From Patescibacteria group bacterium (GTDB lineage Bacteria; Patescibacteriota; Patescibacteriia; Patescibacteriales; Patescibacteriaceae), in NCBI GenBank assembly GCA_028704945.1, contig JAQWEL010000005.1:1-64000 (forward strand): a stretch of 64,000 bases of DNA, in the 5' to 3' direction. The notes beneath the pieces were generated by a model. That model saw nothing but the letters and a program-made list of their open reading frames with translations, searched no databases and was not told where the DNA came from. Below are positions 1 through 64,000 of this stretch, piece by piece (the stretch's first letter is position 1; each line of letters begins with the position of its first letter). Made by a program: the position numbers and the translations under genes.

Positions 1-567
1 CCCAAAAATAGTTTTTTGAACTTTATTAACTCGTCCATGTCCATGACAAACTGGGCAAGTGTCAATTTTAGCTCCTGGTTCTACGCCTGACCCGTTGCAA
101 TGTTTACAGGCGACATCTTTACGAAATTTTACCTTTTTTTCAGCGCCAAAAGCAGCCTCTAAGAATTCTATTTCTAAAGTCATTTCTAAATCGCTACCAC
201 GCGCAGTTTGGCTTGATCTTTGACCATGACCGCCAAAACCAAACATATCGCCAAAACTGCCAAAAATGTCACCCAAATCCTCAAAATTAACATTATAACC
301 TTGACCATTTTGGAAACCGCCAAAACCGTTAAAGCCTCCACCCTGCGATCCGGCGCCAGAAAAAGTTTGTCCATACTGATCATACTGAGAACGCTTCTCT
401 TGGTTGGATAAAACTTGATAAGCTTCATTAATCTCTTTAAACTTTTCTTCATTACCACCAGATTTATCAGGATGATATTGATGCGCTAATTTATGAAAAG
501 CTTTTTTAATCTCATCACCATTAGCGCTTTTGGGCACGCCTAAAATATCGTAATAATTTTTATTCAT
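1..567 (-). CDS. dnaJ: Chaperone protein DnaJ (N-terminal part, cut by window edge)
   Basis: Hsp40 co-chaperone that delivers unfolded clients to DnaK and stimulates its ATPase. 189 residues are visible and the C-terminus lies beyond base 1. The J domain spans about residues 1-70 with the HPD motif in QYHPDKS. A Gly/Phe-rich linker follows (about 75-130, many GGF and GFG triplets), then the first two zinc-binding repeats, CKHCNGSG and CPVCHGHG, typical of class I DnaJ. The ATG at 567 gives the family start MNKNYYDILGV. It is the last visible gene of the hrcA-dnaK operon and lies 4 bp after the DUF3467 gene. Family assignment is firm. Confidence 0.97.
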   Translation of the reverse strand, partial: MNKNYYDILGVPKSANGDEIKKAFHKLAHQYHPDKSGGNEEKFKEINEAYQVLSNQEKRSQYDQYGQTFSGAGSQGGGFNGFGGFQNGQGYNVNFEDLGDIFGSFGDMFGFGGHGQRSSQTARGSDLEMTLEIEFLEAAFGAEKKVKFRKDVACKHCNGSGVEPGAKIDTCPVCHGHGRVNKVQKTIFG

Positions 568-571
568 TTAA

Positions 572-850
572 TTAATCCTTAAAGCCTATTTCTTTTTCCT
601 CAAAAGGCTCTGCCTCGCTTATCTTGCCAAATTGATCCTCATATTTCTTTAAATTTTCATTCATAGCAATAATCATTCTTTTGAAGTGCGCCGGGGTACT
701 AATTAATTTAGCTACTGTTCGTCCTGATGGCGGTAGAATATTGGCAAAAATTAAGTGGAATTCTTCCTTATTATGGCCGATGTTAGCAAAATTAGTATAT
801 TCAGCGCCAGGAATCCCATCAGCGATATTTAATTCACTATTATTAGGCAT
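572..850 (-). CDS. DUF3467 domain protein in chaperone operon
   Basis: Small 92-residue soluble protein that I recognise as DUF3467-like from the pattern NIGHNKEEFHLIF, then SGRTVAKLISTPAHFKRMI, then an amphipathic helix ENLKKYEDQFG. The family has no established biochemical role. No signal peptide or membrane segment is seen. It sits between dnaK (18 bp upstream) and dnaJ (4 bp downstream), so it is probably co-transcribed with the heat-shock genes. A link to the DnaK cycle is inferred from position only. The start is ATG at 850. Confidence 0.8.
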   Translation of the reverse strand: MPNNSELNIADGIPGAEYTNFANIGHNKEEFHLIFANILPPSGRTVAKLISTPAHFKRMIIAMNENLKKYEDQFGKISEAEPFEEKEIGFKD

Positions 851-868
851 AAATTTATTTTAATCTAA

Positions 869-2761
869 TTAAGCCACTTCACCTTCTACTGGGCCATTAT
901 CGGCCTGATTATTAGTAGTGTTAGTATTTTCGGCTTGAGGCTGTTCAGCATTAGTTTGAGCTGTCTGGCTATACATAGCTGAACCGATGCGCTGAGCAAT
1001 TTGATTTACTTCTTCCATTTTAGCCTTTAAAACTTCAACGTCAGACGATTCTTTAATATTTTTTAATTCGGCTAATTTAGTTTCTAATTCAGTCTTGTCG
1101 GCCGGATTCATTTTATCGCCTGATTCTTTAACTAATTTTTCTAATTGGAAAACCACGGCATCAGCCTGATTGCGAACGTCAATGGCTTCTCGTCTTTTTT
1201 TATCTTCATCAGCATGTATTTCAGCTTCATGACGCATACGCTCAACTTCATCTTTGGATAAAGACGAAGAAGCAGTAATAGTAATCTTCTGCTCTTTATT
1301 AGTGGCCTTGTCTTTAGCTTTAACATTCAAAATACCGTTAGCATCCAAGTCAAAAGTTACTTCAACTTGCGGGATACCGCGCGGAGCTGGCGGAATACCA
1401 TCTAAAATAAATCTACCTAAACTTTTATTATCAGCTGCCATCGGGCGCTCTCCTTGGACGATATGAATTTCAACGCTGGTTTGATTATCAGCCGCAGTTG
1501 AGAAAACCTGAGAACGGCTTGTGGGGATAGTGGTGTTTCTTTCAATAATCGGAGTGGCAACACTACCTAAAGTTTCGATACCTAAAGTTAAAGGGGTAAC
1601 ATCTAACAATAAGACGTCTTTAACTTCGCCCTGTAAAACGCCACCTTGGACAGCTGCGCCCATAGCTACTACTTCATCAGGGTTAACGCTCAAATTAGGC
1701 TCTTTGCCAAAAAATTCCTTAACTTTAGCTTGGACCAAAGGCATACGAGTCATACCGCCGACCATTAATATTTCATTAATATCACTAATATTTAATCCGG
1801 CATCAGCCAAAGCTTTACGGCATGGTTCCAAAGTGCGGTCAACTAAACCTCCGACAATGGATTCAAGCTTCGCTCTGGTAATTTTCATCACCAAATGTTT
1901 TGGCCCGGCGGAATCAGTCGCGATAAAAGGCTGGTTAATTTCTGTTTCAGCCATAGTTGATAATTCAATCTTGGCTTTTTCAGCGCCATCCTTAATACGC
2001 TGTAAAGCTAAAGTGTCTTTGCTCAAATCAATACCTGAATCACGCTTAAATTCATCAATAATATAACTAATTAAAACTTGATCAAAATCTTCTCCACCTA
2101 AATGAGTGTCGCCATTAGTAGCTTTAACCTCTATGGTGTCTGGAGAAATATCTAAAACAGAAACGTCAAAAGTGCCGCCACCCAAATCATAAACAACAAT
2201 CTTCTGACCGGCTTTTTTATCAAAACCATAGGCTAAAGCGGCGGCTGTCGGCTCATTGATAATACGTTTAACATCTAAGCCGGCGATACGTCCGGCGTCT
2301 TTAGTAGCTTGACGCTGAGAATCATCAAAATAAGCTGGCACAGTGATGATGGCCTCAGTAATGGTTTCACCAATCTTAGCTTCGGCATCAGCTTTTAATT
2401 TAGATAAAATCATAGCGGAAATTTCCTCTGGGCTATAATCCTTATCTTGCATCTTAACCTTAACGGCATTGCCGGCTTGGACAATCTTATAAGGATAAAG
2501 CGAAACATCGCGTTGCACTTCAGCGTCATTATAAGAACGGCCGATCAACCTCTTAACAGCGCACACAGTATTTTCCGGATTGGTTACTGCCTGACGTTTG
2601 GCGGTTGCCCCAACTAAGCGTTCACCATTCCTAGCGACAGCGATAATCGATGGTGTAGTTCTGGCGCCTTCTGCATTTTCAATAATTTTTGGCTGTCCCC
2701 CCTGAATAATAGCCATTGCTGAATTGGTTGTTCCCAAATCAATACCTAAAATTTTTCCCAT
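869..2761 (-). CDS. dnaK: Chaperone protein DnaK (Hsp70)
   Basis: ATP-dependent Hsp70 chaperone, 630 residues, a normal length. The nucleotide-binding domain covers about residues 1-370, with phosphate-1 motif [10 protein letters not shown] (6-15) and phosphate-2 motif [11 protein letters not shown] near 192. The hydrophobic linker [12 protein letters not shown] lies near 386, followed by the beta-sandwich substrate domain and helical lid. The tail is rich in N, T and Q and ends GEVA rather than the classic EEVD-like ending. It works with GrpE and DnaJ, encoded in the same operon. It is preceded by a 17-bp gap from the small membrane-protein gene, with no separate promoter apparent. Confidence 0.98.
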
Positions 2762-2778
2762 ATTTTTTATTTAAATTA

Positions 2779-2997
2779 TTATTTATTAATTTCATTAATT
2801 TCTTCTTCTTGTTGTTTAACATTATCATTCAATTGTTTATTCAAACTATCAGCTTGATTTTTAACCGAACTGGAATTATTTTTAGTGCCGATTGTTGAAT
2901 CCAACACTCCGCCTTTCATAGCTAAAATAATCCCAATAATCACAACTGTTATTAAAATAACAATTAAACCTAAATAACCGTTTGGCTTTTTAAACAT
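2779..2997 (-). CDS. Small single-pass membrane protein, unknown function
   Basis: 72-residue protein I do not recognise. A single hydrophobic helix lies at about residues 8-29 (LGLIVILITVVIIGIILA), followed by a hydrophilic tail rich in Asn, Gln, Lys and Glu with coiled-coil character (residues 45-72). It probably has a short cytoplasmic N-terminus (MFKKPNGY) and one transmembrane helix; the topology is a guess. It lies between hsp20 and dnaK on the same strand, so it is probably transcribed with the heat-shock operon. A membrane-stress or tethering role would be speculation. Confidence 0.65.
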   Translation of the reverse strand: MFKKPNGYLGLIVILITVVIIGIILAMKGGVLDSTIGTKNNSSSVKNQADSLNKQLNDNVKQQEEEINEINK

Positions 2998-3055
2998 AAG
3001 ATTAAAATAATTTTCACCTTCAGGCGCCCAAGTATTTAGACGCCTTAATCAAAAA

Positions 3056-3490
3056 TTATTTTTTATTAATCGTCTTAATCTTGATTTGTTTCGGCTTGGT
3101 TTCAGGCGCTTTCGGAATAATAATCTTCAAAACCCCATCTTCAGTAAAAGCTTCAGCTTCTTGTCCGATGACATGGGCTGGTAAAGGAATAGTTCGGTAA
3201 AAAGAACCGCGTCTAATCTCCTTTTTGTAATAATTTTTTTCTTCGACTTCGCTTTTCTTTTCTGATTCCCCCTTAATACAAAGCACATCATTTTCAATTG
3301 AGATGTCGACATTTTCCGGGTCGATGCCAGCTAATTGCGCTTCGACAACAACCGCGTCTTTTTCTTCATACATATCGACAGAGGGAACGAAAGATTCGCC
3401 TGCTTGTCTAATGGTTGGCATAAAGCCATTAAAAGTTTTGTCCATTTCTTCAAATGGATCAAAGAAAGGTGTCCATTTAATAATTGACAT
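3056..3490 (-). CDS. Hsp20 / alpha-crystallin family small heat-shock protein
   Basis: ATP-independent holdase that keeps unfolding proteins soluble until DnaK/DnaJ refold them. 144 residues, usual for bacterial Hsp20. A short N-terminal arm (WTPFFDPFEEMDKTF) precedes an alpha-crystallin domain at about residues 38-135 containing SVDMYEEKDAVVVEAQLAGI, the conserved FYRTIPLPAHV strand and GVLKIIIPK near the end. The C-terminal extension carries a KQIKIKT element resembling the I-x-I oligomerisation motif. It sits between grpE and dnaK, which places it under HrcA/CIRCE control by inference. Confidence 0.95.
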   Translation of the reverse strand: MSIIKWTPFFDPFEEMDKTFNGFMPTIRQAGESFVPSVDMYEEKDAVVVEAQLAGIDPENVDISIENDVLCIKGESEKKSEVEEKNYYKKEIRRGSFYRTIPLPAHVIGQEAEAFTEDGVLKIIIPKAPETKPKQIKIKTINKK

Positions 3491-3542
3491 ATTTTTTTAT
3501 TATTTTCTCTTGCCAGAATTAATTGACCAGCAAAAGAATTAA

Positions 3543-4052
3543 TTATTTATCTTTAAATTTATAAACGACAACTTTAGCCGGCATTACTACTCGGCCGTTA
3601 AGCTTGTAACCAGCCGTAGCTTCCTTAACGACTAATCCATTCTTATCTTTGTCATCTGTTTCTTCTTCCGACAAAGCTTCCATTGTATTATGATCAAATA
3701 GCTGGCCAGTTATTTCAATCTCTTCTACTCCAGCAGACAACAAAACATCTTTAAACTGTTTAGTAACAAATTTTACTCCCTCAAGCCAAGCATCAGAATT
3801 TTCGTTAGCATGAGCAATAGCAATCTTTAAATTACTATATACCGGCAACAAATTAAACAACAAATTTTCATTAGCATATTTAATAATGTCTATTTTTTCT
3901 TTGTTAGCTTGCTTTAATAAATTCTGATAATCTGCCAAAGCTCGGCGATATTTATCTTCATAATCAATTTCTTTAGCACTCTCTATTACGTCTTCAAGCT
4001 GAGTTTCTTCCACTTCAACTTTTTTATCATCTTTTAAATTTTTGTCAGTCAT
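3543..4052 (-). CDS. grpE: GrpE nucleotide exchange factor
   Basis: Releases ADP from DnaK and so resets the chaperone cycle. 169 residues. The first 40 residues are acidic and disordered-looking, followed by a long helix (about 30-90) with YEDKYRRALADYQNLLKQA. The C-terminal beta domain includes the region around TGQLFDHNTMEAL, corresponding to the conserved FDPxxHEAv segment (here the His is replaced by Asn-Thr-Met). It follows hrcA by 3 bp, indicating translational coupling in the heat-shock operon. Confidence 0.95.
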   Translation of the reverse strand: MTDKNLKDDKKVEVEETQLEDVIESAKEIDYEDKYRRALADYQNLLKQANKEKIDIIKYANENLLFNLLPVYSNLKIAIAHANENSDAWLEGVKFVTKQFKDVLLSAGVEEIEITGQLFDHNTMEALSEEETDDKDKNGLVVKEATAGYKLNGRVVMPAKVVVYKFKDK

Positions 4053-4055
4053 AAA

Positions 4056-4739
4056 TTATTTTAACAAATTATTAATATGGTTAATCAAAGCTAAGTTACG
4101 ACCATAGTCAGATCGCAAGGGGCCAATAAGTCCAAAAACACCTTTTTGACCATCTATGGAATTATATTTGACCAAAACAGTTGATAAAAAATCACCAAAA
4201 GGACATTTAGAACCAATCATGACTGATGGTTCAGCCGGCAATTCATCAAAAGAATCATAAATAATTTCATCCAAACGATCGATAATAGCTGAAATATCAT
4301 AAACAATACCTAAGCCAGCAAATTCTGGTTGCGATAATAAATTGGTTACTCCGGTATAATAAACATTGCGGCGATGAAAGGCCCAAAATACTGCCACAGA
4401 AGATAAGGCGGCTAAATTCTTAGCAACTTGCTTCAAAGAATACTCGTCCTTATCGCTTAACAAATCTTTAAAAACATCCTTTTCTTCTTTGGCTAACGAA
4501 ACTGGTTCTAAATTTTCTAAATACCAACAGAATGCTTTTTCTGTCGGAATTCTGCCAGCAGAAGTATGCGGTTGGCTAATTAAACCCATTTCTTCAAGTT
4601 CAGCCATTTCGTTTCTAACTGTCGCAGAAGAACAATCCAGGGCATAATTTTGTACCAAAAAACCAGAGCTGACTGGTACACCGCTTTTAATATATTCGCG
4701 AATAATAATATCCAAAATTTTAACTTGTCTCTCTTCCAT
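4056..4739 (-). CDS. hrcA: Heat-inducible transcription repressor HrcA (short form)
   Basis: Represses the dnaK operon by binding CIRCE; GroEL or DnaK normally modulates it. The N-terminal winged-helix domain (residues 1-75) is well conserved: ILDIIIREYIKSGVPVSS, SSATVRNEMAELEEMGLI and the wing SQPHTSAGRIPTEKAF. At about 227 residues it is much shorter than the usual 330-350, because the central GAF-like insertion is reduced; the last part (KGVFGLIGPLRSDYGR) matches the family C-terminus. I chose ATG at 4739 over a TTG at 4757 because MEERQ matches the usual HrcA start. It is the first gene after the promoter and CIRCE operator. Confidence 0.93.
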   Translation of the reverse strand: MEERQVKILDIIIREYIKSGVPVSSGFLVQNYALDCSSATVRNEMAELEEMGLISQPHTSAGRIPTEKAFCWYLENLEPVSLAKEEKDVFKDLLSDKDEYSLKQVAKNLAALSSVAVFWAFHRRNVYYTGVTNLLSQPEFAGLGIVYDISAIIDRLDEIIYDSFDELPAEPSVMIGSKCPFGDFLSTVLVKYNSIDGQKGVFGLIGPLRSDYGRNLALINHINNLLK

Positions 4740-4800
4740 ATTTTTCGCTAAAAACAAATAAAAAATCTAAAAATAAACAAAAACCGCTAATAATATAAAC

Positions 4801-4830
4801 ATTATAGTCCTTAATTAGCAGTCATGTCAA
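4801..4830 (-). promoter_or_regulatory. Consensus sigma70-type promoter of hrcA-dnaK operon
   Basis: Read on the minus strand, a perfect -35 TTGACA (plus 4825-4830) is separated by 18 bp from a perfect -10 TATAAT (plus 4801-4806). The expected transcript starts near 4794, about 55 nt before hrcA. The -35 box lies within the CIRCE element, so repressor binding should block polymerase directly. Confidence 0.9.
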
Positions 4831-4841
4831 GAGAGTGCTAA
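4815..4841. promoter_or_regulatory. CIRCE operator (HrcA binding site)
   Basis: TTAGCAGTC, 9-bp spacer ATGTCAAGA, GAGTGCTAA. The canonical CIRCE element is TTAGCACTC-N9-GAGTGCTAA, so only one base in the left arm deviates. It overlaps the -35 box of the promoter upstream of hrcA, the classical arrangement for HrcA autoregulation. Confidence 0.95.
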
Positions 4842-4876
4842 TAACTTATACTAACACCCTTATTTTATAAAATATT

Positions 4877-4918
4877 AAAAAAATACCGCTTAACTATTAA
4901 GCCAAGCGGTATTTTTTT
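4877..4918 (-). terminator. Intrinsic terminator after the DEAD-box helicase gene
   Basis: 15-bp perfect arms (AAAAAAATACCGCTT and its complement) around a 12-nt loop. The A/T ends serve as a U-tract on either strand. It overlaps the helicase stop codon and separates it from the heat-shock promoter. Confidence 0.85.
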
Positions 4919-6557
4919 AATATTTTTTGCGTTTAAAGGCTGGTTTAGAATCCTTTTTAAAGCTTCTTTCTGTTCGGCCAAACTCTTTTTTTAATTTAGC
5001 TTTACCGAAATATACTTTCTCGTCATTAGATTTAAAATCTTTTTTCTTAGCATCTCCTCTGGCAAAGGATTTTTTTTCAGGATATCTCTTGTCAGTAGCT
5101 TTTTTGTCTGAATATTTACCGAATTCTTTTTTCTTAAAATCACGACTATTGTCAAAATTGCTTCTTGGCTTGCCGCCATAACGTCGTTTACTTGAATCAC
5201 CCTGTTTAGGAAATGACTTAGGACCAGTCATATCGACAGCTCCGTCATAATTCTTCTTTTTAGACTCAACCAATATTTTAAATAAGACGGCTGCTACATC
5301 TAAAGAAGTATACTCATCACCCATAATCTTTTCAGCCAAATTAACATATTGTGATAATTTTCCTTGAGCCAATTCTTCTCTGATTTTTTCAACTTGGGTA
5401 TTAGCCATCATTTCATCAATATCTTCAACCGAAGGAATTGTTCCTCTCTCAATTATCATCTGATTAACTCTTTCAATTCTTTTTAAATGATATAGCTCGC
5501 GTCCAGAAACAAAATTAAAGGCTTGACCACTCTTGCCAGCGCGTCCAGTACGGCCTATGCGATGGACATAGTCTTCATCATCGCGAGGAAAATCATAATT
5601 AAACACAGCTTCAACATCGCTAACATCAATACCGCGGCCAGCTACATCGGTTGCTACCAATATTTCCAGATTGCCCTTGCGAAAACTATTCATAACTTGG
5701 TCTCTCTGACGCTGGCTCATATCACCATGCAAGCCATCAGCTGAATAACCGCGACTTTTTAAATTTTCGACTAATTCGTCAACTCTGACTTTAGCATTAC
5801 AAAAAACTAACGACAGTTTAATACCATTGATATCTAATAATCTAGCCAAAGCTTCCGCCTTAGCTCTCTCAGAAACCTCAAAATAATGCTGTTTAATTTT
5901 AGGAGCATTAACTTTATGGCTAGTAACGTCAATATGAATCGGTTTGTTCTGATAACCCTTCATTAATTTTAAAATACTTTCGGCAGCGGTAGCAGAAAAC
6001 ATAACCACCTGCTTTTTATCCGGAGTATCTTTTAAAATAATTTCAATATCATCCCTAAATCCCATATCAAGCATCTCATCAGCTTCGTCTAAAACCAATA
6101 TTTTAAGATGATCGAGTTTAATAGATTTGCGTCTAAGATGATCCATTAACCTGCCCGGGGTGCCGACAACTATTTTTGGATTCCTTTTTAGGGCGACTAA
6201 CTGCCGACCAATATCTTGTCCGCCATAGACTGGCACGATATTGAGAGGAAGCTTACTATAAGCTGATAACTTTCTAAACTCTTCGGTGGCTTGGATGACC
6301 AATTCACGAGTCGGGCACAAAACCAAGGCTTCCAAATCATTGCTTTTTGGATCTATTTTTTCAATCAATGGGATAGCAAAAGCAGCGGTTTTCCCAGAAC
6401 CAGTTTGGGCTTGGGCAATTACATCAGCTCCTTTCATTATAATCGGAATAACAGCTGATTGGATTGGTGAAGCTTCTTCAAAACCCATATCAGCTATAGC
6501 TTTTAAGGTCGGAGCAGACAATTCCAATTCTTCAAATTTTAATTTTTTTATCATCAT
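4917..6557 (-). CDS. DEAD-box ATP-dependent RNA helicase
   Basis: RNA helicase of the DeaD/CshA/RhlE type, 546 residues, acting in ribosome assembly or mRNA turnover. Motifs in order: Q motif around EEASPIQSAVIP, Walker A AQTGSGKT (about 50), PTREL, TPGR, DEAD box (about 155), SAT, then in the second RecA domain ATDVAGRGIDV and HRIGRTGRAG (about 335). A C-terminal tail of about 110 residues is extremely rich in Lys, Arg, Phe and Gly (for example KKKDFKSNDEK), a likely nonspecific RNA-binding extension. It stands alone between two terminators. Which paralogue (DeaD or RhlE) cannot be settled from motifs alone. Confidence 0.95.
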   Translation of the reverse strand: MMIKKLKFEELELSAPTLKAIADMGFEEASPIQSAVIPIIMKGADVIAQAQTGSGKTAAFAIPLIEKIDPKSNDLEALVLCPTRELVIQATEEFRKLSAYSKLPLNIVPVYGGQDIGRQLVALKRNPKIVVGTPGRLMDHLRRKSIKLDHLKILVLDEADEMLDMGFRDDIEIILKDTPDKKQVVMFSATAAESILKLMKGYQNKPIHIDVTSHKVNAPKIKQHYFEVSERAKAEALARLLDINGIKLSLVFCNAKVRVDELVENLKSRGYSADGLHGDMSQRQRDQVMNSFRKGNLEILVATDVAGRGIDVSDVEAVFNYDFPRDDEDYVHRIGRTGRAGKSGQAFNFVSGRELYHLKRIERVNQMIIERGTIPSVEDIDEMMANTQVEKIREELAQGKLSQYVNLAEKIMGDEYTSLDVAAVLFKILVESKKKNYDGAVDMTGPKSFPKQGDSSKRRYGGKPRSNFDNSRDFKKKEFGKYSDKKATDKRYPEKKSFARGDAKKKDFKSNDEKVYFGKAKLKKEFGRTERSFKKDSKPAFKRKKY

Positions 6558-6570
6558 TTATTTAATAAAC

Positions 6571-6593
6571 AAAAGGTGGTAAAACCACCTTTT
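6571..6593 (-). terminator. Terminator of the greA-gmk-permease unit
   Basis: Stem AAAAGGTGG / CCACCTTTT with a 5-nt loop, perfect 9-bp arms, lying between the permease stop and the helicase start. Confidence 0.75.
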
Positions 6594-6672
6594 CAATTTA
6601 GCTTTAATAATAGAAAATTATAACATAAAATAAATAAAAATGCAAGTAAAGTCTATTTTTTAGCTAATATAA

Positions 6673-7593
6673 CTATATTTTTACCAAATACTGGATAATA
6701 AGACCGGCCAAGACACTAACTCCAAATAATAATCCAAGAATAATAAAAACAGCTTTTTTGTCTTTTTCTTCTTTCAATAACACTAAAATTCCAAGACCGC
6801 CACTAGCGCAAAGACCAGCTATAACAGAACCATAAGTAATAACCCCTTTTAAATATAATTCGGTTATAAACACAGAAGCAGCGCAATTAGGAATAAGACC
6901 AACAATGGCTGCTAAGAATGGTTGAAAAATGATATTCCCAGTAAATAAACCATAAAAGGCATCTTGGCCAAGCCAAAAAACTAATAAATTTATCAATAAA
7001 GTAGCCAAAAAAATAAAACTAAATATTTTTAAAGTATGTATTAGCGGATGCAGAAACAGTTCTTTAAATTTAAATTTACTGGCCGAGGAACTGGTGCTAT
7101 GACCGCAGCAAGCTTCTTCATTTAAAACTTGTGTATGATTGTGATGTTTATCATCTTCCCCTTCGGCAAAAGCATGGATGTGTTCTAAAGTTTTTTTATT
7201 TTTTTTTCTAAAAATAAAATCTATTCCGTAGCCCGCGATTAAAGCAATAATAATTTTAGTTAAAAGCAAAGGTAAGATAACGCCAATCTTATCAGGCTCA
7301 GACAAAATAATCGGGATAGCTTCGTCAGAGGTTGATAAATAAACAGCAATTAAAGTGCCGATTGTGGCCAAGCGTTGGGTATATAAAGCTGTAGCCACGA
7401 CTGAAAAACCACATTGCGGCACACTACCGGCGATGCTGCCAATCAAAGGACCAGCCGAACCTGATTTTTGGACTTTTTCTCTTATTTTATTACCCAATTT
7501 GTATTCAATCAATTCAATTCCAATATAAATAACCAATAACCAAGGAATCATTTTAAACGAATCAATCAAAGCATCAAAAAAAATCTCTAACAT
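6673..7593 (-). CDS. Putative heavy-metal exporter permease (ArsP_2-like)
   Basis: 306-residue polytopic membrane protein, recognised as the 'putative 10TM heavy-metal exporter / putative manganese transporter' family. Two halves each carry a matching signature: GSVPQCGFSVVAT near residue 58 and GLIPNCAASVFITELY near 225, suggesting an internal inverted duplication with conserved Pro-x-Cys in membrane segments. A central cytoplasmic or exposed loop (about 130-170) is His- and Cys-rich (HIHAF, DKHHNH, ACCGHS), a plausible metal-binding region. It is 12 bp downstream of gmk, probably in the same transcript. The substrate is unknown; metal export is family knowledge plus the His/Cys loop. Confidence 0.8.
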   Translation of the reverse strand: MLEIFFDALIDSFKMIPWLLVIYIGIELIEYKLGNKIREKVQKSGSAGPLIGSIAGSVPQCGFSVVATALYTQRLATIGTLIAVYLSTSDEAIPIILSEPDKIGVILPLLLTKIIIALIAGYGIDFIFRKKNKKTLEHIHAFAEGEDDKHHNHTQVLNEEACCGHSTSSSASKFKFKELFLHPLIHTLKIFSFIFLATLLINLLVFWLGQDAFYGLFTGNIIFQPFLAAIVGLIPNCAASVFITELYLKGVITYGSVIAGLCASGGLGILVLLKEEKDKKAVFIILGLLFGVSVLAGLIIQYLVKI

Positions 7594-7605
7594 ATTTAAA
7601 CTTTA

Positions 7606-8172
7606 TTATTTCAAAAAATTTTTTACCAAACTATTAACCTCAAGACAAGCTTGGTCTAAATTATCATTAATCACAACATAATCATATTTAGATTTATATT
7701 CAAGTTCTTGCTTGGCTTTCTCTAATCTTGTTCGAATTGCTTCTTCGGTGTCAGTATTCCTACTAATCAATCTTTCCTTTAATTCATCCAAAGACGGCGG
7801 GGCAATAAAAATGGCTAAAGCTTGATCACCTAATTTCGCCTTAATATTCAATCCGCCAACCACATCAACATCAAATAAAATAGCTTTATTATCGGCAAAA
7901 ATTCTGGCCATTTCACTTTTAAGGGTGCCGTAAATTTTATCGGGGTAAACTTCTTCCCACTCAAAGAAATCACCAGCTTCAATCTTTTTTTTAAATTCTT
8001 CAGTAGTAAAGAAATAATATTCTCGGCCGTTCTTTTCACCTGCTCGAGGAGAGCGAGTGGTAGCGGAAATGGAAAAAGCTATCTCGGGTATATTAGCTAA
8101 CAAACTTTGAGCGATGGTGCTTTTGCCTGAACCGGACGGAGCGGCAATAATAATGACTTTATTTTGATTCAT
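7606..8172 (-). CDS. gmk: Guanylate kinase
   Basis: Phosphorylates GMP to GDP with ATP, an essential nucleotide-recycling step. 188 residues, full length. P-loop APSGSGKSTIAQ at residues 10-21; the GMP-binding segment SATTRSPRAGEKNGREYYF (about 37-55) contains the conserved T-R-x-P-R-x-G-E signature; lid and core segments follow (SRNTDTEEAIRTRLEKAKQE). It lies 6 bp after greA on the same strand, so the two are probably co-transcribed. Confidence 0.97.
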   Translation of the reverse strand: MNQNKVIIIAAPSGSGKSTIAQSLLANIPEIAFSISATTRSPRAGEKNGREYYFFTTEEFKKKIEAGDFFEWEEVYPDKIYGTLKSEMARIFADNKAILFDVDVVGGLNIKAKLGDQALAIFIAPPSLDELKERLISRNTDTEEAIRTRLEKAKQELEYKSKYDYVVINDNLDQACLEVNSLVKNFLK

Positions 8173-8178
8173 ATAAAT

Positions 8179-8676
8179 TTAACTAATATCGACAATATGA
8201 TAAACTACTGTTCTTTTAGGCAAACACACTTCAATCCTATCGCCAATGTGTTTACCGAGCAAGGCTTGTCCCAATGGCGATTGTTGCGAAATAATTCCAG
8301 CCACGGGATCGGTTTCGGTTCCACCTAAAATTTGATAAATTTTTTGTTGGCCACCCGTTTCAAGAGTAACGGTTGACCCAAGTTTAACTAAGCCATCAGC
8401 TTTGTCAACTTTAATAATCACAACGTTGTTTAAATAATCTTCTATTTCTAAAATTTTAGCATTAATTCCCCTAAGTCGTCCTTTAGCCATCTGATAAGCA
8501 TGATTTTCAGAAAAATCTCCCATTTCAGCTAAACGAGCGACTTCTGCCATAGCTTTAAAACGCGATACATTTTTCAATTTATCTAACTTATTCTTTAATT
8601 CTTCAAATCTAGCGTCAGTAATGTTAATGTCAGGTCTTTCGTAGACTTTGTCATAACGCCTCTTAGGTATTTGCAT
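8179..8676 (-). CDS. greA: Transcription elongation factor GreA
   Basis: Rescues backtracked RNA polymerase by stimulating transcript cleavage. 165 residues. The N-terminal antiparallel coiled coil (about 10-85) includes ARLAEMGDFSENHAYQ, whose acidic tip (D and E in GDFSEN) is the catalytic element. The C-terminal FKBP-like domain (90-165) has LGSTVTLET and the terminal SPLGQALLGKHIGDRIEV. First gene of a greA-gmk-permease group. Upstream is a 315-bp noncoding stretch with three hairpins. Confidence 0.97.
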   Translation of the reverse strand: MQIPKRRYDKVYERPDINITDARFEELKNKLDKLKNVSRFKAMAEVARLAEMGDFSENHAYQMAKGRLRGINAKILEIEDYLNNVVIIKVDKADGLVKLGSTVTLETGGQQKIYQILGGTETDPVAGIISQQSPLGQALLGKHIGDRIEVCLPKRTVVYHIVDIS

Positions 8677-8764
8677 AAATTTAACTATTATCTAAATCAT
8701 AGCAAAAATATTGAATTTTGCCACTATCTAAATTTTTAACTATTTGCCCCAATCATCTGAATAA

Positions 8765-8793
8765 AAAAGCCGATCTTATTAAAAAACGGCTTT
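8765..8793 (-). terminator. Hairpin between greA and the secreted-protein gene
   Basis: Stem AAAGCCG / CGGCTTT with a 15-nt A/T-rich loop. One of three hairpins in the 8677-8991 intergenic region. It could be a terminator for the gene at 8992-10335 or part of the greA leader. Confidence 0.5.
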
Positions 8794-8828
8794 ACTTTAT
8801 CTTTTCTTAATAATTTAAGAATATGCTT

Positions 8829-8885
8829 AATAAAAAGCCCGAACCTGAAAAGGACGCGGACTTCTGGAGTCTCTGGCTTTTTATT
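8829..8885 (-). repeat. Hairpin element E1 (same family as E2 and E3 near 16.3 kb)
   Basis: Outer arms AATAAAAAGCC / GGCTTTTTATT pair perfectly over 11 bp; the interior contains a smaller GACT...AGTC hairpin. On the minus strand the element ends in GGGCTTTTT, like a terminator. Layout and several words match two elements at 16239-16288 and 16332-16378. Together with the neighbouring hairpins it fills most of the 315-bp gap; no ORF or RNA gene is seen there. Confidence 0.5.
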
Positions 8886-8934
8886 ATATGATTATAGTAA
8901 AAAATTTTAACTTTGGCAACAAAAAATACAAAAA

Positions 8935-8970
8935 ACCTGTCTTTTATTAAAAAATTATAAAAAACAGGAA
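8935..8970 (-). terminator. Terminator after the 447-residue secreted protein gene
   Basis: Stem CCTGT / ACAGG with a long A/T-rich loop, followed on the minus strand by a run of T. Placed 22 bp past the stop codon of the gene at 8992. Confidence 0.55.
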
Positions 8971-8991
8971 AAATATATTCAATTTTTTAAA

Positions 8992-10335
8992 CTATCTTGT
9001 TGCGCCTGAGTAAGCGATTGCTCGAACAATATTCCAAGCCAAGGCGCTGACTGGCGCATGACCGTAAATAGCTCTAAAAGTCTTTATGGCCGTTTGTTCG
9101 CTGTTTAAATTACGTTGGAGCGGCAACAAACCATAGGCAATAACCATAATTGCATTTTCATCAATATTATTATTTAAGTTAGCCTTACGATGATAAACTC
9201 TAACAAATTCTTCCATCGCTTGGCTTTCAGCCTTACTGCTTCTTTCAACTGGCCAACGCCCACTGGCAATTTTTAAAACATCAGACCATTCCGTCTCGGC
9301 ATTAGGTAATTTACCATAAGCCTGAAAATAAGAGTTAATAACAGCGGCTCGTTCGCCAGCGCCTAAACGCTGCGTGGTGCGAGTACCATAAACAATAAAG
9401 CTGTTAATGGTTATTTCTTCTTGATCGGTTAGCGTTTTATCTAAATTCAAAATTACATCATATTTTATCAAACCAGCTTGCTCCATATCAAGATTAGGCT
9501 GATTATTTAAGTGCGCTAAAAGCTGTGCTGTATCTTTAGTATTGATAATCTGCGCTTCCGAAGCTATATCATTTAAAATGTTACTAGTAGATGGTGTAAT
9601 TGGCAAAGTTTCTGATATCGTTGTTGGAATATCAGATATCCCTTGGCAATTTTTTTGCACAGCTGTTTGTTGTGCTGTCGTTAAAGAACAACCGCTTGGC
9701 GAGGAGCTGATAATAGAACGAAATTGATAATTGCCAGAGCAGACAGGATTCCAATTAGAATAAACAACATTAGTGCAAGTGCCAGCTGTACTTCCTCCCC
9801 CGCCTCCGCCGCTACTACCACCGCTACTTTGCGCCACACAACTGCTACCACTTAAAGTATAACCCGAATTACAAGTGATGGAGCAGCCAGGATAAGCAGC
9901 GACTGAGCCATTAGAAACTGAAGCGGTTGAACAACTAAAAGCATAAGTTGAGGTTGTTATTGGCCCAGCTGAATTATTGTTATAACAAGCTAAGCTTTTA
10001 ATAGTTTCTGAACTGTTTACAGAAATAGCTCCAGAATATAATGTACCGACATTGCACGTCGTGGCATTGGTACAACTAGGAGTCGTCCCATTTGTCGTAT
10101 AACAAATAGCTGTCGAGCCGGTAGCAGACAAAGTAACGCTTTGAGCGCTAGTGTAAGCACCAGCTGTCGGAGAAACTGTTGGCGCAGCAACCACTGTGCC
10201 ATCTACACTGCCAGCATTACTATTTAAGCCGGTATTAAGATTACCAGTAATAGTTGAAGCTTGCGCTACTAAAGCGAAACCTCCTAAACAGATACTTACT
10301 ATAACGATAAAAAAATCTAAACTTTTTTTAATCAT
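8992..10335 (-). CDS. Secreted protein with chitobiase-C-like domain and C-terminal helical repeats
   Basis: 447 residues, function unknown. A Sec signal peptide (about 1-26, ending LVAQAS) is followed by a beta-rich segment resembling the chitobiase/beta-hexosaminidase C-terminal domain (about 50-125: PTAGAYTSAQSVTLSATG and SGAISVNSSETIKSLACY). A Cys-containing stretch, a Ser/Gly linker near 175 and a further Cys-rich portion come next. The last 140 residues contain three helical repeats of about 40 residues, recognisable from RxLxxxExAxxxFxxxY...IAxG (ERAAVINSYFQAYGKLP, ESQAMEEFVRVYH, EQTAIKTFRAIYGHAP). It lies 90 bp downstream of the giant surface protein gene. Probably surface-exposed or secreted. 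Confidence 0.75.
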   Translation of the reverse strand: MIKKSLDFFIVIVSICLGGFALVAQASTITGNLNTGLNSNAGSVDGTVVAAPTVSPTAGAYTSAQSVTLSATGSTAICYTTNGTTPSCTNATTCNVGTLYSGAISVNSSETIKSLACYNNNSAGPITTSTYAFSCSTASVSNGSVAAYPGCSITCNSGYTLSGSSCVAQSSGGSSGGGGGGSTAGTCTNVVYSNWNPVCSGNYQFRSIISSSPSGCSLTTAQQTAVQKNCQGISDIPTTISETLPITPSTSNILNDIASEAQIINTKDTAQLLAHLNNQPNLDMEQAGLIKYDVILNLDKTLTDQEEITINSFIVYGTRTTQRLGAGERAAVINSYFQAYGKLPNAETEWSDVLKIASGRWPVERSSKAESQAMEEFVRVYHRKANLNNNIDENAIMVIAYGLLPLQRNLNSEQTAIKTFRAIYGHAPVSALAWNIVRAIAYSGATR

Positions 10336-10379
10336 ATCTTTTAATTTAAATTATCAAATTTTAATAATTAATTTAGTTA

Positions 10380-10402
10380 GGGGAAAAATTGCTTTTTCCC
10401 CC
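10380..10402 (-). terminator. Hairpin after the giant surface-protein gene
   Basis: Stem GGGGAAAAA / TTTTTCCCC (9 bp) with a 4-nt loop, 24 bp past the stop codon. The T-run is inside the stem rather than after it, so termination strength is uncertain. Confidence 0.5.
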
Positions 10403-10425
10403 AGTAAATTAACTATTTCGACAGT

Positions 10426-13400
10426 TTATCGAACAGGAACAACTGACGTTATGCCGTATTGTGTGGAATAAGAACCAGCAGTAGAGCCAGTTGGTATTTT
10501 AGCTTCAACCGTAACCTGAATTTGACGACCAGCGGTAGCTGCGTCTAAGTCACCGTCTAAAGTTATTATTGCGCTATCCGTGCTGGCGGCGGTAATTAAC
10601 CTGGCATTAGCAACGTCAGCATTAGCTGAAGCTTGAGCAGAATAAAATCGGATGTTGTCAGCAACTAAAATAGTGTTATTGCCACTGCGCCAATTATCAA
10701 ATTTCATCGCGAAACTTGTTTCTGTTGTTGGGACTGTAATGTTGAATGTCCATGACCAACCATCAGCTGTAGCTGAATCACCGTCTGGCCAACCGCCGTT
10801 AACCGCCGCATAAGTTTCATTAGAATTAATACTGGTTACTGCCAAACTGCCATTGCCTTGACCGGCAGTGGTGCTTTCAGTGATAACAACACTTTGCAAC
10901 GAGGCTGTACCGTTAGAAGTTGATAAGGCGGCATTACCAGTCGGATCAGTAGCGCGAGCAGTAAAGGTTGTGGTAGCACTTTGTGGTAAAGCGATAATAG
11001 CTGACCAAGCTGTTTCCCCGGCAGTAACAACCACGGTACCCACTACATCTGAGCCGTTTAAGATTTGGACTGTCACATCATTAGTGTCGGCCGTAATCGT
11101 ACCGGCAATTGTATAATAATCGGCATTAACTGTCGCATCAGCGGTAGTAATAGCTAAACCGGCGGGAGCAGCTCCGTCAGAAGCAGCAGCGGTTGTGAAA
11201 TGATTAATGGTAGTACAGGTCTGAGAAACGTTAGTGAAACAGACTTGATAATAATATAAAGTGTTAGCCGAAAGCGAAGACAGATTTATGCTGTGAGTGG
11301 TGCCGCCTTCACCTGGAGTTCCGGTGGTCGAAGAAGATCCGACAGCCACCGTAGTCCCATATTTAACCTCATTGGCCGTAGTATTAGCGTTAGTTGTCCA
11401 GGAAATAGTCGCGCCCGTAGTAGTAGCCGTGGCTACCGGTTCGCTATTTAGGACTGGTCCAACCATACCGGATATAGTAAGATCCGCTACATTCTTATCA
11501 GCTGAGTTAAGAGCCGCACTAGTGTCGGTAATCGTAGCCGTATTATCAGCATTTAAATTTAATTTAGCTACTGCGCCCCAAACACCGCTGGTAGTCGGCG
11601 CCGATAAAGTCATTTTTACTTTACTGGAAGTTGATCCAGCGGCATAAGCTGTGGTAGCGCCATCAGGCCAATTGGCCGCTGATAAAGCTTCCAATGAATA
11701 CCTAGAAAATTTCCAATTACCATCTACGATGGCGCCAGGGGCTACTGGCTCTGAAAAAGTCACCTCAATTACCGCGCCGGTTTGCAAATCACCGTTAGCG
11801 GCAGCTTTGGTAATGGTGGCAGACAACGGGACAGGCGCGGCGCTATCGGTAACAGCCGGTGAAGATGTGCTATTAAAGGTCTTGGAAACTGTTTGATTAT
11901 TAGCTGCATCTTTAATACCGGCATTAGCAGTTAAAGCAATATTTAAACCGGTAATAGAAGTATCATTACTAGCGCAAGAATAAGTTAAGCTTAAATTAGC
12001 AGTCCCGTCCGGATCAGCAGCTTCGCTAGTGCAAGCGCCATGATTACCAGAAGTACTCACATCAAAACCATTGGCACCAGATGCCGTATCAGATAAATTC
12101 TCTGAAAAAGTCATGGTGGCTGTGTCTAATTTACCATTAGCGTTAGCATCGTTAACAGCGATTGTTAATATTGCCGGAGCTGCGCCATCGGTACCAGTGA
12201 CTGTTTCAGCATTTGCCATCTCGTTAACAGTATCTGAAATATCACCGGCAGCAGAAGCATAAGTAGGATCAGCGGTAATAGAAGTATCACCGGCTGTGCA
12301 ACCAGTTAAAGCCACAACTGAAGTCGTGGTTGCTACAGCGCTATAATCAGCCGCGGCAGCAGTACAACTATTAGCAAAAGTTACGCCATCAAAGGCTCCT
12401 CCGGCAGCATCGACTATAGTTACCGGTTCTGAATAAACGATAACTGCTTGGTCAACAGTACCATTACCATCATTATCGGCTGTAGTAGATGTTTTAAAGA
12501 CCGGCTTAGCGCTATCAGTCACACTCTCATTAGCTGTCGCGCCAGTTGCATTGGCCACTATAGGTGTCAGGGCTGCGTCCTTCCACATAGTAGATAAATC
12601 ACCGGAAATAGCAGTGGAGCTTGTAGCTGTATTTACTGTTACTTGACCGGTTATTCCAGTTACAACGACGTCGGCACTGGCCCCAGCCGGATCAGAAATA
12701 GTGGCTGCGGTAAAGACAGCCGTCTGACCATCTGGCAATAAAGTTACCGGCAAATCGCCAAAAACCGGTGCAGCGCCATTATCAGTATCTACATTTTCTG
12801 ACCAGGTAAAAGTTATTTTATCAATCAAACCATCACCGCTAGCCGCATCTTCAATAGTTACTGTTTTAATTAAAGGAGCGGCGCCATCAGTTGAAGTTTT
12901 TTCAGTAAATGAAGCTAAAGTGCTGGTACCATCAGTAACAGCCCCATCTTGTATAATATGTAAAGTATAATCAGTTTTTTTGGCAGTTAAAGTCTGGCTA
13001 CCGCTAGTAACACCGATATAAATTGTGCTGTCATTAGCTACATCGGTCACATTGCCGCCAGCTGTTGGCGTACCTGAAACAAAAGTTTCTAATAATAAGC
13101 CATCAGTAACCGCGTCAGTCCCTGCTTCAAAATCTGTAGCATCTACCGAACTGTCAGCTATTGCTTCAGAATATACCACCTTTACATAGTCAACCGTACC
13201 ATCATTATTGTTGTCCAAAGTTTGTGAAGAGACATAAAATGGCGCTGCGCTATCTGTTGCGGTGACAGTAAAAGTTGCGGTATTATTACTGCCGCCGTCA
13301 GTTACTCTATTACCACCACTATTAGTATAAGTAATTTGTGGATTAGTTGCGCCACCAGTTTTATCAGCGTCACCAAGCATAGATAAGGTAACAACATTAG

Positions 13401-16143
13401 TAGCAGCAGAGGCGGCTGTATCGTCAACCAAGTTTATAGTGCCGGCCTCAGCTACCGACCAATCACCATCAACATAACTAGACAAAGTCACTGCTTCCGA
13501 AAAAGTAATTTCCACTGTATCAACCCGACCATCTGGGCCGGTAGCATCTTTATAAACAGCTGACAAAGCTGCTGGAGCCGCTTTATCAGTAGCTGCTACA
13601 GCGCCAGTAGTAACTGTCAAATTAGCGTTAGCATCAGCTAAAGTACCGGCTGTATAAGTCACTGTTGGAACGGCGTCTGTATCAGCGGTAGCATGTTCCG
13701 CTAATTTCAAGTAAAAAACAGTATCATTAGGAGTTGCCCCAGTAGATATACCATTAACAAAAGTAACCCCGCCAATTGTGCCACTATATGTTGCATCAAA
13801 ACCTTCAGCATGACTGGTGGTGAAGTTAGCTAAAGTAATGGTCGTATCTACGACAGCTTCACCCATAGTCACCTTAATAGCATCAATCTTACCATTAACA
13901 TCTAAATCTTGTGTTTCTCTATTTGAAAAAGTTGGAGGAGTAATATCAGCGGAATCAACAGTAACAGCTGCTGGATTAGTATTAGCGGTCACGTTGGCTA
14001 AATCTAGAATGTTCGTGCCCACTGCTACTACAACCGTATCAGTTGCTGGAGTGATTAAATTAGTGCTATCGGTATCGACTCTAGTAACACGATAACTATC
14101 TCCCGTAATTGTCCGAGTTGTTCTGGTAACTGTGTTCGTTCCACCGCCTAAATTAGTACCATCAGTGGCACCATTAGCAAAAGTCAAGCCTGCTTCCAAA
14201 TTTACAATTGATGGTGGAGTTGCGTTCATAGTTTCAGAAAAAGTAAATTCTAAAAACTCTCCGACATTATTCAAAACATCGGCTGTACCTCCTACATCAG
14301 CGCCACGAGCCGACAACAATACTGGTTTGACGTTGTCAGTAAGCGCGACATTGGTTTGATTGGCATAATCATTGGTCGCGGCCGAAGCATCTTCAACTAT
14401 TGCTCCCCCACCAGCGCTATTATAAGAAAAATCAATCACGCCGGTATAGTTATCCGCATCACTGTCATCAAGATTTAAAGTTACTTTAGTTGCTCCACCT
14501 CCAGCTGTAGCGCCAATCGCCACTGTGCTTATTGTAATGACACCAGTTGTTGTATAATTTCGAGCAGAAAAATTAGCATTAGCAGCGGCCGCTCCTTTAT
14601 CAGTCAAATTCTCTGAAAAAGTAATGACATAGGAGTTAGTTTTACCATCATCATCACTATCCGAACCAATTGAAGAGAGCATAACCGGAGCTGCGCCATC
14701 GGTACCAGTGACTGTTTCAGCATTTGCCATCTCGTTAACAGTATCTGAAATATCACCGGCAGCAGAAGCATAAGTAGGATCAGCGGTAATAGAAGTATCA
14801 CCGGCTGTGCAACCAGTTAAAGCCACAACTGAAGTCGTGGTTGCTACAGCGCTATAATCAGCCGCGGCAGCAGTACAACTATTAGCAAAAGTTACGCCAT
14901 CAAAGGCTCCTCCGGCAGCATCGACTATAGTTACCGGTTCTGAATAAACGATAACTGCTTGGTCAACAGTACCATTACCATCATTATCGGCTGTAGTAGA
15001 TGTTTTAAAGACCGGCTTAGCGCCATCAGTATAAGATTCAGCCACATCGCCGTTTAAAACTTCAAGCGGAGCAGCGGCTCTATCAAGGATAGAATTGGAG
15101 CCGGCATCACTATAAGTAACGGTCAAGCCAGTGATAGCGGTGCTAGCCACAGCATCGCCAGTAAAATTTAACGTTAAGGTTGTCTGGTTAGTATTCGAAT
15201 AATCAGCATTATCGATAGTAATAGCCGAACCGTCATTTAATAGTATAGCGCCGAAACCGTCTCCGGTATCAGTAAAATCAACCGCCTCGGAAAAAGTTAA
15301 AGTTACTCTATCAATAGTGCCATTAGCATCTTGATCCAACCAATTAGCAATAGTAATAACCGGTTTAGCAAGATCTGTAGATGCAGTCGGTCCATTAGAA
15401 GCTAAAGCGTTATCAGCTAAGTCAGTTAATGCTCCAGCAGTATAAGTAACATTAGGGATAGCATTAGTATCAGAAGCTCCCCCTTCAGTAAAAGTAATGT
15501 AAATAACATTATTATTAGCTACATCACCATTAGTAGTGGAAGAAAATGCTTCACCAGCATAACCAGCTACATCAAAATCAGTTGCAACTACCGTAGAATC
15601 TAAAATTTCATCACTAAAAGTAATCTTCATAGCATCAATCTTGCCATCACCATCCAAATCTTGAGTCTGCCGAGCAGTAATTGTCGGCACGGTGTTATCA
15701 ACTTCAAATTGATCAGTTACTGACCAAGGAGTAGTAGAGGTTGAGCTACGAATCAACAAACAATAGTCAGTCGCCGCATCTAAACCGGCGATTGTTGCCC
15801 CATCCCAAGTAAATGAATTACTTACATTATTAGAATCAACATTATTCCAATCTGAGTCAGTTGGGTCAGGACTAGCACATCCTCCTGTTATAAGAGAATT
15901 CCGCCCATATTTAATTTCAATTGGACCATCAAAAGCGGTCCTAGTCCAAGCTACGGTTCTTTTAGCCGCAGAACTGCTGGAACCGATATATTTCACACCA
16001 GTAGAACCGGCAATAGTGGCGGCAGTTAATTCTGTCCCACTATTAGACTGGGCATAAGCAAGAGATACAACAAATAAACTGGTTATCAGCGTAACTAAGC
16101 TTATAGCCAACATCAAACTTTTTTTCTTTAAATTTTTTTTCAT
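10426..16143 (-). CDS. Giant surface protein with about 12 Ig-like repeats and calcium-type signatures
   Basis: 1905 residues. A Sec signal peptide (1-31, ending SLAYA) precedes an Fn3-like segment (about 50-150). About twelve tandem repeats of 90-130 residues follow, each opening with a D-x-[DN]-x-[DN]-G-x-[IV]-D element and then a strand pair ending in FSE or YSE (DLDGDGKIDAMKITFSDE, DQDANGTIDRVTLTFSEA, DNNNDGTVDYVKVVYSEA). These resemble bacterial Ig-like (SwmB/Big-type) adhesin repeats with dockerin-like Ca sites. Near 1560-1660 lies an Fn3 domain (ATISWTTNANTTANEVKYGT). A beta-rich C-terminal domain ends in VVPVR with no LPXTG or membrane anchor. Two repeats (residues about 374-486 and 1211-1323) are identical at DNA level. 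Probably a surface-layer-like or adhesive protein; no enzymatic motif seen. Confidence 0.85.
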   Translation of the reverse strand: MKKNLKKKSLMLAISLVTLITSLFVVSLAYAQSNSGTELTAATIAGSTGVKYIGSSSSAAKRTVAWTRTAFDGPIEIKYGRNSLITGGCASPDPTDSDWNNVDSNNVSNSFTWDGATIAGLDAATDYCLLIRSSTSTTPWSVTDQFEVDNTVPTITARQTQDLDGDGKIDAMKITFSDEILDSTVVATDFDVAGYAGEAFSSTTNGDVANNNVIYITFTEGGASDTNAIPNVTYTAGALTDLADNALASNGPTASTDLAKPVITIANWLDQDANGTIDRVTLTFSEAVDFTDTGDGFGAILLNDGSAITIDNADYSNTNQTTLTLNFTGDAVASTAITGLTVTYSDAGSNSILDRAAAPLEVLNGDVAESYTDGAKPVFKTSTTADNDGNGTVDQAVIVYSEPVTIVDAAGGAFDGVTFANSCTAAAADYSAVATTTSVVALTGCTAGDTSITADPTYASAAGDISDTVNEMANAETVTGTDGAAPVMLSSIGSDSDDDGKTNSYVITFSENLTDKGAAAANANFSARNYTTTGVITISTVAIGATAGGGATKVTLNLDDSDADNYTGVIDFSYNSAGGGAIVEDASAATNDYANQTNVALTDNVKPVLLSARGADVGGTADVLNNVGEFLEFTFSETMNATPPSIVNLEAGLTFANGATDGTNLGGGTNTVTRTTRTITGDSYRVTRVDTDSTNLITPATDTVVVAVGTNILDLANVTANTNPAAVTVDSADITPPTFSNRETQDLDVNGKIDAIKVTMGEAVVDTTITLANFTTSHAEGFDATYSGTIGGVTFVNGISTGATPNDTVFYLKLAEHATADTDAVPTVTYTAGTLADANANLTVTTGAVAATDKAAPAALSAVYKDATGPDGRVDTVEITFSEAVTLSSYVDGDWSVAEAGTINLVDDTAASAATNVVTLSMLGDADKTGGATNPQITYTNSGGNRVTDGGSNNTATFTVTATDSAAPFYVSSQTLDNNNDGTVDYVKVVYSEAIADSSVDATDFEAGTDAVTDGLLLETFVSGTPTAGGNVTDVANDSTIYIGVTSGSQTLTAKKTDYTLHIIQDGAVTDGTSTLASFTEKTSTDGAAPLIKTVTIEDAASGDGLIDKITFTWSENVDTDNGAAPVFGDLPVTLLPDGQTAVFTAATISDPAGASADVVVTGITGQVTVNTATSSTAISGDLSTMWKDAALTPIVANATGATANESVTDSAKPVFKTSTTADNDGNGTVDQAVIVYSEPVTIVDAAGGAFDGVTFANSCTAAAADYSAVATTTSVVALTGCTAGDTSITADPTYASAAGDISDTVNEMANAETVTGTDGAAPAILTIAVNDANANGKLDTATMTFSENLSDTASGANGFDVSTSGNHGACTSEAADPDGTANLSLTYSCASNDTSITGLNIALTANAGIKDAANNQTVSKTFNSTSSPAVTDSAAPVPLSATITKAAANGDLQTGAVIEVTFSEPVAPGAIVDGNWKFSRYSLEALSAANWPDGATTAYAAGSTSSKVKMTLSAPTTSGVWGAVAKLNLNADNTATITDTSAALNSADKNVADLTISGMVGPVLNSEPVATATTTGATISWTTNANTTANEVKYGTTVAVGSSSTTGTPGEGGTTHSINLSSLSANTLYYYQVCFTNVSQTCTTINHFTTAAASDGAAPAGLAITTADATVNADYYTIAGTITADTNDVTVQILNGSDVVGTVVVTAGETAWSAIIALPQSATTTFTARATDPTGNAALSTSNGTASLQSVVITESTTAGQGNGSLAVTSINSNETYAAVNGGWPDGDSATADGWSWTFNITVPTTETSFAMKFDNWRSGNNTILVADNIRFYSAQASANADVANARLITAASTDSAIITLDGDLDAATAGRQIQVTVEAKIPTGSTAGSYSTQYGITSVVPVR
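12174..12512 (-). repeat. Exact 339-bp direct repeat, copy A (inside giant protein gene)
   Basis: Identical base for base to 14685-15023. The offset is 2511 bp, exactly 837 codons, so both copies are in frame. Similarity continues for seven bases past the end with one mismatch. Confidence 0.97.
14685..15023 (-). repeat. Exact 339-bp direct repeat, copy B (inside giant protein gene)
   Basis: Identical to 12174-12512. It encodes residues 374-486, a complete repeat unit opening with the DNDGNGTVDQAV calcium-type signature. Other repeat units of the same protein share only protein-level similarity. Confidence 0.97.
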
Positions 16144-16238
16144 AGTTTTTTAAATTGGACTGATAAAGTTTAGACTTTAGAAATTCGACAGTTTCTAAAG
16201 AAAAATTTTATTAATTCAATTCTTTTATATTATTAATT

Positions 16239-16288
16239 AAAAAAAGCTCAAACAAAAAATATGTCCGAGCTTTGAAAGCTTCTATGGC
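16239..16288 (-). repeat. Hairpin element E2 in leader of the giant-protein gene
   Basis: On the minus strand, AAAGCTC pairs with GAGCTTT followed by a T-run (terminator-like). The upstream GAAGCTTTCAAAGCTC offers an alternative, mutually exclusive pairing. It lies about 100 bp before the giant-protein ATG. Similar to E3 (16332-16378) and E1 (8829-8885). Confidence 0.55.
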
Positions 16289-16331
16289 TATTATTTAATT
16301 ATTTAATTAACAACAAATTTATCAAAATATT

Positions 16332-16378
16332 AAAATAAAAACTCAAACAAAAATGCCTGAGCTTTGGAAGCTTCTATA
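16332..16378 (-). repeat. Hairpin element E3 in leader of the giant-protein gene
   Basis: Near copy of E2 about 90 bp away: both contain CTCAAACAAAAA, then GAGCTTTG, then AAGCTTCTAT on the plus strand. The outer pairing uses one G-U wobble. The rest of the 445-bp gap (16144-16588) is A/T-rich with no ORF or RNA gene that I can support. Confidence 0.55.
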
Positions 16379-16588
16379 TTATTAATTAACTCTTAAAAAA
16401 ATACTGCCAAGAGTTAATCTCTTAATTTATTTTAAATATATTTATATTATACAACTTATCATTAAACAGCGCAATAAATTATTTTAAAAAATAAAAAGTT
16501 ACAAATGTTAGTAAGCCAAGGCTGTGTTTTAATTATTTAATTAAATCTATATTATTTTAAATAAATGATAAGTTATTTATCCACAACC

Positions 16589-17425
16589 TCAATCATCTTT
16601 TAATAACCAACCCAAGACACAATAACCACAAAATTTTCCGTAGTCATCAAAGGTTGGGGTAAAATACAATTCATTGTTTATAACTTTATTATTCGCATCC
16701 CTTCCAATACTGCATATCTCTCGGTAAGGCTGTTCAAGGGCGGAAAAATAATTAAAAAACTTTTTACTTTCCAATTTAGTTTCGTCTGATAAAAAATCAA
16801 AATAATTTTTACCAATAATGCTTTCCTGCGAAAGACTTAAAAGTTTTTCCACTGATTCGCTTATACACTGACCTATCCCAGTTTTATCTAAATAAAAATA
16901 AAAATCACAAGCATTATCTAAAAATTTAGATTTGTCTTTTGTTAAATTTTTCTCAACATTTAAACCATTTTTTAACTTCACGAGCAGCAACACATATTTT
17001 TCATCACTGGTGAACTTATACAATTTAAAACGAATGGTTACGGGGACATTTAGGCCGTCTTTAGTTACGTGGACGGTATTGATTTGAAAATAATTATCTT
17101 TGTTCAAAATCGACTCTTGTTTGAAAAACTTTTTGCCAAGCTCCAATGACAACGAAGGACTGAGTCGAGTAACTTCCTTACCTAATAATTCATCGTTAGA
17201 ATAACCCAAAATTTTACAGGCGGAATCACTAAAATTAATAACCAGTCCTTGCTTATTAACAATAAGTAGGTACTGGTTAACATCATCTATTAATTTAACA
17301 CGATTTATTTTACTGATGGTTCCACATTTTTTACATTTTATTTCCAATGTTCCATCAAAAAAAATACCCTTAAATAAAAGTTTTCCACAATTACAGCGGT
17401 ATTCATTTAAAATGAATATGTCCAT
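16589..17425 (-). CDS. Zinc-ribbon plus tandem PAS domain protein
   Basis: 278 residues from ATG 17425 (an upstream ATG at 17461 would add 12 residues, but the promoter leaves room only for 17425). The N-terminal 40 residues form a Com-like zinc ribbon: YRCNCGKLLFKG then IKCKKCGTI. A PAS domain follows at about 50-150 (YLLIVNKQGLVINFSDSACK, then LGYSNDELLGKEV and VTKDGLNVPVTIRF). A second PAS lies at about 165-278 (DFYFYLDKTGIGQCISES, then SLSQESIIGKNYFDFL). No kinase, cyclase or HTH domain follows, so it may sense a ligand and act through protein contacts or nucleic-acid binding by the ribbon. Monocistronic. Confidence 0.75.
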   Translation of the reverse strand: MDIFILNEYRCNCGKLLFKGIFFDGTLEIKCKKCGTISKINRVKLIDDVNQYLLIVNKQGLVINFSDSACKILGYSNDELLGKEVTRLSPSLSLELGKKFFKQESILNKDNYFQINTVHVTKDGLNVPVTIRFKLYKFTSDEKYVLLLVKLKNGLNVEKNLTKDKSKFLDNACDFYFYLDKTGIGQCISESVEKLLSLSQESIIGKNYFDFLSDETKLESKKFFNYFSALEQPYREICSIGRDANNKVINNELYFTPTFDDYGKFCGYCVLGWLLKDD

Positions 17426-17432
17426 ATGTATT

Positions 17433-17461
17433 ATTATACCACATTTATTAAAAACAGACAA
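17433..17461 (-). promoter_or_regulatory. Promoter of PAS protein gene, probably leaderless
   Basis: Minus-strand -10 TATAAT (17433-17438) and -35 TTGTCT (17456-17461), 17-bp spacer. The predicted transcript start is within a base or two of the ATG at 17425, which implies a leaderless mRNA. Confidence 0.55.
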
Positions 17462-17582
17462 AGTGCCGACTTTTTAAGCTTGTGATTTAATAATTTATGC
17501 CAGTAAAACTAAACGACCGGCAAAAAAACAATATCCTTTATTAGCTAAGTTTTTGCTTTATTATAAGCTCTTTTTTAAACAC

Positions 17583-17611
17583 TTGACAAAATTATTATTT
17601 TATGATATATT
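17583..17611 (+). promoter_or_regulatory. Promoter of cold-shock gene
   Basis: TTGACA (17583-17588), 17-bp spacer, TATATT (17606-17611). The transcript would carry about 80 nt of untranslated leader, which contains a hairpin (ACAAAATT at 17652-17659 with AATTTTGT at 17672-17679), resembling the long structured leaders of cspA-type genes. Confidence 0.75.
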
Positions 17612-17699
17612 TATAAGGTAATAAACTATTTTAGAAAAGTCGTCGAGTTTCACAAAATTTTTTAAATTTACAATTTTGTTAACTAATCTCTCTATCTAT

Positions 17700-17897
17700 A
17701 TGAACGGAGTTATAAAGAAAAAAACTGACAAGGGTTTTGGTTTCATCACCCCTGAAGGTCAAGACAAAGATTTATTCTTTCACAGCAATTCTTTGGTTGA
17801 CGTCACTTTTGACGAAATCCAAGAAGGTGATAATGTCACTTTTGAAAGCGAACAGTCCCCTAAGGGTATGAACGCTGTCAATGTACAAAGAGCTTAA
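17700..17897 (+). CDS. Cold-shock domain protein (Csp family)
   Basis: 65-residue OB-fold RNA chaperone that melts mRNA structure. It contains both RNA-binding motifs: KGFGFITPEG (RNP1-like; classic KGFGFI) and DLFFHSNSL (RNP2-like VFVHF position). I start at the ATG at 17700 (MNGVIKKK), matching the family N-terminus; a TTG at 17676 would add eight unlikely residues. No strong Shine-Dalgarno is visible before the ATG. One of the few rightward genes here, with its own promoter and terminator. Post-transcriptional control by the leader hairpin is inferred. Confidence 0.95.
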   Translation: MNGVIKKKTDKGFGFITPEGQDKDLFFHSNSLVDVTFDEIQEGDNVTFESEQSPKGMNAVNVQRA

Positions 17898-17907
17898 TAT
17901 CTTTTTA

Positions 17908-17946
17908 TAACAAAAATCCCCGCCTTTTCTGGTGGGGATTTTTGTT
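17908..17946 (+). terminator. Terminator of cold-shock gene
   Basis: AAAAATCCCCGCC / GGTGGGGATTTTT stem with 6-nt loop and T-run; bidirectional in form, so it may also serve the convergent L,D-transpeptidase gene. Confidence 0.9.
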
Positions 17947-17956
17947 ATACATTAAA

Positions 17957-18688
17957 TTAATAAATAACTACTTTAGTGCCAACTTGCGCCCAATCATAAA
18001 GCCGATTCATATTTTTATAGCTAACATTAACACAGCCATGACTGGCCGGCTTGCCAAAATTATTATGCCAATAAGCGCCGTGGATATAAAAACGTAAATT
18101 CCCTGTATAAAAATGTAAATTCCATTTAGTGTTAGGGTAATAAAAATTATATCCCTTGCCACCGTAAATTTTAACCGGCACTTTATCCAAAATTTTAAAT
18201 TCACCTTTAGGCGTTGGCATTGATTTAATTCCAGAGGAAATAAAAAATTCTTCTAATTTCCTGTCACCAAAATAATAAGCTAATTTCTGTCTGGTTAAAT
18301 CAACCTTTATTACTTTAGAAACTGGCTTAGTATCTTTAGCTTTGGGGTTAAAACCATTCATTACTTCAGCGCCATCTTTAAAACCATCCCCGTCAGTATC
18401 AGGATTATTCAAATCGGTGCTAAGGGCGATTTCCCAAGCATCATTTAAACCATCTTTGTCAGTATCTATTTCAAATAATTTTTTACTACCGCCAGCCAAG
18501 GGTGAATAACCATTAGCTACTTCTACTCCATCCTGGTAGCCATCTTGATCCGTGTCTGGATTATCTGGATTAGTCCTATAAACAGATTCCTTGCTATTAT
18601 TCAGTTGATCGTTATCAGTGTCTTCGCCGTAAGCCGGAAAAGCAAACAACAAACAAACCAGAGTGATCAATGTTATAATTCTCTTCAT
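17957..18688 (-). CDS. Secreted L,D-transpeptidase (YkuD) with calcium-type repeats
   Basis: 243 residues. A signal peptide (1-21, ending AYG) is followed by a region at about 22-115 with four D-x-D-x-D-G/N-type repeats resembling thrombospondin type 3 or dockerin calcium sites (DTDQDGYQDGVEV, DTDKDGLNDAWE, DTDGDGFKDGAEV). The catalytic YkuD domain lies at about 120-243, with the conserved His (FYIHGAYWHNN) and the active-site signature SHGCVNVS containing the nucleophilic Cys. It forms 3-3 peptidoglycan cross-links or attaches proteins to peptidoglycan. The Asp-rich module probably binds Ca2+ and anchors or spaces the enzyme. Single gene. Confidence 0.93.
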   Translation of the reverse strand: MKRIITLITLVCLLFAFPAYGEDTDNDQLNNSKESVYRTNPDNPDTDQDGYQDGVEVANGYSPLAGGSKKLFEIDTDKDGLNDAWEIALSTDLNNPDTDGDGFKDGAEVMNGFNPKAKDTKPVSKVIKVDLTRQKLAYYFGDRKLEEFFISSGIKSMPTPKGEFKILDKVPVKIYGGKGYNFYYPNTKWNLHFYTGNLRFYIHGAYWHNNFGKPASHGCVNVSYKNMNRLYDWAQVGTKVVIY

Positions 18689-18730
18689 AAAATAATTATA
18701 GCAAAAAAACGATCGCCTGAATACAATTCT

Positions 18731-18776
18731 AATGATATAAAAAATAGGCTTAATTAAGCCTATTTTTTATATCATT
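18731..18776 (-). terminator. Perfect 46-bp palindrome, terminator of the 996-residue protein gene
   Basis: Both 23-nt halves are exactly complementary, with no unpaired loop in the DNA sequence and a T6 run in the right arm. It ends 2 bp before the stop codon of the gene at 18778. Confidence 0.8.
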
Positions 18777-18777
18777 A

Positions 18778-21768
18778 TTAATATTGATTCAAAATATCAT
18801 CAAAAACATTCATTATAGGTTTTCCAAAATAATATTTTCTCAAATCATTCAAACTCCTAATGTGTTTTTTCTTACCGTCTACAATCACATAGATCTTTTT
18901 ATTCTTTCCGCGCAGCAAGGTTCCGTTGCTATATTTTTTAACTTCCAAAACTACAGTTTTATTAATTTTTTCCCCTAAAACTTTTTTAGGAACGATAATA
19001 TTTGGACTCTGTTTAACTTCTTTTAAATTTATATCTGCTTTAACAACTGAAGAAGCTGTTCCGTTCTTATCAAAAAATTTAACATAGACCGTTTTTAAAC
19101 CATAACCATCTGATAATTGCCAATCCTTGCTATCATTGTATGATTCTTGAGAAGAATAAACAAAACTATCATTGTTAGATATTGTCATTTTCGTAGCGCT
19201 GCCACCAACTAAGCTAAGCTTAACTTTGGTTGCTTCGGTTTCCAAGGCGCCGTTATTAATAACAACCTTAAAGCCACCAGCAGGGGCATCAAATGGCAAA
19301 ATAATTGAACCACTACCACCGCCACCGCCACAATTCTGTTGATTACAAGACTGGCTAACAGCTGGTTTAGTAGTTAAACACAAATTATCGCTAACAGTAT
19401 TTTCACCACTACGACAAATAACTGTTCTAGTTTGAGTTCCACCTCCACAACTGACATTGCAAGCACTCCATTCACCACTAAACCAATCATAACTTTCACA
19501 AGATTGGCTAACTAAAGGTTTTGTGTCGGAACATTTATTATCAGCCACTAAATTATTACTTTCATCACGGCAAGTTACTGTTCTGGTTTTTAGCCCAGCA
19601 TTGCAAACGCTCCAGTCACCTGTTTTCCACGTATAAACATTAATATCTAAATTGCTAAAACTAGTCTGCCACTTTAGATATGGATAACCGCCATTTTTAT
19701 CAGCCTCAATCGCCCAAATGTCTTCAAAATTCCAATTAACAAAATTATCCGCGTCCTTCATTTGTGCGTCAGTCAAGCCGGCTGCATCATTACAATTTTC
19801 AGCACTATTATATTGATAACTGCCACACATATTATTTTTTCTTGAAACTTCTTTATTCCAATAATTATCTGCCTGGGTACCGCCTTGATACTGCCAGCCA
19901 AAAATACCGCCATTATCTTGAGTGGCATATTGGATGCTAGTCACAAGAGCATTACTATAAGAATTTCTTGCCCAGCCGCCATCAATCCAACGTTCATTTA
20001 AACCAATAACACCACCGCCTTGACCAGCTGAAATACGTCCCTTAGCATAACAATTTTCAACTGTCCCGGAATAATTCTGTCCAACCAAAATGCCTCCATA
20101 ACCAATACTGCCACTCATCAATAAATCAGCCCAACTTTGAGAGATGACGCCGCTATTTTGTGAAGCAAAACCACCGCATTTGCCATTACAAGCAAATTTT
20201 CCAGCTAAAGAAGTTTTTTCGATTGTGCCAAAATTCATGTTTGTTAAAGCTCCACAATAAGTAGATTGGCAGTTAATATCAAGATTACGAAAATTTAAAC
20301 CAGTAATTTTACCGATATTGGACACGCTATTAAAAATACCTGAATTATTAGCTGTATTCATGTATAAATTAGAAACAATAAAGTTCTTACCATCAACTGT
20401 GCCGCTAAAATCACCAAGCGACAAAAAACCGGCGCCGCTATTCCAATTGCTGGTAGTACTACAATCTATGTCGTTGGTTAAATTATAATACCAACCAAGA
20501 TGTTTACTGATGTTTTGTAAATCCTGGCAAGTAGTAATTAAAGCTGGATTTTCAGCCGTACCTAAATGAGCATTATTAATTGTTAAATTAATTGCTTCGG
20601 AAGTAAAAACATTACCGGCATTATCTTCAATTCTCAAATAAACTTTATAGGTGCGATCTTCTGAATTTTGAGTATTCCAGTAAATATTATAAGGAGCAAC
20701 ATTAGAACAACCGGCTAAGCTGGCAGGACTATAGTCACCAAACCAAACACAAACATTGTTTATGCCAGCATAACTATCTTGGACGCTGGTTTGAAGCAAC
20801 TGGTTATTACCCGAGACATCATTTCCATTGGACGGATTACTGATACCGCCAGTAGGCATTTGTCGGTCGACTTTAATAATCTTAGTTTGAATATTCTCAT
20901 TATTACCGTTGATATCAACAGCATAATAATTGAAATAACTTATTCCATCTTCACTGATTGCCACGATATCACTAACTTGAGAAAATTCATTTCTATTCGT
21001 ACAAGCAGCTGCATTTTGACTTAAACAATAATAAATTTTATCAACGCCTACGCCATCACCATCATTAGCGGATAAAGAAATATTAATTACCCACCTGCTC
21101 CAAGTGTCAAAAGTATATTCTTGAGTACCTTCATAATTATAAGTAGCGCTAATAGAGCTGGTTGGCGCGACACTATCATTGCAATGACTATCTTCGCTAT
21201 CTCTATATCCGTTGCAATCGTTATCTATATTATCATTGCAAACCTCAACACCAGTATAAATACAATTATACGGATCACAAGCATTACCAATACTGTCATG
21301 GTCATCATCTAATTGATCCATATTTCTAGTCACAGGACAATTATCACAAGCATCGCCAAGACCATCACTATCTGAATCTACTTGACTTGAATTAGCAGCT
21401 GAACGACAATTATCGCTAACATCACCAACTTTGTCTCCATCTTGATCAGCTTGATCAAAATTAGCCAAATATGGACTATTATCGCAAACATTTCCAATTC
21501 TATCACTATCAGTATCATTCTGATCAGCATTAGCAATATTAGGACAATTGTCACAAGCGTTTCCGATTCTATCACCATCAGTGTCGGTTTGGTCTGTATT
21601 AACCAAGGTAGGACAATTGTCTGACGAGTCAAAAACGCCATCAGCGTCAGCATCATTAGAGCCAGAGCCCTCTGTTGTGGCTAAAGTTGAAAAAGCAAAG
21701 CCACTAAAGGCAAGCAAGAAACACAAACAAACTACCCAGCGTTTGCCTAATTTGTTAAATCTTTCCAT
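18778..21768 (-). CDS. Large secreted multi-domain surface protein (TSP3, GLUG-like, TSP1 repeats)
   Basis: 996 residues. A signal peptide (about 1-30) precedes thrombospondin type 3 calcium-binding repeats at about 35-200 (DTDGDRIGNACDNCP, DSDSDGLGDACDNCP), ending with a Cys-rich DNDCNGYRDSED segment. Ig-like beta domains (205-400) and a GLUG-like repeat region (about 420-650: GALTNMNFGTIEKTS, GGFASQNSGVISQSW, GILVGQNYSGTVENC) follow. Two thrombospondin type 1 modules (about 690-800, WSVCN...RTVTC and WSACNVSCGGGTQTRTV) lead to a beta domain. The C-terminal cap, about 40 residues with NGTLLRGKNKKIYVIVDGK then KHIRSLNDLRKYY, is a module I associate with CPR surface proteins. No membrane anchor is evident. 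Probably adhesive; function unproven. Confidence 0.85.
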   Translation of the reverse strand: MERFNKLGKRWVVCLCFLLAFSGFAFSTLATTEGSGSNDADADGVFDSSDNCPTLVNTDQTDTDGDRIGNACDNCPNIANADQNDTDSDRIGNVCDNSPYLANFDQADQDGDKVGDVSDNCRSAANSSQVDSDSDGLGDACDNCPVTRNMDQLDDDHDSIGNACDPYNCIYTGVEVCNDNIDNDCNGYRDSEDSHCNDSVAPTSSISATYNYEGTQEYTFDTWSRWVINISLSANDGDGVGVDKIYYCLSQNAAACTNRNEFSQVSDIVAISEDGISYFNYYAVDINGNNENIQTKIIKVDRQMPTGGISNPSNGNDVSGNNQLLQTSVQDSYAGINNVCVWFGDYSPASLAGCSNVAPYNIYWNTQNSEDRTYKVYLRIEDNAGNVFTSEAINLTINNAHLGTAENPALITTCQDLQNISKHLGWYYNLTNDIDCSTTSNWNSGAGFLSLGDFSGTVDGKNFIVSNLYMNTANNSGIFNSVSNIGKITGLNFRNLDINCQSTYCGALTNMNFGTIEKTSLAGKFACNGKCGGFASQNSGVISQSWADLLMSGSIGYGGILVGQNYSGTVENCYAKGRISAGQGGGVIGLNERWIDGGWARNSYSNALVTSIQYATQDNGGIFGWQYQGGTQADNYWNKEVSRKNNMCGSYQYNSAENCNDAAGLTDAQMKDADNFVNWNFEDIWAIEADKNGGYPYLKWQTSFSNLDINVYTWKTGDWSVCNAGLKTRTVTCRDESNNLVADNKCSDTKPLVSQSCESYDWFSGEWSACNVSCGGGTQTRTVICRSGENTVSDNLCLTTKPAVSQSCNQQNCGGGGGSGSIILPFDAPAGGFKVVINNGALETEATKVKLSLVGGSATKMTISNNDSFVYSSQESYNDSKDWQLSDGYGLKTVYVKFFDKNGTASSVVKADINLKEVKQSPNIIVPKKVLGEKINKTVVLEVKKYSNGTLLRGKNKKIYVIVDGKKKHIRSLNDLRKYYFGKPIMNVFDDILNQY

Positions 21769-21915
21769 AAATTTTAAATTAATGAAATAAAGTTTTTAAA
21801 ATTAACAATATATTATATACAATTATACCACAAAAGAACTTACCAACACTTTATATTAATATCTTTAGTATATCAAGGTATAATTTACGTGAAAAATGAC
21901 GTATTTGCATAACAA

Positions 21916-21939
21916 AAAACGGATAAAATTACCCGTTTT
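21916..21939 (-). terminator. Terminator of ABC-F gene
   Basis: Stem AAAACGG / CCGTTTT with a 10-nt loop, followed on the minus strand by T-rich sequence, about 20 bp past the ABC-F stop. Confidence 0.7.
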
Positions 21940-21958
21940 AAAGTTATCCACAAGAAAT

Positions 21959-23410
21959 CTAAATTTTACCCAAATCTAAATAATCATCAATTCTTATTTC
22001 TTTAACAAAATCTGGCATATGGCTGACCATAATCATCGCTCCTTCATACTCATCTATCGCCTGAGAAATTATTGGCAAATGACGGAAATTGATGTGATTA
22101 GTAGGTTCATCAAGAATCAAAAGCCCGGGTTCCATTAAAACCAAATGAGCGAAAGACAACAAACCTTTTTGACCTTCTGACAAATCACCGATTTTATGAT
22201 CCATTAAATTGCCACCGATCAAAAAACCAGCCGCAACTGAACGCATTGTTTGTTTGTCAACCCCATCCTGCAAAACGCTGCAAAGCGAATCGAACACGGT
22301 TGAATTAAAATCAAGATTAGAAAAATCTTGGCTATAGTAACCGACTTTAACGCCCTCTAAAATTTTTGCCGCTTCATTCTTGCCAGAAACAAGCGAACGT
22401 AAGAAAGTGCTTTTACCGACTCCGTTAGGACCGGTAACTAAAATATGCGTTTTTTTACGAATTATTTTATCTATCGGCTTAACAACAGGTTCATGGTCAT
22501 GAATAATCTTGATTGATTTAATATTAACAATCTCCCCAGAAATATCTTGAGCTGGTATAGTAAATTTTCTGATTGCTTGATCTTCTTTTCTAATATCAAC
22601 TATATCTTCCTCTAATTCAGCGGTTTCATCTTTCATTTTTTTAGCCAGCTTACGCATTTTACCGCCTTTATTGGCAAAAAAGTTAACCTTTTCTTTGCGA
22701 TCTTTGATTAATTTTTCTAATTGGGCATTTTTGCGCTGTTCACGCTCAACTCGCTGGCTGATTTCTTCAACAACTGAATAATAATCGCCGACATAGGTTT
22801 CAATCTTATGAGTAAAAACATCTAAATAAATAACTCCCTCAGTAAAACAATTTAAAAAATCAGCATCATGAGAAATAACAATAACTGTCTTTTCATACAT
22901 TATTAAAAATTGAAGCAAGTGATCAATACCGGCTTGGTCAAGATTATTGGTCGGTTCGTCTAATAAAAGTATATCTGGATTTTGAATAATAGCATAAGCC
23001 AATAACAATCTAGCTTGCTGTCCGCCAGATAAATCGCCAACTCGCCTATCGGTTGGAATAACTAAATTAACCACATCTAAAGCTTTACTAATTTTACTGG
23101 CTAAATTTGTTGGAACAATCTCAAAAGCTTTGGCAAAATATTGTTCAACTGATAAGTCCATATCTTCGCGTGCCATGACTTGGCAAGCTGTCGCGATGGT
23201 AGCGCCGTTGGTAATAAAAATATTACCTGATTTAGGCTTATAATCACCTTTAATCAACGCAAATAAAGAGCTTTTACCTGCTCCATTCTGACCCATTAAA
23301 GTAATTTTAGCATTTTTATGTATGTTAAAACTAACCTCATCTAATATGGGTTTTTTATGTTGGTACTCGAAAGTTACCTCATCAAATCTTAAAATTACTT
23401 CTTCGGCCAT
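21959..23410 (-). CDS. ABC-F family ATPase
   Basis: 483 residues with two ABC ATPase domains and no transmembrane region, so a soluble ABC-F protein probably acting on the ribosome (translation factor or antibiotic protection). First domain: Walker A GQNGAGKSS (about 39), signature LSGGQQARLL, Walker B DILLLDEPTNNLD. The charged inter-domain linker (about 220-290, KRxE-rich: QRVEREQRKNAQLEKLIKDR) is the P-site tRNA interaction region in the family. Second domain: GPNGVGKST, signature LSEGQKGLLSF, LLILDEPTNHI. Slightly shorter than EttA or Uup, with no C-terminal coiled-coil extension. Subfamily not assignable from sequence alone. Confidence 0.93.
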   Translation of the reverse strand: MAEEVILRFDEVTFEYQHKKPILDEVSFNIHKNAKITLMGQNGAGKSSLFALIKGDYKPKSGNIFITNGATIATACQVMAREDMDLSVEQYFAKAFEIVPTNLASKISKALDVVNLVIPTDRRVGDLSGGQQARLLLAYAIIQNPDILLLDEPTNNLDQAGIDHLLQFLIMYEKTVIVISHDADFLNCFTEGVIYLDVFTHKIETYVGDYYSVVEEISQRVEREQRKNAQLEKLIKDRKEKVNFFANKGGKMRKLAKKMKDETAELEEDIVDIRKEDQAIRKFTIPAQDISGEIVNIKSIKIIHDHEPVVKPIDKIIRKKTHILVTGPNGVGKSTFLRSLVSGKNEAAKILEGVKVGYYSQDFSNLDFNSTVFDSLCSVLQDGVDKQTMRSVAAGFLIGGNLMDHKIGDLSEGQKGLLSFAHLVLMEPGLLILDEPTNHINFRHLPIISQAIDEYEGAMIMVSHMPDFVKEIRIDDYLDLGKI

Positions 23411-23525
23411 AAAAAATAAAAAAGGCGCTAAAATTCGCCAACTTTTATAATATAACAGATTATTTAAAAAAAGTCCAGTAAAATCAAAAAATGCTTAATT
23501 TATTCAAAAATAACCAAATTAAAGT

Positions 23526-23560
23526 GATTCCTCATTTCGCTTCTCTTATTCGGAATGACA
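23526..23560. repeat. Degenerate dispersed repeat of the 'GTCATTCCGA...GAGGAATC' type
   Basis: On the minus strand it reads TGTCATTCCGAATAAG, then AGAAGCGAAATGAGGAATC. It resembles the short dispersed repeats of form GTCATTCCGAGCGAAGCGAG followed by GAATC, seen in many bacterial genomes. Noncoding, between the ABC-F promoter region and the convergent pilin gene end. Confidence 0.5.
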
Positions 23561-23580
23561 ATATGGGTAAAAAGCAACCA

Positions 23581-24072
23581 TTAATTAGTTACTTGATAGT
23601 ATTTAACAGAATTATTAATCCCTTTGCTTGAAGAAGCGAAAACACCGCTACCGCCCCCTGGCGTTGGTTCAACAATGGTCGGCAAAGTAATTGGTTCGTT
23701 ATTGTTTTCTAAATTAGCGTATAGTGTGCATTTTTTGTCATCAGTCACAATATAAATATAATTTGATTGAGTCTCGGAACCGCTCTTGGGATCACGCCAA
23801 ACTTTAGAAATTGCTTGCTGGTATTTTTCATCTTTAGCTTTAAGCTCGTTAATTAGATAAATCAAATCATAAGTGCCGGAACCGGCGTCAGGCACATAAC
23901 AACTAACTGTCAAAATTTTGCCGATTTGTGACAGTTCGGCTTTTCTTTTAACATCATTTGCCTTAGCTTTGACATTAGAAATTAAGATAATAGACATGGT
24001 TGCCAAAAAACCAATAATGATTACCACCACCATTATCTCAATTAAAGAAAAACCTTGCCTGCAATTTTTCAT
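23581..24072 (-). CDS. Type IV pilin-like protein (short)
   Basis: 163 residues from ATG 24072 (upstream in-frame codons run through the end of the preceding gene and are not part of it). Type III signal: MKNCRQGFSLIEIMVVVIII, cleaved after Gly7 by PilD, followed by the hydrophobic N-terminal helix and the KANDVKRKAELSQIGKIL segment typical of CPR pilins. The globular part (about 55-125) has one Cys pair candidate (CYVPDAGSG...KKCTLYANLE); the tail is Pro/Gly/Ser-rich. It lies 7 bp downstream of the amidase gene. Probably a minor or structural pilin subunit. Confidence 0.88.
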   Translation of the reverse strand: MKNCRQGFSLIEIMVVVIIIGFLATMSIILISNVKAKANDVKRKAELSQIGKILTVSCYVPDAGSGTYDLIYLINELKAKDEKYQQAISKVWRDPKSGSETQSNYIYIVTDDKKCTLYANLENNNEPITLPTIVEPTPGGGSGVFASSSKGINNSVKYYQVTN

Positions 24073-24079
24073 AAATTTA

Positions 24080-25195
24080 TTATTGCAAATGATAAACTGA
24101 ATAATCTTGTCCGAAAGTATTTTTAAAATAGGCGTAAGCGATGAAATCGACACTAACTGTTTTTTTACTTTGCCAATTGCTATGAATCCAAACCATACCG
24201 GTTGGAGTAGAAGCTGCCACGATAGCCGTGTGCGGCCAATCATTCTTAGACATTTTCATTTGAACAATGTCTCCGCGGCTCACACTTTCAATCGAACAAT
24301 TTTTAGTAATCACCCGATTGTCAGAGCTGGGGTTCCAAGTATAGTTATCATCACGGGTTGTAGGCAAGGCCAGCATATTGTTAGTCGCCAAGCTAACGAC
24401 TTTGCTAACCCAAGGCTTGCAAGTCAAACCGACATTTCGGCCTTTGTCTAAAAAAGCAGCGCTAATCAAACGATCGTCCAAAGTTTCTGTAAATTGGCCA
24501 GTTGGGCGATAGGTACCGACAGATGCGCCTTCAAAAATATTAGCAGCTGAGTTATTAATTACATTACTTGTGTTAGATGTTACGCAAGACTGCTCTAAAA
24601 TAAAATTACCACCGGCGCAACCAGCTGGCCAAGAAGCTATAATACTGCGCGTTTGATTACCCCAAGCTGAACAGGCTGACCAATCAGTGTAAGTCCAATA
24701 AGCACATGAATTGCTGGCAATAATATTTTTATTACTAACAATGGTGGAACTGGCGTGATTAAGAGTAGCTGGATCATTAGCCAAAGTATCTTCTTCATCG
24801 CCACGACTGGGAATTAAGATATAACCTAAATTAGCTTTGGCTCGAGAAATTGGTCCGAATATCCCAGAGGCGGGGCTTATTCCCCTGTCTTTTTGCCATT
24901 TAACAACAGAAGCTTTGGTTTGCTCCCCATAGTAGCCGTTAGGACCATAACCGTATTTTGGACTAGGTTTAGTAATCTTTAAATAACCGCCTTTAATCAA
25001 TAACTTTTGCAACGCGAGCACATCATTATTTGAATCACCTAATTCTAAATCATTATTAAAAATATAGTTGCCAATAATTTCATTGGCAGACTGATTATTT
25101 TCTGCTAATACTTTTGTAGGTTGGACAAAAAAACCAAACGAAATAAAACAAGCGGCTATCAAGATGACATTATATTTACTAATATTATTTGTCAT
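24080..25195 (-). CDS. Secreted peptidoglycan-binding protein with CHAP-like cysteine amidase domain
   Basis: 371 residues from ATG 25195 (the TTG at 25204 is less likely). Signal peptide about 1-31 (ending VLA). A PG_binding_1 domain at about 45-115 shows LELGDSNNDVLALQKLL and GYYGEQTKASVVKWQ. A TSP1-like Cys segment follows (CAYWTYTDWSACSAW...CAGGNFILEQSC). The C-terminal domain (about 225-371) looks like a CHAP or NlpC-like cysteine peptidase: a conserved CKPWVSKV (nucleophile Cys), then RGDIVQMKMS, WPHTAIVAA (His) and WIHSNWQ. Likely cleaves peptide cross-links during pilus assembly or growth. The 3' neighbour is a pilin. Catalytic assignment is inferred from motif order. Confidence 0.75.
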   Translation of the reverse strand: MTNNISKYNVILIAACFISFGFFVQPTKVLAENNQSANEIIGNYIFNNDLELGDSNNDVLALQKLLIKGGYLKITKPSPKYGYGPNGYYGEQTKASVVKWQKDRGISPASGIFGPISRAKANLGYILIPSRGDEEDTLANDPATLNHASSTIVSNKNIIASNSCAYWTYTDWSACSAWGNQTRSIIASWPAGCAGGNFILEQSCVTSNTSNVINNSAANIFEGASVGTYRPTGQFTETLDDRLISAAFLDKGRNVGLTCKPWVSKVVSLATNNMLALPTTRDDNYTWNPSSDNRVITKNCSIESVSRGDIVQMKMSKNDWPHTAIVAASTPTGMVWIHSNWQSKKTVSVDFIAYAYFKNTFGQDYSVYHLQ

Positions 25196-25322
25196 AAAAA
25201 TCAAATTTCAAAACTATCGAAAATTTTTAAACTTTTGATTATTATAGATTTATTATTATATTATACTACTTTTATTTGAAAAATACGACCAATTAAAAAA
25301 TTATTTAATAAATAGTTTCTAA

Positions 25323-25350
25323 CACAAAATGAGCTTTAGAGCTCATTTTG
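25323..25350 (-). terminator. Terminator of lectin-like pilin gene
   Basis: 12-bp perfect arms ACAAAATGAGCT / AGCTCATTTTGT, 4-nt loop, about 29 bp past the stop codon. Confidence 0.8.
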
Positions 25351-25378
25351 TAAAAATTTATACTTCGGTTACTAGAAT

Positions 25379-26674
25379 TTAAAATCTGCGGATGCAGCGT
25401 ACATATGCTGATGATGCATCAGTTTTTTGGTACCCCCCATCATATATATCAACATTATCAGTTAATTTACCTATCCAAGTATAAGAAGCATTTACTTCAG
25501 TCGATGATCTGTAATAAACACTAGAGGCGGCGCCAGATATAAAAGGAGTAGTATTAGTACAACCATTTAAAGGTGTTCGAGCAGCTGTTTGTCCACTACC
25601 AGCTTCACAAGCCCCGCCCGAAAGACTACTACAATGTTGTCCGCTTCTAACCATGGCGCATAATTCATCTCTGCTCGGTAAATACCAATCATCATAAGTT
25701 ACTCCATTGAATGTTAGAGACAGATTACTACAAAAGTTAGCAGCTGGATAGTCAGTACTAGGGGCATAGGTAGCTTCTGTCGGTGAAGCATTGCCATTTA
25801 TATTGTTATAACCAATATATAAATCATTTGCTATATAGGGAGTGGAGTTAAGAGTATTAGAAGTTTTCCAGGCTAATTTCAATGAATCAGTCCCGCAACT
25901 ACAATTATTCACAGTAGTGCAACCAGATGGAGCAGCAACTAAATTAGCGTTTCCACAGCTTGCTTCACCAGCTTTACAAAACAATGTTCCGCCGCCACAG
26001 ATAGCTCCATAGGCGCTAGAACTATTGCATTCAATTCCAGCGCTGACTGTGTCAGAACAAGGCGAAAGTGTGCTACAAACATTACTAGCACAATATGGCG
26101 TAGCCGGTGTGTCAGAACAATCACTATTAGTATTACAATCAACGCAAGCTGTCCCATTAGTCTTACAATAAGGTGTTGCTCCGCTACAATTATTTGGAGC
26201 ACATGTGCCGCCACAGCCATTTGAACCGCAAACTTTACCGCTACAATTAGGGGTGCATTGATTATTAATACTACCTGGCACAGCAATCGCTGCGCCAGCA
26301 GCGAACTCATTAACGGGTTTTTCTAAGACATAGCCTAAGGTATAGGAAGTGCCGCTATTTATCTGAGCATAGGTATAGGTTTCTCCAGTATTAGGTCCAG
26401 CTGGTATCTTACCCATAAAGGTTTTACCAGAAACTGCTCCTACTAAGGCTTTGCCGACATCTAAGGCAGAAGTAGGTGGATAGGTGTTCTCTTCATTGTA
26501 ATATAGCTCTAATGCAGTTTGCATCTGTTTGATATCCGAGATACGCTTCGCGTCTCTCGCTTTAACTCGAGCTGTACTCAGAGCTACAGTGGTTAAAGTC
26601 GCTAAGATACCAATAATAACTATTACTACTAATAGTTCTATTAAGGTAAAACCCTTTTGGTTTTTGAATTTCAT
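25379..26674 (-). CDS. Type IV pilin with Cys-rich stalk and Lcl/DUF1566-like C-terminal domain
   Basis: 431 residues. Prepilin motif KGFTLIELLVVIVIIG at residues 7-22, then the CPR pilin core ARVKARDAKRISDIKQMQTA and a YP-containing loop. Residues about 130-215 form a Cys-rich module (CTPNCSGKVCGSNGCGGTC, CNTNSDCSDTP). The C-terminal 150 residues match the Lcl/DUF1566 (C-type-lectin-like) pattern: WKTSN, DDWYLPSRDELCAM, VYYRSSTE, ending AYVRCIRRF. This suggests a pilus-tip or minor pilin displaying a binding domain. The Cys module is shared at DNA level with the pilin at 33072-33800. Single gene with its own terminator. Confidence 0.85.
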   Translation of the reverse strand: MKFKNQKGFTLIELLVVIVIIGILATLTTVALSTARVKARDAKRISDIKQMQTALELYYNEENTYPPTSALDVGKALVGAVSGKTFMGKIPAGPNTGETYTYAQINSGTSYTLGYVLEKPVNEFAAGAAIAVPGSINNQCTPNCSGKVCGSNGCGGTCAPNNCSGATPYCKTNGTACVDCNTNSDCSDTPATPYCASNVCSTLSPCSDTVSAGIECNSSSAYGAICGGGTLFCKAGEASCGNANLVAAPSGCTTVNNCSCGTDSLKLAWKTSNTLNSTPYIANDLYIGYNNINGNASPTEATYAPSTDYPAANFCSNLSLTFNGVTYDDWYLPSRDELCAMVRSGQHCSSLSGGACEAGSGQTAARTPLNGCTNTTPFISGAASSVYYRSSTEVNASYTWIGKLTDNVDIYDGGYQKTDASSAYVRCIRRF

Positions 26675-26844
26675 AATGATTACTTAAAATAATAAATTTA
26701 TTATAACACAAAATTTAATAAAACAAAAAATTTAAAAATATTCATATTAATTTACTCATAAACTATATTTATTGTAAAAAATCAAATTACATGTTTAACT
26801 ATTATCAGCTCTTTAAATTTTGTACCATAATCAAGGAATAGAAA

Positions 26845-27474
26845 ATGTTATGGTTTCTTCTTTGCTTAAGCGCTTATTTGATTGGCTCAATTCCTACTGG
26901 CTATATTGTAGCTAAAAGACAAAACAAAGATATTAGACAGGAAGGCAGTCACAATATCGGCGCATCCAATGTAAGCAGGTCTTTAGGCTGGCTCTGGGGA
27001 GCATTTGTCTTGCTAATTGATTTTGGCAAAGCTTTTGTATTCTTGTGGCTAATTACGCCATTTTTTACCAACGATATCGTTTTGGGTAAAATTATTGGCG
27101 GCGCCTGGCTAATCATCGGCAATGTCTATCCTTTGTGGCTCAATTTTAAGGGCGGCAAAGGCATAGCGACCGGAACAGGCGTATTCTTAGCCATCTTCTC
27201 TAACGGCTTAATTATTGCTTTAATCATCTTTACTTTAGTCTGTGTAACGACTAAGTATATATCCGCTAGCTCGCTATCAGCCGCAATTGCTTTGCTATTA
27301 ACGCGACTACAAACGATTATCAACAACAACAATTACTTTGCTCAAGAAGCTATGGCTTTGAACTTTTTAATTTTTTGTTATGTTACTTTAGTTTTTTTCA
27401 AACATAAAGATAATATTAAAAGATTAATAAAGCATCAAGAAAAAAAGATAAGCTTCAAAAAACCCCTTAAATAA
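26845..27474 (+). CDS. plsY: Glycerol-3-phosphate acyltransferase PlsY
   Basis: Transfers acyl groups from acyl-phosphate to glycerol-3-phosphate, the first step of phospholipid synthesis. 209 residues with about five membrane helices. Signatures: YLIGSIPTGYIVAK with the following RQEGSHNIGASNVSRSLG (loop 1, G-S-x-N-x-G-x-x-N), and NFKGGKGIATGTGVFLA near residue 95 (loop 2, the G3P-binding KGGKG). A Shine-Dalgarno-like AAGGAA precedes the ATG by 7 nt. Rightward, with its own terminator. No plsX or plsC is seen nearby; CPR members often lack complete lipid synthesis, so scavenged fatty acids may be used. Confidence 0.95.
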   Translation: MLWFLLCLSAYLIGSIPTGYIVAKRQNKDIRQEGSHNIGASNVSRSLGWLWGAFVLLIDFGKAFVFLWLITPFFTNDIVLGKIIGGAWLIIGNVYPLWLNFKGGKGIATGTGVFLAIFSNGLIIALIIFTLVCVTTKYISASSLSAAIALLLTRLQTIINNNNYFAQEAMALNFLIFCYVTLVFFKHKDNIKRLIKHQEKKISFKKPLK

Positions 27475-27487
27475 ATAAGGGGTTTTT
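27457..27487 (+). terminator. Terminator of plsY
   Basis: 12-bp arms AAAAACCCCTTA / TAAGGGGTTTTT, 6-nt loop, overlapping the plsY stop; convergent with the next gene. Confidence 0.85.
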
Positions 27488-27503
27488 ATTAACAAATTTT
27501 ATA

Positions 27504-29705
27504 TTATAAATTTAACTCCAATTTACCCTCCATCGGATTAGTTACAGAAAAGTTAAAACGCAGACTCCGCCCGATTTTTGATACATTAAGTATTCCACCA
27601 ACAGATTCTTCAATCTTATAACCTAATTCCATATATTTTTTCTCTATCACTTCCACATCAGCGCGCGTAACTAAGCGTGGAAATTTGTAAGTCAGCCACA
27701 AACCGCTCATATTATCCACCATTTTTACTTGCCCAAAAACTTGTTTTAATATCGGTAACAATTCATCATTAATTTGCTGGCTCTTATCAGTCTCGATTTT
27801 ACCTTCTTGAGCATTATCAAAATTAATTTGCGCCCAAGTCTTAACTGCCGGTATTACACCAGTTTGATTAATTAGCGGGGCGGCGATGGAGGGCGAATTA
27901 ATATAAGAACAAACCGATTTAATATTATTATTTTTATATTGGCAAATATCCCTAACTGTATTTTTAATATTAGTAATTTTTGGTTTAACGGTTTTGTTAA
28001 TTTTTAATTTTAAATCTTCAGAACCAACTTTCATATCCTGCATTACCAAATAGCTGCTTTGATCCTGAACAATTGCTTTAGATTGGTCAGAAATACTAGC
28101 GCAAGAAGCTATCCCGCCATTAGCATCGACTTTTATCAAAATAGCTTCATTATAAGGATACCAATTATTGATATAAAAATACATTTTAGTGGTTTCTATT
28201 TTTCCTGATACGATTACACCCTTATCAGAAGTTGGTTTTAAATCATAACCAGTCAAAGTTCTTTCTACGTCAATCTTTTTAATCCAACGAGGATTAAAAT
28301 CGGGGTCAATTTTAATCAATTCAATATTCCCCGCCCAAGCCTCGGCCAAAACTTTTCCAGCTTTATTTGAGGCTTCATAATACGGTTTAACTGCGGGAAT
28401 TTTTGTTTCATCACCAGGTAATTTACAATTAAATTCATCGCACTTGTCTCGCAAAAGTTTGGCTTTATTGCCAGCATCTTCATATTTTGCTTTTTGACCG
28501 GCGCTATCGCGAATAACATCCTGCATAATAACAAAATCCCCATCGACTGTCGGCGTTACCTTAATATCATTGGCAGTAATGCCGGAGCTTAAATTACCAG
28601 TCAATTTTTTAGTCCATTGATAATTCCCCTGCTTATCAACTTTAACAGCCACCAATGGCCGTGGATCAAATTGAGTGATTGGTCCGACAGTGCCTTTTAA
28701 TCCCTTAGTCAACAGTAAATTGTCAAAACCAATAGTCAAAAAACCATTGTCGGGCGTTGGCTGGACAGCTCTGAAATCTCCGCCCATCATTCGAAACTTA
28801 GTGACTCCCATAGTAAAACTGCTGCTAGAAATACTAGCGATGCTGTTTATTTCTGACGGAATCATTTCTAAACTTTTTGCCCAGCTTATATTTAACTTAT
28901 TATCCAATCTTATAATTGTCGGTAAATCACCAATAGCTATTTCTGGTCCAAGAATATGTTCCGGCTGTTCTGCAACAGTTAAAGCAACATTAGCTAAAGC
29001 GATGAAACCGCCATCTGGTAAGTATTGCGCATCAATTGCCGTCCAATTCATTTTTTTGCTCCATTCAACTTTGCCATTTTTATTAATTTTTATAAAAACG
29101 CTAGATTGAGGTATTGCTTCTGTATCAGCAATTTCTTGGCCGTAACCAGTTTTCATTAACTTCACCAATAAGACTACTCCACCATCCGCCGTGCTCCATA
29201 TTTTTTGTGGGAAATCCATACTATAATCGCCAACCATTAATGACCATAATTGTTTACCCTTGGCATCAAGCTTGCTTACTATAATATCGCCCCATAATTC
29301 TTTTTGGCTGAAATATTTATCATCAACAAAATCTATAACATCGGTAGCGGTTACAAAAGATCCGTCAGTAGTTTGAGTAGAAATTCTTTTAGTGTTGGCG
29401 GTCTGACTTTGCCCCGTGCTTTGACTGCTAAATTGTTGGCTCCAAACCAGCTTGCCTGTAGCATCGGTTTTAATAGCAAAAGCATTAGGCACTGACATCG
29501 CTTTAGCCCAAATAGTATCGCCAGTTAATAAATAACCGCCATCGCGAGTAGCTAAAACACCAAAGCCATCAGTATTATCACGCAAATGGTAAGTCTTAAT
29601 AAAAGAAGCGGCCTGGTTGGCGGTTGTTGAGCAAACAGCTTCAGCTGTTAAACCCAAACTTAAACTCAAAATAAACAGACTAAACAAAAATAAAAATTGT
29701 TTCAT
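27504..29705 (-). CDS. Secreted beta-propeller-like protein, unknown function
   Basis: 733 residues with a signal peptide (1-23, ending TAEA). Seven evenly spaced repeats each show a T-x-D-[GN]-x-[hydrophobic] strand followed by a 'K-D-x-x-G-K-x-x-W' strand: RDGGYLLTGD, TDGSFVTATD, ADGGVVLLVK, PDGGFIALAN, PDNGFLTIGF, VDGDFVIMQD, SDKGVIVSGK. This fits a seven-bladed propeller at about residues 30-520. The C-terminal 180 residues are alpha/beta and end in a beta-rich stretch (VSKIGRSLRFNFSVTNPMEG). No catalytic motif is recognised. Probably extracellular. Confidence 0.75.
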   Translation of the reverse strand: MKQFLFLFSLFILSLSLGLTAEAVCSTTANQAASFIKTYHLRDNTDGFGVLATRDGGYLLTGDTIWAKAMSVPNAFAIKTDATGKLVWSQQFSSQSTGQSQTANTKRISTQTTDGSFVTATDVIDFVDDKYFSQKELWGDIIVSKLDAKGKQLWSLMVGDYSMDFPQKIWSTADGGVVLLVKLMKTGYGQEIADTEAIPQSSVFIKINKNGKVEWSKKMNWTAIDAQYLPDGGFIALANVALTVAEQPEHILGPEIAIGDLPTIIRLDNKLNISWAKSLEMIPSEINSIASISSSSFTMGVTKFRMMGGDFRAVQPTPDNGFLTIGFDNLLLTKGLKGTVGPITQFDPRPLVAVKVDKQGNYQWTKKLTGNLSSGITANDIKVTPTVDGDFVIMQDVIRDSAGQKAKYEDAGNKAKLLRDKCDEFNCKLPGDETKIPAVKPYYEASNKAGKVLAEAWAGNIELIKIDPDFNPRWIKKIDVERTLTGYDLKPTSDKGVIVSGKIETTKMYFYINNWYPYNEAILIKVDANGGIASCASISDQSKAIVQDQSSYLVMQDMKVGSEDLKLKINKTVKPKITNIKNTVRDICQYKNNNIKSVCSYINSPSIAAPLINQTGVIPAVKTWAQINFDNAQEGKIETDKSQQINDELLPILKQVFGQVKMVDNMSGLWLTYKFPRLVTRADVEVIEKKYMELGYKIEESVGGILNVSKIGRSLRFNFSVTNPMEGKLELNL

Positions 29706-29758
29706 ATTTTTATTTAATATTATTTATTTATTATACTCTCCATCCAAAAACATAGCAA

Positions 29759-29790
29759 AAAATCGCTTAGACAAAGGTCGAGGCGATTTT
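29759..29790 (-). terminator. Terminator after CPBP protease unit
   Basis: Stem AAAATCGC / GCGATTTT, 16-nt loop; downstream of the 27-residue ORF and CPBP gene on the minus strand. Confidence 0.65.
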
Positions 29791-29831
29791 ATTATTGATA
29801 ATTTCTTAATATTTTAAAATATACTAAAAAT

Positions 29832-29915
29832 TTATAAAAAATATTTTACTATATACATAAGTAAAGCCCCGGCAGCAAAGCTGGTAAAGGCGATAAACAA
29901 TGTTTTTTTGTCCAT
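29832..29915 (-). CDS. Tiny single-helix membrane protein (27 residues)
   Basis: ATG at 29915, TAA at 29832. The peptide is a basic start (MDKKT) and one hydrophobic helix, LFIAFTSFAAGALLMYIV, then KYFL. It follows the CPBP protease stop codon by 2 bp, so translational coupling is likely. No homologue is known to me; it could be a small membrane partner of the protease or chance. Confidence is limited because of size. Confidence 0.4.
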   Translation of the reverse strand: MDKKTLFIAFTSFAAGALLMYIVKYFL

Positions 29916-29917
29916 AA

Positions 29918-30766
29918 TTATTTATTTTTTATTTTTTTCAAAGACCAGACGCCCAACAATAAACACAAAATAACATTAATAGCGCCTCCAGCCCCAATCA
30001 ACAATTTATTATCACTAACAAAAATCATTGCCCAAATACCATAAGCGTTAGCATTAAATACAGCGTGCATAAAGGCAGCTTGGACAGTGCTCCTAGTTTC
30101 AAACCAGATATAAGCAAACCAGATACCAATACCAGTCACCATTAAAAGATGAAAAATACTACCAAATATAAATTGCTGACCGTAAAGAAAACCTAGAAAA
30201 AGAATCATTGGTGTATGCCACAAACCCCAAATTAAACCCGATAAAACACAAGCTTTTGCTTTACCGAGCGGTTCTAAATTAGGAACTAAAAATCCGCGCC
30301 AACCGATTTCTTCCCCAAGTGAAGGAATCATATTCACAATGGGTGAAACAAAAAAAGTAATAAAGGAAAAAATTAAAACCATTTTCCCAGCTGACATTGG
30401 TAATGCGACATTTATATTAAATTGGTTTAAAAAAGAAGTTAAAGTAAAGTCAGGCTTTAGAAAAAACAACCAGACAATCAAATATTCTAGAACATACATC
30501 AAAACCAATGTAACATAAGTTTTCAGATACATTGACTTGGGGCCAAATTTAAAGCCAAGTTCTTTTAATGGCTGGTGTGCTACAAATTTCTGAGTGACAA
30601 TGGCGCTTAAAGCCGGAACAAACATTGCCGCCAAAACAACCATTTGCGACAAAAACGATGGGGCATCATATAAAGTAAAACCAATCATTCTGGCTATTAT
30701 TACTAATAAAATAGTCAGTCCGAAAGTTAAACCTAAAAAACAATACAAAGCTTTTTTATTCAACAT
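29918..30766 (-). CDS. CPBP family intramembrane glutamic endopeptidase
   Basis: 282 residues with about eight transmembrane helices. CPBP (Abi) motifs: motif 1 PSLGEEIGWRGFLVPNLE near residue 150 (catalytic EE and R), motif 2 SGLIWGLWHTPMILFLGF (conserved His) and motif 3 near AAFMHAVFNANAYG (H and N). The family includes CAAX-type prenyl proteases and bacteriocin self-immunity proteins. The substrate here is unknown. The ATG at 30766 fits a basic N-terminus before the first helix (MLNKKALYCFLGLTFGLTI). Confidence 0.92.
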   Translation of the reverse strand: MLNKKALYCFLGLTFGLTILLVIIARMIGFTLYDAPSFLSQMVVLAAMFVPALSAIVTQKFVAHQPLKELGFKFGPKSMYLKTYVTLVLMYVLEYLIVWLFFLKPDFTLTSFLNQFNINVALPMSAGKMVLIFSFITFFVSPIVNMIPSLGEEIGWRGFLVPNLEPLGKAKACVLSGLIWGLWHTPMILFLGFLYGQQFIFGSIFHLLMVTGIGIWFAYIWFETRSTVQAAFMHAVFNANAYGIWAMIFVSDNKLLIGAGGAINVILCLLLGVWSLKKIKNK

Positions 30767-30863
30767 AAGATTTAATTTACTCTAATAAACTTTAGCTATT
30801 ACAATTTATTTTATTATAGTTGAGAAAAATAAAAGGTTCAATAATAAAATTAAAATAAAAAAA

Positions 30864-30891
30864 CCAATTTCATGCATACACACAAAATTGG
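30864..30891 (-). terminator. Terminator of NUDIX gene
   Basis: Stem CCAATTT / AAATTGG, 14-nt loop, followed on the minus strand by T7 and further T-rich sequence. Confidence 0.75.
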
Positions 30892-30902
30892 AAATCATTT
30901 GA

Positions 30903-31412
30903 TTATTTAGTATTAAACTTTTTAAAGGCTGCCACGGCTTTGGGAATGATAATTTTTTCATGATGATTAACCATCGGTTGCGGTAAATCATCGACAGGAA
31001 ACCAATTGTCAGATGAATCATCTAACTCGCAAAGATAAAGAACTGCGAAAGAATGTCCTCTAACTTCAGTTAAATAATTATTAAATCCGATAAATTTCCA
31101 GCTAATCAACTTGCTTTTGAACTCTTCTTCTTCAAGCCGCTTAAAAGCATCTTCCATTTCTTCACCGGGCCTTAAGATAGTCCCTGGCGAATGATATTCT
31201 CCGGCGTAAGCTTCATTGGTGCGTCTTTGGGTTAAAAAAATCTCAACACCTTCATCACCTTGACGCAATGCCAAAGTTTCAAAGCCGACACTAACACTAA
31301 CACGGGCAATCATATTAAAAAGCTCGGTTCCTAACGGCTTTTTAGGATCAATGCGACCTAAAAGTTCTGCCAAAATTGCCAATTCTTCCGGACTTAAATT
31401 TTGTTTTTCCAC
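30903..31412 (-). CDS. NUDIX-like hydrolase with degenerate box
   Basis: 169 residues. The NUDIX fold is indicated by ARVSVSVGFETLALR, a strand with FLTQRRTNEAYAGEYHSPG, and the box region GTILRPGEEMEDAFKRLEEEEF. The consensus Gx5Ex7REUxEExGU is only partly kept: the conserved Glu pair survives in EEEEF but the preceding Arg-Glu is shifted (KRLEEEE). Activity on nucleoside diphosphate substrates is therefore uncertain. The start is GTG at 31412, chosen because AAAGGG lies about 7 nt upstream and no ATG fits. It might act in nucleotide clean-up along with the nearby Maf and MazG-like genes (inference). Confidence 0.75.
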   Translation of the reverse strand: MEKQNLSPEELAILAELLGRIDPKKPLGTELFNMIARVSVSVGFETLALRQGDEGVEIFLTQRRTNEAYAGEYHSPGTILRPGEEMEDAFKRLEEEEFKSKLISWKFIGFNNYLTEVRGHSFAVLYLCELDDSSDNWFPVDDLPQPMVNHHEKIIIPKAVAAFKKFNTK

Positions 31413-31522
31413 AATAACACCCTTTTATTGGTTATAAATATAAAAAGAACTTTACTAAAAAGTAAACAACATATTTTGTTTTTTGTCAATAATCAGTCAA
31501 TGATAGAAATTTTAGTAATTAA

Positions 31523-31549
31523 AAAGGACTATCTTGAGAATAATCCTTT
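31523..31549 (-). terminator. Terminator of lipoprotein gene
   Basis: Stem AAAGGA / TCCTTT with a 15-nt loop, then T5 on the minus strand; 16 bp past the stop codon. Confidence 0.6.
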
Positions 31550-31564
31550 GTTTTCTAATCGAAT

Positions 31565-32326
31565 TTAGTTGGGATAACAGACCGTGACGAATTTGCCAGA
31601 AGTCTGTCCGATCCAAAAAGAATGGAAAGCTTCGGTATTGTCTGGGTAGTTTGAACTGACTTCTTTGTAATAGTCAGCAGCTATTTGAACAGCAACATTA
31701 CCAGTAACACGAAGACGACAATTAATGTAATAATCCTTATTTGGATTACGCTGATATTTACCGTGCGAATTCATCCACCAATGACTAACGTTCTTAGGAA
31801 AGAGACTGGGCCATATTTTTAGTATGCCTTTGTTGACCAATGAATTAGTCATCTCTGCAAAACTATTGTCGATATACCAACGACTGAATAATCCGCCCTC
31901 ATTAGTGCTTAAGCTATTTACAGTCCGAAAACTTTCATAGTTAAGAACATCGACTACTACTTCTGTTTTGTCATAGCAATCTCTCTCAATTAAAGCGATA
32001 TAATCAATCTCAACTAAACCGCTGGAATCGACGGCCAAATCTTTATTAAGCGTAACAGCCTGTAACCAACCTTGGATAGCATGAAAATCTTGATTATTAT
32101 TATCGCCAGCCCAAGCTTGTCTACCCCAATCATAACAGTCAGACGGGATGTCAATCGCTTTGGGAATAATCCTGTCATCAATACAATCCTTTAAATTAAA
32201 GGTTTTGTCTTCTCTGACGGTATCGCTCGGTTTGGTTGCCTTTGGTTGGGTTGGGTTGTCGCTACAGCTAATTAAATTAATAATTAGTCCGAAGATAAGA
32301 AGAACGAAAATTACCAACTTTTTCAT
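31565..32326 (-). CDS. Predicted lipoprotein, unknown function
   Basis: 253 residues. Lipoprotein-type signal MKKLVIFVLLIFGLIINLIS then Cys21 (LISC lipobox) followed by SDNPTQPK, a tether rich in Ser, Pro and Thr. The mature part is mixed alpha/beta with several Cys (LKDCIDD, SDCYDWGRQ, ERDCYDK, INCRLR, VTVCYPN), perhaps disulphides. No catalytic motif is recognised. The signal and linker style (CSDNPTQP) resembles Bacteroidota/Fibrobacterota lipoproteins, hinting at transfer, but that is only a stylistic impression. Confidence 0.6.
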   Translation of the reverse strand: MKKLVIFVLLIFGLIINLISCSDNPTQPKATKPSDTVREDKTFNLKDCIDDRIIPKAIDIPSDCYDWGRQAWAGDNNNQDFHAIQGWLQAVTLNKDLAVDSSGLVEIDYIALIERDCYDKTEVVVDVLNYESFRTVNSLSTNEGGLFSRWYIDNSFAEMTNSLVNKGILKIWPSLFPKNVSHWWMNSHGKYQRNPNKDYYINCRLRVTGNVAVQIAADYYKEVSSNYPDNTEAFHSFWIGQTSGKFVTVCYPN

Positions 32327-32428
32327 GATAAAACCCTATAAAAAGTACGAAAACAATTATATCCATATATATATATAACATGTATGTGAATATTTGTCAA
32401 TATAGACAAGAAAAATAATTTATACAAC

Positions 32429-32456
32429 AAAAAATAGCTAAATTTAGCTATTTTTT
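32429..32456 (-). terminator. Palindromic terminator before small membrane-protein gene
   Basis: Perfect 28-bp palindrome centred in TAGCTAAATTTAGCTA with A6 and T6 flanks; terminates the transcript of the gene at 32506-32820 (minus strand). Confidence 0.75.
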
Positions 32457-32505
32457 ATAATCGGAACTAATTAATAGAAAAAATTCGGACTAAAATACCA
32501 ATACT

Positions 32506-32820
32506 TTAGAATAGTAAATTCGAAGCTAAGGCAATAATTGTAAAAATAAATAACCAGCCAACCGTGTAGCCAAACAGTTTAATCGAGTCTTGTTTTTGAT
32601 TATCCAAATACAGCATTATTGGCTTACCTATAATCAGACCAGCGGTAATGGCTGCCGAAGTCACGAAGAGCAGTAACATAGAAATCGGGGCGACAACACT
32701 ATCTTTGTGACCACCAAAAATCCGCTCGGCTTTACTCATAAAGATAGCAACCAGAATCACATATACCACCATACCAAAAGCATTAATAAGGCTTTTCTTT
32801 ATTAGAGTGTTTTTATTCAT
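32506..32820 (-). CDS. Small polytopic membrane protein, unknown function
   Basis: 104 residues from ATG 32820 (MNKNTLIKKSLI); an upstream start would add 12 atypical residues. Three hydrophobic helices (about 12-30, 46-66 and 82-102), separated by short polar loops. No recognised family. The neighbouring 54-residue gene upstream is also a membrane protein on the same strand, so the pair may be functionally linked. Confidence 0.6.
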   Translation of the reverse strand: MNKNTLIKKSLINAFGMVVYVILVAIFMSKAERIFGGHKDSVVAPISMLLLFVTSAAITAGLIIGKPIMLYLDNQKQDSIKLFGYTVGWLFIFTIIALASNLLF

Positions 32821-32856
32821 ATAAATAAATTTTATTAAATTGTATTTATCAAGCAA

Positions 32857-33021
32857 TTATTTAATAAGGGCACTAATATATAGACCGATGTAATATGGCC
32901 AAAGCACGAGCGCTAAAACACCTTTCCAAAATGATAGCTGTAAAAAGCCGATACTAAACAGCCAAGCCGCAAACCAAGAAAATGCCGTGAAACTACTTTG
33001 TTCGATTTTGATTTTTTCCAT
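32857..33021 (-). CDS. Tiny two-helix membrane protein (54 residues)
   Basis: ATG at 33021, TAA at 32857. Charged start MEKIKIEQSS, hydrophobic helix FTAFSWFAAWLFSIGFLQL, a short turn SFWKG, and a second helix VLALVLWPYYIGLYISALI ending in K. Aromatic-rich helices and clear topology cues argue against a random ORF. It precedes the 104-residue membrane protein by 36 bp. No homologue is known to me. Confidence 0.55.
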   Translation of the reverse strand: MEKIKIEQSSFTAFSWFAAWLFSIGFLQLSFWKGVLALVLWPYYIGLYISALIK

Positions 33022-33071
33022 ATATTTATTAAATTTTATATTTTTTAATTACACAATACAAACGGTTGTAA

Positions 33072-33800
33072 TTAAAAAGGCTGACAAAAACCTCCGCTAG
33101 TGCAGTCACCAGCGCTCTCTGGACAATCAGCACCTGTTAAACAAGCTACACAGGCTGTTCCATCAGTATTACAATATGGCGTAGTTGGTGTACTAGAGCA
33201 ATCACTATTAGTATTGCAAGCCACGCAAGCTGAAAAATCGCTCTTACAAATTGGGGTGCTACCAGTACAAGCGGTTCCGCAAATACCACCACAACCATCA
33301 TTTCCGCAAGTTTTACCAGTGCAATCTGGAGTGCATTTGACGTTAGAGCTATTATTACTAGTATTTATTATTTCTTCTAATTCTGCTAAAGGAGCATAGA
33401 CTACTGGGCGACCGGAAACTGTTTTGTAGGCCATATAACCAGTGCTGTTAAGAGAAGAAACACTGGGATCTATTGGTAGAGCAGTTAAATATTCAGCATT
33501 ATTAGATAGGACTGATAAATCAAGTAAACCAGTACAATCAGTTGCATTACTGCGACATATCTCCATTGAGCTAGTACCGACCATGGCTGGTAAAGAACCA
33601 TGGGCAACTGTATATTGAAGTAATGCTTTATGGATAGCATCGATATTCATAGCGCGCTGGGCATTTCTAGTTGCGGCTAATTGACGTAAAGGGTTAATAG
33701 CTATAATTACTACACTAGCCAAAACAGCTATTATTCCTATTACCAATAGAACTTCTATCAAAGTAAAGCCTCTTTTATTTTTTTTGTTTATTTTTTTCAT
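33072..33800 (-). CDS. Type IV pilin with Cys-rich C-terminal module
   Basis: 242 residues. Prepilin motif KRGFTLIEVLLVIGIIAVLA (residues 9-28), cleavage after Gly. The core (about 30-145) includes RNAQRAMNIDAIHKALLQYT and a Cys pair (CRSNATDCTG). The C-terminal 95 residues form a Cys-rich module: CTPDCTGKTCGNDGCGGICG, CNTNSDCSSTPTTPYC, CLTGADCPE. The same module occurs in the pilin at 25379-26674. There is no lectin-like domain here, so the Cys module forms the distal end. A promoter (33833-33861) lies just upstream. Confidence 0.85.
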   Translation of the reverse strand: MKKINKKNKRGFTLIEVLLVIGIIAVLASVVIIAINPLRQLAATRNAQRAMNIDAIHKALLQYTVAHGSLPAMVGTSSMEICRSNATDCTGLLDLSVLSNNAEYLTALPIDPSVSSLNSTGYMAYKTVSGRPVVYAPLAELEEIINTSNNSSNVKCTPDCTGKTCGNDGCGGICGTACTGSTPICKSDFSACVACNTNSDCSSTPTTPYCNTDGTACVACLTGADCPESAGDCTSGGFCQPF

Positions 33801-33832
33801 GCTAATCTATGTTACTTAGCTATTTATTTAAT

Positions 33833-33861
33833 ATTATAACAATTTATAATGTAATTTACAA
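33833..33861 (-). promoter_or_regulatory. Promoter of Cys-rich pilin gene
   Basis: Minus-strand -10 TATAAT (33833-33838), 17-bp spacer, -35 TTGTAA (33856-33861). The transcript would start about 26 nt before the ATG at 33800. Confidence 0.65.
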
Positions 33862-33923
33862 TTGGCACAAAGGAAGTTATGAGAAAATTATTACCAACTT
33901 GTTTGATTCCTATCCTTACGCCA

Positions 33924-33965
33924 AAAATAAAATCACAGCCATTGTTGTGGTTGTGATTTTATTTT
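33924..33965 (-). terminator. Terminator of Maf / deoxyribosyltransferase-like unit
   Basis: 14-bp arms AAAATAAAATCACA / TGTGATTTTATTTT extended by a GCC / GGT pairing; downstream of the split gene at 34042. Confidence 0.75.
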
Positions 33966-33975
33966 AGTACACAGA

Positions 33976-34003
33976 GTCGTGGAAGAAGTTAGAACCAGAA
34001 TTT
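33976..34003. repeat. Imperfect 28-bp direct repeat, left copy
   Basis: GTCGTGGAAGAAGTTAGAAC followed by CAGAATTTA; 25 of 28 positions match the copy at 35142-35169. Noncoding, flanking the Maf unit. Confidence 0.6.
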
Positions 34004-34041
34004 AGTAAATAAAAGAGGCGAATTTAATCACCTCTTATTCT

Positions 34042-34470
34042 TTATACTATTTTTTGTAAATCTCCGTCCAGCACAATATCTGCCATGGCTTTGATTTCGT
34101 CCGCATAAGACAATTCTTCGGGTATGGGGTTGATTAAAAAAATCTTCTTATTGTTTACATGAGCAAAACCTATTTCCATTAAGGTGTTTCCGCCCACATA
34201 ATTTTTAATGCCATTTTTATCAAAATTAAGCACTAAAATTGCATCGCTGTTTTGTATGGCGTTATAATACCATTTTATATAACCACCTTCTTTTTTCAGT
34301 GTGACATGTTCACCACTCTCAATTTTTTCCATCAACTCAGGCATCTCTCCTTTAACTGATTTTATGTAGTGCTCATGAACAACTGGTTCATGCCCGATGG
34401 CTTGCAGTCGCTCCATATATTCAACCATCAGGTGCCTAAATTTTTAGCTTCCGCAAATTGTTATTTTCAT
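34042..34470 (-). pseudogene. Nucleoside 2-deoxyribosyltransferase-like gene split by in-frame TAA
   Basis: The gene starts at ATG 34470, which overlaps the Maf stop codon as ATGA. The first codons read MKITICGS, a typical start for this superfamily, then TAA at 34444-34446, then the frame continues KFRHLMVEYMERL. The remaining 128 residues contain KWYYNAIQNSDAILVLNFDK and NYVGGNTLMEIGFAHVNNKK, the conserved core. A single change (AAA to TAA) would explain it. Either the gene is inactivated, or translation re-initiates at the internal ATG at 34428. The usual substrate is a nucleoside or nucleotide, but the catalytic Glu assignment is not certain here. Confidence 0.7.
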
Positions 34471-35057
34471 ATTTTTACTCCTACCTCTTTGAGCATTTCC
34501 ACGATTACTTCCGTTGGAATGCCACGGAGGTAATTATTATAACTGCCGCTTATACTTTGCGCAAAAGTGGAGCCGTAATGTTCAAGAGAGTCATAACCAA
34601 GGGCATAGGTATTATAATGAGAATCTTGGTCAAGATAGAAATTAATTTCCTCATCAGAAATAATTCTTATCTTTATATCGGTCTTAACAATCTGAGTAAT
34701 AACTTTATTATCAGGTAGATCAATTAAATTAATGCCTGTATAAAATTGATGATTATTACCAGATAATGTCCTTAATCTATCAAAAGCCTCTTGTCTCGAT
34801 TGTGGTTTTTCTAAAATAGAGCCATTAAACCAACCAATAGAATCAAAACCAATAACAACGCATGGCTCAGTATGCTTACTGGCAACCGCCTCCGCCTTAA
34901 GTTTAGCTAGATGCAAAACTAAGCCTTCGGGATCATCAGGCCGTCCGTCAAAATATTCTTCAACATTACTACCTTCAGCTTCAAACGGCATGCCGATAAT
35001 GGAAAACGCCGCTTTACGATAAGGCGATGTGGTTGCTAAGATAATTTTCTTATTCAT
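34467..35057 (-). CDS. Maf-like nucleotide pyrophosphatase
   Basis: House-cleaning NTP pyrophosphatase that removes modified dTTP/UTP or similar. 196 residues, full length. The N-terminal signature KIILATTSPYRKAAFSIIGM (Maf SxSPRR region, here TSPYRK) is followed by the nucleophile-activating region VVIGFDSIGWFNG (D conserved; classic ADT is replaced by FDS), then LEKPQSRQEAFDRLRTLSG and YTGINLI. YALGYDSLEHYG corresponds to the usual AGAYxIqg. Its stop overlaps the next gene's start (ATGA). Divergence at the ADT site suggests altered substrate preference. Confidence 0.88.
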   Translation of the reverse strand: MNKKIILATTSPYRKAAFSIIGMPFEAEGSNVEEYFDGRPDDPEGLVLHLAKLKAEAVASKHTEPCVVIGFDSIGWFNGSILEKPQSRQEAFDRLRTLSGNNHQFYTGINLIDLPDNKVITQIVKTDIKIRIISDEEINFYLDQDSHYNTYALGYDSLEHYGSTFAQSISGSYNNYLRGIPTEVIVEMLKEVGVKI

Positions 35058-35141
35058 AATCGCAAACTCCTCTTTAAATTTTAAAAAACAATTTATTTAT
35101 TAAATAACACTTATAATACTAAATGTCAAATTTGGCACGGG

Positions 35142-35169
35142 GTCGTGGAAGAAGTTGGAACTAAAATTT
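35142..35169. repeat. Imperfect 28-bp direct repeat, right copy
   Basis: GTCGTGGAAGAAGTTGGAAC followed by TAAAATTTA; three mismatches to the copy at 33976-34003. The two copies bracket the Maf / deoxyribosyltransferase-like pair (1.14 kb). Confidence 0.6.
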
Positions 35170-35190
35170 ATCAATAATTAATGCCAATAT

Positions 35191-35469
35191 TTACTTCTGA
35201 AACTTTTTTTGACAGTCAATTGCGATTTTTATACACTCTTCTGGATCATAACCCAAGTCATCACACCAACGAATTGTTGAAAATATAAAATTACCCAACT
35301 CTTTCTTCAACTCCTCATCAGTATGAATGCTCTTATCTTTAATTGCGTTACGCTCCCAGCGACAGATGTCACCAAAAACCTTGCCCATTCTAACAATTAT
35401 TTGTTCTAATGTTAATTTTTGTTCGCCCCAAATTTCTCGGCTATCCAATAGTAAACTTTTAATTTCCAT
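35191..35469 (-). CDS. MazG-like all-alpha NTP pyrophosphohydrolase
   Basis: 92-residue, all-helical protein. The pattern EELKKELGNFIFSTIRWCDDLGYDPEECI, with acidic residues spaced as in the MazG/dUTPase all-alpha fold (E-x3-E...D-x2-D), supports a MazG-like nucleotide pyrophosphohydrolase. The first Glu pair is partly replaced (ICRWERNAIKDK), so activity is uncertain. It lies 9 bp downstream of the KilA-N remnant and near Maf and the deoxyribosyltransferase-like gene, a small nucleotide-pool cluster. Confidence 0.65.
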   Translation of the reverse strand: MEIKSLLLDSREIWGEQKLTLEQIIVRMGKVFGDICRWERNAIKDKSIHTDEELKKELGNFIFSTIRWCDDLGYDPEECIKIAIDCQKKFQK

Positions 35470-35478
35470 AAAACTAAT

Positions 35479-35864
35479 TTATTTTAATTTTTTAATCGAG
35501 CTATTGCCGAGTAATGACCGCATTTGGACAATGGCAATTTCATTAAGTTTCAAAAGCCTGTCGGCCTGAGTCAATCCTTGACGGATAAATTCGGCATTCA
35601 GCGATTCTAGATTCGCCAAACAAACCATTTGAGCCTGACTCAGCCTTAAAGGCATCGAATTCGACCCCTTTGAAATTTGAATTGTTAATTTGTTCCCAAA
35701 TACCCAAAAACTCTATTGTGCTACGATTGCGCATCCAATTTTTTACCACATCCTTTGGTTCAAAAGCATTTTTATATCTCGCCATATCAGTCAAAGAAAT
35801 ATAATCACCGTCATTTTGAGTAAAGGTATAAATTTGCAGGCCTTGGGTGTTAATTTTTTTTCAT
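35479..35864 (-). pseudogene. KilA-N domain gene, frameshifted and internally deleted
   Basis: Three pieces of one gene lie in different frames. The ATG at 35864 is followed by an A8 tract; with A7 it would read MKKINTQGLQIYTFTQNDG and continue into the KilA-N core YISLTDMARYKN, KNWMRNRSTIEFLGIWEQI, VEFDAFKAESGS. About 35650 the sequence jumps to what should be the far C-terminus, read in another frame: LANLESLNAEFIRQG then QADRLLKLNEIAIVQMRSLL, stop at 35479. The intervening part of the usual protein (DNA-binding remainder and middle domain) is missing. KilA-N proteins are phage- and mobile-element-associated DNA-binding proteins. Confidence 0.8.
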
Positions 35865-35890
35865 ATATTTTCATTATAACAAAAATACAA

Positions 35891-35916
35891 AAATAACGCC
35901 AATATCAGCGTTATTT
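35891..35916 (-). terminator. Terminator of tRNA-Trp
   Basis: Stem AAATAACGC / GCGTTATTT with an 8-nt loop, followed on the minus strand by T-rich sequence. Confidence 0.7.
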
Positions 35917-35945
35917 TTGAAAATACCTGTCATGAGTTTGTCGAA

Positions 35946-36019
35946 TGGCACGGGATGTAGGAATCGAACCCACGCTAGAGGTTTTGGAGACCCCTGTACT
36001 ACCATTATACTAATCCCGC
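35946..36019 (-). tRNA. trnW: tRNA-Trp (CCA anticodon)
   Basis: Minus-strand cloverleaf: acceptor GCGGGAT / ATCCCGT (with a terminal G-U pair), D loop AGTATAATGGTAG, anticodon stem GGGGT / ACCTC around loop CTCCAAA (anticodon CCA), T loop GGTTCGATTCC, discriminator G, 3' CCA encoded in the gene (74 nt). Its presence with TGA used as stop is consistent with the standard code. Confidence 0.95.
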
Positions 36020-36045
36020 AAAATAAAGTTTTTAGTGTCTAGCTA

Positions 36046-36057
36046 TTAGCCGTTAGC
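36046..36057. repeat. Inverted repeat arm, left of four-helix-bundle gene
   Basis: TTAGCCGTTAGC; 11 bases of its complement recur at 36495-36505 on the other side of the gene. The arm overlaps the gene's last codons. Confidence 0.6.
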
Positions 36058-36414
36058 TTTAATATTTTCATTTACTCTGCTTATTAAACCGCTAATCATT
36101 TTAGATATTTCATTCACTTGATTATTCAACTCGTTAAATAAATTATCATTAACATATTTTAAATCCAACGATAAATAAAGCATTGACCGAACCTCAGAAG
36201 CTGAACCGTTAGCTATATAAAGGTAGTTTCTAAATTCCTTGTCAGAAGATCTAGCATGTCCTTCGGCAATATTATTCATAATAGACACTGCTGCTCTTTG
36301 AATTTGGTCACGAAATGAATAATCTCTACAAACCGAAAAATTAGCATAAATGCTGGTGCAAAAAATTCTTGATTTTTGCCACACCAATAAATCTTCAAAC
36401 TTTACTACTACCAT
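36046..36414 (-). CDS. Four helix bundle protein (S23 / 23S rRNA IVP family)
   Basis: 122 residues, entirely helical. Family signature: FEDLLVWQKSRIFCTSIYANF, then RDQIQRAAVSIMNNIAEGHAR and EFRNYLYIANGSASEVRSML, the well-known 'four helix bundle protein' (TIGR02436-like), related in fold to the Avd accessory protein of diversity-generating retroelements. The biochemical role is unknown. The gene sits between short inverted repeats of the type TTAGCCGTTAGC, and further degenerate copies follow at 36430-36506. The last codons (KANG) are built from the repeat. Confidence 0.9.
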   Translation of the reverse strand: MVVVKFEDLLVWQKSRIFCTSIYANFSVCRDYSFRDQIQRAAVSIMNNIAEGHARSSDKEFRNYLYIANGSASEVRSMLYLSLDLKYVNDNLFNELNNQVNEISKMISGLISRVNENIKANG

Positions 36415-36494
36415 AATATTAGCAAATAGCCGCTACCGTTTAGTTTAAAAACATTTCGTTAGCGGCTAAGTCCTAAAAGGCTAACCGCTATCTA

Positions 36495-36505
36495 CTAACG
36501 GCTAA
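36495..36505. repeat. Inverted repeat arm, right of four-helix-bundle gene
   Basis: CTAACGGCTAA, complementary to the left arm at 36046-36057. Related words TTAGCGGCTAA and GGCTAACCGCTA lie in the preceding 50 bp. Confidence 0.6.
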
Positions 36506-36509
36506 CTGC

Positions 36510-36665
36510 TTATTTGGTTTCCTTGTGCAAAGTTGAAGTGTTGCAGTGTTTGCAATACTTTTTAAGTTCGAGACGAGTCTTCAAAATCTTCTTATTTTTA
36601 TGAGAAAAATAATTGACGGTTTTGCAGACAGTGCACTCAAACTTGATCATGTTATCTTGGGACAT
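36510..36665 (-). CDS. rpmG: Ribosomal protein L33
   Basis: 51-residue large-subunit ribosomal protein. It starts MSQDNMIKFECTVCKTVNYF and continues HKNKKILKTRLELKKYC then KHCNTSTLHKE; the two CxxC pairs (CTVC and CKHC) give the zinc-ribbon form of L33. The ATG at 36665 and TAA at 36510 give the normal family length. Too short for typical ORF cutoffs. It lies between the repeat-flanked four-helix-bundle gene and tRNA-Tyr. Confidence 0.95.
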   Translation of the reverse strand: MSQDNMIKFECTVCKTVNYFSHKNKKILKTRLELKKYCKHCNTSTLHKETK

Positions 36666-36761
36666 ATATTTAAAAACAATTATATTTTAGAATAGCTCAA
36701 CAATCCAAGGTAATGGCAATAATATTGCCGAATTGCGATTATTCTCGCCCGAAGGCGTGTG

Positions 36762-36844
36762 TGGGCCGAGTAGGATTCGAACCTACGAAGGCAAAAGCCA
36801 GCAGATTTACAGTCTGCCCCAGTTGACCGCTTTGGTATCGACCC
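36762..36844 (-). tRNA. trnY: tRNA-Tyr (GTA anticodon)
   Basis: Minus-strand cloverleaf with long variable arm (class II): acceptor GGGTCGA / TCGGCCC, anticodon loop CTGTAAA with GTA, T loop GGTTCGAATCC, discriminator A. The 3' CCA is not encoded (CAC follows). Any ORF drawn across this stretch is spurious. Confidence 0.95.
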
Positions 36845-37011
36845 GTTTCCCTCCTTAAACTGTGTATCTGAAAAGAACATAAAAATACGTCCTAAGACGC
36901 TAAAAATATAATAATACACTTAGTTTTTTATGTCAATATAGACTTTAAAATTATTTTTTATCTAATGTTAGCTATATTAAAATATTAATAAATCACAGAG
37001 GCTTAGACGAA

Positions 37012-37040
37012 TTGATTTGGAATACTTTTTGAGCTATACT
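37012..37040 (+). promoter_or_regulatory. Promoter of dedA-MFS pair, probably leaderless
   Basis: TTGATT (37012-37017), 17-bp spacer, TATACT (37035-37040). The expected start falls at or next to the ATG at 37048, so the mRNA may be leaderless; no Shine-Dalgarno is visible. Confidence 0.55.
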
Positions 37041-37047
37041 GCAATAT

Positions 37048-37662
37048 ATGTTTGAAACCATTTTAAACCTTTTTAGTGGAATGGGCTATGTTGGTATAAC
37101 TATTTTAATGGCTATTGAAAGCTCATTTATTCCCCTGCCATCAGAATTGATTATTCCTCCAGCTGGCTATTTAGCCAATTTAGGCAAAATGAATTTTTTG
37201 CTAATTATTTTAGCTGGCACTTTTGGCTCTCTCTTAGGTGCCCTATTCAACTATTACTTAGCTAAACATTTAGGTTCGCCATTAATCCATAAATTAGCGC
37301 GCAGTTCTTGGGCTAAATTTTTTTTCATTACTCCTGAAAAATTAGCCGAATCAGAACAATACTTTCACGAAAAAGGACGTGTCTCAACTTTTATCGGCCG
37401 TCTTATTCCCGGCATACGCCATCTCATTTCCATTCCGGCCGGCTTAGCCAAAATGCCTTTGAGTGAATTTATGCTTTATACCGTCTTAGGTGCTGGCATC
37501 TGGTGCACTGTTTTAGCAACTTTAGGTTGGTTTTTCGGCGCTAACGAAAAACTATTAAAAGAACATTATCACCAAATATCAATTGCGGGCGGCCTTATCT
37601 TATTAATATTTATAGCCTATTTATTTTGGAAAAAATATTATGCCAAGAAAAAAAATAAATAA
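37048..37662 (+). CDS. DedA family membrane protein
   Basis: 204 residues with about five hydrophobic segments. DedA/SNARE-assoc signatures: MAIESSFIPLPSELIIPPAG, then GTFGSLLGALFNYYLAKHLG, and FIGRLIPGIRHLISIPAGLAK (conserved FxRxxPxxR/GxxxG). DedA proteins are lipid flippases of undecaprenyl phosphate or other phospholipids and affect membrane homeostasis; which lipid this copy moves is not determinable. Its stop overlaps the start of the MFS gene by 23 bp, so the two are coupled. Confidence 0.92.
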   Translation: MFETILNLFSGMGYVGITILMAIESSFIPLPSELIIPPAGYLANLGKMNFLLIILAGTFGSLLGALFNYYLAKHLGSPLIHKLARSSWAKFFFITPEKLAESEQYFHEKGRVSTFIGRLIPGIRHLISIPAGLAKMPLSEFMLYTVLGAGIWCTVLATLGWFFGANEKLLKEHYHQISIAGGLILLIFIAYLFWKKYYAKKKNK

Positions 37663-38815
37663 AAAAGGAATCGCTGTAATTTATCTTCTCGGTTTTGCTA
37701 TCTCTTTGTCCGATTCAGTTTCTGGCTATGTTCAATCTTCTTTTTTATCCAATTCTTTCAACACCAGCACCATCGGAGCAATTATGGCTCTGTCAGCCTT
37801 ATTAACCGTTTTTGCTTCTTTTCTCTACCCTAAACTTATAGCTAAACTAAACAATCAACCCACGACCCTGTTTGTTTCTTTTATTGTAATGGTTACTAGC
37901 CTTATTTTAGCTTTTTCCAACATCAAGCCAGTTATTATCACAGCCTTTATTATTCGCTATGTCGGCCTAATTTTGTTATTAGTTAACTTGGATATATTTT
38001 TAGAAAATAAATCTGACGACAAACATACTGGCGCTATCCGTAGCAAATATTTAACCATCACGAACATCGCTTGGCTGATGTCACCAATTCTGATGGGCAA
38101 GCTGATTAAGACAACTGACTATTCAAATATTTTCAATTTTAGTTTTGCTATTTTAGCTATCGTTATTATTTTTACTATTCTATTCAAAAAAAGTATCGCT
38201 GAAAAAGAAAAATATGATTGGCACGAAATTGAAATAAAACAAACTTTAAAGACAATCTGGGAAAAAATTAATCTAAGAAGAGTTTTTATCGCTGCTTTAG
38301 CTTTACAAATCTTTTATGCTATCGCTGTTTTATATGTGCCAATCAAATTGAATCAAGAGCTCGGCTTAAGTTGGAGCTCTATCAGCATCATTTTTATTTT
38401 TATGCTGTTGCCTTTTATAATATTCCAATATCCGGCTGGATTAATTGCTGACAAATATTTAGGCGAAAAAGAAATGATGATCGGCGGTTCTATTATTTTA
38501 ATCTTAGCATCAATAATCATAGCCAAGTTAACCAGCACTTCTGTCTTTGCTTGGTCGCTGGCTCTTTTTTTCAGTCGGGTCGGCGCAGCTATTTATGAAA
38601 CCATGCAAGAAACTTATTTCTATAAACACGTTGACAGTTCTGACATCTCCTTAATTACCATGTTTCGCCAGACTCGTCCGGCTGGCTGGCTAATTGGATC
38701 TTTAATTGCTTTTGTTTTTTTAAGCTTCATCACCATCTCTCAATTATTTTATATTGTGGCCTTTATTTTTGTCTTAAATCTTTTCAATTTAGCCTTTCTT
38801 AAGGATACAAAATAA
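37640..38815 (+). CDS. Major facilitator superfamily transporter
   Basis: 391 residues, about twelve membrane helices in two halves separated by a charged loop around residues 190-215 (KKSIAEKEKYDWHEIEIK). No strong substrate signature; the motif-A-like YPAGLIADKYLGEKEMMIGG near residue 265 resembles the MFS loop 8-9 motif. Possible drug or small-molecule efflux, unproven. It overlaps the dedA end by 23 bp. The start ATG at 37640 (MPRKKINKKGIAVI) precedes helix 1. Confidence 0.88.
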   Translation: MPRKKINKKGIAVIYLLGFAISLSDSVSGYVQSSFLSNSFNTSTIGAIMALSALLTVFASFLYPKLIAKLNNQPTTLFVSFIVMVTSLILAFSNIKPVIITAFIIRYVGLILLLVNLDIFLENKSDDKHTGAIRSKYLTITNIAWLMSPILMGKLIKTTDYSNIFNFSFAILAIVIIFTILFKKSIAEKEKYDWHEIEIKQTLKTIWEKINLRRVFIAALALQIFYAIAVLYVPIKLNQELGLSWSSISIIFIFMLLPFIIFQYPAGLIADKYLGEKEMMIGGSIILILASIIIAKLTSTSVFAWSLALFFSRVGAAIYETMQETYFYKHVDSSDISLITMFRQTRPAGWLIGSLIAFVFLSFITISQLFYIVAFIFVLNLFNLAFLKDTK

Positions 38816-38839
38816 AAAACATTGCTTATCAATACAACA

Positions 38840-38871
38840 AAAAAACAGTTCAAATTAATGAGCTGTTTTTT
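38840..38871 (+). terminator. Terminator of dedA-MFS transcript
   Basis: Arms AAAAAACAGTTC / GAGCTGTTTTTT (one G-T wobble), 8-nt loop and T-run; convergent with the antitoxin gene end. Confidence 0.75.
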
Positions 38872-38883
38872 GTTTACCTAATT

Positions 38884-39177
38884 TTACTTAACGATGATTT
38901 CCAATTCTCCACCCAAGGCAAAAACTATTTTCTGCAAAAATTGCATAGTAAAATTCTGATTACCGGATTCAAATCGAGCAATATTACTTTGTGTAGTGCC
39001 TATTTTTTCAGCCAACTGAGCTTGACTGAAGTTTTTTTTCTTACGTAATTGCATTATTAAATAGGTTAATTCTAGTTGCTTGCCGCATTCATCAAAGCCA
39101 ACTTTAAATTTTTTATCCTTCTTTTTTTCTTTAAGAATCTCGTCTAAATCTGGTGGGATATGTTTTTGTTTATTCAT
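38884..39177 (-). CDS. XRE-family HTH antitoxin
   Basis: 97 residues. The C-terminal HTH (about residues 35-90) shows LRKKKNFSQAQLAEKIGTTQS then NIARFESGNQNFTMQFLQKI, the lambda-repressor-like fold. The N-terminal 30 residues are charged (PPDLDEILKEKKKDKKFK) and probably neutralise the toxin. It overlaps the 3' end of the RelE-like gene by 8 bp in the toxin-first order typical of HigBA-type systems. It may repress its own operon via the palindrome at 39542-39557. Confidence 0.85.
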   Translation of the reverse strand: MNKQKHIPPDLDEILKEKKKDKKFKVGFDECGKQLELTYLIMQLRKKKNFSQAQLAEKIGTTQSNIARFESGNQNFTMQFLQKIVFALGGELEIIVK

Positions 39178-39535
39178 ACAATTCTTTATTACTAATAACT
39201 TCTTGGTAATTATCTAAAGCTTTATTAATTTCTTTTTTAGGTGTTTTGTCTGTTCTTTTCAAAAAAGCATGCAAAATTATTATATTCTTATTAACAAAAG
39301 TAAAATAAAATATTCTGTGGTAGTTATTAGAAACATTAATTCTTAACTCTCTAATTTTACCAACAACGTGTTTCGAATATGGTTCATCTAAATAACCTTT
39401 ATGTTCTCTTAAAAAATCTATATACTTAAAAAATTTTCGTTGCTCTACTAATGTCCTGTTATAAATATATTCCAAGACAAAACTTTTACCACTTATTTGG
39501 TTGATGTAAAACTTTACTTTGTATTCTATTTTCAT
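39170..39535 (-). CDS. RelE/HigB-like (phage Gp49-type) toxin
   Basis: 121 residues. The family pattern is VVGKIRELRINVSNNYHRIFYF then ILHAFLKRTDKTPKKEINKA: the core K-x-R-E-L-R strand and the H-x-F-x-K-K-t-x-x-T-P motif seen in HigB/Gp49-type ribosome-dependent mRNA interferases. The toxin gene comes first and overlaps the antitoxin by 8 bp. It presumably cleaves mRNA on the ribosome when unneutralised. Upstream lie a 16-bp palindrome and a candidate promoter carrying a LexA-type half-site pair. Confidence 0.88.
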   Translation of the reverse strand: MKIEYKVKFYINQISGKSFVLEYIYNRTLVEQRKFFKYIDFLREHKGYLDEPYSKHVVGKIRELRINVSNNYHRIFYFTFVNKNIIILHAFLKRTDKTPKKEINKALDNYQEVISNKELYE

Positions 39536-39541
39536 AATTTT

Positions 39542-39557
39542 ATATCATATATGATAT
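39542..39557. promoter_or_regulatory. Perfect 16-bp palindrome before toxin gene
   Basis: ATATCATATATGATAT, 7 bp from the toxin ATG. A likely operator for the XRE antitoxin or toxin-antitoxin complex. Confidence 0.6.
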
Positions 39558-39580
39558 TATGTCAAATACTTCTAATTAAT

Positions 39581-39609
39581 ATTATATACGAACAAAATAC
39601 GAAAGTAAA
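39581..39609 (-). promoter_or_regulatory. Candidate toxin-antitoxin promoter with LexA-type operator
   Basis: Minus strand: -10 TATAAT (39581-39586), 17-bp spacer, -35 TTTACT (39604-39609). Within it, plus-strand GAAC (39590-39593), seven bases, GAAA (39601-39604). The operator sits four bases from the -10, exactly as in the lexA promoter; one mismatch in the second half-site. An alternative -35 TTGACA at 39560-39565 would place transcription inside the toxin ORF and is less likely. Confidence 0.5.
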
Positions 39610-39616
39610 GAAAAAT

Positions 39617-39659
39617 AAAAAACAGCTCTGGCGGTGCTGTCACAAACTGAGCTGTTTTT
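39617..39659 (-). terminator. Terminator of ftsX transcript
   Basis: Arms of about 11 bp (AAAAACAGCTC / GAGCTGTTTTT), 20-nt loop; between the toxin promoter and ftsX end. Confidence 0.75.
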
Positions 39660-39703
39660 CAATTTCATATAAAAAGTGAACTATTTTTTATATTATTCAA
39701 CAA

Positions 39704-40621
39704 TTAAACATTGGAATATTTGCTGACCGCCAACCACGAAGCTAATAAATTAACTGCCGCGGCCACAAAAAATTCAAAACCAAAAATTCGAGCAAAGTTA
39801 TTACTGAAATAAGCCAAAATATTAAAATTATAACCTGAAAAAAATGTTTCTAAATATGGCTGTAATAAATTTAAGAATAAATAAAAACTGACAACAACCA
39901 CGGTCAAGCTGAATAAAGTATAAATCATGCTAGAAATCAAAAATGGCGCCTTAATAAAAGTATTAGAGGCTCCCACTAAACGCATAATGCCAATCTCATT
40001 TCTATGAGTATAGATAGCTACCCTAGAAGTATTATAAATAACCATTAAGGTTATTAAAATAAAAATAGCGCTAACCAAAAGACCAGCCTCGCTAACTTTT
40101 TTGGTAATCGCATCTATTTTTTCAAGCATTATTTTATAATTGTCAAAATCCCTTGATTCAATAATAGCATCATCGACTCTGTTTAACTCTCCAATTAAAG
40201 GTTCAAAATCCTCGGCTGATTTTGGCCTGATAATCAAGCTTGGCGCTAATGGATTTTTAGTTAATTCACGTAGCGCTTGAGCTATCTTTGGATCTTTACG
40301 ATTAGCTTCTTGGAATTTCATCAAGGCCTCTTCCTGAGAAACATAAATAACCTCGCCGACATTAGGTAAATTTAATAATTTAGTTTTCAAGGCGGTTACT
40401 TTTTCTATTGGGGCATCAGTTTTTAAATAAAGACTAATATCAATCTTATTTTTAATAGTATCGACAGCAGCGGCGCTGATAGCTTTGACAGCTAATAGAA
40501 GATTAACGCTGAACAGAGTTAAAATCAGAATCATGATGGTAACGACAGACAGCCAAATATTCCTAAAAATATCCTGAAAACTAAATTTGATAATACGTGA
40601 AACTGATAAAAAAAATGCCAT
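39704..40621 (-). CDS. ftsX: Cell division protein FtsX
   Basis: Membrane component of the FtsEX complex, which couples cytosolic ATP hydrolysis to peptidoglycan hydrolase activation at the septum. 305 residues: a TM helix near 25-45 (VTIMILILTLFSVNLLLA), an extracytoplasmic domain about 55-175 with DAPIEKVTALKTKLLNLPNVGEVIYVS, then three TM helices in the C-terminal half, with MRLVGASNTFIKAPFLI the conserved loop. 4 bp after ftsE. The extracellular domain might regulate the RlpA/PBP5 protein or the amidase at 24080, by analogy. Confidence 0.95.
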   Translation of the reverse strand: MAFFLSVSRIIKFSFQDIFRNIWLSVVTIMILILTLFSVNLLLAVKAISAAAVDTIKNKIDISLYLKTDAPIEKVTALKTKLLNLPNVGEVIYVSQEEALMKFQEANRKDPKIAQALRELTKNPLAPSLIIRPKSAEDFEPLIGELNRVDDAIIESRDFDNYKIMLEKIDAITKKVSEAGLLVSAIFILITLMVIYNTSRVAIYTHRNEIGIMRLVGASNTFIKAPFLISSMIYTLFSLTVVVVSFYLFLNLLQPYLETFFSGYNFNILAYFSNNFARIFGFEFFVAAAVNLLASWLAVSKYSNV

Positions 40622-40625
40622 AAGT

Positions 40626-41306
40626 TTAAATTATATATTTACCGATAGCTTGATCGGAAACTAATCTGCCCTCATTAAGAGTTAAAACCCGCCGTTTTAA
40701 TTTATTTACTATTTCACGATTATGAGTAACTAATAAAACAGTAGTCCCAAAACTGTTTATTTTTAAAAGCAAATCAATTATTTCTTTAGCATTAATAGAA
40801 TCTAAATTGCCAGTCGGCTCATCGGCTAATAAAATTTTAGGCTGATATACTAAAGATCTGGCAATAGCGGCGCGTTGGCGTTCTCCGCCGGAAACTTCAT
40901 GAGGATAACGATGCATCTTGCTTTCCAATCCGACAATCCGCATCACTTGCGGCGCAATCGTCTTTATCTTCTTCATTGACTTACCGCAAACCTGCAAAGC
41001 GAATTCGACATTTTCTAATAATGTTTTCTTAGGCAATAATTTAAAATCTTGAAAAATAGTAGCGATTTGTCGCCTCAAATATGGTATTTCCGATGAACCA
41101 AGTTTGGTAATATTCCAGCCCCCGACAACAATTTCTCCTTCAGTTGACCTTTCTTCCCCGATCAACATCTTAACTAAAGTAGTTTTACCAGCGCCTGATT
41201 GACCGACTAAAGAAACGAATTCTCCTGGCTTAATATGAAAAGATATATTTTCCAAAGCAACAACATTACCATTATAATATTTGGAAACATCTTTAAATTT
41301 TATCAT
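40626..41306 (-). CDS. ftsE: Cell division ATP-binding protein FtsE
   Basis: 226-residue ABC ATPase, cytosolic partner of FtsX. Walker A GQSGAGKTTLVKML (about 35-48), Q-loop TIFQDFKLLPKKT, signature VSGGERQRAAIA (about 140), Walker B LLADEPTGNLD, H-loop VTHN. Length and sequence match FtsE. It follows the RlpA/PBP5 gene by 9 bp and precedes ftsX by 4 bp. Confidence 0.96.
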   Translation of the reverse strand: MIKFKDVSKYYNGNVVALENISFHIKPGEFVSLVGQSGAGKTTLVKMLIGEERSTEGEIVVGGWNITKLGSSEIPYLRRQIATIFQDFKLLPKKTLLENVEFALQVCGKSMKKIKTIAPQVMRIVGLESKMHRYPHEVSGGERQRAAIARSLVYQPKILLADEPTGNLDSINAKEIIDLLLKINSFGTTVLLVTHNREIVNKLKRRVLTLNEGRLVSDQAIGKYII

Positions 41307-41315
41307 ATACTTGGC

Positions 41316-42989
41316 TTAGCTTTTTAAATTAGCGTATTTAATTAAATCCATCATCTCGTTAAAGCTAGAATCGCGAGAGCTGGCTCCAAAAGTCACGATA
41401 ACAAACTGGCCATTAACCGACTTAAAGCGAGTCATCAAACAATAACCAGCCTCCCTGATATAGCCCGTTTTAGAACCATTAATACCAAGCGAATCCATTT
41501 TTAAATTTTCTTGAGCCTGATCAACCACCAATTTATTGGTATTAGAGATAGTTTTTTTTGCTTTTCGATTTAATATATTGATTGTATATTTAGGCGTGAC
41601 ACTGGCGGCTAAAATATCTTTATTTTTATAAGCTTCTTTAGAAATAATAGCATAATCCTCAACGGTGCTGACATTGTAAGGCGACAATCCCGTCGGTTCA
41701 ACAAAATGAGTATTTTTAGCTCCCCAGCTATCAACTAAGCTATTCATTTCATCAATAAACTTATCGCGAGTTAATCCGGACACGCGGACTAACGATTCTA
41801 CTGTGTTGTTAGCAGAAGCTACCAAGGAAGCATAAAGCAAATCTTTAACAGTCAGGGAATCGCCGTCATTAAACCTTACCTGTGCGGCTTCCCCCATAGA
41901 TGCATAAAGCTCATTGTATTTAGCGTCTTGCGTCTTATAAACAATCTTTTTATTCAAATCAATTTTTTGATTAAGAAAAACGCTTACTGCCGCTAATTTA
42001 GTTAAACTGGCCAAGGGAGCAACTTTCATAGTATTTTTAGCGTAAACAATTTGTCCACTTCCTTCGTTTAAGATAATCGCTGATTTGGCTGACAGGACGG
42101 GAGCGCTGCTAATACTACCTTCTTTAACGCCCAAAACTCGACCGTAACGATCTGGAGCAATCTCAATCGGGCTAATCGATACTTTGACGGTTCCTTGCCC
42201 TAAAGGCGCTAAAGCCTTAAAAGCTTCTTTAGAAAGATCCACTACTCGATCTGGATGTATTTTTCTTTCTGGCCCCCAGTCATTGACTTGCACTTCAATT
42301 GATTTGCCAGTATCCAAATTAGTTACTCGCAATTTTGAACCCCTAGCAAAATCAGGGCTTGCGCAAAACATACCAGGCTTATAAGCATACCAGCTCGCCT
42401 TACCGACAGTTAATACCGACTCATTAGCAAAGACAGCGAACCTTATCTTAGGCGTCTTAATCAACGTCCGAACAAAATTTTCATTGGGATAATCGGTTGT
42501 TGGCATAGCTTTCCAAGCTGATTTATTTTCGTCATAATAATAAACTTGCTTAAAGAAAATATTTTTAACATCATAGCCGATTTGCAGATTAAAAGCTTTC
42601 TCAGGCACAGATGATGTGTTAGTAATATTCAATTCGTAAATATTGCTAATTAATTTTAATTTCCAAGGTAAATTTTCCTTTTCAGTTATTTTTGATAAAT
42701 TTATAGAAAAACTGCTTGACATTATACCAGGAGTAACAAATAGCCTAACCTTTTTATCAAAAAAAGAAGTTTCTATACCTTTGGTCGCTGTCGCCTGATC
42801 AATATTCAAAGATTCAACCGCATTAGTAGCCTCGGTGTCAATCTTGGTATCGATAATGGCATTATTAACACTCTTCATTGTTCCGACAGACGGAGTCCAG
42901 TCGTCATAAGTGGCTGCCTCGACGCCGGAGGCAACCGAATAAAAACAAACTAAAATCAAAAAAGATGCAATTTGACGTTTTTGAATCAT
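41316..42989 (-). CDS. Fused RlpA-like (DPBB) and D-Ala-D-Ala carboxypeptidase (S11) secreted protein
   Basis: 557 residues from ATG 42989; AGGAGG at 43002-43007 lies 12 nt upstream and supports this start over 43013. Signal peptide about 1-26. A beta-rich N-terminal part (about 30-190), then an RlpA-like double-psi beta barrel (about 195-285: GKASWYAYKPGMFCASPDFA, RVTNLDTGKSIEVQVNDWGP). The catalytic Asp of RlpA (NDWGP) is kept; the usual His upstream is not. The C-terminal S11 peptidase (about 300-557) has SxxK (SLTK), SxN (SAN) and KTG (SKTGYIRE). It should trim peptidoglycan side chains; the RlpA part may bind or cleave glycan. First gene of the unit leading into ftsE. Confidence 0.9.
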   Translation of the reverse strand: MIQKRQIASFLILVCFYSVASGVEAATYDDWTPSVGTMKSVNNAIIDTKIDTEATNAVESLNIDQATATKGIETSFFDKKVRLFVTPGIMSSSFSINLSKITEKENLPWKLKLISNIYELNITNTSSVPEKAFNLQIGYDVKNIFFKQVYYYDENKSAWKAMPTTDYPNENFVRTLIKTPKIRFAVFANESVLTVGKASWYAYKPGMFCASPDFARGSKLRVTNLDTGKSIEVQVNDWGPERKIHPDRVVDLSKEAFKALAPLGQGTVKVSISPIEIAPDRYGRVLGVKEGSISSAPVLSAKSAIILNEGSGQIVYAKNTMKVAPLASLTKLAAVSVFLNQKIDLNKKIVYKTQDAKYNELYASMGEAAQVRFNDGDSLTVKDLLYASLVASANNTVESLVRVSGLTRDKFIDEMNSLVDSWGAKNTHFVEPTGLSPYNVSTVEDYAIISKEAYKNKDILAASVTPKYTINILNRKAKKTISNTNKLVVDQAQENLKMDSLGINGSKTGYIREAGYCLMTRFKSVNGQFVIVTFGASSRDSSFNEMMDLIKYANLKS

Positions 42990-43120
42990 AAAAATAATTA
43001 TCCTCCTATACATAAAAATTTAAACTAGGCGGTTGACTAAACCGCAATTTCTTGATTATAATTATATCACAGAATTTAATTTAGACCAATCTTTTTTATT
43101 GTTTAAAATAAAACAAAAAT

Positions 43121-43191
43121 GCGGGTGTAGTATAGTGGCAGTACGTGGGCTTCCCAAGCCTATGGCACGAGTTCGATTCTCGTCACCCGCT
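43121..43191 (+). tRNA. trnG: tRNA-Gly (CCC anticodon)
   Basis: Cloverleaf: acceptor GCGGGTG / CACCCGC, anticodon stem TGGGC / GCCTA around loop TTCCCAA (anticodon CCC), T loop GTTCGATTC, discriminator T, no encoded CCA. 71 nt. Confidence 0.93.
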
Positions 43192-43196
43192 CAAAA

Positions 43197-43269
43197 GCCG
43201 ACCTAGCTCAACTGGTAGAGCAACGGTATCGTAAACCGTAGGTTAAGGGTTCAAGTCCCTTGGTCGGCT
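43197..43269 (+). tRNA. trnT: tRNA-Thr (CGT anticodon)
   Basis: Cloverleaf: acceptor GCCGACC / GGTCGGC, anticodon stem ACGGT / ACCGT with loop ATCGTAA (anticodon CGT), T loop GGTTCAAGTCC, discriminator T. 5 bp after tRNA-Gly, likely one transcript. Confidence 0.93.
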
Positions 43270-43275
43270 CAAAAC

Positions 43276-43300
43276 AAAAAAATGCTGTTAGCATTTTTTT
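43276..43300. terminator. Bidirectional terminator between tRNA pair and DivIC-like gene
   Basis: Arms AAAAAAATGCT / AGCATTTTTTT with a 3-nt loop; serves the rightward tRNAs and the leftward gene at 43300. Confidence 0.8.
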
Positions 43301-43695
43301 TATTTAGCGGCAAAAAAATATTCAATCCACTTCTTCACATTCGGGTCGTCTTGATTAACTGAATTTTGAGAAACATCTGCTGAAGAAGTGGGGTTTTTAG
43401 ACGGCTCTTGTAGTTGGATTACATTTTCTCCTTCTTTCTTAAGATTAAAGTTCAAACGAGCTTGTTCTTCTAAGTAACCATCGGATTCTAAATATTCAAC
43501 CATTTTTTTTAAATCAGTATTACTAGATTCGGCTTTAGCTATTTCCATTTCTAATTCCTTAATTTGTTCATCAACTATTTTTTTATTAGAAACTCTTTTA
43601 AATAATAAAAAGCTAATTCCGCTGACAATCAATAACAGACTTATAGTAACCAATATTTTATTAAACCTTCTATTTTCTTTAAACCGCCTGTGCAT
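43300..43695 (-). CDS. FtsB/DivIC-family septum formation protein
   Basis: 131 residues. A basic cytoplasmic N-terminus (MHRRFKENRRFNK), one TM helix (about 15-33, ILVTISLLLIVSGISFLLF), then a periplasm-facing coiled coil (about 40-75, VDEQIKELEMEIAKAESSN) and the conserved LESDGYLEEQARLNFNLKKEGE segment of the DivIC/FtsB family. Scaffolds the FtsQLB-like division complex. The C-terminal 40 residues are Pro/Ser/Asn-rich. The last gene of the PfkB-fpg-secreted protein-gtrA run. Confidence 0.92.
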   Translation of the reverse strand: MHRRFKENRRFNKILVTISLLLIVSGISFLLFKRVSNKKIVDEQIKELEMEIAKAESSNTDLKKMVEYLESDGYLEEQARLNFNLKKEGENVIQLQEPSKNPTSSADVSQNSVNQDDPNVKKWIEYFFAAK

Positions 43696-43710
43696 ACTAA
43701 TTAAAATAAA

Positions 43711-44196
43711 CTAATTAATTTTCCGTTCTTCAATAATTTCTTGCTTAATTTTATCAATCTCTTTGGGCAAGTTCATGGCTGCCGTAGACATATTTTTAAA
43801 AGTAAAGGCTCGATTAAACACAAAACTGATAAATCCCAAAAAAACATTAGAAACTATCTGTCCGATTAAATAATTAAAATTATACCAATCGCTCCAAATA
43901 TGTATTATAATTGCGTTTAGACCTATGTTAATAATCAAAATAAAAGTATAAAAACCAAATTGTTTCAAAATTTCCTTCAATTCATAATCTTTAAAAGCAA
44001 TAAATTTTCTTAAGAAAAAAGAAGCAATTAAACCAAAACCATAAGCTAAACAAGAGGCAGCTACAACTTCCCAACCAAAATTCTCTTTTAATATTTTTAA
44101 AAATAAAATTTCTAAAACCGTGACAACTGCTCCGGTTAAAGCATATTTTAAAAAAATTTCATGTTTAATGATTTGTTTCAATAACAGTTTATCCAT
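43711..44196 (-). CDS. GtrA-like membrane protein
   Basis: 161 residues with four TM helices from about residue 17. Starts at ATG 44196 (MDKLLLKQIIKHE), 4 bp after the preceding gene's stop; the upstream in-frame extension would overlap it. The family pattern is FLKYALTGAVVTVLEILFL and YGFGLIASFFLRKFIAFKDY, characteristic of GtrA-type flippases, which move polyprenyl-linked sugars. The substrate here is unknown; glycosyltransferase genes in this window lie elsewhere (60-64 kb). Confidence 0.88.
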   Translation of the reverse strand: MDKLLLKQIIKHEIFLKYALTGAVVTVLEILFLKILKENFGWEVVAASCLAYGFGLIASFFLRKFIAFKDYELKEILKQFGFYTFILIINIGLNAIIIHIWSDWYNFNYLIGQIVSNVFLGFISFVFNRAFTFKNMSTAAMNLPKEIDKIKQEIIEERKIN

Positions 44197-44200
44197 ATCA

Positions 44201-45682
44201 TTACATTTCAATACACTTGTTATTAACACATTCTTTACTTGGTTCACAGTCGCCGCAAATCAAAGTTCGACCGCAATTATCATAAATTTTTCCACACTCT
44301 AAGCCAGTGCAATCTCTCGGTTTACAAATTCTTAAATTTGATTCACCGACATCATAATGATTTTTCACGTCGTAAACTTTTACTCTAAAACGAAAATCTT
44401 GGTAGCTTGATCCAGCCGGCAAAGTAACTTTTTTAGCAGTCAATTTTTTTTGACTGGCTACTATGGTATCACTCATTTTCAAACCAACTGTTCCAGAATT
44501 CCACTGCCAGCCAGCTGAAGTCCAACTAGCCCAATTAATCGGACTGCCGGTTGTTTTATCAAGCGGAGTTATTTCTGTTTTATCCCAATCAATATCATAT
44601 TTGCTTTTAACCATAAAATAGATAGTAAAAGCTCCTTCGGTAAAATTTTGACTACCTAAAGTTATTTCAGGGAATTCAGCCGTGTCCTCAGCTAAAAATG
44701 AATAGCTATCGCAACGCGCATCTTCCAATAAACCAGCGTAATCCGTTTCAAAATTAGCGCATAAATCATATTTCTTATTAACAGCGTCATAAATATAAAC
44801 ATAAGCATAACTGCCGGCTGGCAAAATCGGAGTTTTAAAATCGGTAGCAAATTTTTTCAAATTTTCATTCCAACAAGTAACTGCTTCAAAACTATTACAA
44901 ATACCAAGTTTATTAATCGGATCAATTGGTATTTGATAACCGATTGCCTGAGAAAAGGTTTCTTGCCAGCTTGGCCAAACTGAAATTGTTTTACCATTTA
45001 AATAAGTGCCTGATTCTAATTTTGGATATCTTTTTTGATTGACGCTATAATAAATTTTTAAAATATTATTAATAGAATTTAAATCAGCCAAACGCTTAAC
45101 GTCGCGGATTATTCTTGCCTTTTTGCTGGTGCAATATTCGTTTGACTGGCAATCAGCATTAAGATAACAGGGTTTAACGCAAAAACGGTTTCGACAAATT
45201 TTGCTATTATCGCAATCGCTGTCCTTTAAACAAATTTTTGGAATAGAGACTTCTTTGCTTTTTGAAACACAGGTTCCTGCTCCATTTTCGCTGACAACAA
45301 GCTCATTAAATTTCCAGTTATTTAAAAGTTGGCCAAAAATATCAACGGTATCGTTATCAGCGGCATCATTATAAGATAAAGAATAAATATTGGTAAATAG
45401 TTGATCTTTAGCGCCGTTTTCTCCCGATACAATATTAGCGGCTGACACGAAGACGCTGCGGCCATCCCTAACCGCTTCATAACCGTCTACAACCAAAGAC
45501 TGGGGGGCGCCCTTTGTGCTGACATTGTTTAAATACCAACTTAGCGGTGATTCATGATTTTTATTTGGAAAAACCCTAATAGCAATAGCATCCCTGGTAT
45601 TTTCTTCCTCGGCGCGCGCCACAAAAGCGATGCCAAGCATCATCATTAAAAAAAAGCTAATTGTCAGAATTTTCTTGCTCAT
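44201..45682 (-). CDS. Secreted Cys-rich protein with an embedded pilin-like core domain
   Basis: 493 residues from ATG 45682 (MSKKILTISFFL), 2 bp after the fpg stop. Sec signal peptide about 1-24 (ending ARA). Beta-rich N-terminal part, then an EB-module-like Cys segment (CLKDSDCDNSKICRNRFC, CYLNADCQSNEYC). Next is RIIRDVKRLADLNSINNILK and IYYSVNQKRYPKL, which is exactly the pattern following the N-terminal helix in CPR pilins, here without a prepilin signal. Beta domains follow, and the end has another Cys module (CKPRDCTGLECGKIYDNCG, CEPSKECVNNKC). Probably an extracellular adhesin or pilus-associated protein. Confidence 0.75.
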   Translation of the reverse strand: MSKKILTISFFLMMMLGIAFVARAEEENTRDAIAIRVFPNKNHESPLSWYLNNVSTKGAPQSLVVDGYEAVRDGRSVFVSAANIVSGENGAKDQLFTNIYSLSYNDAADNDTVDIFGQLLNNWKFNELVVSENGAGTCVSKSKEVSIPKICLKDSDCDNSKICRNRFCVKPCYLNADCQSNEYCTSKKARIIRDVKRLADLNSINNILKIYYSVNQKRYPKLESGTYLNGKTISVWPSWQETFSQAIGYQIPIDPINKLGICNSFEAVTCWNENLKKFATDFKTPILPAGSYAYVYIYDAVNKKYDLCANFETDYAGLLEDARCDSYSFLAEDTAEFPEITLGSQNFTEGAFTIYFMVKSKYDIDWDKTEITPLDKTTGSPINWASWTSAGWQWNSGTVGLKMSDTIVASQKKLTAKKVTLPAGSSYQDFRFRVKVYDVKNHYDVGESNLRICKPRDCTGLECGKIYDNCGRTLICGDCEPSKECVNNKCIEM

Positions 45683-45684
45683 AA

Positions 45685-46536
45685 TTATTTTTGGCAATGT
45701 TCACAATAATGTGTTCCTCGCCCACCTAAGCGTATTTTTTTAATAGCTTGTCCGCACTTAAAGCATTTTTTTTCGTAACGACCATAAACTTGCAAATATT
45801 TTACAAAATTTCCTTGCCGACCCTTAGCGTCGCGATAATCAGAAAAAGAAGTACCTCGATATTTGATAGATTTTTTTAAAACAGCTTTAATCGATTGATA
45901 TAATTTTTTCCATTCAATCTCGGAAATATCGGTTATCAACCTAAGCGGTCTGATACCAGCCGAATAAAGCGATTCATCAACATAGATATTACCCAAGCCG
46001 GCAACCAAAGTTTGATTAAGTAGGGCTGTTTTAATCTTAGTCTTGCGTCCTTGAAAAACCGCTCTAAATTTTGCATAACTGAAATCTTTAGCTAACGGCT
46101 CAAGGCCTGATTTAGCTTCATATTCTGCCAATTCTTTTTTATCAAGCAATCTTAACCAACCAAATTTTCTGACATCATTAAAATAAAGTTTTTGGGAACC
46201 AAATTTAATAATCGCCCTTGTAAACTTATTGGGTAAATCCATGCCGGCACCAACAATCGGATGTCCGCCACTAAATAAATTATTCTTGTCCCGCCAAACC
46301 AACTGGCCCGTCATTTTTAAATGAATTAATAAAAATAAATCACCAAAATCTATTATAATTGTCTTAGCCCTTCGTCTGACAGTTTTAACTTTTTTATTTT
46401 TTAATTTATTCAAGAAAATAGCTGGGGTTACATTTAAAGATTTTTTCCAAAACAAATCAATACCGGTAACACTCTTGCCAGGCAAGACGTCTTTTAAATC
46501 ATTAACGATTGTTTCTACTTCTGGCAACTCTGGCAT
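45685..46536 (-). CDS. mutM: Formamidopyrimidine-DNA glycosylase (Fpg/MutM)
   Basis: Excises 8-oxoguanine and other oxidised purines and nicks the abasic site. 283 residues. The N-terminus MPELPEVETIVNDL has catalytic Pro1-Glu2 after Met removal; a beta-sandwich follows, then the helix-two-turn-helix (KTALLNQTLVAGLGNIYVDE) and the C-terminal zinc finger (CFKCGQAIKKIRLGGRGTHY then CEHC) with the intercalation loop. 3 bp after the PfkB gene. Full length and all key residues present. Confidence 0.97.
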   Translation of the reverse strand: MPELPEVETIVNDLKDVLPGKSVTGIDLFWKKSLNVTPAIFLNKLKNKKVKTVRRRAKTIIIDFGDLFLLIHLKMTGQLVWRDKNNLFSGGHPIVGAGMDLPNKFTRAIIKFGSQKLYFNDVRKFGWLRLLDKKELAEYEAKSGLEPLAKDFSYAKFRAVFQGRKTKIKTALLNQTLVAGLGNIYVDESLYSAGIRPLRLITDISEIEWKKLYQSIKAVLKKSIKYRGTSFSDYRDAKGRQGNFVKYLQVYGRYEKKCFKCGQAIKKIRLGGRGTHYCEHCQK

Positions 46537-46539
46537 AAA

Positions 46540-47571
46540 CTACTTTTTCCACTTCTTGGGCGTTTTAAATAAAATTTTTATATCACTGGCATCTAACAGG
46601 CCATTTTGAGCGCCTAATTTGCTAATAACCGAAGATGCATTCCAAGCAGCTAAATAAAGCGCTTTTTTAATATCATAATCAAATAATTTCAAACCAGCCG
46701 CAAAACTAGACCCAAAAGCATCGCCGAGACCGGTAGTGTCTTCTTTGTGTTGGTTATCAATAACTGGCTGATAATAATATTTTTGTCCATCATAAGCATC
46801 CGCTCCATGTTCACCGTTAGTGATTACCACAACACGCGGACCCCATGATTTAATGACATTCAAAAGATTAACAGAGCTGACCAAAAAATCGTAAGATTTG
46901 GTGGCGTGTTCGGGATCGGACAAAACAATTTTAATTGCTTCGTCCTTATTCATGGTTAATACTTCAATATTTTTTAAATATTTTTTATAAGTTTTAAAAC
47001 CATCTTGAATCTGTTTTTCACCGGGATTCCAAGCAATCTTAACTGACCTGTCAACCGACACAATCTTTTCCATATTTTTTTCCCAATCACCGGTCATACT
47101 GGTAACAAACAACCAATCAGATTGATTAAATTTAGAAATATCTTTATCGGTTATTTCTAACTTAGCATTGGCTGCTCGATAAGAAAAAGCAACATGTTCA
47201 TTACCGGTGCCAATCACTATAAAAGAAAATCCAGAAATATCGTCAGTTATTTTTTTAGCTAAAGTTATATCAATCTTAAACTTTTTAAGATTATCGATAA
47301 TTCTTTTGCCTCGATCGTCTCCTCCGTAAGTTATATAGCCGCCGACTTTTAGACCCAAAAGAGACAAGCAAACAGCTGTATTGGCAGCGCCGCCACCAAA
47401 AGTTATAAACGCTTTAGAAACATTAACTTTTGTGCCATAATCAAAGGCCAAAAACGGATTACCGGCCGCATTGTCTTTATTGGCGATTAAATGATAATCA
47501 TCAATATACATGCTAATATCTTCGGTCGAGCCGCCAACAGTAATAAAATCAAATTTTTTGATTAATGACAT
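46540..47571 (-). CDS. PfkB-family carbohydrate kinase
   Basis: 343 residues, ATG at 47571 (MSLIKKFDFITVGGSTEDI). Ribokinase/adenosine kinase fold: an N-terminal GGSTEDI segment, TFGGGAANTAVCLSLLGLKV (about 60-80, PfkB signature 1), and the C-terminal anion-hole motif DTTGLGDAFGSSFAAGL (catalytic Asp of GxGD) near residue 285. Substrate is not evident; ribokinase-like or adenosine-type are equally possible. It lies just before fpg in an apparent operon. Confidence 0.9.
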   Translation of the reverse strand: MSLIKKFDFITVGGSTEDISMYIDDYHLIANKDNAAGNPFLAFDYGTKVNVSKAFITFGGGAANTAVCLSLLGLKVGGYITYGGDDRGKRIIDNLKKFKIDITLAKKITDDISGFSFIVIGTGNEHVAFSYRAANAKLEITDKDISKFNQSDWLFVTSMTGDWEKNMEKIVSVDRSVKIAWNPGEKQIQDGFKTYKKYLKNIEVLTMNKDEAIKIVLSDPEHATKSYDFLVSSVNLLNVIKSWGPRVVVITNGEHGADAYDGQKYYYQPVIDNQHKEDTTGLGDAFGSSFAAGLKLFDYDIKKALYLAAWNASSVISKLGAQNGLLDASDIKILFKTPKKWKK

Positions 47572-47632
47572 AATTTTATATGGTTTTAAGTATACCAAAT
47601 TTTGCGCAAAGCAACAAGTTCAATAATACAAA

Positions 47633-47661
47633 AACATACCAAAAGTCAAGCTTGGTATGTT
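47633..47661 (-). terminator. Terminator of lexA
   Basis: 10-bp arms AACATACCAA / TTGGTATGTT, 9-nt loop, 17 bp past the lexA stop; no long U-tract, so moderate strength. Confidence 0.65.
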
Positions 47662-47678
47662 CTTTACAAATATTTAAT

Positions 47679-48293
47679 TTAAGCCATTTTTCTAATCAAA
47701 CCACGGACTATACCTTGAACAATAATATTTTCTGGATAAAACGGTTTGAGTCTTTTATTGGCCGGCTGTAAACGAACTTTACCATGCTCTCGATAAAATC
47801 GTTTTAAAGTAGCGTATTGATTATCAATCAAAGCTACAACTGTATCACCATTATCTGCTGATTCTCGTTTTTCACAGACCACTAAGTCGCCATCCAGAAT
47901 ACCATCTTCGATCATTGAATCTCCAGAAACTTTCAAAACGAACATTGATTCTGGGTTGGTGGCGATACTGGGCGGGACAACAATTTTCTCATTGGTTTCA
48001 ATCGCTTCAATTGGTTCTCCAGCTGTAATCAAGCCAGCCAAAGAAAGTTCAATTGCTTGCGCCCAATTGGTTTTTAATTTAACAATCTCAACTGAACGAG
48101 CCATGTTGGGCTCATATTTCAAAAAACCTTTCTCCTCTAGCGATTTTACATGTTCGTGGATTGTGGCTGGGCTGGATAGGCCGAAATGAATACCGATTTC
48201 ACGATAACTTGGCGCGTAGCCATTGGCATCATCAAAGTCAGCGATAAAATCCAATACTTGTCTTTGACGCTTAGTAAGTTTTTTGTCCCCCAT
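47679..48293 (-). CDS. lexA: LexA SOS repressor
   Basis: 204 residues from ATG 48293 (MGDKKLTKRQRQVLDFIADF); the longer in-frame extension reaches through the promoter and is rejected. The N-terminal winged HTH (about 5-70) includes PSYREIGIHFGLSSPATIHEH. The cleavage site is Ala-Gly in LAGLITAGEPIEAIE (about 90). Peptidase S24 dyad: Ser in SGDSMIEDGILDGDLVVC and Lys in ATLKRFYREHG. Self-cleaves with RecA under DNA damage. Has its own promoter with an operator of the GTTC-N7-GTTC type, indicating autoregulation. Confidence 0.97.
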   Translation of the reverse strand: MGDKKLTKRQRQVLDFIADFDDANGYAPSYREIGIHFGLSSPATIHEHVKSLEEKGFLKYEPNMARSVEIVKLKTNWAQAIELSLAGLITAGEPIEAIETNEKIVVPPSIATNPESMFVLKVSGDSMIEDGILDGDLVVCEKRESADNGDTVVALIDNQYATLKRFYREHGKVRLQPANKRLKPFYPENIIVQGIVRGLIRKMA

Positions 48294-48321
48294 ATAATTA
48301 AAATTAAGTCTTATATTGTAT

Positions 48322-48350
48322 ATTATAATCGAACAAAAAACGAACGTCAA
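48322..48350 (-). promoter_or_regulatory. Promoter of lexA
   Basis: Minus strand: -10 TATAAT (48322-48327), 17-bp spacer, -35 TTGACG (48345-48350). The start is predicted near 48315, about 22 nt before the ATG. Confidence 0.85.
48331..48345. promoter_or_regulatory. LexA operator, direct-repeat type (GAAC-N7-GAAC)
   Basis: Plus strand GAAC (48331-48334), seven bases AAAAAAC, GAAC (48342-48345); GTTC-N7-GTTC on the minus strand. It fills the spacer of the lexA promoter, so bound LexA would block polymerase. The spacing equals the alpha-proteobacterial SOS box and differs from the Gram-positive inverted CGAAC-N4-GTTCG. Confidence 0.75.
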
Positions 48351-48355
48351 GAGTA

Positions 48356-48387
48356 TTTTAAAACCCTTTAAATAAAGGGTTTTAAAA
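48356..48387 (-). terminator. Terminator of the holB-to-pilin operon
   Basis: 14-bp arms TTTTAAAACCCTTT / AAAGGGTTTTAAAA, 4-nt loop; immediately after the pilin stop (48388). Confidence 0.75.
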
Positions 48388-49422
48388 TTATTTGCGAATA
48401 CAACGAACAAAATTTGTATTGGTTTTATCAACTCTGCTGGTTACTGGATTAGACCCATTAAAAGTAACAACAAAAGCTTGGTTGCTTGAATCTTCCGTAC
48501 TGCTCCAATAGCTTGGAGAACCTGAAATTCCACCTCTTAATCCGCCAATATTATCATTTGCTTTAGTTAAAAATAATCTTAACTCTTCAGATGAAGGTAA
48601 ATACCAATCCATAAAATCCTTATGAGCCAGATTACTGCAATCTTTAGCAGCGCTAATACCATTTAAACTAATCAATGTGTCAGTATTTTTAGAACCATCA
48701 TTAGTGCTGTTAGCAGAAGTAACTAAACCTAAGTCTCCCCATCTTTGTCTATTTTGAGCTCCATCAAAATCAGACGAACAATCATTGCCAGCAAAATTAC
48801 AAGGATGCTGAGGAGTTATCAAATCAAAATTCGAGCCATTGGCGCCACCGATACGATAATTCTTGGCAAACAGAACTCCCCCACCGCAGGTAGAGCCTTC
48901 ACCACAATAACCACAGCAAGGCTTAGATATTTCATTACATTTGCAACCACCTTCTATTCCTGGAACACAGGTAATGGTGGGCATAGCCACGCAATCACCG
49001 CCAGGTATATTACTAACACCCTGAACTAAACAATATTGAATAACATACGATTTACCATTGGCTGTTTTGGTGTATTTATATTCTTTATCACCGCAACCAC
49101 CGGTACCTTCCGTCCTTGGTTTAGGGTTTGATGGAATTGCTTTCATATAAGTTTCTACTCCATCCTTACTGATTAAAGGTTTACCAGGAATAAGCTCTTG
49201 CGCTTCTGGATAGCCTGCCTCGTTGTTATCATTAGCATAGCGTTCTAACGCATTTTGAAGTTGTCGAATATCATTTAAGCGTTGAGAATCACGCGCTTGG
49301 TTAAAACTCTTGCGAACATAGACTGTAGCAACAACGGAAATTATGCCGATAATCGAAATAACCACCAATATTTCAATCATTGAAAAGCCGCGTTTATCGG
49401 CTAATCCCCCTTTTATTTTCAT
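48388..49422 (-). CDS. Type IV pilin with Lcl/DUF1566-like C-terminal domain
   Basis: 344 residues. Prepilin motif KRGFSMIEILVVISIIGIIS (about 10-29), pilin core RDSQRLNDIRQLQNALERYA, a YPEA loop, then a Cys-rich linker (CVAMPTITCVPGIEGGCKC, CCGYCGEGSTCGGG). The C-terminal 160 residues are Lcl/DUF1566-like: SCAAK position NLAHKDFMDWYLPSSEELRL, PSYWSSTEDSSNQAFVV, ending FVRCIRK. Follows hpf by 1 bp in the long holB-YCF48-frr-rseP-hpf operon and is its last gene. Probable pilus-displayed binding protein. Confidence 0.85.
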   Translation of the reverse strand: MKIKGGLADKRGFSMIEILVVISIIGIISVVATVYVRKSFNQARDSQRLNDIRQLQNALERYANDNNEAGYPEAQELIPGKPLISKDGVETYMKAIPSNPKPRTEGTGGCGDKEYKYTKTANGKSYVIQYCLVQGVSNIPGGDCVAMPTITCVPGIEGGCKCNEISKPCCGYCGEGSTCGGGVLFAKNYRIGGANGSNFDLITPQHPCNFAGNDCSSDFDGAQNRQRWGDLGLVTSANSTNDGSKNTDTLISLNGISAAKDCSNLAHKDFMDWYLPSSEELRLFLTKANDNIGGLRGGISGSPSYWSSTEDSSNQAFVVTFNGSNPVTSRVDKTNTNFVRCIRK

Positions 49423-49423
49423 A

Positions 49424-49744
49424 TTATTTTCTTTTTAAGGAAATATTCTTTTCCTTATGCTTTATAATTAATTCCTGAGCATGATCTTTGACTTTATCAA
49501 TCGCCTTATACAAATCACTCTCGGTTTTTTCAATTCTAATCATATCGCCTGGTAAAAACAAATTCATTTCAGCGCGAAAAATATCACCCTTTTGATGATG
49601 TTTGGTGGTTAGCTCCACTTCAAAATCTATCTTAACCGGTGAAAATTCATTTAAATACTTTTCAAGCATAGCTATTTTATTTTCAATATAATTTTTAATA
49701 GCCTCAGTTGATTCTAAATTTGAATACTTGATATTTAAATTCAT
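49424..49744 (-). CDS. hpf: Ribosome hibernation promoting factor (short HPF/RaiA)
   Basis: 106 residues, short form without the dimerising C-terminal domain. Beta-alpha fold with MNLNIKYSNLESTEAIKNYI, KIAMLEKYLNEFSPVKIDFE, the GDIFRAEMNLFLPGDMIRIE strand and the final helix SDLYKAIDKVKDHAQELIIKHKEK. Binds the 30S decoding region and stops translation under stress. Between rseP and the pilin in the operon. Confidence 0.92.
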   Translation of the reverse strand: MNLNIKYSNLESTEAIKNYIENKIAMLEKYLNEFSPVKIDFEVELTTKHHQKGDIFRAEMNLFLPGDMIRIEKTESDLYKAIDKVKDHAQELIIKHKEKNISLKRK

Positions 49745-49761
49745 ATATTTAACTTAAAAAA

Positions 49762-50958
49762 TTATTTAAATAAGCTTAAAATCTTACAGCTTAGACAACC
49801 CAACTTAGCAATGTCTTTATAAGTAATAAAGACAATTAAACCCAACAGCATGTAAAAGAAAATATTATTGACCAAAGCTTCCTTTTCATGGGGTAAAGCT
49901 TTGCCACGTATTTTCTCTATTATCAAAAATATAATCCTGCCACCATCAAGCGCTGGGATTGGTAAAATATTAATAAAAGCTAAATTTAAAGACAAGATAG
50001 CTGTAAAATTCATCAAATAAACTATTCCCAAATCAGCCATTTGACCAGCCATGGTAGCAATGCCGATTGGACCAGAAACTTCCGCGGCGACTGATTGGCC
50101 GCTGAATAAACTAACCAATAATCCCCAAAAACCTAAAACAATCGCCCAAAAAAGAACAAAAGTTCCTTTAATACCTTTGATTATAGCTAAATACCAAGGA
50201 AAACGAGTGGTGCCGACATCAATCACAGCAACACCGATACCGCCCTTATTGGTCGAAGGCAAAATAATAGGCGTTATTTTTTTATCAATAGTCTGTTGAC
50301 CACGCTTAATTTGATAATTTAATTCTTGGCCATTTTTATCAGAAACAAATTTAGTTAAATCATCAGTATTGACAAAAGCTTGATTATTGATTGACGCTAT
50401 TATATCGCCGGGTTTGATATCTGCTTTTTGGGCTGGCGTACCCTTACTAACTTCAATAATTTGTATTTCATGACTAGAAACTATTGCCTTGGGATCGGTA
50501 TCTTCACTAATCTGTTGAGGAATACCAATCATCATGCTAATAATTAAAATCACCATGGCTAACAAAAAATTCATCACGACTCCCGCTGCTAAAACAATTA
50601 TTCTTTGCCAAATAGGTTTAGAAACAAAACTATCTTTAATATCTTCTTTGGCTGCTTTATCTGATTCGCCATTTTCTCCTTTAATTTTAACAAAGCCACC
50701 AAAAGGTATCCAATTCAATGAATAGACCACGCCGTGTTTATTATCTTCTGGCGTCAACTCACGACTGCCGGCAATAAATTTCCAGAATCTCTTACCATTA
50801 GCTTTGGCTGTTTGAACGCCAAAAATACGCGGCGGCAAACCGAAACCAAATTCTTCAGACCAAATTCCAAACTTTTTAGCTGTTAAAAAATGTCCAAGTT
50901 CATGAACAAGTACTAACAAACCAAGTACAAATAAAAATGCAATAAGTGCTGTAAACAT
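49762..50958 (-). CDS. rseP: Site-2 membrane metalloprotease RseP
   Basis: 398 residues. TM1 contains the zinc motif VHELGHFLTAKKFGI (HExxH, about residues 18-32). A PDZ domain lies at about 165-235 (VSKGTPAQKADIKPGDIIAS). A downstream TM contains NILPIPALDGGRIIF, the second metal ligand (LDG motif). Cleaves membrane-bound anti-sigma factors or signal peptide remnants; no anti-sigma gene is in this window. 1 bp after frr. Confidence 0.95.
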   Translation of the reverse strand: MFTALIAFLFVLGLLVLVHELGHFLTAKKFGIWSEEFGFGLPPRIFGVQTAKANGKRFWKFIAGSRELTPEDNKHGVVYSLNWIPFGGFVKIKGENGESDKAAKEDIKDSFVSKPIWQRIIVLAAGVVMNFLLAMVILIISMMIGIPQQISEDTDPKAIVSSHEIQIIEVSKGTPAQKADIKPGDIIASINNQAFVNTDDLTKFVSDKNGQELNYQIKRGQQTIDKKITPIILPSTNKGGIGVAVIDVGTTRFPWYLAIIKGIKGTFVLFWAIVLGFWGLLVSLFSGQSVAAEVSGPIGIATMAGQMADLGIVYLMNFTAILSLNLAFINILPIPALDGGRIIFLIIEKIRGKALPHEKEALVNNIFFYMLLGLIVFITYKDIAKLGCLSCKILSLFK

Positions 50959-50959
50959 A

Positions 50960-51514
50960 TTAAATAGTCATTATATCTTTTTCTTTCTTATCTTTAATCT
51001 CTTTTACTAAGTCATTCTGCTTAGCGACATATTCGTCAAGCTCTTTAATGAAACGAAATTTGTCATCTTCGGATAATTCTTTGCCAGCGAAAGCTTTCTC
51101 AATATCATTCTTAACTTGCTCACGCGCTTGCCTGACCTCAATTCGAGCATCCTCCATTTTAGCGTTCAACTTCTTAACCAACTCACGTCTATTTTCTTCA
51201 GTTAAGGTTGGAATAGATAATCTTATTTTATCACCCTCATTAACAACGCTAACACCTAAATCAGCTAAAGTGATAGCTTTTTCAATGTCTTTCAAAACAC
51301 TTTTATCCCAAGCCGTAATAATCATACTGGAAGAGTCAGCCACATTGATATTGCCCAAAGAGTTCAGGGGTGATCTAGTTCCGTAAGCTTCAACTTGAAC
51401 ATTATCTAACAGCGCCGGGTTAGCTCTTCCTGTTCGTAAACTGGCAATATCACGCTTAAAAAACTCTAACGCTTTCTGGAAATCCTCCTCATGACTAACA
51501 ATAAATTGATTCAT
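50960..51514 (-). CDS. frr: Ribosome recycling factor
   Basis: 184 residues, standard length. Two domains: the long three-helix bundle (FQKALEFFKRDIASLRTGRA at the start, VNEGDKIRLSIPTLTEENRR and KNDIEKAFAGKELSEDDKF) with the small beta domain about 30-100. Splits post-termination ribosomes with EF-G. 16 bp after the YCF48-like gene and 1 bp before rseP. Confidence 0.97.
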   Translation of the reverse strand: MNQFIVSHEEDFQKALEFFKRDIASLRTGRANPALLDNVQVEAYGTRSPLNSLGNINVADSSSMIITAWDKSVLKDIEKAITLADLGVSVVNEGDKIRLSIPTLTEENRRELVKKLNAKMEDARIEVRQAREQVKNDIEKAFAGKELSEDDKFRFIKELDEYVAKQNDLVKEIKDKKEKDIMTI

Positions 51515-51530
51515 AATATTTAGTTTAATT

Positions 51531-52607
51531 TTAATCTTGGGGTTCGGTCATTACGCCAAGGTAAAGCACACCATCCTTCTTCGAATCCGGCACGATTACC
51601 CAGCCACGCCTCGGACTCGGCAAACGTGAACTTTTCCAAGTTTCACCTCCGTCAAAAGAAGTATAAAAAGTCGTTTCAGTAGCGTAATAAATTTTTTTAA
51701 CGTCTTGCTGACTGACAGCTAAAGCATAAATTTTAGCTTGCCTTTCTTCAGTAATGAGTTGCAAAGCAATCCAATCATCACCATTATTAACTGTACGCAA
51801 TAAACCATAATCAGTTGAAACAATCCACAGCCCCGGTTGAACATTTGAAGTGGCAATATTTCTAATTCGCTGAGTGTTTTTAAAAGGCTTTAAGGAAGCT
51901 GCTAAAGACTGCCACGTTTCTCCGCCATCAAAAGTTCTAAACAATCCTTTTGTTTTAGTGCCAGCCATCAACACTCGGCTGTCTGCCTGACTCATAACTA
52001 ACTTAGTTACCGGGCTATTTAGAGCCGTTAACCGGCGCCAATTTGTGCCATAATCTTCACTTTTTATAATATAGCCTCTTGAATCAGAAATATAAATATT
52101 AGCTGGATTATAGTGATCTATTATAACTTTATAAATCAAATAGTCGGACACTTTATTATCAGAATACATTACTTTCCAAGTGCGCGCGCAATCTTCTGTC
52201 CTAAAAAGCTTAGAATTAGACGCGTAATAGATTCGGCACTTTTCCTTAGGGTCAACTGCAATAGAGGCGACCGGCCGTTCGGTTGTCGCTTTAGAAAATT
52301 GCCAAGTATTGGCGCCGTCATAACTGTAATACAAACCATTTTTTAAACTGCCAAAATAAACCGCCTGGTTATCTGATGGATCTAAAACGATATCAATAGC
52401 ATCTAAAGGAGCAATGGTTTGCGGTTGGCCGCTAACGGTTGGCACAGCTACTTTCTGAATCCAAGTTTGAGCAAAGTCGTCAGTTTTAAAAACTCCTCCA
52501 GTCAAGCTATTATCAGGTGCGTCGCCACCAAAATTAATAACACAGCCAGACAATGTGGCTGATACAGCTAATAATATAGCAATAGTAGCTAATTTTATTT
52601 TAAACAT
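51531..52607 (-). CDS. Lipoprotein with seven BNR/Asp-box propeller repeats (YCF48-like)
   Basis: 358 residues. Lipobox LSGC near residue 22 followed by a short linker. Seven Asp-box motifs (S/T-x-D-x-x-x-x-W) appear at regular spacing: TDDFAQTW, SYDGANTW, TEDCARTW, SEDYGTNW, TFDGGETW, TVNNGDDW, SFDGGETW, fitting a seven-bladed beta propeller of the sialidase/YCF48/sortilin type. No sialidase Arg triad is evident, so a binding or scaffold role is more likely than catalysis. It is inserted in the holB-frr operon, 2 bp from holB. Confidence 0.85.
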   Translation of the reverse strand: MFKIKLATIAILLAVSATLSGCVINFGGDAPDNSLTGGVFKTDDFAQTWIQKVAVPTVSGQPQTIAPLDAIDIVLDPSDNQAVYFGSLKNGLYYSYDGANTWQFSKATTERPVASIAVDPKEKCRIYYASNSKLFRTEDCARTWKVMYSDNKVSDYLIYKVIIDHYNPANIYISDSRGYIIKSEDYGTNWRRLTALNSPVTKLVMSQADSRVLMAGTKTKGLFRTFDGGETWQSLAASLKPFKNTQRIRNIATSNVQPGLWIVSTDYGLLRTVNNGDDWIALQLITEERQAKIYALAVSQQDVKKIYYATETTFYTSFDGGETWKSSRLPSPRRGWVIVPDSKKDGVLYLGVMTEPQD

Positions 52608-52609
52608 AT

Positions 52610-53629
52610 TTAATTAATATTTAAAATTACATTTTCTAAAACAAAACGCGGATTAACATTACTCTCAAGCTCCTCTGTCGCCGAATTCAAACATTCAATC
52701 GCCTTAATCATTTTTTCTTTGCCTAAAAATTTAGCTGCTTTATTTATTTTCTCTAACAAAAATCTGTTAACAATCAAATCGTCATTATTAAAAACAGCTA
52801 AAAGCAAATCTCTGACAACGCCCTGCCAAATTTCTAAAATTTCTGTCGCCGTAGCAACAGCTGACTGACCGCTTTCGTCTTTTTTTAAAATTTCTGACAA
52901 GTAATCAAAACGTTCTATATTATCAGCTAAAATAACAGTCAAAAATCCATCAGCTATCCGCCTTCTTCTTTCTAAATAATCTTTATCTGATAAAAACTTT
53001 TCAGCTTTCTTAAAGCTGCCTTGCGACATTGCCGCTAATTCTAAAGCTAAGGCTCTATCAATAGCTTTAGTCGTTTTTAAATATTCAAAAATTTTTTTCT
53101 CAACCGTCCGTTTAAAAATAAACACCTGGCTTCTAGAAATAATAGTTTTAGGAATATTTTTCAAAGAATTAGTAATCAAAATTAAAACCGTCTTACTGGC
53201 CGGCTCCTCCATCGTTTTTAAAAGAGCATTGGCGGAAGCTAAATTCAAATTCTCGGCATTATTAATAATGCCAAATCGATAATTACCAAAAGAGCTCATA
53301 TTAGCCTGACGGATAAATTCCCTAGTTTCCTCAATACTAATATTTTTCTTGTCAGTTTCTTTTTCTAAAAAAAACAAATCGGGATGATTACCAATATCAA
53401 CTAAATGACATTGTGGACAGCTATGACAAGCCGTACCGTCGTTATTCGATTCACAAACAATTGATTTAACCAAATTATTAGCCATCATTCTTTTGCCTAA
53501 ATCAACCGGGCCGGCAAAGATATAGGCACCCGACAAATTCACGTCTTCTGATTGAACTTTTTTTGATAATCTTGTTAAAACCTCTTGAATTTTCTCGTTG
53601 CCTAAGCTTAAGTCTGTTTTATCTTTCAT
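52610..53629 (-). CDS. holB: DNA polymerase III subunit delta-prime (clamp loader)
   Basis: 339 residues from ATG 53629 (MKDKTDLSLG); ATG 53638 is possible. The AAA+ domain has a degenerate P-loop AGPVDLGKRMMANNLV (about 40), a Cys-rich zinc region (CESNNDGTACHSCPQCHLVD), NAENLNLASANALLKTMEEP (sensor 1 helix region) and TIISRSQVFIF (SRC-like motif). No Walker B DExx. The delta-prime assignment rather than tau/gamma rests on the short length and degenerate Walker A. Starts the operon leading to frr and rseP. Confidence 0.88.
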   Translation of the reverse strand: MKDKTDLSLGNEKIQEVLTRLSKKVQSEDVNLSGAYIFAGPVDLGKRMMANNLVKSIVCESNNDGTACHSCPQCHLVDIGNHPDLFFLEKETDKKNISIEETREFIRQANMSSFGNYRFGIINNAENLNLASANALLKTMEEPASKTVLILITNSLKNIPKTIISRSQVFIFKRTVEKKIFEYLKTTKAIDRALALELAAMSQGSFKKAEKFLSDKDYLERRRRIADGFLTVILADNIERFDYLSEILKKDESGQSAVATATEILEIWQGVVRDLLLAVFNNDDLIVNRFLLEKINKAAKFLGKEKMIKAIECLNSATEELESNVNPRFVLENVILNIN

Positions 53630-53700
53630 ATATGGCATTATACCATAAAACCATAAAATTTCAAATAATATTCCCTTAATTATTTTGATCAATTTTATAT

Positions 53701-53735
53701 AAAATCCGCCCTATTCAAATGCTAAGACGGATTTT
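53701..53735 (-). terminator. Terminator of Fn3-pilin gene
   Basis: Stem AAAATCCG / CGGATTTT, 19-nt loop; between the pilin stop and the holB promoter area. Confidence 0.65.
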
Positions 53736-53770
53736 ACAAAAATATTAAACATTAGCTAATTTATTTAAAA

Positions 53771-55366
53771 TTAATCAAACCTCCTAACACAACGAGCATA
53801 GCAAGGGTTAGTCTTACCAGCGGCTTGTTCTCTGCCGTTAGCAGCTGTATAAAGCATATAAGCGTTCCCAGAGCTAATAGATTCAGTAGCTGACCAAAGT
53901 TCCTGATTAGTTAAGCCGGTTATTCTAGCTGGTGATAAACAACCGCCGCTGCAACCACCAACTTGCGTAAAATAACTGCACTGATTTGATCGTCTGCCTA
54001 ATTCACATATTTCATTATTGCTACCAATAACATTAAGACCGGCTGAGTTTGGTGATGTGCCTGACATTTTTGGTAAAACCCAATCTGAAAAACCATTTAC
54101 AGTTGAAGTAGCGCAGGTGGAAGTCGCTGAATCCCAGGTATGTCGTATGCCTGTATCAGTTGGGGCGACTACTACATATTTATTCGGACTATCAGCACAA
54201 TTACCTTCCCCTGGCTTGCAAATTAACCAACCTCCACTGCAAGGTGAGCCCAGTGCTGTCCCGGAATTACAAGCCGGAGTAAAATCAACTCCGGCCGTGC
54301 TACTCATTTCAGTCGAAGCCGAGCTAAGTACACCACAAACCGTGGCTTTAACAGTATAATAATAAGTAGTCGTAAAATCAGTTAAGCCGGTATTGGTATA
54401 AGTTAAAGAAGATCCACTATAAAGCTGTGTAGTTGATCCCGAACTATTGCCATAAAGTCTATAATTAGTCGCCCCTTCTACGCTTGGCCAGCTTGCTATA
54501 ATAGTACCGTTAATACCTGGTAACAACGTTAAAATTGGCGGTACAACAGAATAAACACAGCCAGCCGCATTAGACACATTACTGACAGTTCCAACAATCG
54601 AAGAACAATATGTTGGTGTTACTCTATATTTATATTGATAATTACTGTTTAAACCTGTATGAACATAATTAGTCGTTGATGTTGCTGTCGTTAAAGTAGT
54701 GAAAGCTCCCCAAGTAGAGCCCGCATTGGTTGACCGACTATATTCTAATTTATACGTTGTATTAGCATAAGCTAAAACATCCCAATTAACAGTAATGGTT
54801 GTCCTAGCACTGTTAGCTGTGGCAATTAGCCCACTAATAGTAGTTGCTGATGGATTAGGGCAAACTAATTTTCCACAAGAATCTAATTCTCCAGCACATT
54901 TACCAACACAAGACCCTGCACACTGGCTGTTCATAGTATTCGGCAGGGCTTTGGCTACACCAGCTGACAAAGCTCCAGACGGACCAGCCAAGCAATAACT
55001 CAAGGAGTATGATGTTCCGCTATCATTCTGACTATAAATGTAATCGGAACCATCGGTACAAGCTCCCTCATTCCATGGCGTAGGATTAGCTGGAATTGAC
55101 GCTAAAAATGTCCTGCCTGTTATTGGACCGACTAATGGCTGGCCAGCCATAGCTAATGAAGACGTTGGCGGATAAGTTCCTTCATCGTTGCGATATTCCT
55201 CTAAGGCGACTTGCAATTGGCCAATATCCGAAACTCGTCTAGCATCTCTTGCCTTAGTCCTGCCTGTACCAAGCGAAGCGATGGTTAAACTTGCTAAAAT
55301 GCCAATAATCACTATTACAATCAACAGCTCTATCAAAGTAAAGCCTTGTTTATGTTTACATATCAT
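53771..55366 (-). CDS. Type IV pilin with two Fn3-like domains and Lcl/DUF1566-like C-terminus
   Basis: 531 residues. Prepilin motif KQGFTLIELLIVIVIIGILA (about 5-24), pilin core RTKARDARRVSDIGQLQVAL and a YPPTSS loop. A short Cys segment (CAGSCVGKCAGELDSCG) is followed by two Fn3-like domains (about 180-365: TITVNWDVLAYANTTYKLEY, then LLPGINGTIIASWPSVEGAT). The C-terminal 165 residues are Lcl/DUF1566-like (CADSPNKYVVVAPTDTGIRH, NGFSDWVLPKMSG, ELWSATESISSGNAYMLY), ending YARCVRRFD. The longest pilin here. Fn3 domains presumably extend the lectin-like head away from the pilus shaft. Single gene. Confidence 0.87.
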   Translation of the reverse strand: MICKHKQGFTLIELLIVIVIIGILASLTIASLGTGRTKARDARRVSDIGQLQVALEEYRNDEGTYPPTSSLAMAGQPLVGPITGRTFLASIPANPTPWNEGACTDGSDYIYSQNDSGTSYSLSYCLAGPSGALSAGVAKALPNTMNSQCAGSCVGKCAGELDSCGKLVCPNPSATTISGLIATANSARTTITVNWDVLAYANTTYKLEYSRSTNAGSTWGAFTTLTTATSTTNYVHTGLNSNYQYKYRVTPTYCSSIVGTVSNVSNAAGCVYSVVPPILTLLPGINGTIIASWPSVEGATNYRLYGNSSGSTTQLYSGSSLTYTNTGLTDFTTTYYYTVKATVCGVLSSASTEMSSTAGVDFTPACNSGTALGSPCSGGWLICKPGEGNCADSPNKYVVVAPTDTGIRHTWDSATSTCATSTVNGFSDWVLPKMSGTSPNSAGLNVIGSNNEICELGRRSNQCSYFTQVGGCSGGCLSPARITGLTNQELWSATESISSGNAYMLYTAANGREQAAGKTNPCYARCVRRFD

Positions 55367-55420
55367 ATAATAAAATTAATAATATTTATTATACCACAAA
55401 CCTAATATTCAGGACAATAT

Positions 55421-55448
55421 AAAAACCGCTCAAAGTCGAACGGTTTTT
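55421..55448 (-). terminator. Terminator of ndk
   Basis: Stem AAAAACCG / CGGTTTTT, 12-nt loop, 16 bp past the ndk stop. Confidence 0.75.
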
Positions 55449-55464
55449 ATTAGACAATAATCTG

Positions 55465-56058
55465 TTATTTTAAATCGCTAATATCATGATATAAAATCTG
55501 TTCATTGATCAAAGTATAATTTGGCAATTCAGCTTCATTAAACCAAATTGATAATTCTCTTTCAGCTTCAACAACTTGATCAGAACAATGAATAAGATTG
55601 CGGACGGCGCGACCATCAACATTAGACAGCTCATAGGAGTCGATAGTGTAATCACCCCTAATCGTTCCAACGTCAGACGTGGCCGGTTCGGTTGTGCCGA
55701 CAATTTTTTTAACCACTTTGACAGCTTCGTTACCTTGCCAAACCATTGGTATAACTGGGCAAGCCATCATAAATTTAATATTAGCTTGAATTATTTCTTT
55801 ACCATATTCAATCGCTTCTTTTTCAATCGGCATTCCCAAGGCTTGTCTATTAGCAATAGTTTTAGCGCCTTTTTCTTGGAACCAAACATCATCTTTATTG
55901 TAATGCTTCCACAGCTGATCTTCGGTGGCTTGAATATGTTTAATAGCCATTAACTTAAGGCCTGTTTTTTCAATACGGCTGATAATTTCGCCGATTAAAG
56001 ACCTTTGGACACTGTCTGGTTTTAGGATAACCAATGTCCGTTCATTTTTGTTTCCCAT
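55465..56058 (-). CDS. ndk: Nucleoside diphosphate kinase (long form)
   Basis: Transfers the gamma phosphate between NTPs and NDPs via a phosphohistidine. 197 residues, longer than the usual 140-150. Opens RTLVILKPDSVQRSLIGEI; the nucleotide-binding TEPATSDVGTIRGDYTIDS region and the catalytic His in VRNLIHCSDQVVEAE (usual NxxHGSD, here Cys replaces Gly) are present. Extra length comes from an insert after residue 60 (KGAKTIANRQALGMPIEKEA) and a C-terminal tail (LPNYTLINEQILYHDIS). Single gene. Confidence 0.92.
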   Translation of the reverse strand: MGNKNERTLVILKPDSVQRSLIGEIISRIEKTGLKLMAIKHIQATEDQLWKHYNKDDVWFQEKGAKTIANRQALGMPIEKEAIEYGKEIIQANIKFMMACPVIPMVWQGNEAVKVVKKIVGTTEPATSDVGTIRGDYTIDSYELSNVDGRAVRNLIHCSDQVVEAERELSIWFNEAELPNYTLINEQILYHDISDLK

Positions 56059-56123
56059 ATTTTAAATTTAAGATAATATTTCTTGTTTTATAGCACGGCT
56101 ACCGAAAAAAATCAAACTAAAAT

Positions 56124-56963
56124 TTATTCTTCATTAAAACCATAACCATCACTAATAACCTTAATCGTCCCAGCTAAATCAGTCCGTCTAAAAGCAATTT
56201 TCAATCTATTTAGTTTCCTTAAAGTTATTTCGTGTGGATGTCCGAACATATTTCCTTGTCCAGCTGATATGACAGCTAACTTGGGGTTAACTTTTTTTAA
56301 AAAATCTTCACTACTGGAAGTTTCCGAACCGTGATGACCGATTTTTAAAACATCAGCCTTAACATCATCACCTTCTTTAATCATTTTAGCTTCAGCGGCT
56401 TTTCCAGCATCACCAGTCAGCAACAAACTGAAATTCTTATAGCTTAATTTAATTACTAAAGAATCATTATTTGGATTTTTGCCATCACTATCCTCAGCTT
56501 CTAATACTTTTAAAGACACATCTTCATCTAAAGTTAAATTATCACCTTCTTTCAACTGCTTATCATTGTTTTTAGAAATAGATTGCCAGGCTAAATAATT
56601 CTTGCTTTGGCTTTCAGAAAATCCTTCAAAAAATTGGTTTATTTTATATTTTTTAACTAATTCAATAAATCCAGCCTCATGATCATCGTGCGCATGAGTT
56701 AAGATGGCGTAATCAATTGTTTTAGCATAAAACGGCAACTCGTAACCGATTTTTTCCATAACCGCTCGTCCCGGACCAGCATCAACTAAAACTCTTTTTC
56801 CATTAGGAGTTTTAATCAAAACAGCATCACCTTGACCCACGGATAAAAAATCAATTTCCAGTTTATGATTATTCGTCGGCCATAAAGCGATAAAACAAAA
56901 AACCACCCCCATAATAGCCAAGCTTGACGCTAGCCAAATTTTAGAGAGTGGGTGGTTTTTCAT
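56124..56963 (-). CDS. ComEC/Rec2-type metallo-beta-lactamase hydrolase
   Basis: 279 residues: an N-terminal TM helix (about 8-28) followed by an exposed MBL domain. Motifs: FLSVGQGDAVLIKTPNGKRV and LVDAGPG, the metal-binding THAHDDHEAG (about 90), a later DSLVIKLSYKNFSLLLTGDA (Asp bridge) and LKIGHHGSETSSSEDFL, ISAGQGNMFGHPH. Matches the C-terminal domain of ComEC, which degrades the non-transported DNA strand, but lacks the competence channel, so it is a stand-alone hydrolase. 5 bp after trxA; the start region forms a hairpin (56898-56960). Confidence 0.85.
   Translation of the reverse strand: MKNHPLSKIWLASSLAIMGVVFCFIALWPTNNHKLEIDFLSVGQGDAVLIKTPNGKRVLVDAGPGRAVMEKIGYELPFYAKTIDYAILTHAHDDHEAGFIELVKKYKINQFFEGFSESQSKNYLAWQSISKNNDKQLKEGDNLTLDEDVSLKVLEAEDSDGKNPNNDSLVIKLSYKNFSLLLTGDAGKAAEAKMIKEGDDVKADVLKIGHHGSETSSSEDFLKKVNPKLAVISAGQGNMFGHPHEITLRKLNRLKIAFRRTDLAGTIKVISDGYGFNEE
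56898..56960 (-). terminator. Intragenic hairpin at start of ComEC-like gene
   Basis: 11-bp perfect arms GGGTGGTTTTT / AAAAACCACCC separated by about 40 nt, followed on the minus strand by T-rich sequence. It covers codons 2-22 of the hydrolase and might terminate trxA transcripts or limit hydrolase expression. Confidence 0.45.
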
Positions 56964-56968
56964 ATCAG

Positions 56969-57295
56969 CTATTTCATTTGTTCTTGTAATTCAGCAATCA
57001 AGTCGTCAGCCAGTTGTAATCCGTTAAATTTCTTAACCGCTTGACCATTTTTAAAAATAATCAAAGTTGGAATACTCATCACGCCGAATTCTTGAGCAAC
57101 AGCTATTGCTTCTTCAACGTTAACTTTAGCGATTACTGCTTTATCACCAATTTCGTCAACAACATCCTCTAAGATAGGTGCCTGTATTTGGCAAGGTCCA
57201 CACCAATTAGCATAAAAATCAATCAATACTGGTTTAGTCTTAGAAGCTTCAATTGCTTTTTCAGCAAAATCGGTGTCATTAAAATGTTCAACCAT
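56969..57295 (-). CDS. trxA: Thioredoxin
   Basis: 108-residue disulphide reductase. Active site WCGPC in FYANWCGPCQIQAP (about 29-42), the conserved cis-Pro in MSIPTLIIFKNGQAV (about 73-87), and the C-terminal helix LQLADDLIAELQEQ. Full length. Reduces cytosolic disulphides; in this window many secreted proteins are Cys-rich, but Trx is cytosolic. Followed by the ComEC-like gene. Confidence 0.96.
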   Translation of the reverse strand: MVEHFNDTDFAEKAIEASKTKPVLIDFYANWCGPCQIQAPILEDVVDEIGDKAVIAKVNVEEAIAVAQEFGVMSIPTLIIFKNGQAVKKFNGLQLADDLIAELQEQMK

Positions 57296-57449
57296 ATATT
57301 TAATCTTAATTATAAACTTTATGTTAGTATAATATTACTTTCATTTAAAATCAACAAATTATAAATAATTTTTAATTATTATTTATTATTAGCCAATAAT
57401 TATATAATAATAGCTATAAAGCATTATTAAGCTGGTTAAGGCATAAAGT

Positions 57450-57478
57450 TTGACAAAAAAATATTATTTTGCTATATT
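57450..57478 (+). promoter_or_regulatory. Promoter of rpmA
   Basis: TTGACA (57450-57455), 17-bp spacer, TATATT (57473-57478). A leader of about 75 nt follows, with small hairpin potential (CCCT / AGGG). Confidence 0.75.
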
Positions 57479-57560
57479 TTCCTTAGAATTTAGGAAATTT
57501 AATCATAAACCCTTACCAGGGCATATTTTTTGCCTTTAGATTAGGGATTTTAAAAGAAAT

Positions 57561-57842
57561 ATGGCACATAAAAAAGCTGGTGGATCCTCAAGATTAGGAC
57601 GTGATAGTGAAAGCAAGCGTCTTGGCGTTAAAGTGAACCACGGAGAATTGGCTAAAGCTGGCTCTATTATTATTCGTCAGCGTGGCACCAAATATCATCC
57701 TGGTAAAAATGTTGCCCGTGGCAATGATGACACTTTGTATGCTACAACTGAAGGTAATGTTCAATTTGCTTCTAAAAAGCTTAAAAAATATACTGGAAAA
57801 TTAAAGATGGCTAAAGTTGTCAATGTAACTACCACCAAATAA
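57561..57842 (+). CDS. rpmA: Ribosomal protein L27
   Basis: 93-residue large-subunit protein that helps position tRNA at the peptidyl transferase centre. It starts [20 protein letters not shown], then [20 protein letters not shown] and [20 protein letters not shown], full family length. No N-terminal extension, so no protease processing is expected. Its usual partner rplU is not adjacent; rpmA has its own promoter and terminator. Confidence 0.97.
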
Positions 57843-57843
57843 T

Positions 57844-57877
57844 AAAAAATAGACTCGAAAATCCGGGTCTATTTTTT
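57844..57877 (+). terminator. Terminator of rpmA
   Basis: Arms AAAAAATAGAC / GTCTATTTTTT, 12-nt loop, T-run, immediately after the stop. Confidence 0.85.
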
Positions 57878-57893
57878 ATTACCACTTTTTAAA

Positions 57894-58002
57894 AGTAATA
57901 ACTAATATAAAAAACAATGATGAGTGGATTAAGTTTACTCGCCGGATCTTAGTCCGGCGAGTAAACTTGAACGAATTATTGTTTTTTATATTAGTTATTA
58001 CT
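57894..58002. repeat. Nested inverted repeat between rpmA and pyrG
   Basis: Outer arms of 25 bp (57894-57918 and 57978-58002) are perfectly complementary. Inside them sit perfect 16-bp inner arms (57931-57946 and 57953-57968, AAGTTTACTCGCCGGA) around a 6-nt loop. The outer right arm overlaps the last codons of pyrG. Confidence 0.9.
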
Positions 58003-59656
58003 GTACCCTGTTATCCAAACAGGCCTTTATAAAAGCGGCGAATAAAGGATGTGGATCAAGCGGTCGGGAAATATATTCGGGATGAAACTGGGTGCCGATA
58101 AAAAACGGATGGTCAGTAATCTCAATAGCTTCAACAATCAAATTATCAGGACTGGTGCCGCAAACTTTTAAGCCAGCTTTTTCTAAATCGGCGCGATATT
58201 TATTATTAAATTCATAGCGGTGGCGATGACGTTCTGATACAGCCTCACCACTTTTTATTTTTTCAGCATAAATACTAGCTAATTTAGTGTCAGCAACGAC
58301 CTGGCAAGGCCAAGCGCCTAATCTAATTGTTCCTCCATAACCTTTTTTCTCAATCAATTCTTTCTGTTCAGCCATAATGTGGATAACTGAATGTGGCGTA
58401 TTCGGATCAGCCTCTTCTGTGTTGGCGCCAGTTAAACCCAAAACGTTGCGAGCGAATTCAATAACAGCCATCTGCATACCATAACATAAACCAAAGTAAG
58501 GAATTTTATTCTCTCGACAATACTGGATAGTTTTAATCTTTCCTTCAGCGCCACGACTCCCCCAACCTTGAGGAACAATCAAGCCGTCATAGTCTTTTAG
58601 CATTTCTGTGCCTGACTTTTCCACTTCCTCAGCTGACAACCAGGCTAATTCCGCTTTGCAATCGTTAGCAGTAGCTCCATGCTTTAAAGCCTCAATAACT
58701 GAAATATAAGAATCAGATAAAGTAAAATCGCCGGTTTCAAAATATTTACCCACAATACCGATCTTAACTCTCTTGCTGGCGTTTTTAACTCTTTCAAACA
58801 TAGCTTGCCAATTACTCAAGTCGGTTTCTCTGGGCTCTAATTTAAATTTTTCCAATATTCGGTCGCCTAAATTATCTTTTTCAAAATTTAAAGGAATTTC
58901 ATAGATTGAATCAATGTCTGGCGCGGAAATCACATCTCTTGAATTAACATTGCAATGGATAGCTAATTTTTTTCGGCGTGGTTCATCAATCTCGGCGCTA
59001 GCTCTGGCAATAATAAAATCAGGCTGGATGCCAGCGCTATTTAGACTGCGAACAGCATGCTGAGTGGGTTTAGTTTTCATCTCCCCTATCTTAGACGGTA
59101 TTGGCAAATAGCTGACAATAACAAACAAGACGTCGTCTGGATTTTCTAAACGCATATAGCGAGCAGCTTCTAAAAATAACAAATTTTCATATTCCCCAAC
59201 TGTCCCGCCAATTTCAATTACCATTATGTCGGCTTCTGATTTAGCGGCAGCGGCATTAATACGCCTAATAACTTCTTCCGGAATATGCGGAACTACCTGG
59301 ACGCATTTACCTTGATATTCCAAATTTCTTTCTTTTTGGATGACTGTTTGATAAACACGGCCGGTAGTCATGTAATTTATCTTATAAATATTAGTATTCA
59401 AAAATCTTTCGTAATTGCCAAGATCTTGGTCTGTTTCATCGCCGTCTTCAGTTACAAAAACTTCACCATGTTCAATTGGGTTCATGGTGCCGGCATCAAT
59501 ATTAATATATGGATCGATCTTGATAGCGCTAACTTTAAAACCCTTGGCGGCCATAATCCGGCCGATTGAAGCGGCTGTCACGCCTTTACCGACACCGGAC
59601 ATCACGCCACCGACCACAAAAATGTATTTAGTGTTCAATGATTTTGTTTTTTCCAT
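57998..59656 (-). CDS. pyrG: CTP synthase
   Basis: Makes CTP from UTP with glutamine and ATP. 552 residues. The N-terminal synthase domain (1-270) begins KYIFVVGGVMSGVGKGVTAA with P-loop-like SGVGKG and KIDPYINIDAGTMNPIEHGE. The C-terminal class I glutaminase (about 305-550) has the Cys nucleophile in FGLCYGMQMAVIEFARNV and the His-Glu pair in GTQFHPEYISRP. Full length and both activities intact. The stop overlaps the nested inverted repeat. 9 bp after pilD. Confidence 0.97.
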   Translation of the reverse strand: MEKTKSLNTKYIFVVGGVMSGVGKGVTAASIGRIMAAKGFKVSAIKIDPYINIDAGTMNPIEHGEVFVTEDGDETDQDLGNYERFLNTNIYKINYMTTGRVYQTVIQKERNLEYQGKCVQVVPHIPEEVIRRINAAAAKSEADIMVIEIGGTVGEYENLLFLEAARYMRLENPDDVLFVIVSYLPIPSKIGEMKTKPTQHAVRSLNSAGIQPDFIIARASAEIDEPRRKKLAIHCNVNSRDVISAPDIDSIYEIPLNFEKDNLGDRILEKFKLEPRETDLSNWQAMFERVKNASKRVKIGIVGKYFETGDFTLSDSYISVIEALKHGATANDCKAELAWLSAEEVEKSGTEMLKDYDGLIVPQGWGSRGAEGKIKTIQYCRENKIPYFGLCYGMQMAVIEFARNVLGLTGANTEEADPNTPHSVIHIMAEQKELIEKKGYGGTIRLGAWPCQVVADTKLASIYAEKIKSGEAVSERHRHRYEFNNKYRADLEKAGLKVCGTSPDNLIVEAIEITDHPFFIGTQFHPEYISRPLDPHPLFAAFIKACLDNRVQ

Positions 59657-59665
59657 ATATTAAAA

Positions 59666-60529
59666 TTAAAAAAATAAGTTAAAATACCAGTTGATTATCT
59701 TATCCCCCCAATAATAAGCCACGAAAGAACCAAGCGCTAAAAATGTGCCGAAAGGCAAAGCCGATTCTTCGATAACTTCATCAGACGGCGGACCCTTTTT
59801 TTTGAATAACATATTCCAATGCATTTTTTTCTTACCAGCCAGCATCAAAGCAATGCCCCAAAAAGCTCCGACAAAATAAGCAAATAACAAGCCGACTACT
59901 ATATTAGGCCAGCCTAAAGCCAAACCCATTAAAAGTCCCATGCGAATATCACCGCCGCCAACCCAAGCTCCCTTGGAAACAATATATTGCATCAAAAAAA
60001 ATCCGGCACCGACTCCGGCGGCGATTAATAAATTATACCAAGGGATACCAATTAACAAATTAGCAAAAAGCATTACCGAAGCAGCACTTAGGCTGACTTC
60101 ATCAACAATTATAAACCATTTGTAATCCATCAAAAAAATAACTACCAAAGACGACAGGAAAAACCAATCTCTCAAAAGTATCCAAAACCAAGTCCAATCA
60201 AAATCATTATAAAAAAACAAATCAGGTATTTGAGCTAAATTAAAATTAATATTTATTAAAAAAACTAATAAAAACAAGCCGGCAACAATCAATTCCATCA
60301 AAATATACTGCGAGCTTATTTTTTCTCGGCAAAAACGGCAACGACCTTTTAATCTAAGCCAACCAAAAACCGGCAGATTGTCATACCATTTTAAATTTTT
60401 ATGGCACTTAGGACACTTAGACCGACCCCATAGGCTTTCTTCATGATATAAACGCCAAGCTAAGCAATTCAAAAAGCTACCCATCGCCAGACCAAAGACA
60501 CAAACCAATACAAGAATATAAATAATCAT
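59666..60529 (-). CDS. pilD: Prepilin peptidase PilD (A24 family)
   Basis: Cleaves the leader of type IV pilins and methylates their N-terminus. 287 residues. The N-terminal half contains a cytoplasmic zinc-type domain (CPKCHKNLKW and CRFCREKIS). TM helices follow; the two catalytic aspartates lie in VIFLMDYKWF (first Asp) and VGGGDIRMGLLMGLALG (GxGD). The stop of the GT2 gene overlaps its ATG by one base (TAATG). It should process all five pilin-like proteins in this window. Confidence 0.95.
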   Translation of the reverse strand: MIIYILVLVCVFGLAMGSFLNCLAWRLYHEESLWGRSKCPKCHKNLKWYDNLPVFGWLRLKGRCRFCREKISSQYILMELIVAGLFLLVFLININFNLAQIPDLFFYNDFDWTWFWILLRDWFFLSSLVVIFLMDYKWFIIVDEVSLSAASVMLFANLLIGIPWYNLLIAAGVGAGFFLMQYIVSKGAWVGGGDIRMGLLMGLALGWPNIVVGLLFAYFVGAFWGIALMLAGKKKMHWNMLFKKKGPPSDEVIEESALPFGTFLALGSFVAYYWGDKIINWYFNLFF

Positions 60530-61233
60530 TATTTTATCAAATTAAATTTTATTACATGCCAAAAGGCTGCTACCCCATCTTTCCAATTAATTTTTTTGCC
60601 ATCTATCCAGGTACGCCCAACATAGCTGGCACTAACTTCCCAAGCGCGCCAATTGCCTTTAGATACCAAGGCCGTGATTTCCGGATCAATGCCAAATCTC
60701 TGACTAGTTAATTTATCTTTAATACCATCCAAACAAGCTCTGTTAAACATCTTATAACAAGTAGCCTCATCTGTTAAGTGCAGATTGGACAGCATATTAG
60801 AAAATAGAGTTAAAAGCTTATTGAACATAGTATGCCAAAAAAATAAAACTCGACGCGAATCCCCCTTTAAATAACGAGATCCGTAAACGACATCGGCTTT
60901 ATCAGCTATTAAAGGTATCAACATCTTGCTATAATCAGCTGGATCATATTCTAAATCAGCATCTTGAATAACTATAAAATCACCGCGTGCTGCCAAAAAA
61001 CCAGCTATTAAGGCCGAACCCTTTCCGCCGTTAGACTCCTTATAAATAACTTTAATGTCAGGATCATTTTCTAAACTTATTAATAACTGCCTAGTACTAT
61101 CAGTCGAATAATCATCAACAATAATGATTTCTTTATTTATTTCGTTGGGTAAATCAACCACACGAACACGAGATATAATCTCTTTGATAGTTTTTTCCTC
61201 GTTATACACGGGAATAATGACGCTTAATAACAT
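60529..61233 (-). CDS. Family 2 glycosyltransferase (DPM1-like)
   Basis: 234 residues, GT-A fold. Starts MLLSVIIPVYNEEKTIKEII, with YSTDSTRQLL, GGKGSALIAGFLAARGDFIV and DADLEYDPADYSKMLIPL (DxD-like acidic motif), and a substrate-side VYGSRYLKGDSRRV. Similar to dolichyl-phosphate or polyprenyl-phosphate sugar transferases. Soluble (no C-terminal TM). It may supply a lipid-linked sugar for the membrane glycosyltransferases downstream at 61845 and 63148. 4 bp after the methyltransferase gene. Confidence 0.9.
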   Translation of the reverse strand: MLLSVIIPVYNEEKTIKEIISRVRVVDLPNEINKEIIIVDDYSTDSTRQLLISLENDPDIKVIYKESNGGKGSALIAGFLAARGDFIVIQDADLEYDPADYSKMLIPLIADKADVVYGSRYLKGDSRRVLFFWHTMFNKLLTLFSNMLSNLHLTDEATCYKMFNRACLDGIKDKLTSQRFGIDPEITALVSKGNWRAWEVSASYVGRTWIDGKKINWKDGVAAFWHVIKFNLIK

Positions 61234-61237
61234 AAAT

Positions 61238-61837
61238 TTATTTTTTAACAGCCGAGAGCCATTGGTTCATTCCTAATTCAAAATAACCAAATTTTATTTG
61301 ATCAGACCTAAAACCTATATTTATCAGTATGTCTTTTAACAGACTGATTGGCAATAATGCTTTGTGTTCATCTATTTCTTCTTTACTAATTAATCCGCTG
61401 TCAGCCAAAAAACGCAACAATTTATCTGTCCAAGGTGTTGGCGTAGTTAATATAAATATACCATCAGTTTTAAGGCATCTAAAAATCTCCTTAAACAGTA
61501 ATTTATCATCAGCTAGATATAAATGTTCCGCCACCGCCAACAATGTTATAGCATTAAAACTATTATCTTCAAAAGGAATATCGGCGCCAACAAAACTTTG
61601 TTTGATTAATTTAATGCCTTTTATGTCAAATTCGTCGTTAGTCAAAGGATCTAAACCAAATTTCTCCTCAAAATCAACCTGCTCCAAAAAAAATGGATAG
61701 GAACCACAACCAATATCTAAAATTTTATTTTTATCAGTAATAACTTTTAACCTGCTTAAGGTTTTTTTAGCCCTCTGCCTAGCCAAAAAAGCATCAATAA
61801 ACGATGATCCGCGAGTCGATTGCTTTGCTTTAGACAT
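61238..61837 (-). CDS. Class I SAM-dependent methyltransferase
   Basis: 199 residues. The SAM-binding motif I is ILDIGCGSYPFFLEQ (about 39-53), followed by GLDPLTND, and motif IV-like LLAVAEHLYLADDKLLF then the LKTDGIFILTTPTP strand. A type 11-like domain; substrate unknown, perhaps a sugar or lipid carrier in the glycan cluster. 4 bp before GT2 and 7 bp after the membrane protein gene. Confidence 0.88.
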   Translation of the reverse strand: MSKAKQSTRGSSFIDAFLARQRAKKTLSRLKVITDKNKILDIGCGSYPFFLEQVDFEEKFGLDPLTNDEFDIKGIKLIKQSFVGADIPFEDNSFNAITLLAVAEHLYLADDKLLFKEIFRCLKTDGIFILTTPTPWTDKLLRFLADSGLISKEEIDEHKALLPISLLKDILINIGFRSDQIKFGYFELGMNQWLSAVKK

Positions 61838-61844
61838 AATTTTT

Positions 61845-63155
61845 CTAATAAAGTGAGCCGTAAGGCGTTCCGATTATACGGAAAGCAAATAGCACCATTA
61901 ATATCCAATTAATTAAAACAAAAAATAAAGAAAATGCCCAGGGCAACCATATTTTAACATTTTTCAATCTTTTAAGTACTGGCAACAAACCAAAAATATA
62001 AACAATGGAACAACAAATCATCATGCGGCTACCAAAGCTTTCCCCTTGATGATAAAAACTCCAAGCGGAAATCACATAAATCTCGGCCGCGAAAAATAAA
62101 AATAAAGCTTGATAAAGCTTGTCTTTTATTTTAGTAAAAACACCGATCAAAGCTACGGCGACTATCGGAGTTAAAATAAAAACACCTTTATGCAAAGAAA
62201 ATAAAGAAAATAAAATTTTAGGTTTCAGCCAATAATCAAAACCATAAGCATTATAGCCAGACAATAAATAACCGCCGTGGAGATATTTATTTATCAATAA
62301 CTGCGGTGTTAACAAAAGAAAAAAACCAAAAATAAAAAATGGCCAAGTTTTATATGTATTTAAAAATCTTTTATTTTTACTAACTAATAAATCATAAACA
62401 ATAAGATAAGCCGGAATAATTGCCACTAAAACATCTTGATACCTAATCAAATAAACCATGGCTAACAATATCCCCAGCACAAAAAATGATTTACGATTAA
62501 AATCACATTCTTTATATTTACTTAAAAAATAAACCAAAAAGATACTAGACCAACAAAAAGATAAGGCATGGGCATAGGTTGGCACAAAATAAATATAATA
62601 CGTCAAAGAACTGCCAAGAATAATAGTCGCGATAGATAAAAAAACAATCCGCTTATCATTACCAGCCTTGACTAAATAGCGATAAATAACATAGGCAGCT
62701 AACAAGACATAAAGCAAGGCGGAAATAGATACGAAGTAATAATGAATCATGGAAAAACCCGATAGATAAAAATCATTACCGCTCAACCAATAAAAAATAT
62801 TACTCGTCAGATGCCCGAAAACAAAAAATGGATACCAACAAATCGTAGTCCCTATCGGATACAACATGTTGCTACGGCCAGTTATTAAATTTACTTCCTT
62901 AGCAGAAGGATATTTCACTAAACCGGTAAATTTAGATTTAGTCTGGCGATAATAGTCAAGTTGAGTTTCGAAATCTAAATTGTGATCAAGCGCAATCGTT
63001 TTTAGATAAGTGTAATATCTAATAGAATCTCCCCCAGCTATTCCACCACTTATTTTCAAACGCAAACCAATTAAAATCAAACTAATAATCACAAAAGATA
63101 TGGCTATTAATTTAATATTTTTCTTCGTATAAATTTTTTGCATAAAACTATTCAT
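61845..63155 (-). CDS. Polytopic membrane protein, probable GT-C glycosyltransferase
   Basis: 436 residues from ATG 63155 (MNSFMQKIYTKK); 63143 and GTG 63167 are alternatives. About 10-12 TM helices spread through the protein. After TM1 an extracellular loop contains GGDSIRYYTYLKTIALDHNL, resembling the acidic motif loop of GT-C enzymes. TM segments are rich in Phe, Tyr and Leu. No precise family can be named. It overlaps the upstream GT-like gene's end and precedes the methyltransferase, suggesting a glycan-assembly operon. Confidence 0.7.
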   Translation of the reverse strand: MNSFMQKIYTKKNIKLIAISFVIISLILIGLRLKISGGIAGGDSIRYYTYLKTIALDHNLDFETQLDYYRQTKSKFTGLVKYPSAKEVNLITGRSNMLYPIGTTICWYPFFVFGHLTSNIFYWLSGNDFYLSGFSMIHYYFVSISALLYVLLAAYVIYRYLVKAGNDKRIVFLSIATIILGSSLTYYIYFVPTYAHALSFCWSSIFLVYFLSKYKECDFNRKSFFVLGILLAMVYLIRYQDVLVAIIPAYLIVYDLLVSKNKRFLNTYKTWPFFIFGFFLLLTPQLLINKYLHGGYLLSGYNAYGFDYWLKPKILFSLFSLHKGVFILTPIVAVALIGVFTKIKDKLYQALFLFFAAEIYVISAWSFYHQGESFGSRMMICCSIVYIFGLLPVLKRLKNVKIWLPWAFSLFFVLINWILMVLFAFRIIGTPYGSLY

Positions 63156-64000
63156 CGTTGTTTTCACTTAATCCAATAATCAAAAATAATGATGGCACAA
63201 TGGTTAATAAATTACGACCGAAGGCGGTTTGATCAGTGGCATATAAATAGCTTGGGCTAAATAAATAGATACCAACAAATAAAGCAGCCATAACAAGCCA
63301 CCAACTTAATATCAGCTGCAAATATTTATTTTTGCTTATTTTTTTCCAATAAACAAAAATCCAAGCAACCACTATATACCAAAAGATATTCCAATTGCCG
63401 TGTAAAAACATATTTTTAGCAAAAGCGCTAAAAACCTCTGGATGAAATCCCCAACCACCTCCCTCTGTAGTGTGTTTTAAGCCTAGATTGGAAAATTTTA
63501 AATACAAAACCCAGATCAACACTGGCAAGCAAAAAGATAAAGCCGGTAAATATTTTTTAAACTTTTTATCTTTAACTGCCTGAATAAATAAAACCACCAA
63601 GCCGGCCACTAAAAATAAAGCTCCTTCATTTTTTATCCAAAACGCCAAGGCCCAAAAAATCAACCCTAAATACAAGTCTTTAGGTTCGCTATTCTTAGTC
63701 CAAAGAGTAAAAAACACTAAACCAGCCAAAGCCATACTAGCTAAAGGCAAATCAGCATAAGCATTAAAAGAATGGTAAAAAACAAAAGGTGTACTGGCCA
63801 ATAAAATAGCCATTAATAAAGCCATTGTTCGATTGCTATAAATTTTAACGCCATTATATAAAATAAACAATATAGCTACAAAAAAACCGACAAAAACAAA
63901 ATTATTCAAAGCGTCATCAAACTGACCCACTAATTGTGATAAAAAAACTTGGTTAAAAGATATCTGCCAAGGATAATTGGCATGCCCGGTCTTCAGCCAA
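63148..64000 (-). CDS. Polytopic membrane protein, probable GT-C transferase (5' end cut)
   Basis: 284 residues are visible; the frame stays open to the window edge upstream of a possible GTG at 63930. The first visible residues, KTGHANYPWQISFNQVFLSQ, resemble the early loop of ArnT/PMT-like GT-C transferases (conserved His then Tyr-Pro). Several TM helices and the segment FVFYHSFNAYADLPLASMAL, the typical 'AYADLP' loop, support it. Substrate unknown. It overlaps the next gene's start region, so co-translation is likely. Confidence 0.75.
   Translation of the reverse strand, partial: WLKTGHANYPWQISFNQVFLSQLVGQFDDALNNFVFVGFFVAILFILYNGVKIYSNRTMALLMAILLASTPFVFYHSFNAYADLPLASMALAGLVFFTLWTKNSEPKDLYLGLIFWALAFWIKNEGALFLVAGLVVLFIQAVKDKKFKKYLPALSFCLPVLIWVLYLKFSNLGLKHTTEGGGWGFHPEVFSAFAKNMFLHGNWNIFWYIVVAWIFVYWKKISKNKYLQLILSWWLVMAALFVGIYLFSPSYLYATDQTAFGRNLLTIVPSLFLIIGLSENNDE

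Follow-up and report, generated by a model that had tools for sequence, protein, structure and literature searches.

The promoter of a putative lexA gene in a Patescibacteria genome contains two GTTC motifs in the same orientation, which raises the question of whether this direct repeat is the LexA operator, i.e., the SOS box, of the lineage. The window, by which we mean the whole stretch of 64,000 nucleotides that was analyzed, belongs to the genome G000. On the minus strand the promoter reads TTGACG-TTCGTTTTTTGTTCGAT-TATAAT, with its 17-bp spacer at 48328-48344 and with CTTGACGTTCGTTTTTTGTTCGATTATAATATAC located upstream of ATGGGGGACAAAAAA in minus-strand order. The promoter scan counted 11 of 12 matches for TTGACG-N17-TATAAT, which bears out the near-consensus -35 and the consensus -10 described in an earlier note on this DNA. 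GTTC-N7-GTTC is located at 48331-48345, and its fuller form is GTTCG-TTTTTT-GTTCG (GTTCG-N6-GTTCG). The repeat, the hexamers and the spacing are all present as that note had claimed; however, the repeat does not lie precisely in the 17-bp spacer, since the -35 hexamer ends in the first G of the repeat, an overlap of one base.

Table 1. Features of the window discussed in the text; all positions refer to the 64,000-nucleotide stretch.
Feature	Position	Strand	Basis or remark
lexA promoter, -35 hexamer TTGACG	48345..48350	-	promoter scan
Predicted LexA operator (SOS box) GTTCGTTTTTTGTTCG, direct repeat, 11-bp period	48330..48345	-	19/19 order-level orthologs
lexA promoter, -10 hexamer TATAAT	48322..48327	-	17 bp from -35
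lexA, SOS repressor, 204 aa	47679..48293	-	TIGR00498, LexA_DNA_bind, Peptidase_S24
Second predicted LexA box TTTCGTATTTTGTTCG	39589..39604	-	in TTTACT-N17-TATAAT promoter of HigBA-like toxin-antitoxin pair
HigB/RelE-like toxin (Gp49), first gene behind second box	39170..39535	-	PF05973, 72.2 bits
HigA-like helix-turn-helix antitoxin, overlaps toxin gene	38884..39177	-	HTH_3, 47.2 bits

Judged from its product, the gene behind this promoter is a genuine lexA with intact autocleavage residues. In the profile search the product scored 192.9 bits against a TIGR00498 cut-off of 110.95, in agreement with the earlier naming of the downstream gene as lexA. The N-terminal LexA winged-helix domain and the C-terminal S24 peptidase domain both exceeded their curated cut-offs, which places the protein in the LexA family. 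In addition, the 204-aa product contains the Ala-Gly cleavage site and the Ser/Lys dyad of LexA; residues A91-G92, S126 and K164 align with those of E. coli LexA and are invariant in 16 LexA orthologs.

The bare GTTC-N7-GTTC pattern was detected once in the 64-kb window, with 0.93 occurrences expected by chance, and a pattern search of the window's genome revealed that the genome-wide count of TTCG..GTTCG at this spacing is not above the counts at other spacings. Because the bare 8-base pattern occurs at chance level, the case rests on position and conservation. The order-level sample comprised 61 genomes, 19 of them with this lexA (the window and 18 relatives, with 56-68% identity) and 42 without it. 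The repeat, whose absence from the lexA promoters of close relatives would have refuted the proposal of the earlier note, precedes every one of the 19 order-level orthologs, that of the same-genus genome among them, and always in the same register inside the 17-bp promoter spacer. The architecture shared by these 19 lexA upstream regions is TTG(A/C)C[T/G]TTC[G/T]-N6-GTTC[G/T]-N2-TANNNT, with two bases from the box to the -10, and Markov shuffles of the same regions yield such an architecture at ~1e-4 per region. The distance from the box to the start codon ranges from ~50 to >500 bp across orthologs; what is conserved is therefore the element and not the leader. In the same-genus genome G001, the box lies ~470 bp upstream of lexA, and this gap between the SOS promoter and lexA seems to hold a small ORF (L064:6142-6620, minus strand). 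The exact box KTTCG-N2-TTTTGTTCG was found in 17 of the 19 genomes with a lexA ortholog versus 2 of the 42 without one (Fisher 5e-11), and the two lexA genomes that lack it contain one- or two-base variants (TTTCG..CTGTTCT in G001 and TTTCT..GTTCG in G025). Uhrbacteria, Komeilibacteria, Berkelbacteria and other Patescibacteria have GTTCG-N6-GTTCG at lexA, and some lexA genes of Acidobacteria and Nitrospinota have TTTCG/GTTCG direct repeats with the same period.

Information content was computed over 79 lexA boxes, which had been selected by their TTC cores together with some of the promoter sequence. Position 1 is split between G and T. Positions 5 and 16, which were not used in selection save for at most 15 hand-placed boxes including most of the GTTCT group, are G in 88% and 87% of the boxes, respectively, and position 12 is G in 79%, so that the conserved unit is TTCG-N6-GTTCG. 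The consensus for the lineage is [T/G]TTCG-N6-GTTCG, the left half being mostly TTTCG.

The predicted regulon was examined by pattern searches of the genomes. The recA gene of the window's genome likewise has the box upstream, in a TTGCAT-N17-TATAAT promoter. The HigB/HigA-like pair behind the second box of the window (38884-39604, minus strand) appears to parallel the higBA toxin-antitoxin operon of Caulobacter, which LexA represses via a direct-repeat site (PMC13384398). A further box of G000, at C9:31122, lies in TTGACT-N17-TACAAT, after which come ~340 bp free of ORFs, then a small ORF and finally ruvB; its role as a ruvB promoter is that of a candidate only, because of the ~340 bp of non-coding sequence before the next ORF. 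Part of this ORF-free stretch folds strongly (z -2.9), and the stretch matched no Rfam family and had no homolog among 97 related genomes. Here (L062:3123-3380, corresponding to G000 C9:31122-31379), the box-bearing promoter is followed by ~230 nt of non-coding sequence that folds strongly, possibly an SOS-induced small RNA or leader. No dinB target was detected in G000, and there was no Pol IV-family (IMS) match in this genome. In five relatives the box precedes dinB operons, dinB being named by eye from the sequence, and a conserved ~82-aa ORF lies between the LexA box and dinB at L145, L164, L166, L168 and L169. In G001, the box precedes recA and a PIF1-like helicase gene. Over the stretch scanned, the recA promoters of lexA-bearing relatives outside the genus lacked the box, and a recA box general to the order was rejected, since within that stretch it was seen in the genus only. 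The same operator is thus shared by lexA and recA in G000 and G001, or by lexA and dinB in the five relatives, as expected of a LexA/SOS regulon. Relatives also have exact boxes directly in front of genes that, judged by eye, resemble antirepressor/BRO-type genes (L167 and L171) and, at L172, in front of a different kind of gene.

The last base of the half-sites was compared with the LexA recognition helix. Residue 43 of LexA aligns with E. coli Asn41, which contacts DNA (PMC3091678), and His46 aligns with E. coli Glu44, likewise a DNA contact. The comparison covered 92 distinct LexA proteins that have boxes. Ala43 was accompanied by G at both half-site ends in 68 and by another combination in one; of the proteins with Ser43, 17 have T at one end or at both and 6 have G. 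With His46 and Ser41 kept, 53 proteins combine Ala with G, 16 combine Ser with T, one combines Ala with another base, and none are crossed. A Fisher test uncorrected for relatedness gives 9e-14. Once the tree is considered, residue 43 has switched independently 4 to 6 times, never in the wrong direction but too rarely for significance, and for the four switches that fall in the His46 context the sign test reaches 0.125 at best. Departures from the pattern come from two proteins in which another residue takes the place of His46 (Cys in L105, Trp in L239) and from four LexA paralogs whose helix context differs. L019 combines Ser43 with a T half-site end without His46, and a Bacillus-type LexA, counter to the covariation, has Ser at the residue-43 position with GTTCG-like half-sites. 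The LexA of G000 has Ala43 and its boxes are GTTCG; that of G001 has Ser43, and all three promoter-type boxes found for it end in GTTCT. Because residue 43 was picked after the data had been seen, the covariation is presented as a hypothesis. We consider the chances about even that in Patescibacteria a change from Ala43 to Ser, with His46 kept, would turn the final G of the half-site into T (GTTCT in place of GTTCG), with the regulon boxes following and the lexA and recA boxes differing even within a genus (G000 versus G001). No description of a residue-43 switch was found in the literature searched.

Based on these comparisons, the repeat is very probably the LexA operator (SOS box) of this Falkowbacteria-like Patescibacteria lineage, mechanism included. 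The identity of the operator is well supported by comparison, and we infer physical binding, repression and induction from the LexA family. A LexA dimer would place one winged-helix domain on each half-site of the two tandem [G/T]TTCG motifs 11 bp apart, both lying on one face of the spacer, one helical turn apart. Bound LexA would cover the spacer and extend partway into each hexamer, and RNA polymerase would be excluded at the overlapped -35 and -10. In this way LexA is predicted to repress its own gene, recA, the HigBA-like toxin-antitoxin pair and a fourth promoter. Once RecA filaments form on damaged DNA, they would trigger LexA self-cleavage at A91-G92, involving S126 and K164, and the promoters would be released. 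Alternatively, the conserved element could be bound by a regulator other than LexA, or it could simply be a strong promoter, given that the -35, the -10 and the T-tract are conserved together with the repeats and that LexA binding is deduced from the family. However, just 2 of 42 same-order genomes without this lexA contain the exact box, the targets of the box belong to the SOS genes, the base in the half-site varies together with a residue of the LexA recognition helix, and related direct repeats precede the genes of LexA paralogs that are fused to methyltransferases, all of which makes this explanation improbable.

The fused paralogs combine LexA with DNA methyltransferase domains. At L020:1483-2946(+), a single ORF encodes LexA_DNA_bind, Peptidase_S24 and N6_N4_Mtase, with the direct-repeat box CTTCG..TTTCG upstream; at L024:1501-3597(+), LexA_DNA_bind, Peptidase_S24, N6_N4_Mtase and N6_Mtase are combined in one ORF, with TTTCT..TTTCT upstream. 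Many related genomes have LexA-like matches in open frames of ~490-635 aa, which may represent the same methyltransferase fusion. The fusion is possibly an SOS-linked DNA-modification enzyme, and a literature text search found no description of it.

The alphaproteobacterial LexA operator is GTTC-N7-GTTC, in Caulobacter (T/A)TGTTC-N6-TGTTC (PMC13384398, PMC9578287). The box described here shares with it the direct repeat, the GTTC core, the 11-bp period and the location in SOS promoters, and to this extent the alpha-proteobacterial type proposed in the earlier note holds. Two direct GTTC motifs with this period are present in the window, but most relatives in the order have TTTC as the left half. 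Furthermore, in contrast to the 5' T of the Caulobacter half-sites, the extension here is a 3' G (TTCG), with a left half that is usually TTTCG; the base before the left half is C in the window and in 67% of the boxes, and the T before the right half in the window falls within the T-tract. The recognition helix of alpha-type LexA probably also differs from SPATIHEH found here. In its GTTCG half-site with a 3' G, the box resembles the Gram-positive (Bacillus) box CGAAC-N4-GTTCG, although the repeat is direct here and inverted there, and the recognition helix LASSSTVHGHL of a Bacillus-type LexA (Cytobacillus) resembles LSSPATIHEHV of the window. It is very unlikely that the operator is such a Gram-positive-type palindrome misread in the earlier note: the GTTCG half-site and the helix pattern SxxT[VI]HxH would suit it, but none of these lexA promoters contains one, CGAAC-N4-GTTCG occurs genome-wide at two exact places, neither of them lexA or recA, and the conserved bases form two same-orientation half-sites 11 bp apart. 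Due to the absence of the inverted repeat there, a palindromic box at lexA and recA was rejected. A chance repeat, in which the T-rich spacer of an AT-rich promoter happened to hold GTTC twice, would fit the roughly one match expected in 64 kb and the unraised genome-wide count, but it has a negligible probability and was rejected on conservation and register (shuffles ~1e-4 per region), as the register is identical in 19/19 orthologs despite diverging flanks, and the box recurs at recA, dinB and helicase promoters and co-occurs with lexA across genomes.

Direct-repeat LexA operators also occur in another non-proteobacterial phylum, the Balneolaeota (TTACACATATTTTWTACATA; PMC7739468), with a different half-site sequence, and the number of known LexA motifs had reached 17 by 2021 (PMC8565304). 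Among reports of direct-repeat LexA motifs, PMC7739468 cites Sanchez-Osuna, Barbe, Erill 2017 for Patescibacteria. As far as it can be likened through this citing paper, the 2017 motif agrees with ours in superphylum, in being a LexA site and in being a direct repeat, and the two are most likely the same or closely related. Going by that citation, such a site in Patescibacteria was probably already described in 2017, and perhaps the window's box itself was already listed. The earlier expectation that a direct-repeat operator at this promoter would define the SOS box for the lineage is accordingly pre-empted, at least in kind, by the 2017 report as cited in PMC7739468.

The comparison provides a well-supported SOS box for a group of tiny-genome, mostly uncultured bacteria. 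The predicted regulon is small, consisting of lexA, recA, the HigBA-like pair and probably one more target, with dinB and a helicase gene in relatives. If the Ala43-to-Ser switch is true, these bacteria would provide a naturally occurring series of changes in operator specificity for a LexA that acts on direct repeats, and the covariation between residue 43 and the half-site would serve as a simple in vitro handle on the evolution of LexA operators.
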